Shown here piece by piece: positions 1-64,000 of a DNA stretch of 64,000 nucleotides. The stretch spans positions 310,001 to 374,000 of the forward strand of contig NZ_VOGY01000003.1 of assembly GCF_008033385.1 (NCBI RefSeq). Reading direction: 5' to 3'. The notes under the pieces were generated by a model. That model was not told where the DNA came from. It ran no database searches and worked only from the letters and a program-made list of their open reading frames with translations. Every line of letters begins with the position of its first letter. The stretch's first letter is position 1. Source of the DNA: Algibacter pacificus. GTDB lineage: Bacteria > Bacteroidota > Bacteroidia > Flavobacteriales > Flavobacteriaceae. The position numbers and the translations under genes were made by a program.

Positions 1-1007
1 TTTCTCAAGGTGCTGCCGATTTATTCTTCCAAACCGTATTTGCTGCAACTGCTGCAACTATTGTTTCTGGAGCTATAGCTGGGAGAACAAAATTTACAAC
101 CTATGCTGTTTTTAGTCTTATTTTAACGGCTTTCATTTACCCTATCGCTGGGGGTTGGGAATGGAATGGTGGTTGGTTAAACAATACCGATGGTATTATG
201 CCAGCTGAATTTATCGATTTTGCAGGATCGTCTATTGTTCACTCTGTTGGTGGATGGGCAGCGCTTGTTGCTGCTTGGATGGTAGGTCCTAGAATTGGAA
301 AATTCTTAGATGGTAAACCTGTTGAAATGCACGGTCACAACCAAATGTACGCTACTTTAGGTGTATTTATTCTTTGGTTAGGATGGTTCGGTTTTAATGG
401 TGGTTCTCAATTAGCTTGGGGTGGTGACGATGCTACTGCTGCTTCTCAAGTTGTGTTAGTAACTAACCTAGCTGCTGCTGCAGGTGCATTAGGAGCTTTA
501 TTGTTAACTTGGTTTAAAAATGGAAAACCAAATTTAGGAATGACTTTAAATGGTGCGCTTGGTGGTTTAGTAAGTATAACTGCTGGTTGTGGAAACATGA
601 GCGAGGTAGGTGCTGTATTAGCAGGTCTTATTGGTGGTATACTTGTAGTATTCGCTATTGGTTTTGTAGAAAAAACATTAAAAATTGATGATGCAGTAGG
701 CGCTATTTCGGTACACGGTATTTGTGGTGCTTGGGGAACTTTAGTTATAGGTCTTTGGGGTATCGATGGTGATGCTGGAATAGGAATATTTAACGGTGGT
801 GGTGCTGCCCAATTGGGTGCACAAGCTATTGGAGTTATAGCTTATGCGGTATGGGCTATTGTATTATCTTTCGTTTTCTTAGGGATTATGAAAAAGATTT
901 GGGGGCTAAGAGTTTCTGAAAAAGAAGAAATAGATGGTCTTGATTGGTACGAGCATGGTTCTATTGCTTACCCAGGTAAGAGACAAAGAGAAATTGAAGA
1001 AGAATAA
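1..1007 (+). CDS. amt: Ammonium transporter, 5' end outside window
   Basis: This is the C-terminal part of an Amt/Mep/Rh ammonium channel of the inner membrane. The open frame runs from base 3 without a stop, so the start lies outside the window; about 334 residues are visible. It aligns by eye with the complete Amt at 1519-2751 over shared blocks such as VFAATAATIVSGA, IYPIAGGW, LGWFGFNGGS and VHGICGAWGTL. The pore-lining His pair of the family should lie in GSSIVHSVGGWA and AISVHGICGAWG. The C-terminal cytosolic tail (RVSEKEEIDGLDWYEHG) is the conserved regulatory tail that in other Amts couples subunits and contacts PII. A strong terminator follows, then glnK and a second amt, so the pair may have arisen by duplication around the PII gene. 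Confidence 0.95.
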   Translation, partial: SQGAADLFFQTVFAATAATIVSGAIAGRTKFTTYAVFSLILTAFIYPIAGGWEWNGGWLNNTDGIMPAEFIDFAGSSIVHSVGGWAALVAAWMVGPRIGKFLDGKPVEMHGHNQMYATLGVFILWLGWFGFNGGSQLAWGGDDATAASQVVLVTNLAAAAGALGALLLTWFKNGKPNLGMTLNGALGGLVSITAGCGNMSEVGAVLAGLIGGILVVFAIGFVEKTLKIDDAVGAISVHGICGAWGTLVIGLWGIDGDAGIGIFNGGGAAQLGAQAIGVIAYAVWAIVLSFVFLGIMKKIWGLRVSEKEEIDGLDWYEHGSIAYPGKRQREIEEE

Positions 1008-1028
1008 AATATATATTTAATTATTATT

Positions 1029-1075
1029 AAATCTAAAAAGGTGCCTGAAAATGGCGTCTTTTTAGATTTTATAAC
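1029..1075 (+). terminator. Rho-independent terminator after first amt
   Basis: A 12-bp perfect stem (AAATCTAAAAAG at 1029-1040 pairing with 1058-1069), extended by GGTGCC/GGCG pairing, is followed by a T-rich tract. It should separate the first amt transcript from glnK-amt. Confidence 0.75.
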
Positions 1076-1158
1076 TTTTTGAGAAACATTTGATCTTAGG
1101 GTTTATACCACTTAAATATTTTATAATTTAACAAACTAAACTATTAAGAATTAAAATT

Positions 1159-1497
1159 ATGAAAAAAATTGAAGCAATTATTAGAAAGTCAAAATATCGT
1201 GTAGTGAAAGAAGCTTTACATGATGTTGGGGTAATATTTTTCTCTTACTGGGACGTAACCGGTTTAGGTAATGAGAAAAAAGGCCATGTCTATCGCGGTG
1301 TTAGTTATAGTACTAGCGATATACAACGTAGATACCTGTCCATTGTAGTAAACGATGATTTTGCAGAAGCAACCATAAAAGCTATTATCGATTCTGCTGG
1401 AACAGGAGAAGTTGGCGATGGTAAAATATTTGTGTCCAATGTTGAAGAATGTTACAGAATTAGAACCGGTGAAAAAGGCAGTGACACATTAAAATAA
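1159..1497 (+). CDS. glnK: P-II family nitrogen regulator with a diverged T-loop
   Basis: A 112-residue PII signalling protein, the usual family length. PII trimers sense ATP/ADP and 2-oxoglutarate and plug Amt channels with their T-loop. The family signature GDGKIFV and the C-terminal RIRTGE are intact. The T-loop (about residues 36-56) differs from enterobacterial GlnB/GlnK. The GRQKGH segment is replaced by GNEKKGH, so the glutamine that helps bind Mg-ATP/2-oxoglutarate is not conserved. The loop has one extra residue there and two fewer before YRG. A tyrosine equivalent to the uridylylated Tyr51 is present at residue 50, but the downstream FLPK is absent. It sits 21 bp before the second amt, the standard glnK-amt arrangement, so a role in gating ammonium uptake is likely. 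Whether it binds 2-oxoglutarate normally is uncertain. Confidence 0.9.
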   Translation: MKKIEAIIRKSKYRVVKEALHDVGVIFFSYWDVTGLGNEKKGHVYRGVSYSTSDIQRRYLSIVVNDDFAEATIKAIIDSAGTGEVGDGKIFVSNVEECYRIRTGEKGSDTLK

Positions 1498-1518
1498 ATA
1501 TATAATTAAACTAATAAC

Positions 1519-2751
1519 ATGGAATTACTTACAATAAATAATGTATGGATGATGATCTGTACGGCATTGGTTTTCTTTATGCATACAGGTTTTGCATTTT
1601 TGGAAATTGGACTAACTAGACAAAAAAACACATTAAACATATTATTTAAAAATATTCTAATTATTACTATTGGCTTGCTGTTATATTGCTTGGTAGGCTT
1701 TAATTTAATGTATCCCGATTTCGCTGAAGGATCTGCAGGGATTTTTGGTTTTGCTGGATTTGGATTAGAAGCCCCTCTAACTGCCGAAGGTGTTTTAGAT
1801 TTAACATATAATCAGGGGTATACCTACTGGACAGACTTCTTATTCCAAGGTATGTTTGCTGCTACTGCTGCTACTATTGTGTCTGGAGCTGTTGCTGAGC
1901 GTATGAAAATAGGACCATTCATGATGTTTACTGTAATCTATGTTGGTGTTGTATATCCAATTGCTGGTTCATGGAAATGGGGAGGCGGGTTTTTAGATCA
2001 ATTAGGTTTTTACGATTTTGCCGGATCTACCTTAGTACACTCTGTTGGTGGATGGGCAGCATTAGTTGCTGTATGTTTATTAGGCCCTCGTATAGGTAAA
2101 TTTAAAAATGGAATCGCTCAGGCTATTCCTGGTCATAATATTCCATTAGCAACTGCAGGTGTTTTAATACTGTGGTTAGGATGGTTTGGATTTAACGGAG
2201 GTTCTGTGCTTTCTGCCGATCCAGAATTAACCTCTATAACTTTAGTAACCACTTGTTTAGCTGCTGCTGCAGGAGGAGTGGTTGCTGCTATGTTTACATT
2301 TATAAAATATAAAAACCTCGATTTAACCATGTTTTTAAATGGTATCTTAGGTGGTTTAGTTGGTATTACCGCAGGAGCCGATGTTATGACGCCAACGAGT
2401 GCTATTTTAATAGGAGCTGTTGCAGGTATACTTATTGTTTTAGCTGTTAACTTGGTAGATGCTTTAAAATTAGATGATCCTGTTGGTGCGATAGCTGTGC
2501 ATTTAGTTTGTGGTGTTTGGGGGACTTTGGCTGTAGGTATATTTTCTACAAACCCAGAGCATACATTTTTGACACAATTAATAGGTGTTGTTTGTTATGC
2601 TGTATTTTGTATAGTGACTTCATTTATTATTATTTTTACTTTAAAGAAAGTAGTGGGTATTAGAGTTTCTGAAACCGAAGAGCTTGAAGGATTAGACGCG
2701 CATGAACATGGAATGGAAGCTTATCCAGATTTTAGATCTAATGATCATTAA
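1519..2751 (+). CDS. amt: Ammonium transporter
   Basis: A complete 410-residue Amt/Mep/Rh channel with about 11 predicted membrane segments. It conducts ammonium across the inner membrane as a trimer. The N-terminus (NNVWMMICTALVFFMHTGFAFLEIG) is the typical first helix. The twin-His region is visible in GSTLVHSVGGWAALVA and AIAVHLVCGVWGTL. The C-terminal tail VSETEELEGLDAHEHGMEAY is the conserved cytoplasmic regulatory tail. It is cotranscribed with glnK (21-bp gap). It is clearly homologous to the partial Amt at the window start but not identical, so the two may differ in affinity or regulation. Confidence 0.97.
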   Translation: MELLTINNVWMMICTALVFFMHTGFAFLEIGLTRQKNTLNILFKNILIITIGLLLYCLVGFNLMYPDFAEGSAGIFGFAGFGLEAPLTAEGVLDLTYNQGYTYWTDFLFQGMFAATAATIVSGAVAERMKIGPFMMFTVIYVGVVYPIAGSWKWGGGFLDQLGFYDFAGSTLVHSVGGWAALVAVCLLGPRIGKFKNGIAQAIPGHNIPLATAGVLILWLGWFGFNGGSVLSADPELTSITLVTTCLAAAAGGVVAAMFTFIKYKNLDLTMFLNGILGGLVGITAGADVMTPTSAILIGAVAGILIVLAVNLVDALKLDDPVGAIAVHLVCGVWGTLAVGIFSTNPEHTFLTQLIGVVCYAVFCIVTSFIIIFTLKKVVGIRVSETEELEGLDAHEHGMEAYPDFRSNDH

Positions 2752-2792
2752 TAAAGAGAACTATTTGACTAATTAACCATATGTTTTGTTTC

Positions 2793-2833
2793 AAAAAAGG
2801 TGTTTTGCTTTAAGTAGAGCACCTTTTTATTTA
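2793..2833 (+). terminator. Terminator after glnK-amt
   Basis: A stem pairs AAAAAGGTG (2794-2802) with CACCTTTTT (2820-2828), with extra pairing of GCT/AGC inside the loop, and is followed by TATTT. Confidence 0.7.
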
Positions 2834-2918
2834 AGGTGTTTGGTTCACTAAAAGCCGGAAACCATTATAAAAATTAATTAGCAAATAATACAAAAAGTAA
2901 ATTGAGTTAATAATTTTG

Positions 2919-2926
2919 TATCTTTG
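2919..2926 (+). promoter_or_regulatory. Bacteroidota -7 element for greA
   Basis: TATCTTTG matches the TAnnTTTG consensus exactly. A TTG lies at 2902-2904, but the spacing (14 nt) is shorter than the usual 19, so the -33 assignment is weak. Transcription would start near 2933. Confidence 0.55.
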
Positions 2927-2936
2927 TTCATATAAT

Positions 2937-3013
2937 CTCGTGTGAACGGGATTTTTTTATTCCGAATGCTTTAATACTTATTATTGAATCATGTTTCGGA
3001 ATATTTTTTTATT
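2937..3013 (+). promoter_or_regulatory. Two terminator-like hairpins in the greA leader
   Basis: Directly after the predicted start site is a short hairpin (CTCGT at 2937-2941 pairing with ACGGG at 2946-2950, loop GTGA) followed by ATTTTTTTAT. A second hairpin follows: TATTCCGAA (2958-2966) pairs with TTCGGAATA (2995-3003), then TTTTTTTATT. Both look like intrinsic terminators placed before the greA start codon, as in transcription attenuation. E. coli greA is known to have a leader RNA made by premature termination; a similar arrangement here is inference. Confidence 0.5.
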
Positions 3014-3030
3014 AAGTAAACAATGAAGTT

Positions 3031-3504
3031 ATGAGTAAAGTATCATACTATACACCTGAAGGATTAAAAAAATTAAGAGCAGAGCTTAAACAATTAAAAG
3101 ACGTGGAGCGCGTAAAAGCATCCAGAGCAATTGCCGAAGCAAGAGATAAAGGTGATTTAAGTGAAAATGCTGAATATGATGCAGCAAAAGAAGCACAAGG
3201 TATGCTAGAAATGCGAATTTCTAAGTTGGAAGACGCATTGGCAGGAGCTCGTGTTATTGACGAATCGCAATTAGATAATTCTAAAATTTTGGTGTTATCT
3301 AAAGTTAAAATTAAAAATCAAACCAATGGTATGGAAATGAATTATACCTTGGTAGCCGATGGTGAAGCCGATTTGGCTACCGGAAAAATATCGGTAAATT
3401 CACCAATAGGGAAAGGGTTGTTAGGTAAATCTGTTGGAGATGTAGCCGAAATTCAAGTGCCAAATGGTGTAATAAAATTTGATATTGTTGAAATTACTAG
3501 ATAG
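3031..3504 (+). CDS. greA: Transcription elongation factor GreA
   Basis: A 157-residue GreA, the normal family length. It binds the secondary channel of RNA polymerase and stimulates cleavage of backtracked transcripts. The N-terminal coiled coil (about residues 8-75) carries the conserved tip with acidic residues in ARDKGDLSENAEYDAAKEAQ. The C-terminal FKBP-like domain ends with SPIGKGLLGKSVGDVAEIQVPNG. It follows its own promoter and a leader with two terminator-like hairpins, and is followed 77 bp later by a HIT gene on the same strand, an arrangement common in flavobacteria. Confidence 0.97.
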   Translation: MSKVSYYTPEGLKKLRAELKQLKDVERVKASRAIAEARDKGDLSENAEYDAAKEAQGMLEMRISKLEDALAGARVIDESQLDNSKILVLSKVKIKNQTNGMEMNYTLVADGEADLATGKISVNSPIGKGLLGKSVGDVAEIQVPNGVIKFDIVEITR

Positions 3505-3581
3505 TAAAAACAGTGCGTTGTTTTAATGTCTAGGGCATAATAAGATTAAAAAAGTAAAAACGATATATAAAAACACAGATT

Positions 3582-3971
3582 ATGGCATCTATTTTCACTA
3601 AAATTATAAACGGAGAAATTCCATGTTATAAAGTTGCAGAAACCGAAGATTTTTTAGCTTTTTTAGATGTTAATCCTAATACAAAAGGTCATACCCTTTG
3701 TATTCCTAAAGTGGAAGTTGATAAAATTTTCGATTTAGATGAAACGACTTATAGTGGTTTAATGGCTTTTTCTAGAACGGTAGCTTTAGCCTTAGAAAAG
3801 GCCGTGCCATGTAACCGTATTGGAGTTTCTGTTATTGGTTTAGAGGTGCCTCATGCTCACGTGCATTTAATTCCTTTACAATCTATGGAAGATGCTCGCT
3901 TTATTAAAAAACAAACGCTAAGCCCTGAAGAGTTTGTTGCTATTGCCGAGTCTATTAAGGCAAATTTATAA
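3582..3971 (+). CDS. HIT family nucleotide-binding protein
   Basis: A 129-residue histidine-triad protein of the Hint branch, a purine nucleoside phosphoramidase or related hydrolase. The N-terminus IFTKIINGEIPCYKV is the classic Hint start, and the catalytic triad H91-A-H93-V-H95 lies in VPHAHVHLIPL. The central helix and KGHTLCIPK strand are intact. It lies downstream of greA, probably as part of the same transcript. Its 3' end overlaps the 3' end of the convergent gene at 3955-4323 by 17 bp. The physiological substrate cannot be told from sequence. Confidence 0.92.
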   Translation: MASIFTKIINGEIPCYKVAETEDFLAFLDVNPNTKGHTLCIPKVEVDKIFDLDETTYSGLMAFSRTVALALEKAVPCNRIGVSVIGLEVPHAHVHLIPLQSMEDARFIKKQTLSPEEFVAIAESIKANL

Positions 3972-4323
3972 TACCATTATAAATTAAAATACTAATAATA
4001 GCAGATACTATTATAAAGGATGCAATTCCACCAATAACATAGGCTGGTTTTTTTAATCGTAGCGATGCTTTTTTGGGTACAAAGGCTTTTTTCTGATATT
4101 CTAAAACGCGTTCTATGTCGGTGTCCCACTGTACGGGATATATTATAGAATGGCAAGTTTTACACGTAAGTACGTGCTCAATGTCTGTGGTGATACGTTT
4201 GTAAAATGTGGTTTCAATAAAACGTTGCTTAAAGGTGAGTTGCATGCCAGCGTTGCTATAACATTCTGGACAGTTGTTTTTTAAAACGACTTCTTTTACG
4301 GTTATTAATTTGTCTTGTTTCAT
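3955..4323 (-). CDS. Zinc-ribbon-like single-pass membrane protein
   Basis: A 122-residue protein of unknown function. Two CxxC pairs (NCPEC near residue 18 and TCKTCHS near residue 54) suggest an N-terminal zinc ribbon in the cytosol. One hydrophobic helix lies near the C-terminus (about residues 95-117, VIGGIASFIIVSAIISILIY). It starts one base after the stop of the histidine kinase on the same strand, so the two are almost certainly cotranscribed. Its 3' end overlaps the convergent HIT gene by 17 bp. No named family was recognised. Confidence 0.75.
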   Translation of the reverse strand: MKQDKLITVKEVVLKNNCPECYSNAGMQLTFKQRFIETTFYKRITTDIEHVLTCKTCHSIIYPVQWDTDIERVLEYQKKAFVPKKASLRLKKPAYVIGGIASFIIVSAIISILIYNGIINLP

Positions 4324-4324
4324 G

Positions 4325-5473
4325 CTAAGCGCATTTCAGCGTGATTAAAAAGATGGTGCCTTTTCCTATTTCCGATTGTAAAACTTTTATTTTTCCGTTG
4401 TGGAAATCTTCAATAATACGTTTTGTGAGCGACAAACCCAAACCCCATCCACGTTTTTTTGTTGTGTAACCCGGTTCAAAAATTTTATTAAAGTCTTTTT
4501 TTGCAATCCCTTTTCCGGTATCAGTAATGCTAATACTTACCTGTTGCTCTAATTGCGAAATTTTAATTTGAAGTTTGCCGCGGCCTTTCATAGCATCAAT
4601 CGCATTTTTAACCAGATTTTCAATGGTCCAGCTATAGAGTTGTTTGTTTAGTTTTACCGGAATAGGATCTACTGGCGTTTTTATTTCAAAATCGATTAAT
4701 TTTGATGAGCGTGACTTTAAATAATCAAAAGCATCAATAGTTTCTTTAATAATATCGGCCGTATCCAAGGTAGGTACAGACCCTATTTTACTAAAACGTT
4801 CGGTAATGGTTTGTAGCCGGTTAATATCTTTTTCAATTTCTAAAATGTATTCTGGGTTTACTTCTTCAGTTTTTAAAATTTCAGTCCAACCAATTAATGA
4901 GGATAGCGGTGTGCCTATTTGATGTGCTGTTTCCTTGGCCATACCCGACCATAATTTGTTTTGCACCGCATTTTTGTTGCTGGTATAGAAAAAGTAAATT
5001 AATGCAGCAAATAGAAATATTATAAGCAATAATGCCAGCGGATAATATTTTAGTTTATTAAGCAGCGGCGAGTTGCCGTAGTAAATAGTGCTTACAATAG
5101 TATCGCCCATTTTTACGTGTTTGGGTGTGTTTTCTTGCTTAAATTTTGCTATTAATTTTTGCACATAAATAGAATCGGTAACTTTTGCTTCATCAATATT
5201 GTTGTAGCTTCCTAGACTACCATCTTCATTAATAACAAGCATTGGAGTGGTTTTGTTGCTGCTTAAAATTTTTAAGGTAAGTTCTAAATTGCCGTTAGTA
5301 TCATCATTTATAAAATCGGTTTGGGCAAACGACCAATTTTCCATTTTTATACTTTCTTCTTTCTTAAAATGTTGAAAGAATTCGTAAGTATTCCATAGAA
5401 TTAGCGAGACAATAATAAAGGATATACCTATCATTACCCAGCGGAATGCTGTATTATATTTGGTGAAATTCAT
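4325..5473 (-). CDS. Membrane sensor histidine kinase
   Basis: A 382-residue two-component sensor kinase. Two membrane helices (about residues 12-30 and 145-163) flank a roughly 110-residue extracytoplasmic sensor region. The dimerisation box has the phospho-acceptor His184 in KETAHQIGTPLSSLIGW. The ATPase domain shows the N-box (LVKNAIDAM, N290), G1 box DTGKGI (318-323) and G2 box GWGLGL (342-347). No response regulator gene is adjacent, so it is an orphan kinase in this window. A small zinc-ribbon membrane protein follows 1 bp downstream. The signal sensed is unknown. Confidence 0.93.
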   Translation of the reverse strand: MNFTKYNTAFRWVMIGISFIIVSLILWNTYEFFQHFKKEESIKMENWSFAQTDFINDDTNGNLELTLKILSSNKTTPMLVINEDGSLGSYNNIDEAKVTDSIYVQKLIAKFKQENTPKHVKMGDTIVSTIYYGNSPLLNKLKYYPLALLLIIFLFAALIYFFYTSNKNAVQNKLWSGMAKETAHQIGTPLSSLIGWTEILKTEEVNPEYILEIEKDINRLQTITERFSKIGSVPTLDTADIIKETIDAFDYLKSRSSKLIDFEIKTPVDPIPVKLNKQLYSWTIENLVKNAIDAMKGRGKLQIKISQLEQQVSISITDTGKGIAKKDFNKIFEPGYTTKKRGWGLGLSLTKRIIEDFHNGKIKVLQSEIGKGTIFLITLKCA

Positions 5474-5568
5474 ATTGTAATTAATTGTGGATTAATATAA
5501 TGTAAATCTGTTAATATTATTGTTCAAAGTTGTTAGTAAATCTGTTTTTAGTTAAACCTTATAATAGT

Positions 5569-5576
5569 TACCTTTG
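5569..5576 (+). promoter_or_regulatory. -7 promoter element for the DUF3127 gene
   Basis: TACCTTTG fits TAnnTTTG. No good -33 TTG was found at the right distance. It would give a long leader of about 175 nt before the start codon at 5759. The 285-bp stretch 5474-5758 shows nothing else. Confidence 0.4.
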
Positions 5577-5758
5577 CAAAAGTTTAGAACTTAATGTGGC
5601 CTCTATAAACTTAGAGGATTTCAATAAAAAAATAAAAATATAAGTGTATTATGCAATTAACTTGTTGTTATGTTGTATTTTACAGCATTGATGTCTAAGA
5701 AGAAGTTTTGGCTTAAAGGCCTTTTAAATTTACGAATACTAATAAATATATAGATTAA

Positions 5759-6139
5759 ATGGAAGTTCAGGGACGAGTAAAAATGGTTGGAGAAACTCAA
5801 ACTTTTGGAAGTAATGGGTTTAGAAAAAGAGAAATTGTAGTCACTACAGACGAGCAATACCCACAACATATTATGGTGGAATTTGTGCAAGATAAAACCG
5901 AATTATTAAATAGTTATAAAGAGGGGCAACAAGTAAAAATTAGCATTAACTTACGTGGTAGAGAATGGGTTAATCCACAAGGTGAAACTAAATATTTTAA
6001 CTCTATTCAAGGATGGAGAATTGAAGCGATACAACCAGAAGGTTCTGCTGATCCAAGCTTACCTCCAGTGCCACCTGCAGATGCTTTTGCTCCAGCAACG
6101 GATTTAAAAGAGGATGATCATGACGATTTACCTTTCTAA
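5759..6139 (+). CDS. DUF3127 OB-fold-like protein with SSB-like acidic tail
   Basis: A 126-residue protein of the DUF3127 family, found mainly in Bacteroidota. The first 95 residues form a beta-rich domain reminiscent of an OB fold (EVQGRVKMVGETQTFGSNGFRKREIVV, then a strand with KFYxNSIQGWRIE-like pattern). A Pro/Ala-rich linker follows and the protein ends in EDDHDDLPF. That end closely resembles the acidic tip of SSB, which recruits DNA-repair and replication partners; the SSB at 34233 ends DTDDDLPF. DNA binding and partner recruitment are inferences from this likeness. A strong terminator follows the gene. Confidence 0.85.
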   Translation: MEVQGRVKMVGETQTFGSNGFRKREIVVTTDEQYPQHIMVEFVQDKTELLNSYKEGQQVKISINLRGREWVNPQGETKYFNSIQGWRIEAIQPEGSADPSLPPVPPADAFAPATDLKEDDHDDLPF

Positions 6140-6183
6140 TAAAAGACTTTGTGTTTCCGCGAAAGTGGGAGTCTTATAAATTA

Positions 6184-6220
6184 AACCTCAATATTTTTAT
6201 AAAAATGTTGAGGTTTTTTA
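6184..6220 (+). terminator. Terminator after DUF3127 gene
   Basis: A 15-bp stem with one G-T pair (AACCTCAATATTTTT at 6184-6198 with 6201-6215) is followed by TTTTTA. Confidence 0.8.
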
Positions 6221-6272
6221 TTTTTACTTCGCTTAAACCTGTTTTATTGGTACGGTTAATTAAAAAAATTAT

Positions 6273-6896
6273 ATGCAGTATTTAAATGATAATTTACAAT
6301 TCCCCGATGTCTCGGAAGCATCTCCCGAAGGTGTTTTGGCTATTGGTGGCGATTTGTCCGTAGATCGATTATTACTCGCCTATAAATCGGGTATATTTCC
6401 TTGGTTTGATGCTGAAGAACCCATTGTATGGTGGTCGCCCGACCCTCGTTTTGTACTGTTTCCAGAGCGTTTGAAAGTTTCGAAAAGTATGAAACAGGTT
6501 CTTAGAAATGGTGATTTTGAAGTTACTGTAAACAGAGATTTTAAAACAGTAATTGCCGAATGCTCTAAAGTGAAACGCAACGGACAAGCAGGCACCTGGA
6601 TAACCGAAAGTATGATTAAGGCTTATGTAGATTTACATGAACAAGGTTATGCGAAATCTGTAGAAGTTTGGCAAAATAATAAACTTGTTGCCGGACTTTA
6701 TGGTGTAGATTTGGGTAATGGTGTGTTTTGCGGAGAGAGTATGTTTACTAAAGTGAGTAATGCCAGCAAAGTGGGCTTTATTACATTTGTACAAAACACC
6801 AATTATAAACTAATTGATTGTCAGGTTTACACCAATCATTTAGAAAGTTTGGGAGCAGAAGAGGTTTCTAGAGATAGATTTTTGGGGTATTTATAA
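6273..6896 (+). CDS. aat: Leucyl/phenylalanyl-tRNA-protein transferase
   Basis: A 207-residue Aat, of the GNAT-like fold. It adds Leu or Phe from aminoacyl-tRNA to proteins with N-terminal Arg or Lys, tagging them for the N-end-rule protease system. Family signatures are visible: FPDVSEASPEGVLAIGGDLS at the N-terminus, GIFPWF, WWSPDPRFVLFP, GTWITESMIKAY, and the active-site region GVFCGESMFTK. The C-terminal LESLGAEEVSRDRFL is also typical. It stands alone after a terminator; no clpS or clpA is in the window. Confidence 0.95.
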   Translation: MQYLNDNLQFPDVSEASPEGVLAIGGDLSVDRLLLAYKSGIFPWFDAEEPIVWWSPDPRFVLFPERLKVSKSMKQVLRNGDFEVTVNRDFKTVIAECSKVKRNGQAGTWITESMIKAYVDLHEQGYAKSVEVWQNNKLVAGLYGVDLGNGVFCGESMFTKVSNASKVGFITFVQNTNYKLIDCQVYTNHLESLGAEEVSRDRFLGYL

Positions 6897-6904
6897 TTTG
6901 TTTG

Positions 6905-7585
6905 TTAAATACTCAAAACCGCCTTAGTTAAAACAAATAAGTAATGTTTAGTTTCAATATTAAGAGCTTCTCCCCGATGTTCTAAACCCGTTTGTAGTTT
7001 TAACGAATCGCTTAATTTCCAGCCAATTTGTGCAGTCGTGCGTTCGTCTAATTCTGGTTTGCTTTTTTCGCTTAGGCTTTGAAGCCCTTCCAAAGCACCA
7101 GTAAAATAGGCTTCGCCAATATCGAGTTTATCCCCTTTTAATGGTAGATTCATGGAAAACCGATAGCGTTGTCTAAAAATAGTTTTAGCCTTTAAAAAGC
7201 GCTGTTCTGCTCTAAATCTGTGGATAAATTGTGTTCTTTGTTTTTGCGGTTTATAAGTAAATTGTTCTATAAATCGTAATTCATCGCTACCGCTATCAAA
7301 AGGATCTCGCGTTCTATAATAAACACCTAAGCTTAAGGCATGACGTTTATCCATTTTTAATTTTGAAAGATGATAGAAATCTACTTGTTGTTGCTGGTAT
7401 TGAAAATGTCTGTCTTGATATAAAAAATATCGAGATCTGAGAGTGAAATTCATCTCATAACTCTGCGAAACCTTTTTATTTATCGCGAATCTTGTTTCAC
7501 CTAAAGTAGAAAAATGGTCTTGAGCTAAAGATTTAAAGCTTATAAAAATGAAAAAAATAAAGATTGACTTTTGTAAATAGGGCAT
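6905..7585 (-). CDS. DUF2490 family beta-barrel-like exported protein
   Basis: A 226-residue protein with a signal peptide (hydrophobic residues 6-20, cleavage likely after SLAQ). The rest consists of alternating beta strands rich in Arg, Tyr, Phe and Gln, as in small outer-membrane barrels, and matches the DUF2490 pattern (short-chain barrel proteins of Bacteroidota). It probably sits in the outer membrane; its function is unknown. It lies 32 bp downstream of tag on the same strand. Confidence 0.75.
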   Translation of the reverse strand: MPYLQKSIFIFFIFISFKSLAQDHFSTLGETRFAINKKVSQSYEMNFTLRSRYFLYQDRHFQYQQQQVDFYHLSKLKMDKRHALSLGVYYRTRDPFDSGSDELRFIEQFTYKPQKQRTQFIHRFRAEQRFLKAKTIFRQRYRFSMNLPLKGDKLDIGEAYFTGALEGLQSLSEKSKPELDERTTAQIGWKLSDSLKLQTGLEHRGEALNIETKHYLFVLTKAVLSI

Positions 7586-7617
7586 ACTTGTAATGTTGTG
7601 ACTGGTTTTTAAAAAGG

Positions 7618-8181
7618 TTACACTTCGGCATATCTAAAACACCCAACTTCGTGATCGTTTACCATACCTGTGGCTTGCATGTGGGCGTAAACTACAGTAG
7701 AACCTACAAATTTAAAACCACGTTTTTTTAAGTCTTTACTTAAAGTATCGCTAAGTGCTGTGTTTGCAGGAGCGCTTTTATAATGTTTAACACTATTTTT
7801 AATAGGTTTGCCATCTACAAAACTCCAAATATATTTACTAAAACTACCAAACTCTTTTTGGATTTCTATAAAAGCTTGGGCATTGCTAACTGTGGCTTTT
7901 ATTTTTAATTTATTACGAATAATGCCGGCGTCTAAAAGTAATTCGTCCATTTTGGTTTGATTGTATGTCGCTATTTTTTTATAATCAAAACCATCAAAAG
8001 CTTTCCTGAAATTTTCACGTTTTCGTAAAATAGTAATCCAACTCAGTCCAGCCTGAAATGTTTCTAATATTAGGAATTCAAAAATAGTAGCATCATCATA
8101 AACAGGAACACCCCATTCTTCATCATGGTAAGCTTCATATAAAGCATCGCCTTGGCACCAGCCGCATCTGTGTTTCGTCAT
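7618..8181 (-). CDS. tag: DNA-3-methyladenine glycosylase I
   Basis: A 187-residue Tag, the usual length. It removes 3-methyladenine from alkylated DNA in base excision repair. The N-terminal RCGWCQGDALYEAYHDEEWG carries the first zinc ligand and the conserved acidic residues. ETFQAGLSWITILRKRENFR is the HhH-region signature. The C-terminal zinc ligands lie in VNDHEVGCFRY. It is followed by the DUF2490 gene on the same strand. Confidence 0.95.
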   Translation of the reverse strand: MTKHRCGWCQGDALYEAYHDEEWGVPVYDDATIFEFLILETFQAGLSWITILRKRENFRKAFDGFDYKKIATYNQTKMDELLLDAGIIRNKLKIKATVSNAQAFIEIQKEFGSFSKYIWSFVDGKPIKNSVKHYKSAPANTALSDTLSKDLKKRGFKFVGSTVVYAHMQATGMVNDHEVGCFRYAEV

Positions 8182-8419
8182 TGTAATCTATATTTTTGTT
8201 GTTAACCTCTAACAAAAAAGGATGAAAGCTATAATTTCAATTTATTAATAGCGTTGAATCTAAAAAAAATATCATAAAAATGGAATAAAAAGAGACTTTA
8301 AAAGGGGATGAATTTTTATTCTTTTGCTAGGAGTGTAAGTTTAGCAATAAAAACATGACAAAAGTCAGCGTAAATCAAAATACAAGATGCTAATTTTGTA
8401 TAAGTTAAATAATAACATT

Positions 8420-9040
8420 ATGAGCGACTCTATTATAAATTCAGGATTAAAAAATAGTTTTACTTACCAAGTTTATAGAGATTTGGTAAAACAGTTAGTT
8501 GAAAAAAACGGAAATACAGGTCCTGAGCAAAAGGAGGATTTGGCAAATTATACGAAGCTCAATGATAAGCGCATGAAACGTTGGGATAAAACGATTAAAA
8601 TTTCTGAAGGCGATAAAAAGCAAATTGAGGCTTTTGAAAAAAAAACCACCTGGCTTGTAATTACCGAAAGCTGGTGTGGCGATGCAGCTCATGTGTTACC
8701 AGCGATTAATAAAATAGCCGAATTAAACGATAATATTGATATGAAGGTCGTACTTCGTGATGAGAATTTAGAACTTATGGATGCTTTTTTAACCAATGGC
8801 GGTCGTGCTATTCCTAAACTAATTATGATTGATGATGCTACGGGAGATGTTTATAACACCTTTGGACCACGACCAAGTGAAGCCACGAATTTAGTTAATA
8901 GATTTAAAGCTGAAAATGGAGCATTAACAGCAGAATTTAAGGAAGATTTACAACACTGGTACAATAAAGATAAAGGACAGAATATTATAAAAGATATCAC
9001 TAAAATTCTTTCGGAAGTAAGCCCGGTTTCTGTGGTTTAA
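8420..9040 (+). CDS. Thioredoxin-like protein with single redox cysteine
   Basis: A 206-residue thioredoxin-fold protein. The segment WLVITESWCGDAAHVLPAINKIAE corresponds to the thioredoxin active site, but the motif is WCGDAAH, so only one cysteine is present in place of CxxC. Such proteins are annotated as the thioredoxin_9 family in Bacteroidota. The cis-Pro region is visible in GGRAIPKLIMID. The start at 8420 (MSDSIINSG) is chosen because the upstream in-frame ATG at 8387 lies in AT-rich leader sequence and adds a non-conserved stretch. The 3' end overlaps the convergent TonB-like gene by 4 bp. Confidence 0.82.
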   Translation: MSDSIINSGLKNSFTYQVYRDLVKQLVEKNGNTGPEQKEDLANYTKLNDKRMKRWDKTIKISEGDKKQIEAFEKKTTWLVITESWCGDAAHVLPAINKIAELNDNIDMKVVLRDENLELMDAFLTNGGRAIPKLIMIDDATGDVYNTFGPRPSEATNLVNRFKAENGALTAEFKEDLQHWYNKDKGQNIIKDITKILSEVSPVSVV

Positions 9041-9753
9041 TTTTTTCCTATAAAATTGAAGGTAATACTTCCAATTTGAGATGCCTTGGAGCCTTCGCTA
9101 CTAAATTTAGATTTTTTGGCGTATTCCAAGGCATGTTTTATTAAACAAGCATTGGACGTGTTAGAGGAGCTGTTTACATAAGTATCTGTAACGTTTCCCT
9201 TAGCATCAACAGTAATATTTATAACCACTTTGCCATCCACTTCACAAAGGTAAACTGGCACAGGAATATAGATTTTTTTCCGGTTTGATAACGAGTAGCT
9301 TATTGTACTTTTAGAGTTGTTAGATTCCTCGTTTTGTTTTTCAAGTAAATCGTTTATTTTATTGAAAGATGATAATTGATCTTCATCAAGTTTAGAATCT
9401 ATAGGTTCATGTTTTTTAGAGTAAGATTCCACAGCATTTAGCGGGCTATTTTCATTTTGAGGCACATAATCTTCCGGAGGCGCCACTCTTTTATAAGCAG
9501 GTGCAAAATGCTTATTTTTTTGAGCTTCATTAAAAGCAGCATTGGTTTCGGCCTTCGCGTTATTTAGTTTTTCTAAAATTTGAAGCTGTTTTATTTCTTC
9601 TTCGGTAAGTGGTTTTTCAGGCTCTAATTCGTAGTAGCTTTCAGCGGCTAATTTAATTTGCTGTTTTATATTAATATTGAACATAACAAGTAATACGGTT
9701 CCCGAAATGAGAAGCGTAACAAGCAAAGCTTTATGTTGATCGGTTAGGTTCAA
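9037..9753 (-). CDS. TonB-like energy transducer
   Basis: A 238-residue protein with one N-terminal membrane anchor (about residues 8-28). A charged Pro/Glu-rich periplasmic spacer follows, and then a C-terminal TonB-type domain: the strands GKVVINITVDAKGNVTDTYV and a final hydrophobic strand IGSITFNF. TonB proteins transmit the ExbBD proton-motive force to outer-membrane receptors, two of which are in this window. No exbB or exbD is nearby. The central region contains a paired-cysteine stretch (YLCEV, NACLIK), unusual for TonB. Confidence 0.78.
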   Translation of the reverse strand: MNLTDQHKALLVTLLISGTVLLVMFNINIKQQIKLAAESYYELEPEKPLTEEEIKQLQILEKLNNAKAETNAAFNEAQKNKHFAPAYKRVAPPEDYVPQNENSPLNAVESYSKKHEPIDSKLDEDQLSSFNKINDLLEKQNEESNNSKSTISYSLSNRKKIYIPVPVYLCEVDGKVVINITVDAKGNVTDTYVNSSSNTSNACLIKHALEYAKKSKFSSEGSKASQIGSITFNFIGKN

Positions 9754-9805
9754 ATCGATAAATTAACGGGCAAATATTTAGTAAATATACGTGAAAACGT
9801 TGAGT

Positions 9806-10498
9806 TTAGACGTTTAGTGATGTTATGAACTCCTCGACAGAAACTCCGTTTTTTACATCAAAATCACCAATTTTTGTTCTTCGTAAAGCGGATAAGTAAG
9901 CACCAGATTCTAAAGCCTTTCCAAAATCCTGCGCTAGTGAGCGAATGTAAGTGCCTTTGCTACAAACAATTCTAAAATCAATATTTAAACCATCGATTTT
10001 CGTGATTTCAAATTCTGAAACATGAACGGTTCTCGATTTAATATCTACGGTTTCACCAGCGCGAGCATATTCATATAAGCGTTTTCCGTCTTTTTTTAGT
10101 GCTGAAAATATGGGCGGAAATTGTTCAATATCTCCTGTAAATTGCTCTGTGGTTTTATGAATTAAATCTTCGGTAATATGTTTGGTTTCAAAGGTTTCGT
10201 TGACTTCTGTTTCCAAATCATAAGACGGTGTAGTGCCGCCTAAAACAAACGTACCAGTATATTCTTTTATTTGTCCTTGGAACGTATCAATTTGCTTGGT
10301 CATTTTTCCGGTACAAATCACCAATAAACCTGTGGCCAAAGGGTCTAAAGTTCCTGCATGACCAACTTTTATTTTCTTTATGTTGAACGCCTGTCGGATT
10401 TCCCAACGCAGTTTGTTCACTACCTGAAAAGAGGTCCAAGTTAGTGGTTTGTCAATTAATAGAACTTGGCCTGCTTGATAATCCTCGGCTGTTTTCAT
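9806..10498 (-). CDS. truB: tRNA pseudouridine(55) synthase
   Basis: A 230-residue TruB that makes pseudouridine 55 in the T-loop of tRNAs. The catalytic aspartate is D52 in GHAGTLDPLATGLLV, the family's diagnostic motif. Other conserved blocks are LLIDKPLTWTSFQVVN, FPPIFSALKKDGKRLYEYARAG and CSKGTYIRSLAQDFG. It lies 1 bp downstream of uppP on the same strand, an order conserved in flavobacteria (ftsX, DUF3098, uppP, truB). Confidence 0.97.
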   Translation of the reverse strand: MKTAEDYQAGQVLLIDKPLTWTSFQVVNKLRWEIRQAFNIKKIKVGHAGTLDPLATGLLVICTGKMTKQIDTFQGQIKEYTGTFVLGGTTPSYDLETEVNETFETKHITEDLIHKTTEQFTGDIEQFPPIFSALKKDGKRLYEYARAGETVDIKSRTVHVSEFEITKIDGLNIDFRIVCSKGTYIRSLAQDFGKALESGAYLSALRRTKIGDFDVKNGVSVEEFITSLNV

Positions 10499-10499
10499 A

Positions 10500-11294
10500 T
10501 TAACTTAATAAAGAATAGGCAATGGCAATAACACCAACCACTAAGCAATAAATAGCAAAGTAAGATAGTTTGCTTTTCTTCACCAAAGAAATCATCCAAG
10601 TACACGCAAATAAACCAGCAACAAAAGCGGCAACAAAACCAATGGAAAGGGTAGTGAAATTTCCGCTATCGTAAGCTAAATCACCACTTAAAACATCTTT
10701 AGCTATTTTCCCGAAGATTAATGGTACGACCATTAAAAATGAAAAACGAGCAGCTTTTGTTTTATCGTTTCCTAATAAAACCGATGTGGAAATTGTAGCG
10801 CCCGATCTAGAAATACCTGGTAACATGGCAATAGCTTGAGAAATACCAATAATAAAAGCATCTTTAAAGGTTACGTTTTTATTGGTGTCCTTGGCTTTAT
10901 CGGCTAAATACAATAAAACTGCGGTTACAATAAGCATGCAGCCTACCAATAAAATGTTTCCACCAAAAAGTGACTCTAATTGTTCTTCAAAAAATAAACC
11001 AACAATTACAGCCGGAATCATAGAAATAGCAATTTTTGAAATGAATTGTAAATCTTCATTCCATTCAAATTTTAAGGCTCCTTTTAAAAGATCGAAAATA
11101 TCTTTTCTAAAAATAACCATAGTACTCAGCGCTGTTGCAAAGTGTAGTACTACAGTAAAAAGTAAACTTTGTTCTGCGACTTGAGTATCGCCTAAAATAG
11201 CTTTTCCTATTTCTAAATGTCCACTGGACGACACCGGTAAAAATTCAGTAAGTCCTTGAATAATACCGAGTATAATTGCATCTATTATTTCCAT
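10500..11294 (-). CDS. uppP: Undecaprenyl-diphosphatase
   Basis: A 264-residue BacA-type undecaprenyl pyrophosphate phosphatase of the inner membrane. It recycles the lipid carrier for peptidoglycan and other surface polymers and gives some bacitracin tolerance. Both active-site signatures are intact: GIIQGLTEFLPVSSSGH near the N-terminus and MLPGISRSGATISTS in the middle. Eight hydrophobic segments are visible. It is cotranscribed with truB (1-bp gap). Confidence 0.97.
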   Translation of the reverse strand: MEIIDAIILGIIQGLTEFLPVSSSGHLEIGKAILGDTQVAEQSLLFTVVLHFATALSTMVIFRKDIFDLLKGALKFEWNEDLQFISKIAISMIPAVIVGLFFEEQLESLFGGNILLVGCMLIVTAVLLYLADKAKDTNKNVTFKDAFIIGISQAIAMLPGISRSGATISTSVLLGNDKTKAARFSFLMVVPLIFGKIAKDVLSGDLAYDSGNFTTLSIGFVAAFVAGLFACTWMISLVKKSKLSYFAIYCLVVGVIAIAYSLLS

Positions 11295-11425
11295 AGGGCA
11301 AAAATATTAAAATTGAGTTACTAACGTCATGTTAATCTTATAAAAATTTGATACTTTCAAAGTGGAATTGCTAATTCTAGAAAAACAAGGCAGAATTATT
11401 AAATATTCTTGATAATTAAATAGAG

Positions 11426-12547
11426 ATGAAAATTGTACTAGCCCCCGATAAATTTAAAAATTCCTTAACCGGTTTGGCGTTTTGTAAGGCTGTTGAAGCA
11501 GGGATCCATGCTGTAAATCCGGATATTGATATTTTAAAATTACCACTTGCCGATGGAGGAGATGGTACTATTGATGTTGTAAATTTTTATTTGAAAGGTG
11601 ATATTGTTTCGGTTGAAGTTCATAATCCGTTTTTTAAACTTATCAAAGCGAATTATTTATATGCTGAAGATTCTAAAACAGCTTTTATTGAAATGGCTGA
11701 AGCATCGGGAGTAAAATTATTACAGCCCGAACAATTCGATTGTAAAAATGCCACTACATGTGGTACAGGCGATATGATTTTGGATGCCTTAGATATAGGA
11801 GCCGAAACCATTATTTTGGGTATTGGAGGGAGTGCCACCAACGATTGTGGTATTGGCATGGCAACCGCGTTGGGATATCGTTTTTTAGATGAAAATGAAC
11901 AGGAGGTTAAGCCTATTGGTGCTAATTTATCAAAAATCAAATCGATTGAAGCAACCCATGTACATCCCAAAATGGGTGACGTCAGTTTTAAAGTGGCTTG
12001 CGATGTTACCAATCCGTTATACGGGAAACATGGGGCGGCTCAGGTTTATGCGGCTCAAAAGGGGGCTACTACGGCCGATATTAAAATGTTAGATGCTGGT
12101 TTAACGTCTTTTTCCGAAATTTTAAATGCTGTATTTGGTATCAATGCGCAAAGCATTGAAGGTGCGGGTGCTGCTGGCGGGATGGGGATAGCATCAAAAG
12201 TATTTTTAAATGCGACTTTAGAATCCGGTATTCAGCTTATTAAGGATTTAGCAAATTTTGATGAACACTTGAATGATACCGATTGGATTATTACAGGAGA
12301 AGGGAAGCTTGATACACAAACCATGTCTGGGAAAACGATACAAGGCGTGTTATCTTCCGCGAAAGCGAAACAGATAAAAGTTGCTGCTTTTTGCGGCGCT
12401 ATAGATTTGGACGAAAATGAAGCCAAAGCAATCGGGATAGAATACACCGATGCTGTTATGAATTACGCTGAAAATTTAGAAGATGCTATGAAAAACTCTA
12501 AAATTTACGTAGAAAAAATGGCTAAGCTATTTACTAAGCAATTATAA
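11426..12547 (+). CDS. Glycerate kinase, GlxK/GarK family
   Basis: A 373-residue glycerate 2-kinase of type I, which phosphorylates D-glycerate for entry into glycolysis. Signatures are KIVLAPDKFKNSLTGL at the start, LPLADGGDGTIDV, GIGGSATNDCGIGMATALG and GAAGGMGIASKVFL. It is transcribed opposite to uppP and to the DUF3098 gene. In relatives uppP usually follows DUF3098 directly, so this gene together with the repeat cluster behind it appears inserted into a conserved block. No other glycerate or glyoxylate pathway gene is adjacent. Confidence 0.92.
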   Translation: MKIVLAPDKFKNSLTGLAFCKAVEAGIHAVNPDIDILKLPLADGGDGTIDVVNFYLKGDIVSVEVHNPFFKLIKANYLYAEDSKTAFIEMAEASGVKLLQPEQFDCKNATTCGTGDMILDALDIGAETIILGIGGSATNDCGIGMATALGYRFLDENEQEVKPIGANLSKIKSIEATHVHPKMGDVSFKVACDVTNPLYGKHGAAQVYAAQKGATTADIKMLDAGLTSFSEILNAVFGINAQSIEGAGAAGGMGIASKVFLNATLESGIQLIKDLANFDEHLNDTDWIITGEGKLDTQTMSGKTIQGVLSSAKAKQIKVAAFCGAIDLDENEAKAIGIEYTDAVMNYAENLEDAMKNSKIYVEKMAKLFTKQL

Positions 12548-12567
12548 AAATTTGTTTTAAATCCTGA

Positions 12568-12950
12568 GTCATTTCGGCGATAGGAGAAATCACACTCTGC
12601 TTGTGTATGTTGAGTTTGTTTATGTGATATCTCACTTCGATAGACATGACAAATAGTATAAACATGATGTGTAATTATATTGTCCCTGTCATTTCGACGA
12701 TAGGAGAAATCACATCACCTTGAGTGTATGCCAGTATAGAGGAAGTTAAGTTTTACGCAACTTCAATAGAGGATTATAAACTTAATTATCAAGTAAAAAT
12801 TTATGGTTTAGTCTTTTCAACGTAAGGAGAAATCACACTTTGCTTACGTTTGTTTATGTGATGTCTCACTTCGATCGACATGATAAATTGGGTAAAAATA
12901 AGCAGTCATTGCAACGTCATAATTTTTGGTAAGAAGGAGAAATCACATAA
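12568..12950. repeat. Cluster of palindromic intergenic repeats
   Basis: The 426-bp gap 12548-12973 holds no gene but several copies of one imperfect inverted repeat. The left arm is GTCATTTCGACGATAGGAGA and continues AATCACA. The right arm is TATGTGATGTCTCACTTCGA followed by xGACATGAC, roughly the complement of the left. Full units lie at 12568-12650 and 12811-12884, an isolated left arm at 12688-12720, and a degraded left arm at about 12916-12950. The same family recurs at 43433-43660, 43733-43965 and 44187-44257. It resembles REP/MITE-type elements; no transposase is in the window. Confidence 0.8.
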
Positions 12951-12973
12951 CAGTGAGCTCATCTAAAACCGCC

Positions 12974-13228
12974 TTACTTCTTATCAGGATTTAACAAAAT
13001 AGCATAAATCTGAATACCAAATCCAATTATAATAAGCATGGGAGCCAAACGAATACGTCTCCAGCTAAAAATTTCTGGGTTAAAAACCGCAGGATCGTCA
13101 CTTCCACCGCCAGACATTAAAATAAAACCAAGCGCAATAATAGCGAGACCAATAAACATAAATTTATAGTTCTTTTTACCAAATACAAAGGTCGCTTTTG
13201 CGGCTTCTTTTTGTTTTTTCTCTCCCAT
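12974..13228 (-). CDS. DUF3098 small membrane protein
   Basis: An 84-residue protein with two membrane helices (about residues 26-44 and 63-80) separated by a loop with SDDPAVFNPEIFSWRRIRLAP. It matches the DUF3098 family, which in Bacteroidota sits directly after ftsX and before uppP. A role near the cell-division or envelope machinery is inferred from that location only. The start at 13228 (MGEKKQKEAA) is preferred over the in-frame ATG at 13261, which adds 11 residues in the AT-rich leader. Here a trpB-like gene lies between it and ftsX. Confidence 0.82.
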   Translation of the reverse strand: MGEKKQKEAAKATFVFGKKNYKFMFIGLAIIALGFILMSGGGSDDPAVFNPEIFSWRRIRLAPMLIIIGFGIQIYAILLNPDKK

Positions 13229-13315
13229 AATATTATAGATATTGCTCTTTTTTATAACCAAAAAGCAAAGTAACAGTTTTTATTTCTTAAATTTTGTTAA
13301 GTGTATTTACTTTTT

Positions 13316-14518
13316 TTAATCTGGTATGCCATAGGTGTCAATAACATAATCTAAATCTTTATCACCACGACCACTTAAATTGACTAAAATGGATTGTTTT
13401 GGTTTTTTTTGAGCAAGTTTTAAAGCGTAAGCAACGGCATGCGAACTTTCTAAAGCAGGAATAATACCTTCCAAACGGCTTAATTCAAAAAAGGCATCAA
13501 TACATTCTTTATCTGTAATAGAATCGTAAGTTACTTTTTCTAAATCTTTTAGCATACTGTGTTCTGGTCCAACGCCTGGGTAGTCTAATCCACTAGCAAC
13601 CGAGTGTACGGGTGCTGGTTCGCCATTTTCATCTTGTAACACATAGCATTTAAAACCATGGATCATACCAGGTTTTCCTAAAGTCATGGTTGCGGCGTGA
13701 TCTCCCATTTTAAAAGATGTTCCGCCGGGCTCAATGCCATAAAGTGTACATTCATCATCAAATAAAAATGCAGAAAATATACCCATAGCATTACTACCGC
13801 CGCCAACACAAGCCACTACATTGTCGGGTAATTCACCGGTCATTTCAAAAAATTGATCTTTAGCTTCAATCCCTACAACACGTTGAAAATCTCTCACCAT
13901 CATTGGGAAAGGGTGTGGCCCCACAACAGAACCAATACAGTAAATAGAATTTATTGGGTCTTTTAAATAGGCTTCAAAAGCGCTATCTACGGCTTCTTTT
14001 AAGGTTTTTAAACCATGAGTCACGGGTACAACAGTAGTGCCTAAAATTTTCATACGTTGTACATTTGGATACTCTTTAGCAATATCCACTTCACCCATGT
14101 GTATTTCGCACTCCAATCCAAAATAGGCTGCCGCAGTTGCTAAGGCTACACCGTGTTGACCAGCTCCAGTTTCGGCAATTAGCTTTGTCTTGCCCATATA
14201 TTTTGCAAGTAAAGCTTCACCCATACAATGGTTTAATTTATGTGCGCCGGTATGGTTTAAATCTTCGCGTTTTAAATAAATTTGACCACCATATTTTTGA
14301 GATAACCTACTGCAATGATAAACAGGTGTTGGTCTGCCTTGAAAATGTTTTCTTATGTTTCGTAATTCGGTAATAAATTTATGAGACTTACTTATAGAGA
14401 AATAAGCATCATTAATTTTTTTCATTTCTTCCTCTAAATTAGGTGGAATAAATGCGCCTCCGTATGTTCCGAAAAATCCATCTTTATCAGGATTGTTTTT
14501 GAAATAATTTTTAGACAT
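13316..14518 (-). CDS. Stand-alone tryptophan synthase beta-like protein
   Basis: A 400-residue fold-type II PLP enzyme with clear TrpB features. The PLP lysine is K94 in HTGAHK, the catalytic glutamate is E116 in AETGAGQHG, the phosphate-binding loop is GGGSNA and the C-terminal motif is [11 protein letters not shown]. TrpB condenses indole with serine. However, no trpA or other trp gene is present. It differs from canonical TrpB at usually fixed places: [14 protein letters not shown] for HKINNTLGQALLAK, and [13 protein letters not shown] in the region that contacts TrpA. It lies between ftsX and DUF3098, an unusual site. It may be a stand-alone indole-salvage paralogue or act on another substrate. 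Confidence 0.8.
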
Positions 14519-14566
14519 TGGTATGATTTTTTTGAAGTACTAAATATAAGTTTTTTATTATTGAAT

Positions 14567-15445
14567 TTAATAATACAGTTCGTCTGTTTTTAAATTCAAA
14601 AAACGTTGTGTTGCAAAATGGGTGCTTATCCAAGTGATTAAAATACCTAAACCAAAAATAACACCGAACAAAATTGCGACTAAAATGGGGTTGCTCAGCA
14701 GGCCTAATTCGGTAAACGTTTTATCTAAATAATATAAAACTACGGCCATGCCTATTAATGCTAAGATTGCGCCAATAATACCTAAACGGACACTTTGCCA
14801 AACAAACGGGCGACGAATAAAGCGTTTTGTAGCACCAACCATTTGCATGGTTTTAATGGTGAATCGTTTAGAATATACAGCCAATCGGATAGAACTGTTT
14901 ATTAATAATACAGCAATAAGTGTAAAAATTCCGCTAATAACCAAAACCCAAAAACTAATTTTTCTTACGTTATCGTTCATCAGGTTTACTAAGTCGTTAT
15001 CATAAGTAACTTCTTCTACAAAGTTTTTATTTAACGCTTCCGCTGAAATTTTTTCAAGATGTTCCGAAGTAACAAAATCGGCTTTTAAATGGACATCAAT
15101 CGAGTTTTGCAACGGGTTATAGCCCACAAAATCCATAAAATCTTCGCCGTTTTCGGCTTTCATAAATTCGGCCGCCTGTTCTTTGGAGACGTATTCGGTA
15201 GTTTTTACATAATCGGCCATGGCCAAGCTTTTTTCAAGCTGCTTGGTTTCAACATCTTTTGCAGAATCTTTCAAATAAATGGTAACTACTACTTGCTCTT
15301 TAAAGTGATCGGAAACTTTTTTAGCATTTAACACCAACATACCCAACAAGCCTAGTAAAAATAAGACTAAAGCAATACTTAAAACCACCGAAAAATACGA
15401 TGAAATTAGTCTACGTTTTTGATGTTTTTCAAAAGATGAACTCAT
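14567..15445 (-). CDS. ftsX: Cell division protein FtsX
   Basis: A 292-residue FtsX-type permease with a short cytosolic N-terminus, one membrane helix (about residues 20-42), a roughly 120-residue periplasmic domain (FKEQVVVTIYLKDSAKD onward) and three C-terminal helices, the FtsX topology. With FtsE it links divisome assembly to activation of cell-wall hydrolases. ftsE is not adjacent, as is common in Bacteroidota. It is first in the leftward block ftsX, trpB-like, DUF3098. Confidence 0.9.
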   Translation of the reverse strand: MSSSFEKHQKRRLISSYFSVVLSIALVLFLLGLLGMLVLNAKKVSDHFKEQVVVTIYLKDSAKDVETKQLEKSLAMADYVKTTEYVSKEQAAEFMKAENGEDFMDFVGYNPLQNSIDVHLKADFVTSEHLEKISAEALNKNFVEEVTYDNDLVNLMNDNVRKISFWVLVISGIFTLIAVLLINSSIRLAVYSKRFTIKTMQMVGATKRFIRRPFVWQSVRLGIIGAILALIGMAVVLYYLDKTFTELGLLSNPILVAILFGVIFGLGILITWISTHFATQRFLNLKTDELYY

Positions 15446-15600
15446 AAAAGATGTGGATTAATATTGTAAAAATAATAAAGAATAGTGAATCTTCATTTAA
15501 ATAAACTGAAACATATTGAAATTGTTGTTAATGGCTATAATTTCTTTGTCATTAATTATCCAAAAAGACGGTATTTTCACTTAAAAACAATAAAGCTGTT

Positions 15601-16530
15601 TTAATCTTTCAAGTTGATGCTAATTTTTTTAGGCGGTTTACTAATAATATAAACCCCTATAACAACCATTACGCAGCTTAGTATTTTAACCAAATTAATG
15701 TCTTGTGCGTATTCTTCTTTCATTAAAACAAAGGCGTAAATAGTGACCATTAAAAAACTAATTACGGGTTGTAAATAAATGTAACTGCTAGTAACCGATG
15801 GCATCACGTGGTTTAGCGCAAATACATTCAGTATATAAGCAAAGAAGGTTGTAAACAGGACCACATAGCCAATAACGAAATAGGTGTTTGTGCTAAAGGT
15901 ATCAAAACTTGTTTTCATTATAGACTGGAAACTAAATGGTAAAATAAAAATAAATCCAAATAAAAACATCCAGCTAATAACCGTTATGGCATGGTATTTT
16001 TTCATTAAAGTTTTAGCTATTACAAGGTACAGCCCGTAGCTTGAGGCATTTAGGAATACCAAACAATTTCCCAATAAAGAACTTGTACCAGAGGCTTTGT
16101 TTCCGTAAGCGATTAAAAACAAAGCTCCTATGCCGGCAACCACGATACCAATAAGTTTGTTTTTTGTCATTCGTTCTTTTAAAATAAAGAAGCTAAAAAT
16201 AAAAACCAAAACCGGGGTAACCGTCATAATTATGGAAGCATCTACGGGCGATGTTAAATTAATACCATGAAAAAAGAACATCATGTTTGCGGCAGCTCCA
16301 AGCAATCCACAAAGGGCTAAACGAACAAAATCTTTAGATTCTACTTTTTCTTTAACAAATAAAAATTTTATTGCCCAGAACAACACAGCGCAACATGCTA
16401 GGCGTATAAACACAAAAGCTGTTGGGCCTATTTTATGTGGCATAATCCCTTTGGCAATAATGTAGTTTGCACCATAAATAAGGTTAGCACCAAAAAGAGC
16501 AAAGTGTGCTTTGTAAATATTAGAATTCAA
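15601..16530 (-). CDS. DMT superfamily (EamA) transporter
   Basis: A 309-residue inner-membrane protein with ten predicted helices made of two EamA repeats (about residues 8-140 and 150-295), the usual drug/metabolite exporter architecture. Typical features are NLIYGANYIIAKG in the first helix and TSPVDASIIMTVTPVLVFIFS closing the first repeat. The substrate cannot be inferred. It is transcribed away from leuS; the 174-bp region between them contains the leuS promoter. Confidence 0.87.
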   Translation of the reverse strand: MNSNIYKAHFALFGANLIYGANYIIAKGIMPHKIGPTAFVFIRLACCAVLFWAIKFLFVKEKVESKDFVRLALCGLLGAAANMMFFFHGINLTSPVDASIIMTVTPVLVFIFSFFILKERMTKNKLIGIVVAGIGALFLIAYGNKASGTSSLLGNCLVFLNASSYGLYLVIAKTLMKKYHAITVISWMFLFGFIFILPFSFQSIMKTSFDTFSTNTYFVIGYVVLFTTFFAYILNVFALNHVMPSVTSSYIYLQPVISFLMVTIYAFVLMKEEYAQDINLVKILSCVMVVIGVYIISKPPKKISINLKD

Positions 16531-16638
16531 TACGTTGTGTTTTAATGCGCAAAAGTAAAAGTATCTCGTTAAAATAGCATGTTTTTTAGGGGTTTTAACT
16601 TATAAAAATAAAAGATTTTTAAGTTGATTTATAAACCG

Positions 16639-16646
16639 TAAATTTG
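16639..16646 (+). promoter_or_regulatory. -7 element for leuS
   Basis: TAAATTTG matches TAnnTTTG, 59 bp before the leuS start. No well-spaced -33 TTG is evident. Confidence 0.45.
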
Positions 16647-16704
16647 CGCCGAATATGGCCGTTTTAAAAACAGCCGGGTAGTAATTCGAAAATAATAAAT
16701 AAGG

Positions 16705-19680
16705 ATGATATACGATTTCAATAAAATCGAAGAAAAGTGGCAAAAATATTGGGCAGATAACCAAACGTTTAAAGCCGAAAACCAAAGCGAAAAACCAAAA
16801 TATTATGTGTTAGATATGTTCCCTTACCCAAGTGGAGCGGGCTTGCATGTTGGGCATCCGTTGGGTTATATCGCATCCGATATTTATGCGCGTTACAAAC
16901 GCCACCAAGGCTTTAATGTATTGCATCCGCAAGGGTACGATAGTTTTGGTTTGCCTGCCGAGCAGTACGCTATACAAACGGGGCAGCATCCGGCGGTAAC
17001 CACTAAGGAGAATATTGCAACGTATCGTCGTCAACTCGATCAAATTGGATTTTCATTCGATTGGTCGCGTGAAGTCAGAACCTCCGATCCTCAATATTAC
17101 AAGTGGACCCAATGGATTTTTATTCAATTATTCAACTCTTGGTACAATAACGATACGAATAAAGCTGAAGATATTTCGACTTTAATTTCCATTTTTGAAA
17201 CGGAAGGTAATGCCACAGTAAATGCGGTTTGCGATGATAACATCGCTGCATTTACAGCAGCCGAATGGAAGGGGTATACAAGCAAAGAACAACAAGCTAT
17301 TTTATTACAATATAGATTGACTTATTTAGCTGAAACGGAAGTAAACTGGTGTCCTGCATTAGGAACGGTTTTAGCAAATGATGAAATCGTTAACGGGGTT
17401 TCCGAACGTGGAGGTCACCCGGTTATTCGTAAAAAAATGACCCAATGGAGTATGCGTATTTCTGCTTATGCGGAACGTTTGCTTCAAGGTTTAGATAAAG
17501 TGGATTGGACCGATTCTTTAAAGGAAAGTCAGCGTAATTGGATTGGAAAATCGGTTGGTGCAGCTGTTACATTTAAAGTGAAAGACAGTGATGCCGTTAT
17601 CGATGTGTTTACAACTAGACCAGATACTATTTTTGGTGTAAGCTTCATGACGCTTGCTCCAGAACACGACTTGGTGTCTCAATTAACAACGCCAGAGCAA
17701 AAAGCTGAGGTAGAGGCTTATATTTTAGCAACGGCAAAACGTAGCGAACGCGATAGAATGGCTGATGTAAAAACCATTTCTGGTGCTTTTACTGGAGCTT
17801 ATGCCGAGCATCCTTTTACAAAAGAACCCATTCCAGTTTGGATTGGCGATTACGTTTTAGCGGGTTATGGAACGGGAGCAGTGATGTCTGTGCCTTGTGG
17901 CGATGAAAGAGATTATGCCTTTGCGAAGCATTTCAATATTCCAATTATAAATATTTTTGAGGGCGTTGATATTTCAGAAGCAGCCTTTACAGATAAAGAA
18001 AAAACCGTTATCGGGAACAGTGATTTCCTTAATGGTATGAATTATAAAAAAGCCACCAAACGTGCTATTTTCGAATTAGAAAAAATAGGGCAAGGTGAAG
18101 GAAAAACCAATTACCGTTTGCGCGATGCTGTTTTTAGTCGTCAGCGTTATTGGGGAGAGCCATTCCCGGTGTATTATGTAGATGGTATGCCTCAAATGAT
18201 TGCTGCCGAACATTTACCAATTACATTACCCGAAGTAGAAAAATATTTACCAACCGAAACCGGCGAGCCGCCATTGGGGAATGCTACCGTTTGGGCTTGG
18301 GATACCACTAAAAACGAAGTCGTTTCTAACGATTTAATCGATAATGAAACCATCCATCCATTAGAACTTAACACCATGCCAGGTTGGGCAGGAAGTTCTT
18401 GGTATTTTAACCGCTACATGGATTCTACAAACACCGAAGAATTTGCGAGTAAAGAGGCTTTAAACTACTGGAAAGATGTGGATTTATACATTGGTGGAAG
18501 CGAGCATGCTACAGGACATTTACTGTATTCTCGTTTTTGGCAAAAATTCTTGTTCGATAAAGGTGTTGTCCCTGTTGATGAGTTTGCTAAAAAACTGATT
18601 AATCAAGGGATGATTTTGGGGACTAGTGCTTTTGTATATAGATTTTCTTGGATGATTGTATCAAATACAGATGAAGCTTTTGATATTTTAGATCCTAAAA
18701 TGCCTTCTTTTTTCATTACGAAATCGAAGTTTGAAAAAATGAAGAGTGGTGATGTTGAAGAGATCAAAAATGCTAAGGAATTTTTCTTGAGTACCTTAAA
18801 TGAAATTTTTCCTGATTCTGATATTAAACTAGGTGATGAAATATCATTACAATTGGTTCCAACACATGTTGATGTTTCTTTTGTAAACTCATCGGATGAA
18901 TTAGATATTGAGCAATTCAAAAACTGGAGAACAGATTATACAAATTCTAAGTTTATAAATGAAGATGATGGGACATACAAAGTAGGTCGCGAAGTCGAAA
19001 AAATGTCCAAATCCAAATACAACGTCGTAAATCCAGACGATATTGTTTCAGATTACGGTGCAGACAGTCTGCGTTTATACGAAATGTTCTTGGGGCCATT
19101 GGAGCAATACAAACCATGGAATACAGCCGGAATTACAGGTGTGCACAACTTCCTTAAAAAACTATGGAAATTGTATGTGGATGATAACGGACTGAAAGTT
19201 TCAGAAGCAGCAGCAACAAAAGATAACTTAAAAACACTTCATAAAACCATTAAAAAGGTTCAAGAAGATATCGAGAATTTCTCGTTCAACACATCGGTTT
19301 CAACCTTTATGATTGCTGTTAATGAGTTCACTACGCAAAAATGTACATCAAAAGAAGTATTAGAGCCGTTATTGGTTTTATTATCCCCTTATGCGCCACA
19401 TATTGCAGAAGAGTTATGGAACCAATTAGGAAATAGCGCATCTATTTCTACGGCAGCTTTTCCAGAATTCGATGCCAGCCATTTGGTAGAAAGCAGTAAA
19501 AATTACCCCATTTCTTTTAACGGGAAAATGCGCTTTACAATGGAATTACCTATGGATATGAGCAAGGACGATATTGAAGCCGCTGTTATGGCAAACGAAA
19601 AAACACAAGAGCAACTTGCTGGGCGTACCCCTAAAAAAGTGATTGTGGTCCCTGGGAAAATTGTAAATATAGTAGGCTAA
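16705..19680 (+). CDS. leuS: Leucyl-tRNA synthetase with enlarged insertion
   Basis: A 991-residue class I synthetase that charges tRNA-Leu. The HIGH motif is HVGH (48-51) and KMSKS is at 766-770. The editing (CP1) domain is visible from about residue 230 to 420 with TRPDTIFGVSFM and the GTGAVMSVPCGDERDY block. The protein is long. Bacterial LeuRS is usually about 820-880 residues, and flavobacterial enzymes carry an insertion between INQGMI and VEKMSKS. Here that insertion is about 130 residues (roughly 637-765), including a charged stretch (KFEKMKSGDVEEIKNAKEFF) that I do not recognise from relatives. All catalytic blocks are intact, so the enzyme should be functional. A terminator follows. 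Confidence 0.97.
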   Translation: MIYDFNKIEEKWQKYWADNQTFKAENQSEKPKYYVLDMFPYPSGAGLHVGHPLGYIASDIYARYKRHQGFNVLHPQGYDSFGLPAEQYAIQTGQHPAVTTKENIATYRRQLDQIGFSFDWSREVRTSDPQYYKWTQWIFIQLFNSWYNNDTNKAEDISTLISIFETEGNATVNAVCDDNIAAFTAAEWKGYTSKEQQAILLQYRLTYLAETEVNWCPALGTVLANDEIVNGVSERGGHPVIRKKMTQWSMRISAYAERLLQGLDKVDWTDSLKESQRNWIGKSVGAAVTFKVKDSDAVIDVFTTRPDTIFGVSFMTLAPEHDLVSQLTTPEQKAEVEAYILATAKRSERDRMADVKTISGAFTGAYAEHPFTKEPIPVWIGDYVLAGYGTGAVMSVPCGDERDYAFAKHFNIPIINIFEGVDISEAAFTDKEKTVIGNSDFLNGMNYKKATKRAIFELEKIGQGEGKTNYRLRDAVFSRQRYWGEPFPVYYVDGMPQMIAAEHLPITLPEVEKYLPTETGEPPLGNATVWAWDTTKNEVVSNDLIDNETIHPLELNTMPGWAGSSWYFNRYMDSTNTEEFASKEALNYWKDVDLYIGGSEHATGHLLYSRFWQKFLFDKGVVPVDEFAKKLINQGMILGTSAFVYRFSWMIVSNTDEAFDILDPKMPSFFITKSKFEKMKSGDVEEIKNAKEFFLSTLNEIFPDSDIKLGDEISLQLVPTHVDVSFVNSSDELDIEQFKNWRTDYTNSKFINEDDGTYKVGREVEKMSKSKYNVVNPDDIVSDYGADSLRLYEMFLGPLEQYKPWNTAGITGVHNFLKKLWKLYVDDNGLKVSEAAATKDNLKTLHKTIKKVQEDIENFSFNTSVSTFMIAVNEFTTQKCTSKEVLEPLLVLLSPYAPHIAEELWNQLGNSASISTAAFPEFDASHLVESSKNYPISFNGKMRFTMELPMDMSKDDIEAAVMANEKTQEQLAGRTPKKVIVVPGKIVNIVG

Positions 19681-19707
19681 AGCCTAAATTATTAAAAAAT
19701 AAGTAAA

Positions 19708-19750
19708 TAAGCCATCTTGTTAATTATAAGAGATGGCTTATTTTAGTTTT
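19708..19750 (+). terminator. leuS terminator
   Basis: A 10-bp perfect stem (TAAGCCATCT at 19708-19717 with 19731-19740) is followed by TTTTAGTTTT. The in-frame ATG at 19733 lies within this stem, which argues against it as the start of the next gene. Confidence 0.75.
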
Positions 19751-19762
19751 ATACCTTGTATT

Positions 19763-20032
19763 ATGTTCGAAATTCAACCCATGGAAATAGTAGGTTTGGT
19801 TGCGGCCACCTTAACCACCGCATCGTTTATTCCGCAGGTTTATAAAGCTTGGAAAACCAAAGATGTTGAAGGAGTGTCCTTAACCATGTTTTTAGCCATG
19901 TTTGTTGGGGTATTACTCTGGTTGGTTTATGGGTTTTACTTAAAAAGTTTATCTATGGTAATTGCTAATATAATTACCTCGGTATTGTGTTTAATGATTT
20001 TAATTCTTAAAATTAAACATAAAAAAAAGTAA
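19763..20032 (+). CDS. SemiSWEET sugar transporter
   Basis: An 89-residue protein with three membrane helices forming a single MtN3/PQ-loop unit. SemiSWEETs work as dimers to let sugars cross the membrane. The diagnostic helix-1 motif TTASFIPQVYKAWKTKDVEGVS with its PQ pair is present, followed by LLWLVYGFYL. The length fits a SemiSWEET (about 85-95 residues). The start is set at 19763 because the upstream ATG at 19733 is inside the leuS terminator; 19781 is also possible. Confidence 0.85.
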   Translation: MFEIQPMEIVGLVAATLTTASFIPQVYKAWKTKDVEGVSLTMFLAMFVGVLLWLVYGFYLKSLSMVIANIITSVLCLMILILKIKHKKK

Positions 20033-20279
20033 TATAAAACGAGTCAAAATAAGCTTAAAATCAGGTAATGTAAAATCATTCAATTTTTCTGTATTTTCAA
20101 AAAAACGAGTCTTTTTTTATCAATTAGAATTAAAATGAGTGTTTTTAGAACTGTTTTAATCAAAAAAGCGTGTTCCTATTAAATTGATGTGAATTACATA
20201 TTTTTTGGTGTTAACGTGTTTTAGGTGAAAATATATTAACAATAAGCGGGTTTTGATTATAATATTAAATTTTTTGTAT

Positions 20280-20287
20280 TAATTTTG
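20280..20287 (+). promoter_or_regulatory. -7 element for ald
   Basis: TAATTTTG matches TAnnTTTG, 33 bp before the ald start. A TTTG at 20252-20255 gives a 24-nt spacer, slightly long. The 288-bp gap 20033-20320 shows nothing else. Confidence 0.45.
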
Positions 20288-20320
20288 CTTTAGTTTAAAT
20301 TTATAAAAAAAGCTTAATAC

Positions 20321-21421
20321 ATGAAAATTGGAGTTCCTATTGAGATAAAGAACAGCGAGAATAGAGTAGGTATGACGCCTTCTGGAGTTTTCGAATTAAC
20401 AAAGAGAAACCACGACGTTTATATTCAAACAAATGCAGGTTTTAATAGTGGTTTTCTTGATGAAGATTATATTGAAGCGGGCGCCACTATTTTAGATAGC
20501 ATAGAAGCTGTTTATGATATTGCGGATATGATAGTGAAAGTAAAAGAACCTATCGAGCCAGAATATAAGTTAATTAAGGAAAACCAAGTGGTGTTTACTT
20601 ATTTCCATTTTGCATCTAGTGAGCCATTAACGATGGCCATGATAGAAAGTAAGTCTATCTGTATTGCTTACGAAACTGTTGAAGATAACGATGGCGCTTT
20701 ACCACTTTTAATTCCAATGTCCGAGGTTGCAGGACGTATGTCTGTTCAACAAGGAGCTAAATACTTAGAGAAACCGATAAAAGGTCGGGGTATTTTATTG
20801 GGTGGAATTCCAGGAGTGCCACCAGCAAAAGTACTAATTTTAGGCGCCGGAATTGTAGGATATCAAGCCGCAAAAATGGCCTCCGGTTTAGGAGCTCAAG
20901 TGACTATTATGGATATTAATATGAAAGCTTTACGTTACGTAAGTGATTCTATGCCAAACAATGTTATTAGTGAGTTTTCTAGTGAATATAACATCCGTAA
21001 ACATATTGTAGATGCCGATTTAATTATTGGTGGTGTATTAATAAAAGGGGCAAAAGCACCTAAATTAATTACACGCGATATGCTAAAAGATATGCGTCCA
21101 GGAACTGTTATGGTTGATGTAGCAGTAGATCAAGGTGGGTGTTTTGAAACAACTCGACCAACAACACACCAAGATCCTACTTATATTATAGATGAAGTTG
21201 TGCATTATACTGTAGCCAATATGCCTGGAGCAGTACCTTATACCTCTACCATGGGGTTAACAAATGTAACGTTACCTTATGTTATTAAATTAGCAAATGA
21301 AGGTTGGGAAGCAGCTTGCGACAGTAGTGCACCATTGGCTAGAGGTTTAAATATTGTAAAAGGAAAAATAGTATATAAAGAAATTGCTGAAGCTTTCGAT
21401 TTAGAATTAGAAACGGCATAA
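20321..21421 (+). CDS. ald: Alanine dehydrogenase
   Basis: A 366-residue NAD-dependent L-alanine dehydrogenase that interconverts alanine with pyruvate and ammonium. The N-terminal signature MKIGVPIEIKNSENRVGMTP and the substrate-binding K/H residues in VKVKEP and YFHFAS are present. The Rossmann motif is LILGAGIVGYQAAKMASGLGA, and the C-terminal block is YTSTMGLTNVTLPYV. The length is normal. It stands alone between its own promoter and a strong terminator. Confidence 0.96.
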   Translation: MKIGVPIEIKNSENRVGMTPSGVFELTKRNHDVYIQTNAGFNSGFLDEDYIEAGATILDSIEAVYDIADMIVKVKEPIEPEYKLIKENQVVFTYFHFASSEPLTMAMIESKSICIAYETVEDNDGALPLLIPMSEVAGRMSVQQGAKYLEKPIKGRGILLGGIPGVPPAKVLILGAGIVGYQAAKMASGLGAQVTIMDINMKALRYVSDSMPNNVISEFSSEYNIRKHIVDADLIIGGVLIKGAKAPKLITRDMLKDMRPGTVMVDVAVDQGGCFETTRPTTHQDPTYIIDEVVHYTVANMPGAVPYTSTMGLTNVTLPYVIKLANEGWEAACDSSAPLARGLNIVKGKIVYKEIAEAFDLELETA

Positions 21422-21465
21422 TGGCTTTAGGAGAAGTTCCTAAAAGAAATATACAACAATAAAGC

Positions 21466-21509
21466 AAAGGCTTAGTTATTTCATAATTTGAAAAACTAAG
21501 CCTTTTTTT
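21466..21509 (+). terminator. ald terminator
   Basis: A 12-bp stem (AAAGGCTTAGTT at 21466-21477 with AACTAAGCCTTT at 21494-21505) is followed by a T-run. Confidence 0.8.
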
Positions 21510-21586
21510 ATTTGTTATTATTAGAAATAGGATACGACTAAATAGAATATATTTACTGCATGTTTTTAAATTTAGCATTTTTTAAA

Positions 21587-22963
21587 ATGAACAAACAGCC
21601 CTTACTTTTAGTGCTGTTAAGCATTGTTTTGTACTGGTTATTTGCCTATCAATTAGTCCGTACAGATTATGTAAATTTAGTAGGCTTGTATGTGGCGCTA
21701 TTTGCCTTGTTTTACCGATTGGTAAGTCTTTTAAAAAATAATATTAAGCTTTTAACCTATGTCGCTTTTGGGTTTCGGGCGGTGTTTATTTTGGCGATTC
21801 CCAATTTATCGCAAGATTTTTATCGGTTTATTTGGGATGGCCGGATGCTTTTCGCAGGGTTTAATCCCTATCTGTTTACACCGGAATCTTTTATAAATTC
21901 TGGAGTGTACCCTGTTGCTCAGGCGGAGGCGTTATACGCAGGCATGGGAACGCTTAACGGGAGTCATTTTACGAATTATCCGCCTATTAATCAGTTGTGT
22001 TTTTTTATTGCTTCGGTCTTTGCTGGCACAAGTATTTTGGGTTCGGTTGTGGTATTTAAACTGCTTATTATTGCTGCCGATTTTGGAACCTTTTTTTATG
22101 GGAGTAAGTTGTTAAAACGGCTGAATATTCCGCAGTATACTATCTTTTGGTATCTGTTAAATCCTTTTATCATTATCGAACTCACGGGTAATTTACATTT
22201 TGAAGGCGTTATGATTTGCTTCCTAATTTGGAGTTTGTATTTGCTGCATTGTGGAAAATGGAAATGGGCTGGCGTGGTTTTGGCTTTATCGATTTCGGTG
22301 AAGTTAATCCCTCTAATATTTTTACCCCTATTTTTTAAATGGTTTTTACTGAATAAAACGAAAAGTAATCCTGAACAACCAAATTTATTTACAGGCTTAT
22401 GGAAGCTTATTGGTTTTTATAGTATTGTTTTACTGACGACATTTTTACTTTTTGCAGGGTTTATTTCGAATGAATTTGTAAACAATTATGCTAAAACCGT
22501 AGGGTTGTGGTTTCAGAATTTTGAATTTAATGCTAGCTTGTATTATATAGCGCGCGAGATTGGTTACTCCTTTAGAGGCTATAATGAAATTGGAATTATT
22601 GGAAAAGTTACTCCCGTTTTGGTGGTTTTGTTTCTTTTAATCATTACTTTTTTTAGAAAAAATAAAACCATGGTTGAATTAATTTCGGCTATGTTATTAG
22701 TTTTATCTTTTTATTTTTTTACGGCTACAACGGTACATCCTTGGTATATTGCCACGCTTTTAATTTTGAGTGTATTTACAAAATATAAGTTTCCTTTGGT
22801 TTGGAGTTTTGTTATTATTTTAAGCTATTTGGCTTATGTAAATGTTGATAAAGCCGATAAATCGGAAAATTTATGGGTGATTGCTATCGAGTATATTGTG
22901 GTGTACGCCGTGTTTTTCTGGGAAGTGTTTTTTAAGAAAAAGGCCCCCAAATTGGAAGCCTAA
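21587..22963 (+). CDS. GT-C type membrane glycosyltransferase
   Basis: A 458-residue integral membrane protein with about 11-12 hydrophobic helices. The segment NLSQDFYRFIWDGRMLFAGF after helix 3 resembles the acidic loop-1 motif of GT-C glycosyltransferases (mannosyltransferase-like), which use polyprenyl-phosphate sugars. A second loop GTLNGSHFTNYPPINQL also fits. Acceptor and sugar are unknown. The start at 21587 (MNKQPLLLV) is preferred over an upstream ATG at 21560. There are no other polysaccharide genes next to it. Confidence 0.72.
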   Translation: MNKQPLLLVLLSIVLYWLFAYQLVRTDYVNLVGLYVALFALFYRLVSLLKNNIKLLTYVAFGFRAVFILAIPNLSQDFYRFIWDGRMLFAGFNPYLFTPESFINSGVYPVAQAEALYAGMGTLNGSHFTNYPPINQLCFFIASVFAGTSILGSVVVFKLLIIAADFGTFFYGSKLLKRLNIPQYTIFWYLLNPFIIIELTGNLHFEGVMICFLIWSLYLLHCGKWKWAGVVLALSISVKLIPLIFLPLFFKWFLLNKTKSNPEQPNLFTGLWKLIGFYSIVLLTTFLLFAGFISNEFVNNYAKTVGLWFQNFEFNASLYYIAREIGYSFRGYNEIGIIGKVTPVLVVLFLLIITFFRKNKTMVELISAMLLVLSFYFFTATTVHPWYIATLLILSVFTKYKFPLVWSFVIILSYLAYVNVDKADKSENLWVIAIEYIVVYAVFFWEVFFKKKAPKLEA

Positions 22964-23043
22964 TTTATTTAAATTTAGTGTGTTTTAATCCTGTCAGGTT
23001 TAAAAAAACCAGACAAAGGTTAATAACCTATTTAAGTATAATT

Positions 23044-23268
23044 TTACTCTAAAGGTTTTAAACTCTGAACCCGATAAATGGCATCGTCACCATCTGCATC
23101 TTCTACAAATGTAATTCTGAATTCTTTATCAACTAAAGATTTATCATTCTTTAAATCAAAATGTTTTAAAACGCGAGGGTGAACTTCTTCAAAGGCCATT
23201 TCCTCACCGTTTTCAAACCAAAAATTAAAATAACCGTTTTCGAAAGATTTAAAAACAGCGGTTCTCAT
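23044..23268 (-). CDS. Small conserved flavobacterial protein
   Basis: A 74-residue acidic protein with no family I can name. It begins MRTAVFKSFENGYFNFWFE and looks like a compact beta-rich domain. It follows the gene at 23282-23596 on the same strand with a 13-bp gap, so the two probably form an operon and may act together. No signal peptide or membrane helix is seen. Confidence 0.65.
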   Translation of the reverse strand: MRTAVFKSFENGYFNFWFENGEEMAFEEVHPRVLKHFDLKNDKSLVDKEFRITFVEDADGDDAIYRVQSLKPLE

Positions 23269-23281
23269 AATATATTATTTG

Positions 23282-23596
23282 TTAATCGTTATCGTCGTCT
23301 TCTAAGTCTGGCGCTTGCACAGCCTCTGGGTCATTATCATCAAAATCTTCATAATCATCTTCGTCGTAATTCTCCATAGTTACGGCTAACTTCGAACTTA
23401 CTTTTACTAAATATTTAGTGTCTTCAGTCGTAACTTCTACGGCTTCTATAATTTCGTTATGCTGATTTTTAAATGAAATAATTTGATCTTCATCATAACC
23501 GTCAGGGTAGCGTTCTACTAATAGTGCTAATATTTCTGGTGTCAATTTTTTAAAATCAACAATGACACGTTTTAAATTATCGTTTCTATTTTTCAT
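23282..23596 (-). CDS. Acidic protein of unknown function
   Basis: A 104-residue protein. The first 72 residues look folded (LKRVIVDFKKLTPEILALLV, then strands EIIEAVEVTTEDTKYLVKVS). The last 30 residues are almost entirely Asp/Glu with Asn, a disordered acidic tail. It is conserved in flavobacteria as far as I recall, without a known role. It is cotranscribed with the downstream 74-residue gene. Confidence 0.65.
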   Translation of the reverse strand: MKNRNDNLKRVIVDFKKLTPEILALLVERYPDGYDEDQIISFKNQHNEIIEAVEVTTEDTKYLVKVSSKLAVTMENYDEDDYEDFDDNDPEAVQAPDLEDDDND

Positions 23597-23723
23597 GTGT
23601 TGGTTATTGTTTGGTTATTGGGTTTCACATGTATCCTATTTAGATGAAAATTAATAGTCCTCTAATTGGATTAATTGGTTTTAATTCAAAATCTAGCCAA
23701 AAGCTAAATATAATTATTTATGA

Positions 23724-25250
23724 TTACTTAATACGAATAACATCGTAAAAATCTTTTCGTCTATCTTTTAGGTTTTTTACAGCTCCAAAAGAATGTAGTT
23801 CACGTAACAAGCTTAAATCGACATCGGCAACCAAAATCATTTCGGTATTGGTTGTTGCTTCTGCTTTTATGCCGTTGCTCGGAAATGAAAAATCACATGG
23901 TGTAAATACAGCCGATTGTGCGTATTGAATATCCATATTATTTACATTGGGTAAATTACCAACGCTTCCAGCAATAGCGACGTAACATTCGTTTTCTACA
24001 GCACGAGCTTGCGCACATAAACGCACCCGAGAATACCCATTTTGTGTATCGGTTAAAAAGGGTACAAATAGAATGTCCATACCTTCATCGGCCAATAATC
24101 TAGACAATTCTGGAAATTCAGAATCGTAACAAATTAAAATACCTATTTTACCGCAATCGGTTTCAAAAGTATGTAATTTGTTTCCGCACTGCATACCCCA
24201 AACTTTAGCTTCGTCTGGTGTAACGTGGATTTTTTCGTAACGTTCAAAACTACCATCTCTCCGGCATAAATAGCCCACATTATAAAGTTTATCGCCTACC
24301 AATTCTGGCATACTCCCCGAAATAATATTGATATTATACGAAATAGATAACTGTTTCATTCTATCAACAATGGTTTCTGTGAATTTAGCCAATTCTCTAA
24401 TAGCATCGGGCTCGTGTAAATGATTGAACTCTGCCATTAATGGCGCATTGAAAAACTCTGGAAACACCGCAAAATCCGATCGATATGCCGAAACACTATC
24501 GATAAAATATTCTACTTGCTGCATTAAATCGTCTAAACCTTTATAGGGGCGCATTTGCCATTGTATTAGGCCTAGTCTAACTACCGTTTTTACGCTGCTC
24601 GCTTTTTTATTGGGTTTGGTATAAAAAATATTATCCCATTCCATTAAAACCGCATATTCGCTTGAAGCGGTATCACCTTCTAAATAATTTTTTAAAACCC
24701 TTACTGGGTGAAAATCATTGGAAATTTGAAAGTTTAAAACGGGATCGTGAATTTCTTTGCGTTTCACTTTTTCAATATACTCCTTAGGCGATAAATATTT
24801 ATGTTTATGATAGTTTGGCATACGTCCACCAAACACAATACTTTTTAAGTTTAATGTTTCACAAACTTCTTTTCTATAATCGTAAAGGCGTCGGCCTAAG
24901 CGTAAACCTCGGTATTCTGGTTTTATAAATACATCAATACCATAAAGCACATCGCCATCGGGATCGTGATTTTTAAAAGATTCTCCCGAAATAATATCAT
25001 TATAAGTATGGTTGTCGTCTATTTTATCGTAATCTACAATAAGTGATAAGGCACAACCCGCAAGATTTCCATCTATTTTAATAACTACCTGTCCTTCTGG
25101 GAACATGGTGGTTAATTTTTGTATGTGGTCTTTTTTCCAATATGAATCAAGCACACCGCCGTAAGATTCTAAAGTGGCTGCTTTCAGCTCTTCAAAATCG
25201 TCTACCGTAAGGTACTTTAATTCTATATTTTCTATGTTGTTGATATCCAT
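23724..25250 (-). CDS. GNAT acetyltransferase-carbon-nitrogen hydrolase fusion
   Basis: A 508-residue two-domain protein. Residues about 8-210 form a GNAT N-acetyltransferase domain with the acetyl-CoA loop in RGLRLGRRLYDYRKE. Residues about 222-505 form a nitrilase-superfamily amidohydrolase with the catalytic Glu in FAVFPEFFNAP, Lys in YEKIHVTPDE and Cys in GILICYDSEFPE. It is the last gene of the polyamine operon (2 bp after the deoxyhypusine-synthase-like gene). A role in acetylating a polyamine or cleaving an amide of it is plausible from context but not shown; the fusion is known in several bacterial phyla. Confidence 0.85.
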   Translation of the reverse strand: MDINNIENIELKYLTVDDFEELKAATLESYGGVLDSYWKKDHIQKLTTMFPEGQVVIKIDGNLAGCALSLIVDYDKIDDNHTYNDIISGESFKNHDPDGDVLYGIDVFIKPEYRGLRLGRRLYDYRKEVCETLNLKSIVFGGRMPNYHKHKYLSPKEYIEKVKRKEIHDPVLNFQISNDFHPVRVLKNYLEGDTASSEYAVLMEWDNIFYTKPNKKASSVKTVVRLGLIQWQMRPYKGLDDLMQQVEYFIDSVSAYRSDFAVFPEFFNAPLMAEFNHLHEPDAIRELAKFTETIVDRMKQLSISYNINIISGSMPELVGDKLYNVGYLCRRDGSFERYEKIHVTPDEAKVWGMQCGNKLHTFETDCGKIGILICYDSEFPELSRLLADEGMDILFVPFLTDTQNGYSRVRLCAQARAVENECYVAIAGSVGNLPNVNNMDIQYAQSAVFTPCDFSFPSNGIKAEATTNTEMILVADVDLSLLRELHSFGAVKNLKDRRKDFYDVIRIK

Positions 25251-25252
25251 GG

Positions 25253-26227
25253 CTACTGACCTAAAAGGTAAGCAAATATTAATGGTGCAACAATAGTGGC
25301 GTCACTTTCTATAATGAATTTTGGTGTATCGATATCTAATTTACCCCAAGTAATTTTCTCATTTGGTACCGCTCCAGAATAGGATCCGTAACTGGTTGTA
25401 GAGTCGCTAATTTGACAAAAATAACTCCAAAACGGTGTGTCTGTACGTTCCATATCTTGGTATAACATAGGCACTACGCATATTGGAAAATCGCCAGCAA
25501 TACCACCGCCAATTTGAAAAAAACCAATATTATTTTTAGAATTTTCGGTATACCAATCTGCTAAAAAGGTCATGTATTCAATACCCGATTTTACGGTGCT
25601 TGCTTTTAATTCGCCTTTAAGTACGTAGCTTGCGAATATATTTCCCATAGTACTATCTTCCCAACCTGGGCAAACAATAGGTAGGTTTTTTTCCGCAGCA
25701 GCGTACATCCAAGAGTTTTTTAAATCAATTTCATAATATTCCTCAAGAACACCAGAAAGCAACATTTTGTACATATACTCATGTGGTAAAAAACGTTCGC
25801 CATCAGCTTCTGCTTGTTTCCAAATTTTAACAATATGTTTTTGTAGTCTTCTAAACGCTTCTTCTTCTGGAATACAAGTATCGGTAACGCGGTTTAAACC
25901 TTTTTCAAGTAAACCCCACTCTTCTTGTGGTGTTAAATCGCGGTAATTTGGCACCCGTTTGTAATGCGAATGTGCTACCAAATTCATAATATCTTCTTCT
26001 AAATTCGCTCCCGTACAAGAAATGATTTGTACTTTATCCTGACGAATCATTTCTGCAAAACTAATACCTAATTCAGCCGTACTCATCGCACCAGCCAAAG
26101 ACACTAACATTTTTGCACCAGACTCTAATTGAGCTTCGTATCCTTTAGCGGCATCCACTAAAGCTGCGGCGTTAAAGTGTAAATAATGTTTTTCTATAAA
26201 TTGCGAAATTGGTCCTTTAGTACTCAT
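25253..26227 (-). CDS. Deoxyhypusine-synthase-like protein, probable homospermidine synthase
   Basis: A 324-residue member of the deoxyhypusine synthase family. Bacteria lack eIF5A, so the eukaryotic reaction is not expected; bacterial homologues can transfer an aminobutyl group to a polyamine. The aminobutyl-carrying lysine is kept in ITWGK (about residue 296), as in the eukaryotic SWGK. The histidine-containing GGGxxKHH block of the eukaryotic enzyme is replaced by GGGIAGDFPI. The gene overlaps speB by 11 bp (start ATG 26227), so it is translated with agmatinase, whose product putrescine could be the substrate. Homospermidine is reported as the main polyamine of Flavobacteriaceae, which fits. 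Confidence 0.82.
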   Translation of the reverse strand: MSTKGPISQFIEKHYLHFNAAALVDAAKGYEAQLESGAKMLVSLAGAMSTAELGISFAEMIRQDKVQIISCTGANLEEDIMNLVAHSHYKRVPNYRDLTPQEEWGLLEKGLNRVTDTCIPEEEAFRRLQKHIVKIWKQAEADGERFLPHEYMYKMLLSGVLEEYYEIDLKNSWMYAAAEKNLPIVCPGWEDSTMGNIFASYVLKGELKASTVKSGIEYMTFLADWYTENSKNNIGFFQIGGGIAGDFPICVVPMLYQDMERTDTPFWSYFCQISDSTTSYGSYSGAVPNEKITWGKLDIDTPKFIIESDATIVAPLIFAYLLGQ

Positions 26228-27155
26228 CGTTGTCACTGAATTTAGTTGTGTTAGTTTTTTGTTTTGTATTGTTGTAGGCGTTATCGTAATCTTCGCCTGC
26301 GTCGTCGTTCATAAATTTATAGCTTAGCATTTTGTAATACAATTTAGCTGCTAAAAAGTCCGACGATTTTTCTTTTTTATTAGGGCAAAGTTCCACAATA
26401 TCGAAACCTACCACATTTTTTTCTTCAAACACCTGCTTTAAAAAGTCTAGTGTTTCGTACCATAATAAACCACCTGGTTCTGGCGTGCCTGTGCTTGGCA
26501 TTATCGATGGATCGAAAGCATCCAAATCGAAAGTGATAAACACATTATCCGTCATTTGGTCTATTGCAGAATCTACCCAAGTATCATCCATAGCCATATC
26601 ATGAGCAAAATAGGTTTTCTCTTCGTCCATTACGGTTTTTTCCATCACGTCCATAGAGCGAATACCCACTTGAATTAAGTTCGTGGTTTGGCTCGCCTCG
26701 TAAACCGCACAAGCGTGATTACATTTAGAACCGTGATATTCCTTACGCAAATCGGCATGTGCATCAATATGCAAAACCGTTAAACTTGGGTACATCTCGT
26801 TAAACGCACGAATAGTTCCTATAGAAACCGAATGCTCGCCACCAAAAATGGTAACAAACTTATTCTTTTTAATATATTTTTTTGTCGCTTTATGCACGGC
26901 TTCCACCATGGCTTCCGGCGATTCATTTTCGGTTACAGCATCGGCTAAATATACCCCTTGTCGGTATACTTCCGTTCCTGTTTCAATATCGTAAAGCTCC
27001 ATATTTTCCGATGCTTCTAAAAAAGCTTTCGGTCCTTTATCTGCTCCTTTTTGCCAAGTGCTTGTACCATCATAAGGTACAGGGATTAAAACAATTTTTG
27101 CGGTTCCTTTTTTCGCAAACTCTTCTTCTATTCCAGCGTAGGTATTATTGCTCAT
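26217..27155 (-). CDS. speB: Agmatinase
   Basis: A 312-residue ureohydrolase that splits agmatine into putrescine and urea. The binuclear manganese ligands are visible in GGEHS, DAHADL and FDLDAFDPS. The C-terminal 30 residues (after YKMLSYKF) form a charged, Asn-rich extension not seen in most agmatinases; it is followed by the overlapping start of the next gene. It overlaps speA by 11 bp upstream. With SpeA it provides the arginine-agmatine-putrescine route. Confidence 0.92.
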   Translation of the reverse strand: MSNNTYAGIEEEFAKKGTAKIVLIPVPYDGTSTWQKGADKGPKAFLEASENMELYDIETGTEVYRQGVYLADAVTENESPEAMVEAVHKATKKYIKKNKFVTIFGGEHSVSIGTIRAFNEMYPSLTVLHIDAHADLRKEYHGSKCNHACAVYEASQTTNLIQVGIRSMDVMEKTVMDEEKTYFAHDMAMDDTWVDSAIDQMTDNVFITFDLDAFDPSIMPSTGTPEPGGLLWYETLDFLKQVFEEKNVVGFDIVELCPNKKEKSSDFLAAKLYYKMLSYKFMNDDAGEDYDNAYNNTKQKTNTTKFSDNDEY

Positions 27156-28542
27156 AACCTAAAATTTTAAGTAAGTCTTCACTTTTTTGTTGTTCACTAA
27201 ATATTTTCTTTGTGATGTTTCCATTTTCATCACGATCTATTAATATATGTTTTGGCGACGGAATTAAACAGTGCTGCAAACCGCCAAAACCACCAATGGT
27301 TTCTTGATAAGCGCCCGTATTAAAAAAGCCAATGTATAATGGTTTTTCTTTATCGTATTTTGGTAAATAAATGGCGTTCATGTGCTGTTCGCTATTGTAA
27401 TAATCATCACTATCGCAAGTTAAACCGCCCAGTAAAACACGCTCGTAACTATCGTTCCAGCGGTTTAAAGGCAACATCACAAAGCGTTTATTAATGGCCC
27501 AAGTATCAGGTAAAGTGGTTATAAACGATGAGTTTATCATGTTCCATTTTTCACGATCGTTTTGTTGTTTTTGGTACAAAATTTCATAAATAGCACCACC
27601 ACTTTCACCTACGGTAAAACTTCCAAATTCTGTAAAAATATTTGGAACATCAACCCCTTCTTCATCGCAAACAATTTTAATTTGGTTTACAATTTCTTCC
27701 ACCATATAAGCGTAATCATAATCAAAAACCAAAGAGTTTTTAATAGGGAAACCACCACCAATATTCAAGCTGTCTAAGGTTGGACAAATCTTTTTCAAGT
27801 TGGTGTAAACACGTAAGCATTTAGTTAACTCGTTCCAATAGTATGCGTTATCCCGAATACCTGTGTTTATAAAAAAGTGAAGCATTTTTAAGTTCACCTT
27901 TTCGTTATTTTGAATTTGAGCTTTGTAAAAAGGCACAATGTTTTTGTATCCAATTCCTAAACGCGAAGTGTAAAATTCAAATTTAGGTTCCTCTTCCGAC
28001 GCTATTCTAATCCCAACATTAAAATTGCCATTAATCTCATTAGAGAGTAACTCGATTTCTTCATAATTATCAATAATCGGAATGGCATTTTTATGTCCGT
28101 TATTAATTAATCTAGCAATATTAGTCACATATTGCGCACGCTTAAAACCATTGCTAATTACAAAAGTATCATCGGTAATTTTGCCCTCTTTTTTTAGGTT
28201 TTCAACAATATCAAGATCAAAAGCCGATGAGGTTTCAATATGGATATCATTCTTTAAAGCTTCATTTAAAACATGCTTAAAATGCGAGCTTTTTGTACAG
28301 TAGCAATAGTTGTAATTCCCCTGATATCCCGTTTTTTCAATAGCATCGGCAAACCATTTTTTTGCGCGATTTATATTGTTCGAAATTTGTGGTAAATACG
28401 TAAACTTTAGTGGTGCACTGTAGGTTTCAACCAATTCCATAAGGTCGATGCCGTGGAATTGTAAAGTTTTGTTTTCTAATGTAAATTCCTCTTGTGGAAA
28501 ATCAAATGTCTGATTTATTAAATCAATATATTTAGTATTCAA
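27145..28542 (-). CDS. speA: Arginine decarboxylase
   Basis: A 465-residue PLP-dependent decarboxylase of the alanine-racemase-fold group, shorter than E. coli SpeA (about 630) but of the length usual in Bacteroidota. The PLP lysine lies in CYCTKSSHF, the phosphate loop in LNIGGGFPI, and the C-terminal Cys/Asp region in LGGLTCDSDD. It is the first gene of a four-gene overlapping operon for polyamines. The 620-bp upstream region contains an intergenic structured repeat (28868-28968) on the same strand. Confidence 0.9.
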   Translation of the reverse strand: MNTKYIDLINQTFDFPQEEFTLENKTLQFHGIDLMELVETYSAPLKFTYLPQISNNINRAKKWFADAIEKTGYQGNYNYCYCTKSSHFKHVLNEALKNDIHIETSSAFDLDIVENLKKEGKITDDTFVISNGFKRAQYVTNIARLINNGHKNAIPIIDNYEEIELLSNEINGNFNVGIRIASEEEPKFEFYTSRLGIGYKNIVPFYKAQIQNNEKVNLKMLHFFINTGIRDNAYYWNELTKCLRVYTNLKKICPTLDSLNIGGGFPIKNSLVFDYDYAYMVEEIVNQIKIVCDEEGVDVPNIFTEFGSFTVGESGGAIYEILYQKQQNDREKWNMINSSFITTLPDTWAINKRFVMLPLNRWNDSYERVLLGGLTCDSDDYYNSEQHMNAIYLPKYDKEKPLYIGFFNTGAYQETIGGFGGLQHCLIPSPKHILIDRDENGNITKKIFSEQQKSEDLLKILGYEQ

Positions 28543-28559
28543 TGTATTTATTTTAAAAA

Positions 28560-28800
28560 GTTAAAGATGTACTATGCAGATTAACTACATGTTAAGTCAA
28601 TAAAAAATAAATACTATCAAATCTGGATTTCCCGTTGAGTAGTAGGCACAAAGCCGTATTTATACTGGATAGCATATATGGCAGAAACGGAAGTTAGCTT
28701 TAAAATTCGGTCGCTTAATCGGTAAGCAGCTTTTGGAAATGACTTCCTAATGTCCAAAAGCCCGAACACAGAAACAGAGTTCAAATCGTTCAGCTAATAA
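28560..28800. other. Non-coding stretch upstream of speA with inverted repeat
   Basis: I see no gene here. A 9-bp perfect inverted repeat (GCTTTTGGA at 28729-28737, TCCAAAAGC at 28753-28761) is the only clear structure. The DNA looks less AT-rich than the surrounding spacers, which may mean a decayed mobile element or gene remnant. Confidence 0.35.
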
Positions 28801-28867
28801 TGTTGCAAATGAAATACAAAAAATTGAATTTCCAACTTTTTTTCAATTTATTTTTCAAATATTTTTT

Positions 28868-28968
28868 GCGTTCCCTAAAGGTCGGGCTTTCGCTACTCGC
28901 TTTTTTGTGTTGCATAGGTGCAACAACACAAAAAGAGCTCAAACAGGCCGCTCAATCCCTAACGCGGG
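28868..28968 (-). repeat. Structured intergenic element, copy C
   Basis: Read on the minus strand: GCGTT, AGGGATTGAGCGGCCT, an 11-bp perfect hairpin (28902-28912 with 28924-28934), then AGCGAAAGCCCGACC, TTTAGGG and AACGC. The outer GCGTT/AACGC pair (28961-28965 with 28868-28872). Copies A (43986) and B (53343) share the flanks with different inner hairpins. In copy B the outer stem is GCGCA/TGCGC, so two positions covary. Confidence 0.65.
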
Positions 28969-29162
28969 ATTATCAGTATTTACAGGGGTTAAACCGTTTT
29001 TATGGAGTGTTTGTTTAGGGTGTTAATTAGTTATATTTGTTTCAATTAAGCATCTTTGTCTTTAGGTTGGGTTGGTGTTTTAAGAGTAATAGGTTATAAA
29101 GCGGGTTAAGGATAATGCTATATTTGTTAGGTTTTTTATCTTTACCCCCAAAAAAAAGCGTA

Positions 29163-30203
29163 ATGAAATATACAACCCTCCCTAACACCAATATAGAAGT
29201 TAGTAAAATATGTTTAGGCTCCATGACTTGGGGAAATCAAAATACAGAGCAAGAAGGACATGCTCAATTAGATTATGCCTTAGAAAATGGAGTTAATTTT
29301 GTAGATACGGCCGAGTTATATCCTGTTCCAGCCGATGCAGCTACACAAGGACGAACTAGTAAAATTATTGGGACTTGGTTAAAAAAAACAGGACAAAGAG
29401 ATAAAATAGTTTTAGCCTCTAAAATAGCTGGAGTTGGCGACTATACGGCTCATATTAGAACAACAGGGTTTAGTGCAGAGGCTATTAATGAGGCTGTAAA
29501 CAACGAGTTAAAACGATTGCAAACGGATTATATCGATCTATTTCAATTACATTGGCCGGAACGCGAAACCAATTATTTTGGAGTACGCGATTACAAGCAC
29601 AATCCAAACGATGCATGGCAAGATAATTTTAATGAGGTTTTAAATACCTTAAACGGAATTATCAAGTCTGGAAAAGTAAGACATGTTGGAGTTTCTAATG
29701 AAAGATCTTGGGGTGTAATGCGTTATTTAGAAGAGTCTAAAACTCATAATTTACCTAGAATGGCCACCATTCAAAATCCATATTCTTTATTAAATAGAAC
29801 TTTTGAAAGTGATTTAGCCGAGGTTTCAATGCGAGAACGTATTGGTTTATTGGCATATTCCCCAATGGCTTCTGGGTCTTTATCTGGTAAATATATGGAT
29901 GGTAGAATGCCTAAAAATTCGAGATTCGATTTGTTTCCAAGGTTTTCTGGGCGCTATAGTAGCCCACAAGCAAACCAAGCTGTAAAAGCTTATTTTAAAA
30001 TAGCAGAAGCTCATGGTTTAAATTTAGCACAAATGGCTTTGGCTTTTGTAAATCAGCAGCCTTTTGTAACTAGTAACATTATAGGGGCAACAAATTTAAA
30101 GCAGCTAAAAGATAATATAGCAAGTATCTATATGGTGTTAAGCGATGTAGTTTTGGATGAAATAAATGCAGTACAAGTAGCAATTCCTAACCCAGCACCA
30201 TAA
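29163..30203 (+). CDS. tas: Aldo/keto reductase, Tas-like
   Basis: A 346-residue aldo/keto reductase that matches E. coli Tas closely by eye. Shared blocks include SLEVSxxxxGxMTWG-like NIEVSKICLGSMTWG, AELYPVPADAATQGRTS, TDYIDLFQLHWPERETNYFG, HVGVSNERSWGVMRYL and IQNPYSLLNRTFE. The catalytic tetrad Asp/Tyr/Lys/His lies in VDTAELY, LASK and LHWP. It uses NADPH to reduce carbonyls; the natural substrate is unknown. The start is set at 29163 (MKYTTLPN); a longer reading from 29115 has no family support. Confidence 0.9.
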   Translation: MKYTTLPNTNIEVSKICLGSMTWGNQNTEQEGHAQLDYALENGVNFVDTAELYPVPADAATQGRTSKIIGTWLKKTGQRDKIVLASKIAGVGDYTAHIRTTGFSAEAINEAVNNELKRLQTDYIDLFQLHWPERETNYFGVRDYKHNPNDAWQDNFNEVLNTLNGIIKSGKVRHVGVSNERSWGVMRYLEESKTHNLPRMATIQNPYSLLNRTFESDLAEVSMRERIGLLAYSPMASGSLSGKYMDGRMPKNSRFDLFPRFSGRYSSPQANQAVKAYFKIAEAHGLNLAQMALAFVNQQPFVTSNIIGATNLKQLKDNIASIYMVLSDVVLDEINAVQVAIPNPAP

Positions 30204-30207
30204 TAGT

Positions 30208-30594
30208 CTAGTTGTCGGTAAAATTAAACGCTTCGAGCCACCTTATTGCGGCACTTCGAGTAGAAAACACCTTAGATTTGTATTTTTTGTTAGAGGCAAT
30301 GGCTTGATATAATGTGGCTATCGCGGCTGTTGCTGGGTTATTGACAATGATCGCCGATGCTACGATGTGGTAATGTTTTAACGATTCTGTTTTAGCTAGA
30401 TTAAAGGTTTTTAAAGAGCGGTAAGAGAATGAAAACTTGGTTTGAGTCATATCTACAAGGGTTTTCAAATGTCTTGGGTATGTTTTATTGTCTTTAAAAA
30501 CGTCCATATATTCAAGAATATCTTCTTCGCTAATGTCACCTTTAAATTCGGTTTCAACTATTCTTAATGTTTCATTAAAAATGAAGGTTATCAT
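30208..30594 (-). CDS. STAS/SpoIIAA-like protein
   Basis: A 128-residue soluble protein with the beta-alpha pattern of SpoIIAA-like STAS domains (LRIVETEFKGDISEEDILEYMDV, then a helix and HYHIVASAIIV). Its function is unknown. It stands alone, convergent with the tas-like gene (4-bp gap). Confidence 0.6.
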   Translation of the reverse strand: MITFIFNETLRIVETEFKGDISEEDILEYMDVFKDNKTYPRHLKTLVDMTQTKFSFSYRSLKTFNLAKTESLKHYHIVASAIIVNNPATAAIATLYQAIASNKKYKSKVFSTRSAAIRWLEAFNFTDN

Positions 30595-30668
30595 GTTTAT
30601 AGATTTAGCTAGTTTGCGTAAAGCTAATTTAAGTAATATTTTGCTAATTTTTAAGTTGTATATTTTCC

Positions 30669-30708
30669 AAAAAAAACAAACCCCTAACTAATTAATTAGA
30701 AAGGGGTT
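30669..30708 (-). terminator. rng terminator
   Basis: AACCCCT (30679-30685) pairs with AGGGGTT (30702-30708) and is followed on the minus strand by TTGTTTTTTTTGG. Confidence 0.7.
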
Positions 30709-30713
30709 GTGTG

Positions 30714-32261
30714 TTATTTAATTTGATTACCATCTTGATCGAAAAAATGGTATTCTAGATACGTGTAAGCATCTCTTGGTAAAATTTTAACCCATTTTTT
30801 ATGTTCAAAAAACCATTTTGAACGTATAGATGGAAAGCCTTTGGTAAGAAAGGCTGCTATAAAAGGATGTGTGTTTAAAGTCAACTTTTTATAGTCTTTT
30901 TTTAGTAATCTTTCTAGGTCGTTTGCAATTTTTTCTACAATACCTATTGGTGCTTCTACCTCGGAACCATTAATAATAACGTCTGGATTTTCCTCACGTG
31001 TTTTAATGTTCATTTCTGGTCGAACGCGTTGTCTCGTTATTTGAATAAGTCCAAATTTACTTGGCGGCAATATTTTGTGTTTTGCTCTGTCGTCCTTCAT
31101 TTCATCACGTAAGTGATTGAAGAGTTTTTGCCTGTTTTCAGCAGAAGTCATATCAATAAAATCGACTACAATAATACCTCCCATATCGCGTAAACGCAAT
31201 TGGCGGGCCATTTCGGTAGCTGCAATTAAATTGACTTCCAATGCGGTGTCTTCTTGACTATTGGCTTTATTAGATCGGTTTCCGCTGTTTACATCTATAA
31301 CATGAAGAGCTTCAGTATGTTCTATTACTAAATAGGCGCCTTTTGCCATAGATACGGTTTTACCAAACGAGGTTTTAATTTGTCGTTCGATACCGAATTT
31401 TTCGAAAATCGGGGTTTTGGACTGATGCAATTTAACGATTGATTCTTTTTTAGGTGCAATTTCTTGCAAATAGTCTTTAATTTGTTCAAAAAGCGTTTCA
31501 TCATCAACTGTAATTCCGGTAAAGGTGTCGTTGAATATGTCTCTTAAAATAGAGGAAGCTTTATTCATTTCGCCTAATACTTTACTGGGGTGATGCGCTT
31601 TTGGTAATTTTTTACACATTGCGGTCCAACGACTAAGCAATGTTTGTAAATCTTTATCTAGTTCGGCTACTTTTTTGCCTTGTGCTACTGTACGAACAAT
31701 AATACCAAAACCCGCAGGGGTAATGCTTTTTACCAGTCGTTTTAGTCGATCTTTCTCTTCCCGATCTTCTATTTTTTGAGAAATAGAAATTCGGTTTGAA
31801 AAAGGAACTAAAACAATATATCTACCGGCAATAGAGAGCTCGGAGCTTATTCTAGGGCCTTTGGTAGAAATGGGTTCTTTTACTATTTGTACTAATAGTG
31901 ATTGGTTTGATTTTAAGGCATCGACAATTTTACCGTCTTTATCGATGTCTTTTTCAAATGGGAAATTTTTTAAAGAAAAATCTTTAAGTTTACCTGTGCT
32001 TACACGTTTTGTGAATTTTAGAAGAGAAGGTAATTTTGGACCTAAATCGTGATAGTGCAAAAATGCATCTTTCTCGTAACCTACATTAACAAATGAGGCA
32101 TTTAGACCAGGAACCGTTTTTCTTATTTTGGCAATAAACACATCGCCAACCGAAAAATTGTTATCGTCTTCATCTTTCTGTAATTCAATAAGTTTTCCAT
32201 CTTTTAATAAGGCAAAATCAACATGCTCGGGACTAGATCGAATAATCAATTCTTTATCCAT
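30714..32261 (-). CDS. rng: Ribonuclease E/G
   Basis: A 515-residue Rne/Rng endoribonuclease for rRNA and mRNA processing. It has an N-terminal S1 domain (VGDVFIAKIRKTVPGLNASFVNVG) and a catalytic domain with the DNase I-like subdomain: VIDVNSGNR and GGIIVVDFIDM provide the metal-binding aspartates. It lacks the long C-terminal scaffold of E. coli RNase E and has the length of RNase G. The zinc-link CPxCxG is not evident. The gene order HU, small basic ORF, rng is conserved in Bacteroidota. Confidence 0.95.
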   Translation of the reverse strand: MDKELIIRSSPEHVDFALLKDGKLIELQKDEDDNNFSVGDVFIAKIRKTVPGLNASFVNVGYEKDAFLHYHDLGPKLPSLLKFTKRVSTGKLKDFSLKNFPFEKDIDKDGKIVDALKSNQSLLVQIVKEPISTKGPRISSELSIAGRYIVLVPFSNRISISQKIEDREEKDRLKRLVKSITPAGFGIIVRTVAQGKKVAELDKDLQTLLSRWTAMCKKLPKAHHPSKVLGEMNKASSILRDIFNDTFTGITVDDETLFEQIKDYLQEIAPKKESIVKLHQSKTPIFEKFGIERQIKTSFGKTVSMAKGAYLVIEHTEALHVIDVNSGNRSNKANSQEDTALEVNLIAATEMARQLRLRDMGGIIVVDFIDMTSAENRQKLFNHLRDEMKDDRAKHKILPPSKFGLIQITRQRVRPEMNIKTREENPDVIINGSEVEAPIGIVEKIANDLERLLKKDYKKLTLNTHPFIAAFLTKGFPSIRSKWFFEHKKWVKILPRDAYTYLEYHFFDQDGNQIK

Positions 32262-32425
32262 TTTGTTAATTTTTATCCACCTCGAAAAATCGAGACAGAT
32301 GGATTATACAATATTTTGGTTTAGTAAATTGCTTTGCTAAACCTCACAGGATTTTTTTAATAAATCTGTGGAGTTCATTATTTTAATTGAACGAACTCAT
32401 TTCAAAGAACTTTGTTTGTTTTTTA

Positions 32426-32466
32426 AAACCAAAAAAAGTAGCTAAACTAACTACTTTTTTTGGTTT
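32426..32466 (-). terminator. Terminator after the small basic ORF
   Basis: A perfect 16-bp stem (AAACCAAAAAAAGTAG at 32426-32441 with 32451-32466) overlaps the stop codon of the 30-residue ORF and leads into TTTTAAAAAAC on the minus strand. It separates that ORF from rng. Confidence 0.75.
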
Positions 32467-32557
32467 ATTTTTTCTTCTTGTGACGGTTAGCGCGTCTACG
32501 TTTCTTACGTTTGTGAGTTGCTACCTTATGTCTCTTACGTTTTTTACCACTTGGCAT
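32465..32557 (-). CDS. 30-residue highly basic protein, candidate ribosomal protein
   Basis: A short ORF starting MPSGKKRKRHKVATHK and ending RANRHKKKK, with about two thirds Lys, Arg or His. It has its own terminator and sits between HU and rng. I recall this peptide as nearly invariant in Bacteroidota. Its composition is that of a tiny rRNA-binding protein; a Bacteroidota-specific small 50S protein was described from the Flavobacterium johnsoniae ribosome, but I cannot confirm that it is this one. It is easily missed by gene callers because of its length. Confidence 0.75.
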   Translation of the reverse strand: MPSGKKRKRHKVATHKRKKRRRANRHKKKK

Positions 32558-32620
32558 AAATAAAGTGTTTTAAAATTAATAATTCCGTTTAATACTGAAT
32601 CGATTTCAGTACCTGTGTTT

Positions 32621-32911
32621 TTATTTTACGTCTACATTTGTTTTAACGCCTTCTACAAATACTTTTGCAGGCTTAAATGCAGGGATATTGTGTGCAGGTA
32701 TTTTAATGGTAGTGTTTTTTGAAATATTTCTACCTGTTTTTTCTGCTCTAGTTTTTATAATAAAGCTACCAAAACCTCTTAAATATACATTGTCTCCACC
32801 TTCTAAAGAAGTTTTAACCTCTTCCATAAATGTTTCAACAGTTGCTTGAACATCTCCTTTTTCAATCCCTAATTTCTCAGAAATTTTTGCTACTATATCA
32901 GCCTTTGTCAT
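32621..32911 (-). CDS. HU/IHF family DNA-binding protein
   Basis: A 96-residue histone-like protein that bends and compacts DNA as a dimer. The family signature GFGSFIIKTRAEKTGRN and the DNA-intercalating proline region NTTIKIPAHNIPAFKPAKVF are intact. The N-terminus MTKADIVAKISEKLG is standard. It lies upstream of the small basic ORF and rng on the same strand and divergent from mutY. Confidence 0.95.
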   Translation of the reverse strand: MTKADIVAKISEKLGIEKGDVQATVETFMEEVKTSLEGGDNVYLRGFGSFIIKTRAEKTGRNISKNTTIKIPAHNIPAFKPAKVFVEGVKTNVDVK

Positions 32912-33021
32912 TATTGCTATTATTTTTAATGTTTCTATAAATTCTAAAAGGGATGCAAATATAGGGATTAAATATTCAATATTTCAAACCTAATTCATTA
33001 AAATTTAAGATTATAAACGTT

Positions 33022-33029
33022 TATTTTTG
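33022..33029 (+). promoter_or_regulatory. -7 element for mutY
   Basis: TATTTTTG fits TAnnTTTG, 21 bp before the mutY start codon. No -33 TTG at the expected distance. Confidence 0.45.
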
Positions 33030-33049
33030 CAACCGCTATAAATTCAACT

Positions 33050-34090
33050 ATGATATTTTCTAAAATTTTAATCCATTGGTACTCAGTAAATAAGCGGGAA
33101 TTACCTTGGCGAAAAACCGCAAACCCTTATTATATATGGCTCTCGGAAATTATTTTGCAGCAGACTCAAGTTAAACAAGGGTTACCATATTATGATGATT
33201 TTATCACTAAATATCCTAGTGTTTTCGATTTGGCTAACGCACATGAAGACGAAGTTTTAAAACTTTGGCAAGGTTTAGGATATTACTCTCGGGCGCGAAA
33301 TTTACATGCAACAGCTAAACATATAGCGAGCAATTTAAACGGAGAATTTCCAAACACCTATAAAGAGCTGTTAAAATTAAAGGGGGTGGGCGATTATACA
33401 GCCAGTGCCATAGCTTCTATTTGTTTTAACGAAGATACTGCCGTGGTTGATGGAAATGTGTACCGGGTGTTATCTCGATATTTTGGAATTTCTACAGCTA
33501 TAAACTCTAGTAAAGGCGCTAAAGAGTTTAAATTACTGGCTCAAAAATTAATTGATAAAAAGCAGCCGGCAGAATTTAATCAAGCCATTATGGAATTTGG
33601 CGCCACACAGTGTAAGCCTAAAAACCCAGATTGTACGGTGTGTCCATTCAATACGAGTTGTATTGCTTTTAATAAACGCATTATTGGGGAGTTACCAGTT
33701 AAAATTAAATCGGCCAAGGCTAAAAAGAAGCATTTTAATTTTTTAGTTTTTATTTCTGATGATGAAAAAACCATTTTACAACAGCGGAAAGGTAAAGGTA
33801 TTTGGCAAAATTTGTATCAATTTCCTTTAGTTGAAACGGAAAACGCAGTAGATTTTAGTGCGTTTAAATCATTAATTGAAAGTCATGAATTATTGATTAA
33901 ACAAAATTTTAAATTACTCTTATATAATAAAGATGCTATTGTGCATAAATTATCCCACCAGCATCTTTATACACAATTCTGGATTGTTAAAGTGGCAAAG
34001 CTCCCTGTAGATGGTGTTTCTACTGAAAATATTCGTGATTTTGCGGTACCTATATTAATAGGTGATTTTATTGAAGCCTTTAATTTTTAA
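33050..34090 (+). CDS. mutY: A/G-specific adenine glycosylase
   Basis: A 346-residue MutY that removes adenine mispaired with 8-oxoguanine. The N-terminal HhH-GPD domain has QQTQV, LKGVGDYTASAIAS (HhH) and the catalytic Asp in VDGNVYRVLSR. The 4Fe-4S cluster cysteines are in CKPKNPDCTVCPFNTSC (C-x6-C-x2-C-x5-C). The C-terminal NUDIX-like domain recognises 8-oxoG (KKKHFNFLVFISDDEKTILQ onward). It heads the mutY-ssb-gldE-gldD block typical of gliding flavobacteria. Confidence 0.97.
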   Translation: MIFSKILIHWYSVNKRELPWRKTANPYYIWLSEIILQQTQVKQGLPYYDDFITKYPSVFDLANAHEDEVLKLWQGLGYYSRARNLHATAKHIASNLNGEFPNTYKELLKLKGVGDYTASAIASICFNEDTAVVDGNVYRVLSRYFGISTAINSSKGAKEFKLLAQKLIDKKQPAEFNQAIMEFGATQCKPKNPDCTVCPFNTSCIAFNKRIIGELPVKIKSAKAKKKHFNFLVFISDDEKTILQQRKGKGIWQNLYQFPLVETENAVDFSAFKSLIESHELLIKQNFKLLLYNKDAIVHKLSHQHLYTQFWIVKVAKLPVDGVSTENIRDFAVPILIGDFIEAFNF

Positions 34091-34176
34091 ATAATTAACA
34101 CTTGCAAATAATATTTTTTTGTTAATTTAGAGAAAGAATTTAGAATGCTTTTTTTAAAAAGAACAATCTATTTCGA

Positions 34177-34210
34177 TTGGATATAAATAGGAATTATTTG
34201 TCTATTTTTG
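34177..34210 (+). promoter_or_regulatory. Promoter of ssb
   Basis: TTG (34177-34179), 23-nt spacer, TATTTTTG (34203-34210), start codon 23 bp further on. The spacer is at the long end of the accepted range. Confidence 0.5.
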
Positions 34211-34232
34211 CATTCTGTTAAATTTAATATTT

Positions 34233-34682
34233 ATGTCTGGAACATTAAATAAAGTTATGCTAATAGGGCATTTGGGTGATGAAGTAAAAATGCACTACTT
34301 TGAAGGAGGTGGCTGTGTTGGTCGTTTTCCTTTGGCTACTAACGAGACTTATGTTAGCAAGCAAACCAATGAACGGGTAACAAATACCGAATGGCATAAT
34401 ATTGTTGTGCGAAATAAAGGTGCTGAAATTTGCGAAAAATATTTAAGTAAAGGTGATAAGGTATATATCGAAGGACGTTTAAAAACCAGAAAATGGCAAG
34501 ACGATAAGGGTAACGATAGATATTCTACGGAAATTCAATGTTCCGATTTCACTTTTCTTTCTACAAAAAAAGAAAGCGAAAATAATACAGCTAAAGCGTC
34601 AGAGCAATCCAAGCCAGCTGCCGCTAGTTCGCAAGCAGAAAGCAAATCTATTGAGGATACTGATGACGACTTACCATTTTAA
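34233..34682 (+). CDS. ssb: Single-stranded DNA-binding protein
   Basis: A 149-residue SSB. The OB fold (residues 1-110) has LNKVMLIGHLGDEVKMHYFE, TEWHNIVVRNKGAEICEKYL and VYIEGRLKTRKWQDDKG. A Ser/Ala/Lys-rich linker follows and the acidic tip DTDDDLPF closes the protein. The tip recruits replication, recombination and repair partners. It lies between mutY and gldE, the standard place in this family, and is the main SSB candidate here because the second one (62558) lacks the tail. Confidence 0.95.
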   Translation: MSGTLNKVMLIGHLGDEVKMHYFEGGGCVGRFPLATNETYVSKQTNERVTNTEWHNIVVRNKGAEICEKYLSKGDKVYIEGRLKTRKWQDDKGNDRYSTEIQCSDFTFLSTKKESENNTAKASEQSKPAAASSQAESKSIEDTDDDLPF

Positions 34683-34733
34683 AAGTGTTATCGATTTTTT
34701 CGAGACCTCTGTGTTTAACTAAAACCCAAGCTA

Positions 34734-36038
34734 TTGGATCCTGATCCCACCAGTTTATTTAGTTTATTTGTAGCAATCGATGTTTCAGTTGCTTTAGGAT
34801 ACCTATTATTATTTTTGCTATTGTTCTGCTCGGCACTTATTTCTGGTGCAGAAGTGGCTATGTTTTCATTATCGAAAGCTGATATTGAGCCCGATTTGGA
34901 AGCTAAATCTAAACGTATTCAAATTGTACTTCAGTTGTTAGAGCGCCCAAAAAAGTTGCTAGCAACCATTTTAGTGGCTAATAATTTTATAAATATAGCT
35001 GTTGTTATCTTATTTGCTTATTTAAGTAGTAACTTGTTTTCGGGTATTACAAATCCTATTATTAAGTTCACCTTAGAAGTTGTTATTGTTACTTTTTTAA
35101 TTTTATTGTTTGGTGAAATTTTACCTAAAATTTATGCCAGTCGTAACAATTTAAAATTTGCCAGTTTTATGGCCTATCCGCTTAAAGTGCTAGACGTTTT
35201 ACTATCTCCAATAAGTTTGCCAATGCGCAGTGTAACCTTGGCTATACATAGTAAACTTGGTAAACAAAAATCGAATTTAAGTGTCGATCAATTATCTCAG
35301 GCTCTCGAGCTTACTAGTGATGATGATACTTCCAAAGAAGAACAAAGAATTTTGCAAGGTATTGTATCGTTTGGTAATACGGATACAAAGCAGGTTATGC
35401 GCCCACGAATTGATATTTTTGCTCTTAATATCGAGCAAAAATATATGGATATTATGCCCGAAATTGTAGAAAATGGCTATTCTAGAATTCCGGTTTATGA
35501 AGATAACATTGATCATATTAAAGGTATTTTATACGTGAAGGATTTACTACCCTATATTGATAGAAAACAATTTGATTGGAGTACACTAATTCGTGAACCA
35601 TTTTTTGTTCCTGAGAATAAAAAATTAGACGATTTAATGACCGAATTTCAAGAAAAAAAAGTCCATTTAGCTGTTGTTGTAGATGAATATGGTGGAACTT
35701 CAGGGTTAATTTCTTTAGAAGATATTATAGAAGAAATAGTAGGAGATATTAGTGATGAATTTGATGATGAGGATTTAAAGTACTCCAAGCTCGACAATAA
35801 TAATTTTGTTTTTGAAGGAAAAACAGCTTTAAAAGATTTTTATAAGATTATAAAAATTGAAGATGAAACCACTTTTGAAGATAACAAAGGGGAGGCAGAA
35901 ACCATTGCAGGTTTTGTTTTAGAGATTTCGAGAAGTTTTCCTAAACTAAACAGTAAAATAAATTTTAAAAATTACGTTTTTACTATTGAAGCCTTAGATA
36001 AAAAAAGAATAAGACTCGTTAAGTTTACTATAACATAA
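34734..36038 (+). CDS. gldE: Gliding motility protein GldE
   Basis: A 434-residue membrane protein of the CNNM/CorC-like type. It has an N-terminal DUF21 domain with four helices (about residues 15-170), a CBS pair (about 205-330) and a C-terminal CorC/HlyC domain. In Flavobacterium johnsoniae GldE works with GldD for gliding and the type IX secretion machinery. The start is the TTG at 34734. A stop codon lies in frame at 34716 with no ATG between, and the resulting N-terminus DPDPTSLF is the one conserved in relatives. It precedes gldD by 3 bp. Confidence 0.93.
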   Translation: MDPDPTSLFSLFVAIDVSVALGYLLLFLLLFCSALISGAEVAMFSLSKADIEPDLEAKSKRIQIVLQLLERPKKLLATILVANNFINIAVVILFAYLSSNLFSGITNPIIKFTLEVVIVTFLILLFGEILPKIYASRNNLKFASFMAYPLKVLDVLLSPISLPMRSVTLAIHSKLGKQKSNLSVDQLSQALELTSDDDTSKEEQRILQGIVSFGNTDTKQVMRPRIDIFALNIEQKYMDIMPEIVENGYSRIPVYEDNIDHIKGILYVKDLLPYIDRKQFDWSTLIREPFFVPENKKLDDLMTEFQEKKVHLAVVVDEYGGTSGLISLEDIIEEIVGDISDEFDDEDLKYSKLDNNNFVFEGKTALKDFYKIIKIEDETTFEDNKGEAETIAGFVLEISRSFPKLNSKINFKNYVFTIEALDKKRIRLVKFTIT

Positions 36039-36041
36039 TTT

Positions 36042-36623
36042 ATGAAAAGGTTCTGTATATTTTTATTAGCGGTATCATGTTTAGCATGCCATGAAGATTA
36101 TGTGCCAAAACCAAAGGGGTTTTTAAGGTTAGAATATCCAGAAGCTAACTATTCCGAGGTTCATTTTAAAGCGTTACCTTTTACATTTCAAGGCAATACG
36201 ATAGCTCAAGATATTAAGGTAAAGCCCTTGCAACAAGTAACTAAGAGTTATGGCGTAAATATTGAGTACTCTACGTTAAATGGGACTATTTTTTTAACTT
36301 ATAAAGCGGTTGAAAATGATAAAAAAAGATTATACGATTTTATAGAAGATGCCCAAAAACTCACTTTAGAACACACTAAAAAAGCCGATGAAATACCGGT
36401 GTATCCTTATGAAAATAATGCGAATAAAGTTTACGGTTTATTATCGGAAGTAAAAGGAAATGTAGCTTCTCAAGTGCAATTTTATGTTACAGATAGTATA
36501 AATCATTTTATTACAGCCTCTTTGTATTTTAATACAAAACCAAATTACGATTCTATACTTCCTGCATCACAATATATCCAAAAGGATATGAAGCACCTTA
36601 TGGAAACCATTAAATGGAAATAA
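36042..36623 (+). CDS. gldD: Gliding motility lipoprotein GldD
   Basis: A 193-residue lipoprotein with a signal peptide and lipobox ending in LAC (Cys16), followed by HEDYVPKPKGFLRLEYPEANY, the hallmark GldD N-terminus. GldD is needed for gliding and T9SS function in Flavobacterium. It is cotranscribed with gldE (3-bp gap) and ends before a bidirectional terminator. Confidence 0.95.
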   Translation: MKRFCIFLLAVSCLACHEDYVPKPKGFLRLEYPEANYSEVHFKALPFTFQGNTIAQDIKVKPLQQVTKSYGVNIEYSTLNGTIFLTYKAVENDKKRLYDFIEDAQKLTLEHTKKADEIPVYPYENNANKVYGLLSEVKGNVASQVQFYVTDSINHFITASLYFNTKPNYDSILPASQYIQKDMKHLMETIKWK

Positions 36624-36627
36624 AAAA

Positions 36628-36656
36628 AACGCTTCAGTTTATTAAACCAAAGCGTT
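36628..36656. terminator. Bidirectional terminator between gldD and the HMA gene
   Basis: AACGCTT (36628-36634) pairs with AAGCGTT (36650-36656), with A-runs upstream and T-rich DNA downstream, so it can stop transcripts from both sides. Confidence 0.6.
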
Positions 36657-36683
36657 ATAATTTATTTTTAAAGTAAAAAGATA

Positions 36684-36803
36684 TTAAGCTTTTTTAGCGC
36701 AACAAGCGTCTTTACAATCTACAGCGCATTCCATTTTTTTACCTTCTTTTACTCCAGCTTTGCAGCATGCTTTTTCGCATCCTGGCTCACAAGCTTTTGT
36801 GTT
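36684..36803 (-). pseudogene. Cysteine-rich tail cut off by in-frame stop
   Basis: Directly after the TAA of the HMA gene (36804-36806) the same frame stays open for 39 codons, reading NTKACEPGCEKACCKAG and then KEGKKMECAVDCKDACCAKKA, and ends in TAA at 36684-36686. The stretch contains nine cysteines in CxxxCC-type groups. It looks like a metal-binding tail that was once part of the upstream protein, lost by a single nonsense change. Readthrough or a sequencing error cannot be excluded. Confidence 0.65.
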
Positions 36804-37193
36804 TTATTTTACAGTAGAGAAGGCGTCAACAACTTTCATATTTTTTACAGTATATAAATCGGCAACACTTGTAACTGTTTTGGTAAGAGATTCAGGAGAC
36901 ACTTTAGCTTCATCATACTCTACCATAGCTAATTTTTTATCAAAATCAACTTTAGACGATTTTACACCTTCCATTTTTGAGATTTTTTTCTCAATCGTTG
37001 CAGCGCATCCAATAGCACAAGTCATACCTTCAATAGTAAACTCCGCTTTCGCATAAGTTGCATTTGGATCCAATTTAGCTACAGACTCACTAGCGTGTTC
37101 AACTGTTTTTACTTCTGTTTTGGCTTCATTCTTACAGCTAAATGCAAAGGTTGCCATTACGGCAAGCATTAAAATATGTTTTATTGTTTTCAT
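36804..37193 (-). CDS. Heavy-metal-associated domain lipoprotein, likely truncated
   Basis: A 129-residue protein with a lipoprotein signal (lipobox AFSC, Cys20) and an HMA-type ferredoxin-like domain (about residues 48-115). The metal site reads GMTCAIGCAATIEKK, a CxxxC instead of the usual CxxC. The tail downstream of the TAA codes in frame for a nine-cysteine segment, so the gene probably lost its C-terminus. Periplasmic or envelope metal binding (copper or similar) is likely; the metal is unknown. Confidence 0.82.
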   Translation of the reverse strand: MKTIKHILMLAVMATFAFSCKNEAKTEVKTVEHASESVAKLDPNATYAKAEFTIEGMTCAIGCAATIEKKISKMEGVKSSKVDFDKKLAMVEYDEAKVSPESLTKTVTSVADLYTVKNMKVVDAFSTVK

Positions 37194-37377
37194 AAAAAGC
37201 TTTTAAATTTAATTAAACACAAAATTACTAAATACTTGTTGCTTAGCGTCTCAAATTTTGATTTTTTATGAATCTTATAACATCTTTTATGCAATAATTT
37301 TAGTTAAAAATGCATTAGATATTAATAGGAATTTATTATTTCCTGTTAATTTTAAATGAACTAAACCCAAATAAGAC

Positions 37378-37830
37378 ATGAAAAAAATAGCGCTTTCACT
37401 TCGGTTCGGGCTGGCTACAAGTGCCATATTAATAGCATATTTTTTAGTGTTGGGGCTGTTTAATTTGCATATAAATCCGCTTTATAGCTTATTTAATTTT
37501 GTAATTATTGGGCTTGGTGTTTATGAGGTCGTGCGGTTGCGTAAACTTCAAGATATAGAAACCTTCAGTTATAGTGAAGGTTTTAAAACTGGATTATTTA
37601 CAGGTAGTTTTGCTACTGTTGTTTTTTCGGTATTTTTCTTAATTTATTCAACTGAAATTAATTTAGAATACCTGCCTAAACTTGTGAATTCTATGAATGG
37701 AAATTTCAATATTAATGCGGGTTTAATCACTTTTATTGTGGCTGTTATGGGCTTCACTACTACTTTAATTTCAACACTAGTGGTTATGCAACGATTTAAA
37801 ATAAGTCAAAATATTTCCGAAAATAGATAA
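37378..37830 (+). CDS. DUF4199 membrane protein
   Basis: A 150-residue protein with four predicted membrane helices (about residues 12-30, 36-50, 73-95 and 115-137). The pattern, including YSEGFKTGLFTGSFATVVFS, matches the DUF4199 family of Bacteroidota. Its function is unknown. It lies upstream of the rplU promoter on the same strand. Confidence 0.78.
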   Translation: MKKIALSLRFGLATSAILIAYFLVLGLFNLHINPLYSLFNFVIIGLGVYEVVRLRKLQDIETFSYSEGFKTGLFTGSFATVVFSVFFLIYSTEINLEYLPKLVNSMNGNFNINAGLITFIVAVMGFTTTLISTLVVMQRFKISQNISENR

Positions 37831-37834
37831 AACG

Positions 37835-37865
37835 TTTGTAAATTAATTAATTAGCAGTATATTTG
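37835..37865 (+). promoter_or_regulatory. Consensus Bacteroidota promoter for rplU-rpmA
   Basis: TTTG (37835-37838), exactly 19 nt, then TATATTTG (37858-37865): an ideal -33/-7 pair. Start would be near 37872, leaving a leader of about 57 nt before rplU. Strong expression is expected for ribosomal proteins. Confidence 0.8.
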
Positions 37866-37928
37866 CACCCGCTTATGGGTAAAATAAGCACATTTTATAA
37901 ACAAATTAATTAATAAAAACGTTACGCT

Positions 37929-38534
37929 ATGTACGCAATTGTAGAGATAGCAGGGCATCAATTTAAAGTTGAAAAAGACCAAAAAGTTTTTGTTAACCGT
38001 TTAGCAACAGAAGAAGGTAAGGAAGTTTCTTTCGATAACGTACTTCTAGTTGGTGATGGTGACAATGTAACTGTAGGCGCCCCAGCTATAGATGGAGCAC
38101 AAGTAAGTGCAAAAATCTTAAGACACCTTAAAGGTGATAAAGTTATAGTTTTCAAAAAGAAAAGACGTAAAGGTTACCGTGTTAAAAATGGTCACCGTCA
38201 AGCTTTAACCGAAATTGTAATTGAAAGTATTGCTGCTTCTGGAGCTAAAAAAGCTGCACCAGCAAAAAAAGCTACTGCTAAAAAAGCAAAAGCCGATGAC
38301 TTGAAAAAAGTTGAAGGTATTGGACCAAAAATTGCAGAAACTTTAGCTAATGCAGGTATTAGTACTTTTGCTGAATTAGCAAAAACAGATGCCGCTAAAA
38401 TTTCTGAAATCATCGCTGATGTTCGTGGAAATCACGTAACAGATACATGGCCAGCACAAGCTCAATTAGCTGCTGATGGTAAATGGGATGAGTTGAAAAA
38501 ATGGCAAGACGAATTAGATGGTGGTAAAGCTTAA
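37929..38534 (+). CDS. rplU: 50S ribosomal protein L21 with helix-hairpin-helix extension
   Basis: A 201-residue L21, about twice the usual 103. Residues 1-105 are the normal L21 domain with GHQFKVEKDQ and the C-terminal signature KKKRRKGYRVKNGHRQ. After an Ala/Lys linker, residues about 124-201 form a helix-hairpin-helix type domain (DLKKVEGIGPKIAETLANAG) and an Asp/Trp-rich end. The HhH domain could contact rRNA or DNA. This extension is known in flavobacteria but its role is not established. It is cotranscribed with rpmA. Confidence 0.95.
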   Translation: MYAIVEIAGHQFKVEKDQKVFVNRLATEEGKEVSFDNVLLVGDGDNVTVGAPAIDGAQVSAKILRHLKGDKVIVFKKKRRKGYRVKNGHRQALTEIVIESIAASGAKKAAPAKKATAKKAKADDLKKVEGIGPKIAETLANAGISTFAELAKTDAAKISEIIADVRGNHVTDTWPAQAQLAADGKWDELKKWQDELDGGKA

Positions 38535-38577
38535 TTGCTTAACTACTTAAGTATAACAATATAAAAACCTTAAGATC

Positions 38578-38838
38578 ATGGCTCATAAAAAAGGAGTTGG
38601 TAGTTCGAAGAATGGTAGAGAATCAGAATCGAAACGTTTAGGCGTTAAAATTTTTGGTGGTCAAGCTGCTATTGCTGGCAACATTATCATAAGACAACGT
38701 GGTAACACACATCACCCAGGTGAAAATGTGTACCAAGGAAAAGATCATACTTTACATGCTAAAGTTGATGGTCTTGTAAAATTTACTAAGAAAAAAGATA
38801 ACAAATCTTACGTTTCTATAGAGCCTTTCGAAGCTTAG
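38578..38838 (+). CDS. rpmA: 50S ribosomal protein L27
   Basis: An 86-residue L27, whose N-terminal tail reaches the peptidyl-transferase centre. The start [20 protein letters not shown] is typical for non-processed L27, and [15 protein letters not shown] is the family core. It lies 43 bp after rplU, the universal order, and is followed by a strong terminator. Confidence 0.97.
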
Positions 38839-38859
38839 AAACTAAATTCTTAATAATTT

Positions 38860-38892
38860 AAAACCCTTTCTGTTAACAGAAAGGGTTTTTGT
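38860..38892 (+). terminator. rplU-rpmA terminator
   Basis: A perfect 15-bp palindrome (AAAACCCTTTCTGTT and its complement, 38860-38889) is followed by T's. No loop bases separate the arms, so the tip must open. Confidence 0.8.
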
Positions 38893-39042
38893 GTTTATTA
38901 AAATTAATGTTTTTTTTATGTTATCAACGTGTTAAATATAGATAATATATGAAGCATTATTAACATTAATTTAAAAAACACGTAATCTAGTTTGGTGTGT
39001 AGTTTTATTATTTCGTGCAGATAAAATAACTATTAACACATT

Positions 39043-41886
39043 ATGAAAAAGAACAACGCATTTTTATTAATTGCACTATTATTTTCCTTTATAGGAATGT
39101 CTCAAGAAGGTAATATACAAGGGGTTATTACCGATAACGACGGATTAAAAGTTCCGTTTTGCAACATTATTATCGAATCATTAAAAAAAGGAGCAATTTC
39201 CGATGTAGATGGTAATTTTGTGCTTGTAGATGTTCCTGTTGGTAACCATACCGTAACAGTACGATATATAGGTTACGATGACGCTAATGCAGAAGTTATG
39301 GTATCTTCAAATGCAACCGTAACGCAGAATTTTACAATTGTTCCAAAGGCTTTAGAGCTCGACGGCGTAACTATAACGAGTTATGCTAGTGGACAAGCAA
39401 AAGCTTTAAATGCTCAAAAAAACAAGCAGAACATTACTAACGTAGTTTCCACCGATCAAATCGGGAAATTTCCTGATGCCAATATTGGGGATGCTATTAA
39501 GCGTATTCCTGGTATTACTATGCAAGTCGATCAAGGTGAAGCAAGAAATATTATTGTTCGTGGTTTAGCACCGCAATTAAATTCGGTAACTCTAAACGGT
39601 AGTCGTATTCCTTCGGCTGAAGGAGATAACCGTAACGTGCAAATGGATTTAATTCCGGCCGATATGATTCAGCTTATAGAAGTCAGTAAAGCGGTAACTC
39701 CCGATATGGATGCCGACGCTTTAGGGGGGTCTGTTAACTTAGTAACACGTACATCTCCCAATGGGTTCCGTGTATCAGCAACTGCAGGGTCGGGAGTTAA
39801 TTATATTTCAAACAAAAAAATACTTAACGGATCTTTTTTATTAGGGAATAGAAGTGATAATGGAAAATTTGGATGGATGCTTTCGGCTTCGGTTAACGAC
39901 AATGATTTTGGAAGTCATAACTTTGAATCTGAATGGGAAGATGAATTTGAGTATAATGCTAATGACGATGAAGATAACTTAGTTGAAGAAAACGTTAATC
40001 CGTACGTGAAAGCTTTTGAAATTAGAGATTATGTCGTTCAACGTGTACGACGTAGTTTTTCGGCTAATGTGGATTATGAATTTAATGCAAACAATAGTAT
40101 TTATTTTAAATCTATTTACAACTGGAGAGATGATCGTGAAAATAGATTTAGATTAGAAAGTGAAATTTTAGATGGTGAAGATATTGCAACAGGAGATTTT
40201 ACTATAGATGCCAATGGAAATTTAAGCATGTTTCCAGTTGAAGCAAAACGCCAAACAAAAGGCGGTATTGATAACAGTAGAAATAAAAATACAAGACTGG
40301 AAGATCAACGTATGCAAAATTACAATATTGGAGGTAAACATTTGCTTAATAAGCTCCAAATGGATTGGATGGCATCATATTCAAAAGCTTCAGAAGAGCG
40401 TTTAAACGAGCGTTATTTAGAGTACGAAAGCGAATATAGTATTAACTATAATAATGATTCTAGATTTCCTTTATTTACACCTGTAAATGCTAATGATGCG
40501 CTTTATAACAATTTTGAATTTGGCGAGCTAACGGAAGAAAATCAATATACCGAAGAAAAAGATTTTAATATACTAGCAAACTTTAAATTGCCTTTAAATT
40601 TGTTTAATGATGATAATGGATCGTTAAAATTTGGAGTAAAAACAAGATTAAAAAACAAAAATAGAGACAACAATTTTATAGAATACAGTCCAGAAGATTC
40701 TGCATTCGATTTACTTGGGGGTATTCCAACCCAAGACTATAGTAACCCAGATTTTTTAGCTGGAAGCCAATATGCGGTGGGATCGTTTGCTTCAAAAGAA
40801 TTTTTAGGAGGGTTAGATTTAAATGACGTCGCAAAATTTGAAGCAGAAGATTTACCTGATGAATACTTAACAGCCAATTTTGATGTAGATGAAAATGTGT
40901 TTTCGGGATATGCTATGACAAACCAACAGGTGAGCGAAAAATTAAACATTTTATTAGGTGTTAGATTAGAGCATACTAGCATTAACAGTACAGGTAATGA
41001 AATTATTTTTGATGAAGATGGTGATTTTGCAGGAAGTAATAGCGTAACAGACAAAAACTCGTATACTAACATTTTACCTGGTGTACATTTAAAATACAAC
41101 TTAACAGATCAAACTATATTGCGTTTTGCATGGACAAACACTTTAGCGAGACCAAACTATATCGACCTGGTTCCTTTTAGAGAAGTGAATAATGAAGATG
41201 AAGAAATTAAGTTAGGAAACTCCGAGTTAAACCCTACAACATCTATGAATTTTGATGTTATGGCCGAGCATTATTTTAAATCTGTTGGGCTTATTTCAGG
41301 CGGTGTTTTCTATAAGGATATTCAAGATTTTATTTATGTTTTTCAATATGAAGATGAAAATGATTATGATGTTTACCAACCATTTAATGGTGATAAGGCA
41401 TCTATTTTAGGGTTTGAATTTGCTTTTCAACGTCAGTTAGATTTCTTACCTAGTTTTGCTAGAAATCTAAGTGTTTACTTAAATTACACGCATTTATCAT
41501 CTTCAGCCGATGGTATTAGAAATGAAGATGGTGATGTGCGTACCGATTTAGATTTACCAAATACAGCTCCAAATATGTTTAACACATCGTTAGCTTACGC
41601 CGACAGAAAATTTAATGCAAGACTTTCTGGTAATTATTCTGCGGCCTATGTGGATGAAATTGGTGGGCGTGCTTTTGAAGATCGTTATTACGACAAACAA
41701 TTTTTCTTAGATTTTAATGCAGGCTATAAATTTAGCAGCAACTTAAGTGTTTACTTAAGTTTAAACAATATTACCGACCAGCCGTTACGTTATTATCAAG
41801 GTGAAAAATCGAGAACCATGCAATCTGAATATTACGGGCAACGTTTAACCTTTGGTTTAAAATACGATTTGTTTAAAAGAAAATAA
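39043..41886 (+). CDS. TonB-dependent receptor paired with phytase
   Basis: A 947-residue outer-membrane receptor. It has a signal peptide, a carboxypeptidase-regulatory-like domain (NIQGVITDNDGLKVPFCN, about residues 24-105), a plug (VSTDQIGKFPDANIGDAIKR, IIVRGL, GGSVNL) and a C-terminal beta barrel ending in LTFGLKYDLFKRK. Such receptors use TonB energy to import a ligand. The next gene, 2 bp downstream, is a phytase, so inositol phosphates or their products are the likely ligand. No SusD partner is present. Confidence 0.92.
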   Translation: MKKNNAFLLIALLFSFIGMSQEGNIQGVITDNDGLKVPFCNIIIESLKKGAISDVDGNFVLVDVPVGNHTVTVRYIGYDDANAEVMVSSNATVTQNFTIVPKALELDGVTITSYASGQAKALNAQKNKQNITNVVSTDQIGKFPDANIGDAIKRIPGITMQVDQGEARNIIVRGLAPQLNSVTLNGSRIPSAEGDNRNVQMDLIPADMIQLIEVSKAVTPDMDADALGGSVNLVTRTSPNGFRVSATAGSGVNYISNKKILNGSFLLGNRSDNGKFGWMLSASVNDNDFGSHNFESEWEDEFEYNANDDEDNLVEENVNPYVKAFEIRDYVVQRVRRSFSANVDYEFNANNSIYFKSIYNWRDDRENRFRLESEILDGEDIATGDFTIDANGNLSMFPVEAKRQTKGGIDNSRNKNTRLEDQRMQNYNIGGKHLLNKLQMDWMASYSKASEERLNERYLEYESEYSINYNNDSRFPLFTPVNANDALYNNFEFGELTEENQYTEEKDFNILANFKLPLNLFNDDNGSLKFGVKTRLKNKNRDNNFIEYSPEDSAFDLLGGIPTQDYSNPDFLAGSQYAVGSFASKEFLGGLDLNDVAKFEAEDLPDEYLTANFDVDENVFSGYAMTNQQVSEKLNILLGVRLEHTSINSTGNEIIFDEDGDFAGSNSVTDKNSYTNILPGVHLKYNLTDQTILRFAWTNTLARPNYIDLVPFREVNNEDEEIKLGNSELNPTTSMNFDVMAEHYFKSVGLISGGVFYKDIQDFIYVFQYEDENDYDVYQPFNGDKASILGFEFAFQRQLDFLPSFARNLSVYLNYTHLSSSADGIRNEDGDVRTDLDLPNTAPNMFNTSLAYADRKFNARLSGNYSAAYVDEIGGRAFEDRYYDKQFFLDFNAGYKFSSNLSVYLSLNNITDQPLRYYQGEKSRTMQSEYYGQRLTFGLKYDLFKRK

Positions 41887-41888
41887 TT

Positions 41889-42905
41889 ATGATAAACTAC
41901 AGTAAAATTGTAGCAATTAGCGGTTTAGTATTATTAGCGTCTTGTGGCAATAAGTTTCCTGAAATAGCGCCGGATGTTATTACAGAAAACACTTTGCATG
42001 ACACCGATGATCCTGCTATTTGGGTGAACCCGACCGATGCGTCAAAAAGTATTATTTTTGGAACCGATAAAGAAACCGATGGTGCTATTTATGCCTTTGA
42101 TTTAGACGGAAAAATTATTGAAGACAAAACCATTAGAAATATTAAACGACCAAATAATGTGGATTTGGAATATGGTTTTAAACTTAACGATTCAACCAAA
42201 ACAGATATTATTGCTTTTACGGAGCGTGAAAATAAAACCATGCGCCTGTATTCGGTGCCAGATATGAAACCTTTGGACAACGGTGGGTTTCCTGTTTTTG
42301 AAAATGAAACGGAATTAGAATTTGATGCACCAATGGGGATTGCACTTTACAAATCGCCAAAAACCAATGATATTTATGCTATTGTTGGTCGGAAAAATGG
42401 ACCGAAAGAAGGCTATTTACACCAGTATTTATTAACGGCGGATAGTTTAGGCGTACATGCTAAATTTGTTAGAGCTTTTGGTGCTTTTAGTGGTAAAAAG
42501 GAAATTGAAGCTATTGCTGTAGATAACGAAAATGGCATAGTTTATTATTCGGATGAAATGCACGGTATTCGTAAATATCACGCAGAGCCGTCTCAAGGTG
42601 ATAAAGAAATTTATGTTTTTGGAGGTGAATATTTTAAACGTGATATTGAAGGTATTGCCATTGCAAAATATGATGACAAATCGTTTTTAATAGTGTCCAA
42701 CCAACAAGCACACACCTTTTGTATTTTCGATTTAAAAACCAACGCATTTATAAAAGAGCTTAATTTGGGAACTTTAGAAACCGATGGTTGCGATGTTACT
42801 ACGGTTGCTTTAGGTGATAAATTTCCTAATGGTGTTTTTGTATCTATGAATGATGAACAGAATTTTTATTTTCATGATTTGGCAAAACTGAAATTGTTAG
42901 AATAG
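41889..42905 (+). CDS. Beta-propeller phytase lipoprotein
   Basis: A 338-residue lipoprotein with lipobox LASC (Cys19). The body is a beta-propeller phytase: TLHDTDDPAIWVNPTDASKS is the diagnostic calcium and phosphate-binding start, and later acidic repeats (IEAIAVDNENGIVYYSDE, DIEGIAIAK) follow the BPP pattern. These enzymes hydrolyse phytate to lower inositol phosphates and phosphate using calcium. It is cotranscribed with the TonB receptor upstream and is probably anchored at the outer membrane. Confidence 0.92.
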   Translation: MINYSKIVAISGLVLLASCGNKFPEIAPDVITENTLHDTDDPAIWVNPTDASKSIIFGTDKETDGAIYAFDLDGKIIEDKTIRNIKRPNNVDLEYGFKLNDSTKTDIIAFTERENKTMRLYSVPDMKPLDNGGFPVFENETELEFDAPMGIALYKSPKTNDIYAIVGRKNGPKEGYLHQYLLTADSLGVHAKFVRAFGAFSGKKEIEAIAVDNENGIVYYSDEMHGIRKYHAEPSQGDKEIYVFGGEYFKRDIEGIAIAKYDDKSFLIVSNQQAHTFCIFDLKTNAFIKELNLGTLETDGCDVTTVALGDKFPNGVFVSMNDEQNFYFHDLAKLKLLE

Positions 42906-42923
42906 ATAATTAATAATTTTATT

Positions 42924-42988
42924 AAAAAGGTTGTTTGAACGGTAATATCAATTTTAGATTGAGTTACTTTTTTGAACAACCTTTTTTG
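42924..42988 (+). terminator. Terminator after phytase operon
   Basis: A 12-bp stem (AAAAAGGTTGTT at 42924-42935 with AACAACCTTTTT at 42975-42986), extended by TTGAAC/GTTCAA-like pairing, is followed by T's. Confidence 0.65.
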
Positions 42989-43112
42989 TTTTAGTATAGA
43001 TGTTAATATAATTGTTATATTGTTGAAAATATATTTTTAAATTATTAATTTGATAATTTTTTGCAAATTATATTGAATAATTGATTAAATTTAGACTTGT
43101 TGTATTTATATA

Positions 43113-43406
43113 ATGTTTAACTTAATTCTTATGCCTATGTTACCTTTTAGATCTGAAATTAGAAATTCCCCAAGCAAACAAACGATTAAGATTTATTTAA
43201 GTGATCAATCGTTAGATTCTAGAATTAAAAAGCATTTGAAACACTTTAATGAAATAGAACTCGTTGAAACGAGAGAAAGTATTGGTCAGAACCGAGTAGC
43301 AAAGAATCTTACTGTGTTTTTAAAGGATGATATAGACATCGCAAAAATGAAATCTTCTATAGATTCTAGTTTGTGGTGGTATTTTGAAGAAGGGCATTTG
43401 GATTAA
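43113..43406 (+). CDS. Small protein of unknown function
   Basis: A 97-residue protein with no recognised family. The pattern TIKIYLSDQSLDSRIKKHLK, then EIELVETRES, KNLTVFLKDDIDIAKMKSSI suggests a small alpha/beta (ferredoxin-like) fold. In-frame ATGs at 43131 and 43140 are alternative starts and give a protein beginning closer to the conserved-looking core. Its last 6-7 codons are copied by the 300-bp tandem duplication that begins at its 3' end. Confidence 0.55.
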   Translation: MFNLILMPMLPFRSEIRNSPSKQTIKIYLSDQSLDSRIKKHLKHFNEIELVETRESIGQNRVAKNLTVFLKDDIDIAKMKSSIDSSLWWYFEEGHLD

Positions 43407-43983
43407 TTTTTACAAGTATCAGTTGTTTAAGTGCTGTCTCTCTTCGGTCGACATGATTGATGATGCTATAAAAAGAAAATGCCGGAGTTATTTCGACGTA
43501 AGGAGAAATCGCATCCTAACTTGCGACTGTTGAGTCTGTTTATGTGATGTCTCTCTACGGTCGACATGACAAATAATGCTATAAAAAAAGAGAACTAGAA
43601 TTACAGAAGAAGAAACATGGGCTTCTTTGTCATTTCGACGTGAGGAGAAATCACATCCTGCTTTGCCGTTGCTAGTCGGTAATTTGAGGAAGGGCATTTG
43701 GATTAATTTTTACAAGTATCAGTTGTTTAAGTGCTGTATCTCTTCGGTCGACATGATTGATGATGCTATAAAAAGAAAATGCCGGAGTTATTTCGACGTA
43801 AGGAGAAATCGCATCCTAACTTGCGACTGTTGAGTCTGTTTATGTGATGTCTCTCTACGGTCGACATGACAAATAATGCTATAAAAAAAGAGAACTAGAA
43901 TTACAGAAGAAGAAATATGCGGTTTTCTGTCATTTCGACGTAAGGAGAAATCACATCCTGCTTTGCCGTTACTGGTCGGTAAT
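43384..43983 (+). repeat. 300-bp tandem duplication of palindromic repeats
   Basis: Two nearly identical copies with a period of exactly 300 bp (43384-43683 and 43684-43983); for example AGGGCATTTGGATTAATTTT occurs at 43391 and 43691. Only scattered single-base differences are visible (such as TGTCTC/TGTATC at 43436/43736). Each unit starts in the last codons of the gene at 43113 and contains a right arm (43433-43457), a full palindromic unit (43485-43570) and a left arm (43629-43660) of the repeat family seen at 12568. The duplication must be recent. Confidence 0.9.
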
Positions 43984-43985
43984 CT

Positions 43986-44118
43986 CGCGATAGGGATTGC
44001 AGAGGCATCCTTTTTTTGCTAGCCAAAACTTGATTTTTTACTGAATTTTGTTTGAAATGGACAGATCTTGAAACAAGTTCCGAATGACTTTGCAAAAAAA
44101 GATATAGCGGAAAGCCCG
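43986..44118 (+). repeat. Structured intergenic element, copy A
   Basis: GCGAT, AGGGATTGCAGAGGCAT, a hairpin (CTTTTTTTGC at 44010-44019 with GCAAAAAAAG at 44092-44101) enclosing a large loop, then ATAGCGGAAAGCCCGG. It shares flanks with copies B (53343) and C (28868); the distal AGGG and outer stem are degraded here. Confidence 0.6.
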
Positions 44119-44186
44119 GTTTATTTTGGCTTTTTTCGGCCAAAATAAAATTGCCAAAAACATATAAAACCAGTGTTCCCGATTCT

Positions 44187-44257
44187 TTTTAGGCGCTAAT
44201 AGAAATTACATTCTGCTTTGCCTCTTGTGTGGTGTCTTCTACTGTCGACATGGCAAA
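44187..44257 (+). repeat. Degraded palindromic repeat unit
   Basis: TTAGGCGCTAATAGAAATTA followed by CATTCTGCTTTGCC resembles the left arm, and GTGTCTTCTACTGTCGACATGGC the right arm, of the family at 12568 and 43485. Several changes show that it is an old copy. Confidence 0.5.
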
Positions 44258-44275
44258 TGCGCATTCATGTTATAA

Positions 44276-44310
44276 TAAAAAAATCCCAAACATATCTGCT
44301 TGGGATTTAA
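44276..44310 (-). terminator. ahcY terminator
   Basis: AAATCCCAA (44281-44289) pairs with TTGGGATTT (44300-44308); on the minus strand it is followed by TTTTTTTATTATA. Confidence 0.75.
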
Positions 44311-44361
44311 TTTATAATTGAGATGCTGAAACAAGTTCAGCATAACAAAACGGTCGTTTTT

Positions 44362-45678
44362 TTAGTATCTGTAATGTTCTGGTTTGTATGGCCCCTCTAC
44401 GGTTACTCCGATATATGTGGCTTGGTCTTCACGAAGTTCGGTTAGTTCTACGCCTATTTTTGCTAGGTGTAATTTTGCTACTTTTTCGTCTAAGTGTTTT
44501 GGCAACATATATACTTTGTTTTCGTATGCATCGGCATTGGTCCAAAGTTCAATTTGCGCTAATGTTTGGTTTGTAAATGAGTTAGACATTACAAAACTAG
44601 GGTGTCCTGTAGCACAACCTAAGTTTACTAAACGCCCTTCTGCAAGAACAATAATATCGTTTCCGTTAATGTTATATTTATCTACTTGTGGTTTAATAGT
44701 ATCTTTTGTGTTACCGTAGTTTTTATTTAACCATGCCATATCGATTTCGTTATCGAAATGCCCAATATTACATACAATAACTTTGTCTTTCATGGCTTCG
44801 AAATGACGCCCTTGGATGATATCTTTATTTCCTGTAGTGGTGATAATGATATCTGAATTTGCAATAACGGTTTCTAATTTTTTAACTTCAAAACCATCCA
44901 TAGCTGCTTGAAGTGCGCAAATTGGGTCTATTTCTGTAATGGTTACAATAGATCCAGCTCCTTTAAAAGAGGCTGCTGTACCTTTACCAACATCCCCATA
45001 ACCACAAACGGTTACACGTTTACCAGCAAGCATAATATCGGTTGCACGACGAATAGCATCTACTGCAGATTCACGACATCCGTATTTGTTATCGAATTTA
45101 GATTTTGTTACCGAATCATTCACATTAATGGCAGGCATTGGTAATGTTCCGTTTTTTACACGCTCGTAAAGACGGTGCACTCCAGTTGTTGTTTCTTCTG
45201 AAAGTCCGTTAATTCCTGCTGCTAATTCTGGGTATTTATCTAAAACCATGTTGGTTAAATCGCCACCATCATCAAGAATCATGTTTAATGGTTTTCTATC
45301 TTCTCCAAAGAAAAGGGTTTGTTCTATACACCAATCAAATTCTTCTTCTGTTAATCCTTTCCACGCATATACGGCTGTTCCTGCTGCTGCAATGGCTGCT
45401 GCTGCTTGATCTTGCGTAGAGAAAATATTACAAGAACTCCAAGTTACCTCAGCACCTAAAGCTTGTAAAGTTTCTATTAAAACTGCGGTTTGTATGGTCA
45501 TGTGTAAACATCCAGCAATTCGTGCGCCTTTTAATGGTTGTGCTTCACCATACTCTTCACGAAGGCTCATTAAACCTGGCATCTCTGCTTGGGCTAATTC
45601 TATTTCTTTTCGTCCCCAAGCTGCAAGAGAGATATCTTTAACTTTGTTAGCTACGTAAGGAATTGTTTTTGTGCTCAT
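44362..45678 (-). CDS. ahcY: Adenosylhomocysteinase
   Basis: A 438-residue S-adenosylhomocysteine hydrolase, which clears the by-product of methylation and yields homocysteine and adenosine. Conserved blocks: [20 protein letters not shown] with the following [12 protein letters not shown], the substrate region [10 protein letters not shown], the NAD motif [14 protein letters not shown], and the C-terminal [15 protein letters not shown]. It is transcribed alone toward the repeat region and divergently from the PPTase gene. Confidence 0.98.
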
Positions 45679-45779
45679 ATTAGTTTTCTTTTTTATTTAA
45701 AACTTAAACAAGGATTGCGAATAGCACTTAAAATAGTTAAATTCGCTCGTCGAAATTGTATAATTTGTTTAAGATTGTG

Positions 45780-45787
45780 CAAAGGTA
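45780..45787 (-). promoter_or_regulatory. -7 element for ahcY
   Basis: On the minus strand the sequence reads TACCTTTG, matching TAnnTTTG, about 100 bp before the ahcY start. A -33 TTG at the proper distance was not found. Confidence 0.4.
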
Positions 45788-45810
45788 ATCAATAACATTC
45801 AGAATATTAA

Positions 45811-46440
45811 ATGCCACTTTATAAAACCATTACACCAAATTCACAAACTGTTGTTAAAATCTGGAAGATTACCGAGTCTTTTAATGATTTAATGTCGGAA
45901 ATAACCTTAAAGCCGGAAACCTTAAAACGGGTTTCGGGAATGAAAAGTGAGCTGCACCAGCGTGGTTTTTTAAGTGTTCGTCATTTACTTGCAGCGTTTG
46001 GCTATGAGGATGCCGATTTGTTTTATGATGAAAATGGTAAGCCACATTTAAAAGATGGGAAACAAATTTCGATTACACATTCTTTTAATTTTTCTGCTGT
46101 AATTATTAGTGATCACATTATTGGAATTGATATTGAAAAACAGCGGGATAAAATTACCTTGATTGCTCATAAATTTATTGGGTATGAGGATGATTATTTA
46201 GATAAAACAGCCCCCGATTATATAAAAAAACTAACCACCGTTTGGTGCGTAAAAGAATCGCTTTACAAACTTTTTGCAACACCGGGCACGAGTTTTAAAC
46301 AGTGCTTTTTGGTGATTCCGTTTGAAATACAAGATGAAGAAACCATGGCTTGGATTGATTATAAAGAAAAAAAACACCGTTATTTAGTGCACTTTTTTGA
46401 GTTTGAGGGTTTTGTGTGTGCTTTTGCTATTGGAGCATAA
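45811..46440 (+). CDS. 4'-phosphopantetheinyl transferase, Sfp type
   Basis: A 209-residue PPTase that attaches phosphopantetheine to carrier proteins. The magnesium and CoA site motifs are GIDIE (105-109) and WCVKES (145-150), the two Sfp/AcpT signatures. The SITHSF block (87-92) is also typical. Its stop overlaps the start of the GGGPS-like gene (TAATG), so the two are translationally coupled. The target is probably the fatty-acid ACP or a secondary-metabolite carrier; no such cluster is in the window. Confidence 0.88.
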   Translation: MPLYKTITPNSQTVVKIWKITESFNDLMSEITLKPETLKRVSGMKSELHQRGFLSVRHLLAAFGYEDADLFYDENGKPHLKDGKQISITHSFNFSAVIISDHIIGIDIEKQRDKITLIAHKFIGYEDDYLDKTAPDYIKKLTTVWCVKESLYKLFATPGTSFKQCFLVIPFEIQDEETMAWIDYKEKKHRYLVHFFEFEGFVCAFAIGA

Positions 46441-47153
46441 TGATTGTTTATAAAAACATACAAAAAGGGAATAGGCAACTTGCGATTTTAATAGATCCTG
46501 ATAAATTTTTAGTTGAAAAAACGGCTGCTTTTATTGAAAAGGTAAACCACTCGATAGCGACGCATATTTTTGTTGGCGGCAGTATAGTTGACGATTTTTT
46601 AACCGATATTTTAGTTGAAGAAATAAAGAAACACACCACAATACCTATTGTTTTATTTCCGGGCGATGTTACTCAAATTACTAAAAAAGCAGATGCTATT
46701 TTGTTTTTGTCTTTAATTTCAGGGAGAAACCCGGAGTATTTAATTGGGAAACATGTTGAGGCTGTTTCAAAATTAAAAAACTCGAATTTAGAAGTTATTC
46801 CAACAGGGTATATTTTAATTGAAAGCGGAAAAAAAACTGCTGTACAACAGGTTACCGAAACACTCCCTATGCCAGAAAACGACATTCAAAATATTGTAAA
46901 TACCGCCAAGGCTGGTGAATTATTAGGCATGAAACTTATATATTTAGAAGCTGGAAGTGGCGCAGATTTTCCTGTTTCCACGCATATTATTTCAAAAGTA
47001 AAAAAAGAACTAAATATTCCGTTACTTGTTGGTGGTGGTATTAGAACTTTAGAACAGTTAGAAAAAGCCTATCAATCGGGAGCCGATTTAGTAGTTATTG
47101 GTACCGCTTTTGAAGAAGATGAATTATTCTTTGAATCAATAAAAAAACACTAA
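46440..47153 (+). CDS. Geranylgeranylglyceryl phosphate synthase-like protein
   Basis: A 237-residue TIM-barrel prenyltransferase of the PcrB/GGGPS family. It joins glycerol-1-phosphate to a polyprenyl diphosphate by an ether bond, the first step of archaeal lipid synthesis; group II members occur in flavobacteria. Signatures: RQLAILIDPDKF, FVGGSIVDDF, LFPGDVTQI, YLEAGSGAD and LLVGGGIRTLEQLEKAYQSG with ADLVVIGTAFE. The start is the ATG at 46440, overlapping the stop of the PPTase gene. The end product in this lineage is not known. Confidence 0.88.
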   Translation: MIVYKNIQKGNRQLAILIDPDKFLVEKTAAFIEKVNHSIATHIFVGGSIVDDFLTDILVEEIKKHTTIPIVLFPGDVTQITKKADAILFLSLISGRNPEYLIGKHVEAVSKLKNSNLEVIPTGYILIESGKKTAVQQVTETLPMPENDIQNIVNTAKAGELLGMKLIYLEAGSGADFPVSTHIISKVKKELNIPLLVGGGIRTLEQLEKAYQSGADLVVIGTAFEEDELFFESIKKH

Positions 47154-47158
47154 TTTTT

Positions 47159-47791
47159 ATGAACGCAATCTTTGAGTTTTTCTTTAAACAATATTCAGAT
47201 TACGAAACTATTGATATTATTCTCGAAATAATAGCGGTAGTTTTCGGCTTTCTTTCCGTTTGGTATTCTAAACAAAATAAGCTTTTAGTATTTCCAACCG
47301 GCATGATTAGCACACTTATTTTTGTGTACTTATTATTAAAATGGGAACTTTTAGGCGATATGATGATAAATGCGTATTATTTTATAATGAGCGTTTATGG
47401 TTGGTATATTTGGACCCGGAAAACCGGAGACACCGTTTTAAACCCTGTTTCTAGAACGACTCTAAAAGAGAAAAAAACAAGTGTTATTATCTTTATTTCT
47501 ACACTTATATTTGTTTTTGTGGTATACAAAGCGTTCGATAAATGGACCAGTTGGATGGCTTATGTAGACACCCTTACCACCGCCATATTTTTTGTTGGTA
47601 TGTGGCTCATGGCACGAAGAAAAATAGAAAATTGGATTTTTTGGATTATTGGAGATATTATTTCAGTTCCACTCTATTTTTACAAAGGGTTCACCTTTAC
47701 AAGTTTACAATATTTCGGATTTACATTTATTGCCATTTTTGGATATTTAGCATGGAAGAACACTATAAACAAGAACCTTCAAACTGTATAA
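47159..47791 (+). CDS. pnuC: PnuC-type vitamin transporter
   Basis: A 210-residue membrane protein with seven predicted helices and the PnuC motifs WYSKQNKLLVFPTGMIST, YYFIMSVYGWYIWTRK and the C-terminal WIIGDIISVPLYFYKGFTFTSLQY. PnuC facilitates diffusion of nicotinamide riboside, which is trapped by a kinase; PnuT homologues carry thiamine. The kinase gene that overlaps its 3' end is a pseudogene, and a TPP riboswitch lies 2.5 kb downstream, so thiamine is an alternative substrate. Confidence 0.87.
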   Translation: MNAIFEFFFKQYSDYETIDIILEIIAVVFGFLSVWYSKQNKLLVFPTGMISTLIFVYLLLKWELLGDMMINAYYFIMSVYGWYIWTRKTGDTVLNPVSRTTLKEKKTSVIIFISTLIFVFVVYKAFDKWTSWMAYVDTLTTAIFFVGMWLMARRKIENWIFWIIGDIISVPLYFYKGFTFTSLQYFGFTFIAIFGYLAWKNTINKNLQTV

Positions 47792-48240
47792 AAATAGTTT
47801 TGTTCGATCTAAATTTTATTAAAAATCAACACTTTCTAAACAATTAGCTTGCCATTATATGCAAGATATATGTAAAACATATAAAATAGGCAGTTTGTTA
47901 TCTAGTGTCAAATACCAAATAAAGAGAAACAATAATAGAACTAAAAACACGGGTACTGTGCTAAGTTCTCACAACTATCTATTAGAAACCAAGCGATGCT
48001 CTATAACCTATTGTTTAGAGATTTATGTTTCTAAAGTTGAAAAATATAAACTAGAAAACACCTACAGTTTATGTTTTTTATCCTATATTGACACACATTA
48101 AGGATGGGTGCCTGAGTAGGTAATTCAGAACCGTTTAAATTATGCTTATAGCTTTTTAAAATAAATTTATAAATAACGACCAACCAGATGTGTTATAAAG
48201 TGAAAAAAACACTAGGCACATTTTGAAATATAAAGATTAA
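47752..48240 (+). pseudogene. Decayed NadR-like ribosylnicotinamide kinase gene
   Basis: Remnant of the AAA/NadR-like kinase that follows pnuC in related flavobacteria. Frame 1 from 47752 reads MEEHYKQEPSNCIKIVLF, then the expected P-loop GPESTGK is lost. From 47823 another frame reads KSTLSKQLACHY. The same frame, after an internal loss, gives NYLLETK and KYKLENTYSLCFLSYIDTH, followed by a stop at 48099. From 48163 a third frame gives KFINNDQPDVL then a stop and SEKNTRHILK. The Walker A motif is destroyed and at least two frameshifts and stops are present. Confidence 0.7.
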
Positions 48241-48257
48241 CCTAATTAAAACAAAAA

Positions 48258-49808
48258 ATGATGTTTTCTGAAAAAGACACCAGACAAATTAACAGTAAAG
48301 GTATTGCACTAAAACAAGTTGAAGCACAAGTTTCCCGTATAAAAAACGGGATGACCTATTCTAATTTAATTGCCGCTGCAAACATAGGAAAAGGTATTGA
48401 AAGCTATAATAGCTACAAGAGTCAAGAGTTTATAAAACGGTTTGAAGACAAACAAAACGAACTCGATATTGTAAAATTTGTTCCAGCATCTGGTGCAGCA
48501 TCTAGGATGTTTAAGTTTCTTTTTCAATTTCTAAAAAACTTTGATTCGAATAACGAAACAATTGACGCATACATTGAAAACAAAAATGATAAGCTTATAA
48601 AAACCTTTGTTGCTGGATTAGAAAACTTTCCATTTTATACAGAAGTTTTAACAAAAGCAAAAGCGATATATCCAAATTATGATAACTTCAGTAAAAGTGA
48701 AGCTTGTACAGCGTTTGTAAAAACGATGCTAGATGAAAATGCTTTAAATTATAGCTTTTTCCCAAAAGGACTATTACCTTTTCATACCTACAATAACGTT
48801 GCTGTAACCGCTTTTAGAGAGCATTTGTTAGAGTCAACCTTATACGCATCATCAAATAATAAAGCGAATCTTCATTTTACAGTTTCCGAAAAACATCATA
48901 AGTATTTTAATGCTGAATTAAGTAAAATTAAATCGGAATTAGAGGAAAAAACAAATACAACATTCAACGTCTCTTTTTCTTATCAAAAAGAAGAAACCGA
49001 AACGTTAGCTTTAACTACCGATAACCAAATTTATAGAAACGAAGATGGTTCTATTCTTTTTCGTCCGGCAGGTCACGGTGCTTTAATAGAGAACTTAAAC
49101 GATTTAGATCACGACATCGTTTTTATTAAAAACATCGATAATATTGTTGTTTTCGAAAAAAATAAAGATGTCTCGGAATACAAAAAAATGCTTGGAGGTG
49201 TTTTAGTTGAAGCGCAAGAACGGGTTTTTAATTTCTTAAAACGATTAGATGATACCGATGTTTCAGAAGCTGAGCTGTTAGAAATAGCACAGTTTATTAC
49301 TTCTAAAATGAATGTATCTATTGGTGATGATTTTGACGATTTAGCTTCCGAAGACAAGAAAAACTACCTAAAAACCAAATTAAACAAACCTATTCGTGTT
49401 TGTGGTATGGTTGAAAATGTTGGTGAACCTGGCGGTGGTCCTTTTTATGTAAAAGATAAAAATGGTGACGTGTCTTTACAAATTGTAGAGTTTGCTCAAA
49501 TTGATATTGATAATACAGCACAGGCAGACATTGTAAAAAACGCATCGCATTTTAACCCAACAGATTTAGTTTGTGGTATTAAAAATTATAAAGGTGAAAA
49601 GTTTAATTTATTGAATTATGTAGATCCGGAAGCCGCTTTTATTACTATGAAAACCCAAAACGGAACCGATATTCAAGCCTTAGAGCTTCCCGGTTTATGG
49701 AACGGGAGTATGGCCGATTGGATTTCTATTTTTGTAGAAGTACCTTTAAACACCTTTAGCCCTGTGAAAACGGTAAACGACCTTTTAAAACCGGAACACC
49801 AAGGGTAA
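48258..49808 (+). CDS. DUF4301 family protein
   Basis: A 516-residue soluble protein of the DUF4301 family, conserved in Bacteroidota. The N-terminal part contains KFVPASGAASRMFKFLF, a glycine-rich phosphate-binding-like loop, and RPAGHGALIENLNDL, which resemble sugar-nucleotide pyrophosphorylase motifs. The C-terminal half has CGMVENVGEPGGGPFYVKD. A nucleotidyltransferase-like role has been suggested by such motifs but is not established. It follows the pnuC-nadR remnant and precedes arfB by 1 bp. Confidence 0.8.
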   Translation: MMFSEKDTRQINSKGIALKQVEAQVSRIKNGMTYSNLIAAANIGKGIESYNSYKSQEFIKRFEDKQNELDIVKFVPASGAASRMFKFLFQFLKNFDSNNETIDAYIENKNDKLIKTFVAGLENFPFYTEVLTKAKAIYPNYDNFSKSEACTAFVKTMLDENALNYSFFPKGLLPFHTYNNVAVTAFREHLLESTLYASSNNKANLHFTVSEKHHKYFNAELSKIKSELEEKTNTTFNVSFSYQKEETETLALTTDNQIYRNEDGSILFRPAGHGALIENLNDLDHDIVFIKNIDNIVVFEKNKDVSEYKKMLGGVLVEAQERVFNFLKRLDDTDVSEAELLEIAQFITSKMNVSIGDDFDDLASEDKKNYLKTKLNKPIRVCGMVENVGEPGGGPFYVKDKNGDVSLQIVEFAQIDIDNTAQADIVKNASHFNPTDLVCGIKNYKGEKFNLLNYVDPEAAFITMKTQNGTDIQALELPGLWNGSMADWISIFVEVPLNTFSPVKTVNDLLKPEHQG

Positions 49809-49809
49809 T

Positions 49810-50217
49810 ATGTTTAGTGAAGCCGCATTAATTCAAGAATTACAATTTAAAGCTGTAAGAAGCTCTGGTGCAGGCGGACAACATGTAAACAAAGTAGCTT
49901 CTAAAATAGAGTTGAGTTTTGATTTATTAAACTCTCAAGCCTTTTCCGAAGCAAAAAAAGCGCGTTTGTTAGCAAAGTTACAGCCTCGTTTAACGAATAA
50001 CGGCGTGTTATTGATGCAATGCGGAGAAAGTAGAAGTCAGCATAAAAACAAGGATATCATAATTAAACGCTTTTTAGCATTGATAAAATCATCACTTATC
50101 ATTCCTAAAAAGCGTATTCCTACTAAAATTCCAAAATCTGTGATTAGAAAACGTTTAAAAAACAAACGTAACCTTGCCGATAAAAAAGCCAATAGACGCA
50201 AGCCAGACTTAGATTAA
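49810..50217 (+). CDS. arfB: Alternative ribosome-rescue factor ArfB
   Basis: A 135-residue protein with the GGQ motif of peptidyl-tRNA hydrolysis (SSGAGGQHVNKVASKIEL, GGQ at 22-24). The basic C-terminal tail (KKRIPTKIPKSVIRKRLKNK and more) enters the mRNA channel of stalled ribosomes, as in E. coli YaeJ/ArfB. The length and absence of other release-factor domains separate it from RF1/RF2. It is cotranscribed with the DUF4301 gene. Confidence 0.9.
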   Translation: MFSEAALIQELQFKAVRSSGAGGQHVNKVASKIELSFDLLNSQAFSEAKKARLLAKLQPRLTNNGVLLMQCGESRSQHKNKDIIIKRFLALIKSSLIIPKKRIPTKIPKSVIRKRLKNKRNLADKKANRRKPDLD

Positions 50218-50259
50218 AAAATTTTCAACTTTCTTACTTTAAAATTCTAAATTGTTACC

Positions 50260-50267
50260 TAAATTTG
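50260..50267 (+). promoter_or_regulatory. -7 element upstream of the TPP riboswitch
   Basis: TAAATTTG matches TAnnTTTG and lies 11 bp before the riboswitch, so transcription would begin at its 5' edge. Confidence 0.5.
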
Positions 50268-50277
50268 CACCGTTCTC

Positions 50278-50352
50278 AAAAAAGGGGTGCCTAATATCGG
50301 CTGAGATCATACCCATTGAACCTAGAACAGGTAATGCTGTTTAGGAAAATAA
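50278..50352 (+). promoter_or_regulatory. TPP (THI element) riboswitch
   Basis: The conserved THI-box strings are present in order: GGGGTGCC, GGCTGAGATCATACCC, ATTGAACCTAGAACAGGTAA and TGCTGTTTAGGAAAATA. It folds into the TPP aptamer and controls the TonB receptor 145 bp downstream. In between, AGACTT/AAGTCT (50368-50382) and a second AAGTCT (about 50419) allow alternative pairing, but no clear terminator is seen, so the control step is uncertain. Confidence 0.9.
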
Positions 50353-50497
50353 CGTTTTTAGTTAGTGTAAAAAGACTTATCAAGTCTGAACACCAATTCT
50401 AATGGCGTGTGGAAAAACGAAGTCTATACTTCAAAAACATAATTTTTAATTTTAAAGAATAATGACCTCTTTTTATTCGATTATAAACATAATCGTA

Positions 50498-52633
50498 ATG
50501 AAAAATAACTTTCTTTTTTTAGCACTATTTGTGCTATCACTCTGTGCAAATGCACAACAAAATCAAGTTCAAAAAGATTCGACTACTACAGAAATCCTTG
50601 ATGAAGTTTTAGTAAAAGCGGTTCGTGTTAATGCCGATTCGCCCATTACCCATTCTAATCTTTCAAAGGAAGAACTTGAAAAACGTAATTTAGGACAAGA
50701 TATACCTACCCTTATAAACTTTTTACCCTCAGTAGTTACTACAAGTGATGCTGGTGCAGGTGTGGGTTATACAGGTTTTCGTGTGCGTGGTACCGATGGT
50801 ACACGAGTGAATGTAACTATTAATGGAATTCCATATAATGACCCCGAAAGTCAAGGCTCGTTTTTTGTAAATTTAGGCGATTTTGCTTCTTCTACAGAAA
50901 GCATACAATTGCAACGTGGTGTAGGAACATCAACCAATGGGTCTAGTGCATTTGGAGCAAGTTTAAACTTACTTACCGATGCCAATAGCGACGAAGCTTC
51001 GGGTGAAATTTCTAACAGTTTTGGAAGTTACGGCACCCGTAAACACACCGTAAAATTAAGCACAGGCTTATTAAATGACCATTTTGAAATTTCTGGACGT
51101 TTCTCAAAACTAGAATCCGATGGCTATGTAGATCGCGCTTTTACCGATTTAAAATCTTATTTTTTACAAGGGGTTTACAAAGATGGAAACACTTTAATTA
51201 AAGCCTTAACTTTTGGAAACGAAGAACGCACCTACCAAGCTTGGTATGGCTTAACAGCCGAAGAACTGAAAGAAAACCGTAGACAAAACCCATATACTTA
51301 CGAGAATGAAACCGATAACTATTGGCAAGATCATTATCAATTACATTGGAATCAACGTTTTGATAATAACTGGTCGACTAATTTAGGTTTAAACTATACC
51401 AAAGGAAAAGGGTATTATGAACAGTTTGAAGATGATACTGACGAAATTAGCTTGTATAATGGTATAGTAGAGGCAACAGATTCATACGTTAACGATGACA
51501 ACGAAATAGTTCCGATTACTGATGTTATTAGAAGACGTTGGCTAGATAATAATTTTTATGTTGTAAACGCTAACGTTACTTATAAAAATAATACGTTAGA
51601 GGTTATTTCGGGATTATCTTATAGTTCTTATGATGGTGATCATTTTGGAGAAGTTATTTGGGCAAAAGCGTTTTCTGAAGAAGGAAACATTCGTGATCAT
51701 TATTATGATGGCGATGCCACTAAAAATGATTTTAGCCTATTCTCGAAAGCCACCTTTAAACTAAACAAAAAATTAACGGGTTTTGTAGATTTACAAGGGC
51801 GTTTTGTAGATTATAAAACGAACGGGTTAAACTCAGATCGTGTGGATTTTATTACCGATGCTAATTTTAGTTTCTTTAATCCTAAAGTAGGGTTAACCTA
51901 TAAAAACTCGCAATTTAGTAGCTTTTATGGATCGTTTGCAGTAGCAAATAGAGAACCTAATCGTGATGATTTTGAAGCGGGAGTTACCAAAAATGAAACT
52001 CTTAATGATATTGAGTTAGGCTGGCGATTTAATAAAAATAAAGTAAGTGTGAATTCTAATTTATACTACATGTTTTACAAAAATCAATTGGTTTTAACAG
52101 GAGAACTTGATGACGTTGGTAGCCCAATTAGAGCCACTAGTGGAAAAAGCTATCGTTTAGGATTAGAGGTTGATGCTAACATTCAATTTAGTAAACAATT
52201 TAGCACGTCGACGAATGTTTCTGTAAGCGACAATAAAAACAGAAACTTTAATTCGGAGGTATCGGGAACATTAGAAAACCTAGGAAATACTAACATTTCG
52301 TATTCTCCTAATTTGGTTGTTGGTAATGCTATTAATTATTCGCCCGTAGAGCGTTTACAATTAGCATTATTAAGCAAATTTGTTGGCAAACAATATTTAA
52401 ATAATATTGATGATAAAAACTCAAGATTGGATAGTTATTTTATAAACGATTTAAATATTCAATATGAAATAAAGCCAAAATCGATTTTTAAATCGATTGT
52501 ATTATCTGGTTTAGTAAACAATATTTTTAACGTAGAATATGTTTCTAATGCTGTAGATTACGGTGGTGGTTACATCTATTATTTCCCACAAGCTCCTGCT
52601 AACTTTTTGGTTGGTGCTACCTTTAAATTTTAA
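50498..52633 (+). CDS. TonB-dependent receptor, probably for thiamine
   Basis: A 711-residue outer-membrane receptor: signal peptide (MKNNFLFLALFVLSLCANAQ), plug domain (LIKxLNFLPSVVTTSDAGAG-like stretch, GFRVRGTDGTRVNVTINGIP, GASLNLLTD) and a 22-strand barrel ending in FLVGATFKF. It lacks the carboxypeptidase-like domain of the phytase-linked receptor. Regulation by a TPP riboswitch identifies thiamine or its phosphates as the likely ligand. The start at 50498 is chosen because the signal peptide begins there; an in-frame ATG at 50462 adds 12 unrelated residues. Confidence 0.92.
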   Translation: MKNNFLFLALFVLSLCANAQQNQVQKDSTTTEILDEVLVKAVRVNADSPITHSNLSKEELEKRNLGQDIPTLINFLPSVVTTSDAGAGVGYTGFRVRGTDGTRVNVTINGIPYNDPESQGSFFVNLGDFASSTESIQLQRGVGTSTNGSSAFGASLNLLTDANSDEASGEISNSFGSYGTRKHTVKLSTGLLNDHFEISGRFSKLESDGYVDRAFTDLKSYFLQGVYKDGNTLIKALTFGNEERTYQAWYGLTAEELKENRRQNPYTYENETDNYWQDHYQLHWNQRFDNNWSTNLGLNYTKGKGYYEQFEDDTDEISLYNGIVEATDSYVNDDNEIVPITDVIRRRWLDNNFYVVNANVTYKNNTLEVISGLSYSSYDGDHFGEVIWAKAFSEEGNIRDHYYDGDATKNDFSLFSKATFKLNKKLTGFVDLQGRFVDYKTNGLNSDRVDFITDANFSFFNPKVGLTYKNSQFSSFYGSFAVANREPNRDDFEAGVTKNETLNDIELGWRFNKNKVSVNSNLYYMFYKNQLVLTGELDDVGSPIRATSGKSYRLGLEVDANIQFSKQFSTSTNVSVSDNKNRNFNSEVSGTLENLGNTNISYSPNLVVGNAINYSPVERLQLALLSKFVGKQYLNNIDDKNSRLDSYFINDLNIQYEIKPKSIFKSIVLSGLVNNIFNVEYVSNAVDYGGGYIYYFPQAPANFLVGATFKF

Positions 52634-52650
52634 TTAAAAGCATGATTATA

Positions 52651-52690
52651 CATCTTTCTAAATCTCACACTGCTAAGATTTAGAAAGATG
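52651..52690. terminator. Bidirectional hairpin between convergent genes
   Basis: A perfect 15-bp stem (CATCTTTCTAAATCT at 52651-52665 with 52676-52690) and a 10-nt loop separate the TonB receptor from the convergent lipoprotein gene. There is no long T-run on either side. Confidence 0.6.
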
Positions 52691-53137
52691 TTAATTTGAA
52701 ATGGTTAAGATACTCCCGTTTTTTCTCACTGGGTAAAACTTAAGTGTATATTCTAAGTTAGAAATATCTACATCTTCCTCTATTCTTACGGGTTCTCCAG
52801 TTGCTAAATTATATGTGTTTTTATCACTACAACCACAAGTAGCGTTAAAACCAGAATTAACCAAAACAGAACAATCGGCTTGTTGGTGGTTTGGATCTGC
52901 CGCATCCCAAGCAAAATAACCCGTACCCACTTTAATTACAATAATCCCTTTATTGCCTTCATTTGGTATATAAATGGAATTTCCAGTAAATTTTAATTGA
53001 CTATATTCTGGAAGGGTTAAATTAATAGACACATTTACAGGTACATTTAAAAGATAGGGATTATCATTATTGTAATTTGAGTTATCACTGCATGCGATAA
53101 AAACAAAAGAGACTAAAAAAAGAAATGTATATCGCAT
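52691..53137 (-). CDS. Rieske-like lipoprotein without Rieske ligands
   Basis: A 148-residue lipoprotein (lipobox FIAC, Cys16). The C-terminal half reads like a Rieske fold (YFAWDAADPNHQQADCSVLV, FNATCGCSDKNTYNLATGEP), but the CxH and CxxH cluster ligands are replaced by isolated cysteines (ADC, TCGC). It may therefore bind no 2Fe-2S cluster, or another metal. Function unknown; it sits between the thiamine receptor and ppc without an obvious operon. Confidence 0.65.
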   Translation of the reverse strand: MRYTFLFLVSFVFIACSDNSNYNNDNPYLLNVPVNVSINLTLPEYSQLKFTGNSIYIPNEGNKGIIVIKVGTGYFAWDAADPNHQQADCSVLVNSGFNATCGCSDKNTYNLATGEPVRIEEDVDISNLEYTLKFYPVRKNGSILTISN

Positions 53138-53342
53138 GTGTTTTAAAATTTAATTAGTCCCAAGGGATGCTTTAGTTAAACGAAATATAAATGCTATTTC
53201 GGGATTCAAATATAGATGAAAATTTATCTTTAATAACGGTATAATTTTTAATTAAGTATAGCGTTTGTGGTATTCTATTTTTTAAAGCAGAACACTGGTA
53301 AAAAACGAAACGCGGCTAACACCAACTATTGCTACGAACTGT

Positions 53343-53436
53343 GCGCAAGGGATAGTAGTGGAAAGCCCACAGCTATACCAATGATAATTGGTGTAGCGCG
53401 GACTTGCAGCGGATAGCCCGACCCGCAGGGTTGCGC
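53343..53436 (+). repeat. Structured intergenic element, copy B
   Basis: GCGCA, AGGGATAGTAGTGGAAAGCC, an 11-bp hairpin (GCTATACCAAT at 53372-53382 with 53387-53397, one G-T pair, GATA loop), then GCAGCGGATAGCCCGACC, CGCAGGG and TTGCGC. The outer stem GCGCAA/TTGCGC (53343-53348 with 53431-53436) differs from copy C by paired changes. The rest of the 361-bp gap 53138-53498 holds only the ppc terminator. Confidence 0.65.
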
Positions 53437-53440
53437 CCAA

Positions 53441-53476
53441 AACTAAAAAAGCCTCCAAAAAAAAATGGAGGCTTTT
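53441..53476 (-). terminator. ppc terminator
   Basis: AAAAGCCTCC (53447-53456) pairs with GGAGGCTTTT (53467-53476); the minus-strand product continues into TTTAGTTTT. Confidence 0.75.
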
Positions 53477-53498
53477 ACTTTACAATTTTATTAAAATA

Positions 53499-56087
53499 TT
53501 ATGCTGAGTTTCTACTAGCATTAATGTTTCCGAAAAGTGATCGGGTTACAATTTTTTCGAAAATTTTAATTTGTTCTTCATCACGCACTTCGGCTTTTTC
53601 TAATTCTTGAATCTTTTTAAGCGCATATTGTTGTATGGTTAACAACGGCAACACAATAGATTCGCGAACTTGAATAGAGGCGCGGCCTGCGGGCTCGTTT
53701 TCCATAAGTTCTTTATAGCCTGTTAGTTTTAATAATAGGGCTTTGGTCGATTTGTATTCGTTATAAATAATATCCCAAAAGGCCCCAAACTCTTCGTCGT
53801 TGGACATGTATTTTGTTAAATCGAAAAACGATTTTGTTAAAGACATCATACTGTTTTCTAGCAGTGTTTTAAAGAATTTCGAGTTGTTGTATAGTTGTTC
53901 AACTTTATGAAACTCGCCACGATCTTCGTAAGCTTTTAATGCTTTTCCTACTCCGAAAAATCCTGGTACGTTTTGTTTTAACTGGCTCCAAGATCCCACA
54001 AAAGGAATAGCTCTTAAATCTGAAAACACCAATTTATCTGATGAGCCACGTTTTGATGGACGCGATCCAATATTTGTTTTTGCATAAAACTTTAACGTAC
54101 TCATACGCTCTAAGTACGGAATAAACATCTCGTGACTTTTAAAGTCTTTATAAGCGGTATAGCTCATTTCAGCAAGGTCGTTCATTACAATTTTATCTTC
54201 CTCGCTCATGGGTTCGTTATTTTTGCCAATTCGATTAGAGATTCCAGAACTTATTAATTGTTCTAAATTATATTGCGATGATTCTAAAGTTCCAAAATTA
54301 GAACTAATAGTTTGCCCTTGTATGGTTAATTGTACTTCTTTATCCTCGATTGTAGGTCCTAAAGATGAGTAAAATTGGTGTGTTTTTCCACCACCACGTG
54401 CTGGAGGTCCACCGCGACCATCGAAGAAAATAGCTGTAATATCGTATTTTCTAGAAATGGCTGTTAAGCGTTCTTTGGCTTTGTAAATTCCCCAGTTTGC
54501 CATAAGGTAACCACCATCTTTGGTACCATCTGAAAACCCTAACATAATAGTTTGTTTATTGCCTCGTTTTTCTAAATGGGCACGGTAAACAGGATTGCTG
54601 TACAATTGCTCCATTACATCTGGTGCATTTTCTAAATCTGGAATGGTTTCAAAAAGTGGTGCTACATCTACGGTTAAATCATCTTTAAATGCAACTAATT
54701 TAAGCATAGCGAAAAGTTGCATCACGTTTAAAGCGGTTTGGTTGTTACTAATAATGTAACGGTTTGCACCACGCTCGCCATTAGATTTCTGAATTTTTTT
54801 AATAGCCTTAATGGTTTTTAGCGTGTTGCTTACCATTTCGTCTTCAAAAACATCGATATCTATTTTGTCTCCACTTACTTCTGATAGAATTTTAACTTGT
54901 TCAGTATCTGATAAATCGTGATAATTTTTTGGGAACGATGGGTGGTTATTTTCAATTAAGTGATTAATTACTGTTGTAAATACACTATGGTGAATACGAC
55001 TATCTTGTCGAATATCTAAGGTTGCGAAATTGAATCCGAAAAGGTGAATTTTGTTTATTAAGCTATTAATTTCATTAACATAAAGCGATTGGTGATCGGT
55101 TTCAATAATACTTCTAATATTTAATAATTCTTGAAGTAATTCCTTAGCGGTTATTGTTTTTTCGGTCTTTAAATTTATACTATAATTATAAAGGATTTTT
55201 TCTAATTTAATAATACGCTCTTCCACACCTCTAAAGGTAAGCTTACGTCTTAAGTTTTTAATATCTGCATGATATTTTTTAAGTATGGCTTGCTTTAATT
55301 TATTAGCAACTTTAATAGTTGTATTTGGTTTTACAAATGGGTTTCCATCTCTATCACCTCCTGGCCAAAAACCAATATTTATAATCTCGTTATGTTTTTT
55401 TGTATCGTCGTAAATATTAGCTTGAATATAGTTGTAAATATCTCCAAAGGACTGATAAAACACATTTTCTAAGTACCAAATTAAACTTTTAGCCTCGTCG
55501 TAAGGTGTTGGTTTTGCACGTTTAAAAAATGGTGTTTTTCCTAACTGGGCAAATAGGTCGTTTATACCATTTAGGTTGTTTTCTTTAACGGCTTTAGCCA
55601 AATCTGTAATAATTCCTAAAACCGATCCGGGGTAAAACTGCGTTGGGTGCGCGGTTAAAACAATACGTACTTTAAATTCTTCAAGATAATTTTGAAGGTC
55701 TTCTAATTGATTTACCGAAATAGCCGCTTCTTTAAGGTTTCTAAGGGTTCCAATACCTTCCATATTATTTACAATAGGGAAAGCAGCATCTTCAACCGCA
55801 TCAAACAAAACGACTTGACGTTCTATATATTGAATAAAACGAAATAATAAATTTATTTGGCTTTCTTCCGATCGGCGCGCTTGATATTTTTCGAAAAACG
55901 TATTCACTATCGTTGTCGGGTTATCACCCTTAGCAAAACCTTTTTCACAAGTTTCATGAAACAATGGTAGTAATACTCCCGTTTTTGTGATAGTATCAAA
56001 AGGTAATGTCATAAAAATACTATTGTAAATTTGGTATTTAGACAATACACTTTGATTAAATCGTGTTAATTTTGGCTCTACAGACAT
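53499..56087 (-). CDS. ppc: Phosphoenolpyruvate carboxylase
   Basis: An 862-residue PEPC that fixes bicarbonate onto PEP to make oxaloacetate, an anaplerotic step. Active-site blocks are intact: LTAHPTQFYPGSVLG, GFWPGGDRDGNPFV, LGFSDGTKDGGYL and FFDGRGGPPARGGG. The C-terminus is NASRNSA in place of the RNTG that ends most PEPCs. Its promoter region is shared with the divergent gene at 56376. Confidence 0.96.
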   Translation of the reverse strand: MSVEPKLTRFNQSVLSKYQIYNSIFMTLPFDTITKTGVLLPLFHETCEKGFAKGDNPTTIVNTFFEKYQARRSEESQINLLFRFIQYIERQVVLFDAVEDAAFPIVNNMEGIGTLRNLKEAAISVNQLEDLQNYLEEFKVRIVLTAHPTQFYPGSVLGIITDLAKAVKENNLNGINDLFAQLGKTPFFKRAKPTPYDEAKSLIWYLENVFYQSFGDIYNYIQANIYDDTKKHNEIINIGFWPGGDRDGNPFVKPNTTIKVANKLKQAILKKYHADIKNLRRKLTFRGVEERIIKLEKILYNYSINLKTEKTITAKELLQELLNIRSIIETDHQSLYVNEINSLINKIHLFGFNFATLDIRQDSRIHHSVFTTVINHLIENNHPSFPKNYHDLSDTEQVKILSEVSGDKIDIDVFEDEMVSNTLKTIKAIKKIQKSNGERGANRYIISNNQTALNVMQLFAMLKLVAFKDDLTVDVAPLFETIPDLENAPDVMEQLYSNPVYRAHLEKRGNKQTIMLGFSDGTKDGGYLMANWGIYKAKERLTAISRKYDITAIFFDGRGGPPARGGGKTHQFYSSLGPTIEDKEVQLTIQGQTISSNFGTLESSQYNLEQLISSGISNRIGKNNEPMSEEDKIVMNDLAEMSYTAYKDFKSHEMFIPYLERMSTLKFYAKTNIGSRPSKRGSSDKLVFSDLRAIPFVGSWSQLKQNVPGFFGVGKALKAYEDRGEFHKVEQLYNNSKFFKTLLENSMMSLTKSFFDLTKYMSNDEEFGAFWDIIYNEYKSTKALLLKLTGYKELMENEPAGRASIQVRESIVLPLLTIQQYALKKIQELEKAEVRDEEQIKIFEKIVTRSLFGNINASRNSA

Positions 56088-56349
56088 ATTTTCTTTTTCT
56101 ATTCTAAAATTAAAACATAAAAATACTAAAGCTATCTTTAAAGATAGCAGGCTGTTTAAAGTTTTATTAATTTTTGTTGTTTGTAGATTTCTTGTTATGA
56201 ATAATTTAAAAAAACAATACTTATGCCATATTGTTTACAATGAAGAAACTTAAAATCGCTGATTTTTCTGAATAATTTAAAATATGAAATTAACATTTAT
56301 ATCTATTTAAAACATGATATTTATCATCTTTATCAATCTATTTGCGCCC

Positions 56350-56357
56350 TACTTTTG
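56350..56357 (+). promoter_or_regulatory. -7 element for the TIM-barrel flavoprotein-like gene
   Basis: TACTTTTG matches TAnnTTTG. It overlaps a TTG codon at 56355, which supports the downstream ATG at 56376 as the real start. Confidence 0.5.
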
Positions 56358-56375
56358 TTGATTAATTCGATTAAT

Positions 56376-58184
56376 ATGAAAAAAACACATTCATTTCATA
56401 TTCCTGTCATGGGAATAGGATTTACAATAGATACCCCTTTAAAAGTAGCGCAATACGGTATGGATTCTGTAATTTCTTTGGTAGATGATATTCTACTAGA
56501 AAAATTAAGAAAAATGTACAGCGAAAAATTTGAGGTGCCTTACCACGAAATTTCAGATAAAATAGAAGATTTTAGAGCCAAACGCATTACCTCTTATTTA
56601 AATCTAATTAGTGACTTAGCTAGTAAAAAATTTGAAGATTTAAAAAACGTATCGGCAGAAAAAAGTGAAGAACTTTTTAATTACATCAGCATGTTGCCGG
56701 ACGGATCTAAAATAAAATCTGAATTCGAAAAATTAACAGCTACAGATTTAGATTTCTCTAAGCTTAAAAACTGGGTTTCCAGTAATTTATCAATGGGAGC
56801 TATTGATGTTAATATTATGACTAAAGTCGACAAAGACAATTATATTAAAAACGAAAAACTACCTGTAGAATTTAACGATGCTCATGCGGCATTGCGTGGC
56901 TTTGCTAACAGTAAATTAAATTCTTCGGTAGTGCTTTCTGCGGGGATGAACCCAAGATTGTACGCTTATATGTCGCAATTTGAAGATTTTTTTCCAGATG
57001 AAAATGGGCTATTTAAAAAACGTATTATTTTAAAAGTTAGCGACTATAGATCGGCTTTAATACAAGGTAAATTTTTAGCTAAAAAAGGATTGTGGGTTTC
57101 GGAATACAGAATAGAATCTGGCTTAAATTGTGGAGGACATGCGTTTGCTACCGAAGGCCATCTTCTAGGTCCCGTATTGGCAGAATTTAAAGAAAACAGA
57201 GAAACATTGCAGCAATCTATTTATAGTGTTTTAACTCAAGAACTCTCAAATCAAAACAAACCCATTCCAACCGAAGACTTAACTTTTGAAATTACAGCAC
57301 AAGGTGGCGTTGGAACTTTTGAAGAACATGAATTTTTAATGGATCATTACAATTTGGATTCTATAGGCTGGGGTAGTCCGTTTTTACTAGTACCCGAAGT
57401 TACTGCTGTAGATAAAAAAACTTTAGACATGTTAGCTAAAGCTCAAGAAAAAGACTTGTATTTAAGTGATGTTTCTCCTTTAGGTGTGCCTTTTAATAAT
57501 CTTAGAAATAACACAAAGGATGCAGAAAAAGACGTTTTAATAAATAAAGGAAGACCCGGAAGTTCGTGCCCAAAGAAATTTGTGGCCTTGAATAAAGAAT
57601 TCAAAGAAACTGGAGTTTGCACGGCTTCTCGAGAATATCAGCATTTTAAAATTAAAGCACTAAAAGCGCAAGATTTATCGCCAGAAGAATACCAAAAACA
57701 ATACAAAAAAATTATTGTAAAATCTTGTACTTGTGTTGGCTTAGGGACATCGGCACTTTTAGCTTATAATTTAGACACTAAAGTAGAAGGTGAAGGCGTT
57801 TCCATTTGCCCAGGGCCTAATATGGCCTATTATTCTAAAGTAATGAGTTTAAAAAACATCACCGATCATATTTACGGTCGTGATAATATGGTTTCTCGTA
57901 CAGATCGCCCAAATTTATTTATTAAAGAATTGCAGATTTATATCGATTTTTTAAAAAATAAATTAGAAGAAGCGCGAGATTCTATGAATAAAAAAGAAGA
58001 AAAATATTTGCTCAATTTTACAAAAAACATGAAAATGGGTGTAGCTTATTATCAATCACTTTTTAATAACCTAAAAAGCGAATTTAAGGATATAAAGGAC
58101 ACGGTTTTATCTGAACTTTTTGCAAGCGAATTAACTTTAAACGAAATTCAATTAGAAGTGCAAAACCTAACGGTTAAGGCTTAA
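56376..58184 (+). CDS. Nitronate monooxygenase/FabK-like TIM-barrel protein with cysteine-rich C-terminus
   Basis: A 602-residue protein conserved in Bacteroidota but without an established role. The N-terminus (FHIPVMGIGFTIDTPLKVAQ) resembles the first strand of FMN-dependent nitronate monooxygenases. The segment SGLNCGGHAF (H255) matches their AGGH active-site motif, and ITAQGGVGTFEEHEFL (about 306-320) with DSIGWGSPFLLVPEVT matches the FMN-phosphate loop. A helical insertion occupies about 40-130. C398, C415, C451, C453 and C478 form a cluster that could hold an iron-sulphur centre. This reading is inference from motifs. The start is the ATG at 56376. Confidence 0.65.
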   Translation: MKKTHSFHIPVMGIGFTIDTPLKVAQYGMDSVISLVDDILLEKLRKMYSEKFEVPYHEISDKIEDFRAKRITSYLNLISDLASKKFEDLKNVSAEKSEELFNYISMLPDGSKIKSEFEKLTATDLDFSKLKNWVSSNLSMGAIDVNIMTKVDKDNYIKNEKLPVEFNDAHAALRGFANSKLNSSVVLSAGMNPRLYAYMSQFEDFFPDENGLFKKRIILKVSDYRSALIQGKFLAKKGLWVSEYRIESGLNCGGHAFATEGHLLGPVLAEFKENRETLQQSIYSVLTQELSNQNKPIPTEDLTFEITAQGGVGTFEEHEFLMDHYNLDSIGWGSPFLLVPEVTAVDKKTLDMLAKAQEKDLYLSDVSPLGVPFNNLRNNTKDAEKDVLINKGRPGSSCPKKFVALNKEFKETGVCTASREYQHFKIKALKAQDLSPEEYQKQYKKIIVKSCTCVGLGTSALLAYNLDTKVEGEGVSICPGPNMAYYSKVMSLKNITDHIYGRDNMVSRTDRPNLFIKELQIYIDFLKNKLEEARDSMNKKEEKYLLNFTKNMKMGVAYYQSLFNNLKSEFKDIKDTVLSELFASELTLNEIQLEVQNLTVKA

Positions 58185-58191
58185 ATTTAAG

Positions 58192-58226
58192 GCGTTTTGT
58201 TCTAATTGAACAAAACGCTTTTTTAT
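58192..58226 (+). terminator. Terminator after the flavoprotein-like gene
   Basis: GCGTTTTGTTC (58192-58202) pairs with GAACAAAACGC (58208-58218), followed by TTTTTTATTTTT. Confidence 0.85.
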
Positions 58227-58374
58227 TTTTGTTATTAATTTATGTATTTACTTAACAATAATTTAATAATTTAATAAAAAGAATGTCAGGTTTTAATAAC
58301 CACTCTTTTTTTACGTAATTCTGAATTTTATACTCATTTTAATTAAGATATTTGTACTCAAATTGAATATTACC

Positions 58375-59301
58375 ATGGATTTAGTAAAAGAAATAAATCG
58401 TTTAAAGAAAGAGAAAAATGCTGTTATTTTGGCTCATTACTATCAGGATTCGGAAATTCAGGATATAGCCGATTATGTTGGAGATAGTTTAGGCTTATCT
58501 CAAAAAGCTGCTGAAACCGACGCCGATATTATTGTATTTGCCGGCGTACATTTTATGGCCGAAACTGCTAAAATTTTAAATCCATCCAAAACCGTTCTTT
58601 TACCCGATGTAAATGCTGGTTGCTCTCTAGCAGATTCTTGTCAGCCAGCAGATTTTGAAGCCTTTACAAAACAACATCCAAACCATGTTGTTATTACTTA
58701 TGTAAATTGTTCGGCAGAAATAAAAGCACTAACAGATATTGTTTGTACCTCTTCCAATGCCTTGAAAATAGTACAATCTATACCAAAAGAAACCCCTATT
58801 ATATTTGCTCCAGATAAAAACCTCGGGCAATATATTATTAATGAAACGGGTAGAGATATGCTACTTTGGGATGGTAGCTGTATTGTTCACGAAGCATTTT
58901 CAATTGATAAATTAATTGAATTACACAAAAAATATCCCGAACATAAAATTATAGCGCATCCGGAATCTGAAACTCACATATTAGATACTGCCACTTACAT
59001 CGGTTCAACTTCGGGCATGATTAATTTTGTAAAAGAACATGCTAACGAAAAATTTATTGTAGCTACCGAAGCTGGTATTTTACACAAAATGCAAGAAGCC
59101 GTACCTAATACGGAATTAATTCCTGCACCGGCAAAAGATGATAATACCTGTGCCTGTAGTGAATGTCATTTCATGAAAATGAATACCATGCAGAAACTGT
59201 ATGATTGTTTACTGAACGAATCGCCACAAATTGAAATTGATAAAAAAATTAGTGAGCGCGCATTATTGCCAATAGAACGTATGTTAGAACTTTCAAAATA
59301 A
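58375..59301 (+). CDS. nadA: Quinolinate synthase
   Basis: A 308-residue 4Fe-4S enzyme that condenses iminoaspartate with dihydroxyacetone phosphate to quinolinate, the second step of NAD synthesis. Cluster and active-site cysteines are visible in [33 protein letters not shown] and [33 protein letters not shown] and [10 protein letters not shown] are family signatures. The start at 58375 ([10 protein letters not shown]) is preferred; an in-frame ATG 12 bp earlier is possible. It precedes nadB by 4 bp. Confidence 0.96.
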
Positions 59302-59305
59302 CAGG

Positions 59306-60859
59306 ATGAAGGCAGATTATTTAGTCATTGGTTCAGGGATTGCAGGATTAACATTTTCGGTCAAAATTGCCGAGAAGTTTCCGAAGAAAAATATAATTAT
59401 CGTAACAAAAGCTTCCGAAGAAGAATCTAACACTAAATATGCCCAAGGTGGTGTTGCTATTGTTTTAAACCACGAAAAGGATTCGTTTAAAAAACATGTA
59501 GATGATACTTTGGTTGCAGGCGATGGGCTTTGTAATAAGGCTGTAGTTGAAATGGTGGTTAATGAAGGCCCTAACAGACTAAAAGAATTACTAGAATGGG
59601 GTGCTAATTTCGATGAAGATGCCACTGGTAATTTGGACTTAGGAAAAGAAGGAGGACATTCAGAATTTCGTATAGTACATCATAAAGATATTACAGGTTT
59701 TGAAATTGAAACCGCTTTATTAAAGCGAGTTCATCAATTAGAAAATGTTACGCTATTACCGCATCATTTTGCTATAGATTTAATTACAAACCACCATTTA
59801 AAACATCCAAAACCATCTCAAAAAAAATGTTATGGCGCTTATGTTTTAAACCAAAAATCTGGAGAAATTTTCACTATAAGAGGGAATAGTACCTTATTAG
59901 CATCTGGAGGTATTGGACGCGTTTATGGGCATACTACCAACCCTGTTATTGCTACTGGAGACGGTATTGCTATGGCTTACCGGGCTAAAGTGAAAATTTC
60001 AGATATGGAGTTTGTGCAGTTTCATCCTACCGCGTTGTATGATGTACGCGGCGATCAATCTTCTTTTTTAATCTCTGAGGCCGTTCGTGGTTTTGGCGCT
60101 TATTTACGTAATAAAGAGGGTCATCGTTTTATGTTGGATTATGATGAACGTGCCGAACTAGCATCGCGAGATATTGTTTCACAAAGTATTGACAATGAAC
60201 TGAAAAAAACCGGAGAAACTCATGTGTTTTTAGATTGTTCGCATTTAAATATTGAAAAGTTTAAAGCCCATTTTCCAAATATTTACCAAAAATGTTTAGA
60301 TAATCATATTAATATTGAAACCGATTGGATTCCTGTGGTTCCTGCATCTCATTATTTATGCGGAGGGATCAATGTAGATTTAGATGGAAAAACATCTATG
60401 AAAAACCTTTTTGCCTGTGGCGAGTGCACAAAAACAGGGCTCCATGGTGCAAATAGATTAGCATCGAACTCCTTACTAGAAGCTATGGTTTTTGCTCACA
60501 ATATTTTTAAATATCATTGTGAACATCATTTAGAAACTTTAAATGTAGAAATCCCTGATTGGGATGATAAGGGAACAACCATTGCAAAAGAACATATTAT
60601 TATTCAGCATAATTTAAAACAATTACAAGCCATAATGCGTGATTATGTTGGTATAGTTCGCAGTAACGACAGACTTAACGGTGCTCGTAAACGTTTAAAT
60701 TTAATTTATGATGACGTAGAACCTTTTTATAAAAAATCTAAAATAACTACCTCACTATGTGAATTACGCAACATGCTAAACGTTGCTCATTTAATTGTGA
60801 ACCAATCTTTAGAACGAAAAGAAAATAAAGGTGGTTATTTTAATATTGATAATGTCTAA
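59306..60859 (+). CDS. nadB: L-aspartate oxidase
   Basis: A 517-residue flavoenzyme that oxidises aspartate to iminoaspartate for NadA. The FAD-binding N-terminus is DYLVIGSGIAGLTFSVKIAE; further family blocks are KYAQGGVAIVL, SGGIGRVYGHTTNP, EFVQFHPTALYD and HGANRLASNSLLEAMVF. It forms an operon with nadA (4-bp gap). nadC is not in the window. Confidence 0.97.
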   Translation: MKADYLVIGSGIAGLTFSVKIAEKFPKKNIIIVTKASEEESNTKYAQGGVAIVLNHEKDSFKKHVDDTLVAGDGLCNKAVVEMVVNEGPNRLKELLEWGANFDEDATGNLDLGKEGGHSEFRIVHHKDITGFEIETALLKRVHQLENVTLLPHHFAIDLITNHHLKHPKPSQKKCYGAYVLNQKSGEIFTIRGNSTLLASGGIGRVYGHTTNPVIATGDGIAMAYRAKVKISDMEFVQFHPTALYDVRGDQSSFLISEAVRGFGAYLRNKEGHRFMLDYDERAELASRDIVSQSIDNELKKTGETHVFLDCSHLNIEKFKAHFPNIYQKCLDNHINIETDWIPVVPASHYLCGGINVDLDGKTSMKNLFACGECTKTGLHGANRLASNSLLEAMVFAHNIFKYHCEHHLETLNVEIPDWDDKGTTIAKEHIIIQHNLKQLQAIMRDYVGIVRSNDRLNGARKRLNLIYDDVEPFYKKSKITTSLCELRNMLNVAHLIVNQSLERKENKGGYFNIDNV

Positions 60860-61154
60860 TAATCCATCTTATTATTGAACTATCCTTAAAATAATTAAGA
60901 TATATTTTAATAACAATATTTGAATAGCTATTAACAATAAAACCACCTACTTTAAAAATCTATGTTATCGTAGCGTAGACTCCTATTTCCTACAATTTTT
61001 TTGATTTTTGATTATTTTTTACTTAGATTTGTTTTTAACAAATAAGTTAACGTAGTTATTTCAAATTTTCAAAAAAGAACAGTAAATAATATTGTCATAA
61101 TGCCTTGTTGTTTAAATGGTTAAGAAAATCATTTCAGGGTTGTGATAAAGTTCG
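60860..61154. other. AT-rich intergenic region before ompA
   Basis: About 300 bp without an open frame of note. I see no terminator hairpin for nadB and no repeat copy. The end of the region carries the ompA promoter. Confidence 0.5.
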
Positions 61155-61184
61155 TTGTTCTGAATCAAAATTTTGGTATATTTG
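61155..61184 (+). promoter_or_regulatory. Consensus Bacteroidota promoter for the OmpA gene
   Basis: TTG (61155-61157), 19 nt, TATATTTG (61177-61184). The start codon is 31 bp further on. Together with rplU this is the best promoter match in the window. Confidence 0.8.
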
Positions 61185-61214
61185 CGCCTAATTTAGAATT
61201 TAAAAGAAATTATT

Positions 61215-62408
61215 ATGAAACAAATTTATGTTTTAGCTATATTGTTTTTTGGTATGGCTAATACGGCTGTAACAGCCCAAGAAACTACTAGCCCATGGTC
61301 TTTTGAGGGTGGTGTAAATGCCGTTGACGTTTATCCTGTTGGAGAAAATGCTGCAACAGCACAAGGAGATTATTTTGATGAGTTTTTTAACGTTAATGAT
61401 CACTGGAATTTAGGTGGATTTAACTTTGGAGCTACAAGAGCATTTGGAAAACATTTATCTGCTACCGCTACGTTTTCGGTTAACGAAATTAGTAAATGGG
61501 GAGAAACTCCTACTGAAGAAAGTGCTTTTGTTGGAAACTCTGAGTACTTTGGTTTAGATGCCATGATTAACTATGCTTTTGGAAGCGGTAAATTACAACC
61601 TTACATTGCTGCCGGTGGTGGTTATACTTGGATTGGAGAAGACAGGTTTAACACTTATTCTTTAGCGGCAGGAAACGACAACGAAGTTGGCGCTGGAACT
61701 GTAAATGGAGGAGTTGGTTTAAAATATGCATTATCTGAACGTTTTGGATTAAAACTTCAAGCTATGTACAAGCATTCTTTTAAAGATTACTTGACAAAAC
61801 ATTTTCAACACAGCTTAAGCGTAACGTATAAACTTGGAAAAATAATTCCTCCTGTTGTACCTGTGGTTGATACTGATGGTGATGGTGTTGAAGATGCCCA
61901 TGATTTATGTCCTGATGTTGCAGGTTTAAAAGAATTTGCTGGATGTCCTGATGCTGATAATGATGGTGTGCCAGATAGTTTAGATGATTGTGATAATAAC
62001 CAAACAGGAACAGGTAAAGGATGTAAAGAGCCTGTTAAAACTGTAGAAGTTCCTGTTACACCTACAACATTAGCTAAAGTTATCTATTTTGATACTGATA
62101 AAGCTGATTTAGATAATAATTCTAGAGCTATTGTTAATGATATTGTTAAGTTTGCTGAAAATGGAAGCCAATACTCTATCTCTGTAAATGGATATACTGA
62201 TACCGTTGGTGGTGCTAACTACAATAAATCATTATCTTTAAAAAGAGCTAATGTTGTAAAAGAATATTTAGCATCTAGAGGTGTTTCTGTAAACAACATT
62301 ACTATTGAAGGTTATGGTGAAGAAAAACCAGCAACTACAAATGCTACTAGAGAAGGTAAATCTTTAAACAGAAGAGCAGAATTAACAATTAATGTTACTT
62401 CTAAATAA
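61215..62408 (+). CDS. OmpA family outer-membrane protein
   Basis: A 397-residue protein: signal peptide (cleavage after TAVTAQ), an eight-stranded beta barrel (about residues 25-215), a calcium-binding thrombospondin type-3 linker (DTDGDGVEDAHDLCPDVAG, DADNDGVPDSLDDC) and a C-terminal OmpA/MotB peptidoglycan-binding domain (VIYFDTDKADLDNNSRAIVN, SISVNGYTDTVGG, LSLKRANVVKEYL). It anchors the outer membrane to the cell wall. Its perfect promoter and strong terminator indicate high expression. Confidence 0.95.
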   Translation: MKQIYVLAILFFGMANTAVTAQETTSPWSFEGGVNAVDVYPVGENAATAQGDYFDEFFNVNDHWNLGGFNFGATRAFGKHLSATATFSVNEISKWGETPTEESAFVGNSEYFGLDAMINYAFGSGKLQPYIAAGGGYTWIGEDRFNTYSLAAGNDNEVGAGTVNGGVGLKYALSERFGLKLQAMYKHSFKDYLTKHFQHSLSVTYKLGKIIPPVVPVVDTDGDGVEDAHDLCPDVAGLKEFAGCPDADNDGVPDSLDDCDNNQTGTGKGCKEPVKTVEVPVTPTTLAKVIYFDTDKADLDNNSRAIVNDIVKFAENGSQYSISVNGYTDTVGGANYNKSLSLKRANVVKEYLASRGVSVNNITIEGYGEEKPATTNATREGKSLNRRAELTINVTSK

Positions 62409-62445
62409 TATAAATATAATTATTAAGTGTTATATTATTATATTT

Positions 62446-62478
62446 AAAAGGACCGCCTTTAGAGGCGGTCCTTTTTTA
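62446..62478 (+). terminator. ompA terminator
   Basis: A 13-bp GC-rich stem (AAAAGGACCGCCT at 62446-62458 with AGGCGGTCCTTTT at 62463-62475), TTAG loop and T-run. Confidence 0.9.
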
Positions 62479-62506
62479 TACCTTAATTTTAAATGTACTT
62501 TAAAAA

Positions 62507-62543
62507 AACAATGCAACCAGATTAGGGTTGCATTGTTTTTTTT
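62507..62543 (-). terminator. Terminator of the second ssb (bidirectional)
   Basis: AACAATGCAACC (62507-62518) pairs with GGTTGCATTGTT (62526-62537), with A-run on one side and T-run on the other, so it can work in both directions. Confidence 0.8.
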
Positions 62544-62557
62544 ACTTTAGGGCTATT

Positions 62558-62890
62558 CTACTTGCTTAACATCAAAAGCTCGTTACAAATTATTTCGGTT
62601 ACATAACGTTTGTTTCCATCTTTATCATCATAACTACGGTTAGTTAATTTGCCTTCTATAGCAATTTCTTTACCTTTGGTTACATAGTTCTCAACAACTT
62701 TTACAAGGCCGCCTCGAACCACAATATTGTGCCAGTAAGCACGTTCCACTTTGTTTCCATCTTTGTCTTTGTAACTATCATCGGTAGCTAGCGAAAATTT
62801 GGCCATTTTGTTACCGTTGGTAAAGTTTACAATTTCTGGGTCTTGACCTAATCTACCAATCAACTGTACTTTGTTTCTAAGTGCGTTCAT
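62558..62890 (-). CDS. Second SSB, without acidic tail
   Basis: A 110-residue protein with a full OB fold of the SSB family (LRNKVQLIGRLGQDPEIVNF, KMAKFSLATDDSYKDKDGNK, AYWHNIVVRGGLVKVVENYV, IAIEGKLTNRSYDDKDGNKR). It ends right after the fold at ELLMLSK and lacks both linker and DDxPF tip, so it should bind single-stranded DNA without recruiting the usual partners. It stands alone, far from mutY, and may serve in competence, recombination or a specialised condition. Confidence 0.92.
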   Translation of the reverse strand: MNALRNKVQLIGRLGQDPEIVNFTNGNKMAKFSLATDDSYKDKDGNKVERAYWHNIVVRGGLVKVVENYVTKGKEIAIEGKLTNRSYDDKDGNKRYVTEIICNELLMLSK

Positions 62891-63193
62891 AATTTAAATT
62901 TTTAATGCCTACCGTCTATGGTAAGCTCGTTAAACAGTTAATACTACTAAACCTTAAGTGGTTCAGCTCTGCAAATATCATATAACACCCAAAAATTATA
63001 CGGTAATTACTTACTTAAAATCGTTTGTAAGTGTTTGTTGTCGTTTGTAAACGGATAAATTTTCGATTCTCTTAATTAATAAAAATCGGTTAGTTTTTAT
63101 TATTTAAATGAAATGATAATATCAAATGTATGGTCGTAAATGTTAGCAGATTATAAAATCTGCATCATATTTGTTTAAGTTATAGACTCTTAT
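62891..63193. other. Intergenic region between ssb and mdaB-like gene
   Basis: No gene seen. A 7-bp hairpin GCAGATT/AATCTGC lies at 63146-63163 and a small TACC/GGTA palindrome near 62908-62921. Neither has a T-run. Confidence 0.4.
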
Positions 63194-63790
63194 TTACAGC
63201 CTAGTCCGCACATCATTTAAAAAAGTACTGTAATTATTCAACTCGAAATGAACATCGGCATTTTTTTCCATATCATGAAAATGATGTGTAGCTAATAATT
63301 CCATACCTGTAAACGCGTTCATTCTATGAAACCCAAACATGACACCTTGGTCTACACTTTTTTTATTAAAAAATTCATTTTCTAAAGTAAAAGCAGTTTT
63401 AGGGGCGTTCCAGCTAGTAGTTAATATATATTTTTTTCCGTGCATTAAACCACCTGTTCCGTAGTTAATGTCTGGATTTTTTCTACTTCTTCCATCGCTT
63501 TCATAAATGCCATTTTGATGCCCTTCTGTAAACACTTCATCTATGTATTTTTTAAATCCAAAAGGAATTTGAAACCACCAAATTGGCGTATGATAAATCA
63601 CTAAATCTGCCCATTTAAATTTTTCTACTTCTTCTTTTGCATTATAATTGTCGCCTACTTGAGTGGCTTTTACTTTAAATCCTTTATGTGATTCAAAATA
63701 TGAAATAGTGGTATTAAAAAGTGTTTCGTTAAATCTTCCGCCAGAATGTGCAAATGGGTGTCCACCATTAATTATAAAAATATTTTTCAT
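63194..63790 (-). CDS. MdaB-type NAD(P)H quinone oxidoreductase
   Basis: A 198-residue flavodoxin-fold quinone reductase. Family features include KNIFIINGGHPFAHSGGRFN at the start, KWADLVIYHTPIWWFQIPF with GFKKYIDEVFTEG, and YILTTSWNAPKTAF. It uses FAD to reduce quinones by two electrons, protecting against oxidative stress. The start at 63790 (MKNIFIING) is chosen; the longer reading adds 23 unrelated residues. It is divergent from a LysR gene 95 bp away, a typical arrangement for a regulated detoxification gene. Confidence 0.9.
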   Translation of the reverse strand: MKNIFIINGGHPFAHSGGRFNETLFNTTISYFESHKGFKVKATQVGDNYNAKEEVEKFKWADLVIYHTPIWWFQIPFGFKKYIDEVFTEGHQNGIYESDGRSRKNPDINYGTGGLMHGKKYILTTSWNAPKTAFTLENEFFNKKSVDQGVMFGFHRMNAFTGMELLATHHFHDMEKNADVHFELNNYSTFLNDVRTRL

Positions 63791-63885
63791 TTGTTTCTTT
63801 AATTTTATTTGCGACAAAACTAAAGCAACATTTGTTATTGTAAAAATAATACAAATCATACCTTTGTATTAATAAATTAATAGTT

Positions 63886-64000
63886 ATGGTAAATTTAGAA
63901 TGGTATAGAACCTTTAAAGAAATATATGACAATGGCACTTTAACCAAAGCTTCTGTTGCTTTATATGTTTCACAACCTGGCGTGAGTGTGCACTTAAATG
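63886..64000 (+). CDS. LysR family regulator, 3' end outside window
   Basis: The first 38 codons of a LysR-type transcription factor: MVNLEWYRTFKEIYDNGTLT, then KASVALYVSQPGVSVHL, the N-terminal winged helix-turn-helix. It is divergent from the mdaB-like gene, so it probably controls that gene and itself from the 95-bp shared region (63791-63885), which is AT-rich. The rest of the gene lies beyond the window. Confidence 0.85.
   Translation, partial: MVNLEWYRTFKEIYDNGTLTKASVALYVSQPGVSVHLN

Follow-up and report, generated by a model that had tools for sequence, protein, structure and literature searches.

A widespread protein of about 600 residues related to the nitronate monooxygenase/FabK barrels, with invariant cysteines and an FNR-type promoter element, in Algibacter pacificus and other Bacteroidota

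The closest described counterparts of the protein considered here are the nitronate monooxygenase (NMO) and FabK barrels (PF03060), the PfaD-type enoyl reductases, and FabX, a dehydrogenase/isomerase of Helicobacter pylori. For NMO and the enoyl reductases three sequence motifs (I, II and III) have been described, of which motif III carries the proposed catalytic histidine (PMC13311796, in excerpt). FabX has an NMO-type barrel with an active-site histidine, and a C-terminal subdomain in which C300, C304, C308 and C320 are the ligands of a [4Fe-4S] cluster, according to an excerpt of PMC8626469; besides FabX, no NMO-type barrel with an Fe-S cluster was found. The family described here shares with the PfaD type the GGH histidine motif and a barrel with large helical additions, and PfaD together with the trans-acting enoyl reductases MlnA-ER and DfnA-ER are its best matches in Foldseek and VIA; however, it has no TIGR02814 match, it has six invariant cysteines, and no PUFA or polyketide synthase genes were recognised by eye near its gene. 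With FabX it shares the barrel type, the histidine and a cysteine-containing C-terminal part, but it is about 240 residues longer, its cysteines are spaced differently and its gene has a low-oxygen promoter. The GGH, GG-G-T and GSPF loops and a D-x-x-LS..G-P stretch are in hhalign register with NMO/FabK, whereas the family lies below Pfam detection, is 215–294 residues longer than the 75 NMO-type proteins compared (gathered with a length filter of 280–400), has NCGGH in place of EAGGH and carries extra C-terminal cysteines. Among the literature matches listed, judged by titles and abstract openings, no description of this family appeared. It is a widespread protein of about 600 residues with 48 absolutely conserved residues, and without a Pfam or NCBIfam name that its members reach. 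If it does hold an Fe-S cluster, it would represent, besides FabX, a second cluster addition to the NMO-type flavin barrel, with different ligands.

The stretch of DNA analysed, called the window, comprises 64,000 nucleotides of A. pacificus, and all coordinates refer to it unless another contig is named. The features of the locus are as follows.

56314..56327, + strand: FNR-type palindrome ATGATATTTATCAT, centred at about -41.5 from the predicted transcription start (motif count in upstream regions)
56350..56357, + strand: -7 element TACTTTTG (Bacteroidota consensus TAnnTTTG, PMC6847099), with the predicted transcription start at about 56362
56376..58184, + strand: family gene, 602 aa, stop included (ORF call and full-length relatives)
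56487..56786, + strand: helical insertion, residues ~38–137, between barrel strands 2 and 3 (secondary structure of the model; strands numbered by our own count on the predicted model)
57129..57140, + strand: C252-G-G-H255, counterpart of the xEAGGH active-site loop of NMO/FabK/PfaD (invariance and hhalign register)
57297..57317, + strand: A308-Q-G-G-V-G-T, counterpart of the FMN phosphate loop (hhalign register; Q309, G310 and G311 invariant)
57567..57809, + strand: cysteine-rich segment C398, C415, C451, C453, C478, putative ligands of Fe-S or metal (invariant in 176/176 rows)
57915..58178, + strand: C-terminal helical part, residues ~514–601 (secondary structure of the model)
58189..58230, + strand: intrinsic terminator, a 14-bp stem (58189–58221) followed by a T run (hairpin folding against shuffles)

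The open reading frame begins with ATG; a longer version starting with TTG at 56355 is also in the ORF list, but this codon precedes the predicted transcription start, which makes ATG 56376 the probable initiation codon. The hairpin of the terminator has a folding energy of -18.3 kcal/mol (z -6.37; none of 200 shuffles was as good). On the 5′ side, a minus-strand ORF (53499–56087), phosphoenolpyruvate-carboxylase-like by eye, starts at 56087 across the promoter; on the 3′ side, ORFs that by eye resemble nadA (58363–59301) and nadB occupy 58363–60859 (+). The initial annotation had assigned the gene a promoter and a terminator of its own, and the palindrome, the -7 element and the stem with its T run agree with this. 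It had also described a protein much longer than the NMO/FabK type with an inserted helical region, which the length (602 aa versus 308–387 aa in the 75 NMO-type proteins) and the insert seen in the model bear out; likewise, CGGHAF (C252 to H255 and beyond), AQGGVGT from A308, and five C-terminal cysteines with a CTC (451–453) are all where that annotation had placed them.

At the level of single sequences the protein escapes classification. Pfam, NCBIfam, PADLOC and a sequence search of the PDB assigned it no family (the latter matched no barrel), and none of the members scanned singly reached a Pfam or NCBIfam cut-off. PF03060 gave no match at E ≤ 1 with the window protein, nor at E ≤ 10 with five distant members. 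Regarding TIGR02814 (PfaD), whose cut-off is 449 bits, the window protein had no NCBIfam match of any kind at E ≤ 1, the sole match in its own genome was to another gene at 20 bits, and the matches in 198 Bacteroidota genomes were all weak and below the cut-off. Three weak matches elsewhere were set aside: Spc29 (7/80 members, best 9e-4, residues 473–544 of the window protein) and an apolipoprotein (6/80 members, residues ~517–596), both in the helical tail, and NCBIfam NF001645 (PRK00420.1-2, "hypothetical protein"), found in 26/80 members with a best E of 4.1e-7 and far below its cut-off when members were scanned singly. In 20 members scanned in this way, the best-scoring one not among them, five matched NF001645 with 13–18 bits against a cut-off of 162; these matches span residues ~250–309, from the GGH loop through the helix that comes next.

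In contrast with these searches, comparisons of profiles and of structure place the protein. The AlphaFold model, built with 56 relatives in the alignment, has a mean pLDDT of 65.1, with several central strands at 85–95 and the lowest confidence in the active-site loops (below 50) and the cysteine segment; a second structure model brought no improvement (61.9). Foldseek returned five matches with E < 0.001, all of them PfaD-type enoyl reductases (best E 2.9e-4), although with low TM-scores of 0.25–0.26 on the query and rmsd values of 14–17. The Z scores of VIA-align were 13.4 for MlnA-ER and PfaD, 12.3–12.8 for FabX, up to 11.1 for IMPDH, 11.0 for NMO and 10.9 for FabK, so that PfaD, MlnA, DfnA and FabX occupy the top rows of the two programs and NMO and FabK follow among IMPDH rows. 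Sequence profiles, which owe nothing to the model, give the same answer as the structure search: hhalign aligned the family with 20 diverse NMO-type proteins at a probability of 84–85% (E 6–8e-6), and residues 138–400 alone gave 71% (E 3.8e-5) with the same 20, versus 0.04% when this segment was reversed. The outcome depends on the set used, with 55–70% for all 75 NMO-type proteins and non-significant values of 3–14% for narrower sets of 30 and then 55 proteins (8–14% for the set of 55); a second family alignment gave 51% (E 1.5e-4), 50% and 5% with the sets of 20, 75 and 55, respectively. Eleven other families did not exceed 1.4% with the full family profile, nor five of them 1.7% with trimmed profiles, and reversed family profiles remained at or below 0.3% against the NMO sets and 4.2% against any set. 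Among the 75 NMO-type proteins, the top score with the HMMER profile of the second alignment corresponded to E 6e-4 (calculated for a nominal 1000 sequences), and the family profile also matches, over residues 295–404, two short proteins that are NMO-like by eye (E 1.3e-6 and 1.7e-6 per genome). The barrel is homologous to the NMO/FabK/PfaD/FabX superfamily, a placement that we hold with high confidence; the hhalign probability and the Foldseek and VIA-align matches uphold the earlier expectation of an NMO/FabK-type barrel, with a predicted fold that is itself of moderate confidence.

The hhalign register brings the expected loops together. H255 falls on the histidine of the NMO GGH motif, GGVGT on GGVGx, GWGSPF on xxGSPF, and KDLYLS..SPLGVP on the D-x-V-LT..G-P stretch; thus, the proposal that CGGHAF and AQGGVGT are the active-site and FMN-phosphate loops has gained support from their register with those of NMO. 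The protein is quite likely to bind FMN. The family alignment has 176 rows, of which 175 are distinct; its sequences come from Bacteroidota and from the phylum to which a Desulfobacteraceae-titled genome belongs, and three short or broken loci of 188 (L165, L183 and L184) are left out. In it 48 positions never vary, and these include C252, G253, G254, H255, Q309, G310, G311, G331, W332, C398, C415, C451, C453 and C478. This computed invariance covers H255 and all six cysteines, whereas the earlier reading would have been refuted by a variable H255 or variable cysteines; it argues that the motifs are not due to chance. Of the described motifs, motif III keeps its GGH but reads NCGGH in 176/176 rows and EAGGH in none; the strict motif I, APMxG, occurs in 0/176, with a PV[ML]G placed by eye at residues 10–13 in 170/176; and motif II, [VI]SFHF[GN], is absent from all 176. 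C252 occupies the position of the Ala of EAGGH, and as its replacement it would stand beside the flavin.

The alignment columns that consist mostly of cysteine are those of C398, C415, C451, C453 and C478, plus that of C252, and no others. The spacing C398-x16-C415 is kept in 169 of the 174 rows matched by the search pattern, with C-x-C and CPGP downstream. To our knowledge this spacing fits no known Fe-S motif. The FabX arrangement, C-x3-C-x3-C-x11-C, is present in 0/176 rows, and therefore any cluster held by this family would have another arrangement. We consider it fairly likely that these cysteines bind a redox centre, and such a centre is probably of the Fe-S kind.

Relatives of the protein, with 43–89% identity and nearly always one per genome, were found in 71/199 genomes of its own taxonomic family and in 142/395 sampled genomes of Bacteroidota (about one third), among them species of Algibacter, Tamlana, Flavivirga, Maribacter, Aquimarina and Tenacibaculum. 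One of the 142 Bacteroidota carriers has a fragment at a contig end, and one genome has two full copies. In genome G290 an intact copy (L182) shares its contig with a broken second copy (L183), which lies towards the opposite end and is in pieces, one of them with three stops. Full-length copies are also present in 10/198 genomes of the phylum of the Desulfobacteraceae-titled genome, including that genome's own copy (L145). This last copy, likewise from a metagenome-assembled genome, is placed among Bacteroidota copies in the tree, and another, L086, from an assembly of the same kind named Chlorobiota, is 75% identical to the window protein and was left out of the tree; both may represent contamination. 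The other nine copies of L145's phylum fall in two other places, seven together adjoining the Bacteroidota copies and two elsewhere, one of the latter in DNA of 70% G+C; these positions suggest that the gene has been exchanged between phyla. No relative was found in plasmids, phages or viral contigs, so that, as far as searched, this is not a gene of mobile elements.

Two results go beyond the first reading of the sequence, namely this breadth of the family and its FNR-type control. The palindrome TGAYN4RTCA is present in 93 of 165 distinct upstream regions of family genes (that of the window gene included), versus 3.2 expected and a maximum of 11 in 100 shuffles; upstream regions that were identical or shorter than 200 bases were dropped from this count. 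After thinning at 80% identity it remained in 54/111, and by identity bin it was found in 35/50, 11/30 and, in the most distant bin, 8/31. Within the loci the motif precedes 92/166 family genes versus 57/1271 other genes. The strict FNR consensus TTGA-N6-TCAA occurs in 0/165 upstream regions. For ten copies from the Desulfobacteraceae-titled phylum, the 250 upstream bases scanned contained no palindrome of this type. When a TAnnTTTG box follows no more than 80 bases downstream, its distance from the centre of the palindrome is exactly 29 bases in 37 of 40 pairs, the window gene among them. For this box, the first T has been placed at -12 in Flavobacterium johnsoniae (PMC6847099, in excerpt). 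This position and the 29-base distance put the centre of the dyad at -41.5, the start itself being deduced from the -7 box. Crp/FNR activators of class II bind at this position.

Among groups of at least three genes in the same loci, those richest in the motif are a Maribacter-type nucleotidyltransferase-like group (4/4) and a cbb3-oxidase-like group (4/5), followed by a small lipoprotein-like group, a Crp/FNR gene and a P-type ATPase (2/3 each) and by HemN (4/7); names were given by eye, with Pfam checks on some representatives. In the A. pacificus genome the motif-plus-box pattern has 11 sites, versus one for the reversed pattern. Ten other genes follow these sites: nine match PTA_PTB, Glyoxalase_4, Asp-Al_Ex, Thioredoxin_9, Ribosomal_S30AE, Usp, COX1, Radical_SAM (HemN-like by eye) and an ArsR-type regulator, and one has no Pfam match. 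This set, with its pta, usp and hpf-type genes, is in its make-up an oxygen-limitation regulon. Three of the sites lie within 14 kb of contig C4 (315872–329806; loci L196–L198), upstream of Usp, of COX1 (cbb3-like by eye) and of the HemN-like gene, a trio that constitutes a low-oxygen gene cluster of the host. The window has a second palindrome with a -7 box at 8356–8398 (+), which corresponds to 318356–318398 of contig C3, 21 bases before the Thioredoxin_9 gene of 206 aa. We have little doubt that the family gene is under FNR-type control; the Crp/FNR homologues of Flavobacteriales have been treated as MalR-like (PMC8510549, in excerpt). Through its promoter the gene is linked, like a terminal oxidase and a HemN-like gene, to the response to oxygen limitation, and this makes its role directly testable.

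Genomic context beyond the promoter is less uniform. Neighbours across loci include Rrf2, NrdD, NosZ/NosD, NirK-like, NorB/C/Q-like and ScdA-type genes (Pfam checks on representatives), and in the 199 genomes of the same family carriers are enriched in NirK (25/71 versus 13/128 non-carriers, p 5e-5), NosZ (43/71 versus 46/128, p 0.001) and NrdD (13/71 versus 8/128, p 0.014), by a Fisher test that ignores shared ancestry. The NirK count corresponds to the 38 of 73 genomes over the cut-off, and for NrdD 21 of 24 genomes were counted, namely those whose match has E below 1e-10; only 3 exceed the curated cut-off. The genome of A. pacificus has NirK and gave no match for NosZ or NrdD. A denitrification neighbourhood, striking in the first loci, was discarded since distant loci (6/38) did not differ significantly from control stretches of the same genome set (2/40); membership in an operon was also rejected, given that the neighbours of distant loci vary from locus to locus. 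The nadA-like gene lies 3′ of the family gene in 63/188 loci, 62 of them among L001–L148, and in the window the terminator stands in between. In genome G370 (L034/L171) a YgbA_NO gene (nitrous oxide-stimulated promoter) is located directly upstream of the family gene.

On balance, we lean towards an FMN oxidoreductase induced at low oxygen, with a cysteine-bound and probably Fe-S centre, that would act in the manner of FabX or PfaD and form a family of its own. Computation shows the homology, the invariant residues and the promoter element. In the mechanism that we propose, which supplies cofactors, electron path and partner, substrate and regulator by conjecture, a Crp/FNR-family activator bound at about -41.5 would switch the gene on, and a stand-alone cytosolic FMN-dependent enzyme would be made when oxygen is limiting. 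Residues ~5–380 would form the (beta/alpha)8 barrel of the NMO/FabK/PfaD/FabX kind, with the FMN phosphate held by the GGVGT and GWGSPF loops and with H255, next to C252, acting as acid/base beside the flavin N5. The five C-terminal cysteines would bind an oxygen-labile iron-sulphur cluster, most likely [4Fe-4S] with one cysteine to spare, which, like that of FabX, might serve as an electron relay linking the flavin with a one-electron partner. The substrate would most likely be an acyl thioester or another enoyl- or quinone-like molecule; the thioester taken singly is a tentative choice.

The alternative that survives best, although rather unlikely, is that the cysteines form a zinc site or a redox switch and that the barrel is an ordinary FMN-containing, NAD(P)H-dependent reductase without Fe-S. 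The spacing of the cysteines, which is not known to match any Fe-S motif, would allow it, as would five closely related copies in the tree (L327–L331, one lineage of the Desulfobacteraceae-titled phylum), in which the gene comes directly after FUR, ZnuA and two ABC transporter genes (ABC and ABC-3 types; Pfam for L327 only), a context that might reflect metal-related control. However, zinc-type genes adjoin the family gene in this lineage only, and six strictly invariant cysteines with low-oxygen control suit a labile cluster better than zinc or a switch.

It is distinctly unlikely that the protein is a true FabX-like acyl-ACP dehydrogenase/isomerase, which would provide unsaturated fatty acids without an oxygen-dependent desaturase. 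Oxygen-limitation control would suit such a role, FabX is among the best VIA rows, and its C-terminal [4Fe-4S] subdomain (PMC8626469, in excerpt) offers a parallel; on the other hand, the cluster spacing of FabX is missing from every row, no sequence match to FabX was obtained, and inspection by eye of the recurring neighbour groups listed revealed no fab genes. We regard as improbable in much the same degree a broader proposal, in which Bacteroidota, and relatives of sulphate reducers, would use an unrecognised oxygen-independent enzyme in place of a step that requires oxygen, for instance an Fe-S flavoenzyme that would introduce or isomerise acyl double bonds anaerobically with a cluster type unlike that of FabX.

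A nitronate monooxygenase that detoxifies nitronates derived from denitrification is still less probable. The barrel with its GGH histidine and the enrichment of NirK and NosZ in carriers are in its favour, but the NMO reaction consumes oxygen, which is at odds with low-oxygen control; moreover, motif II and a PF03060 match are both missing, and A. pacificus already has at least two ordinary NMO-type genes (317 aa). Finally, a non-flavin TIM barrel that shares only the common fold with IMPDH or GMP reductase is most improbable, since PfaD and FabX outscore the IMPDH rows (which, at up to Z 11.1, are level with NMO and FabK in the structural comparison), and the GGH loop, like the GSPF and D-x-x-LS...G-P stretches, aligns with its NMO counterpart.

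Two RNA matches were recorded elsewhere in the window. A match to Rfam IRE_II at 18005–18035 (+; 30.8 bits, E 0.065) is most likely due to chance, because this is an animal element; a Flavo-1 RNA at 43982–44125 (+) scored 44.2 bits, above the gathering score of its Rfam model.
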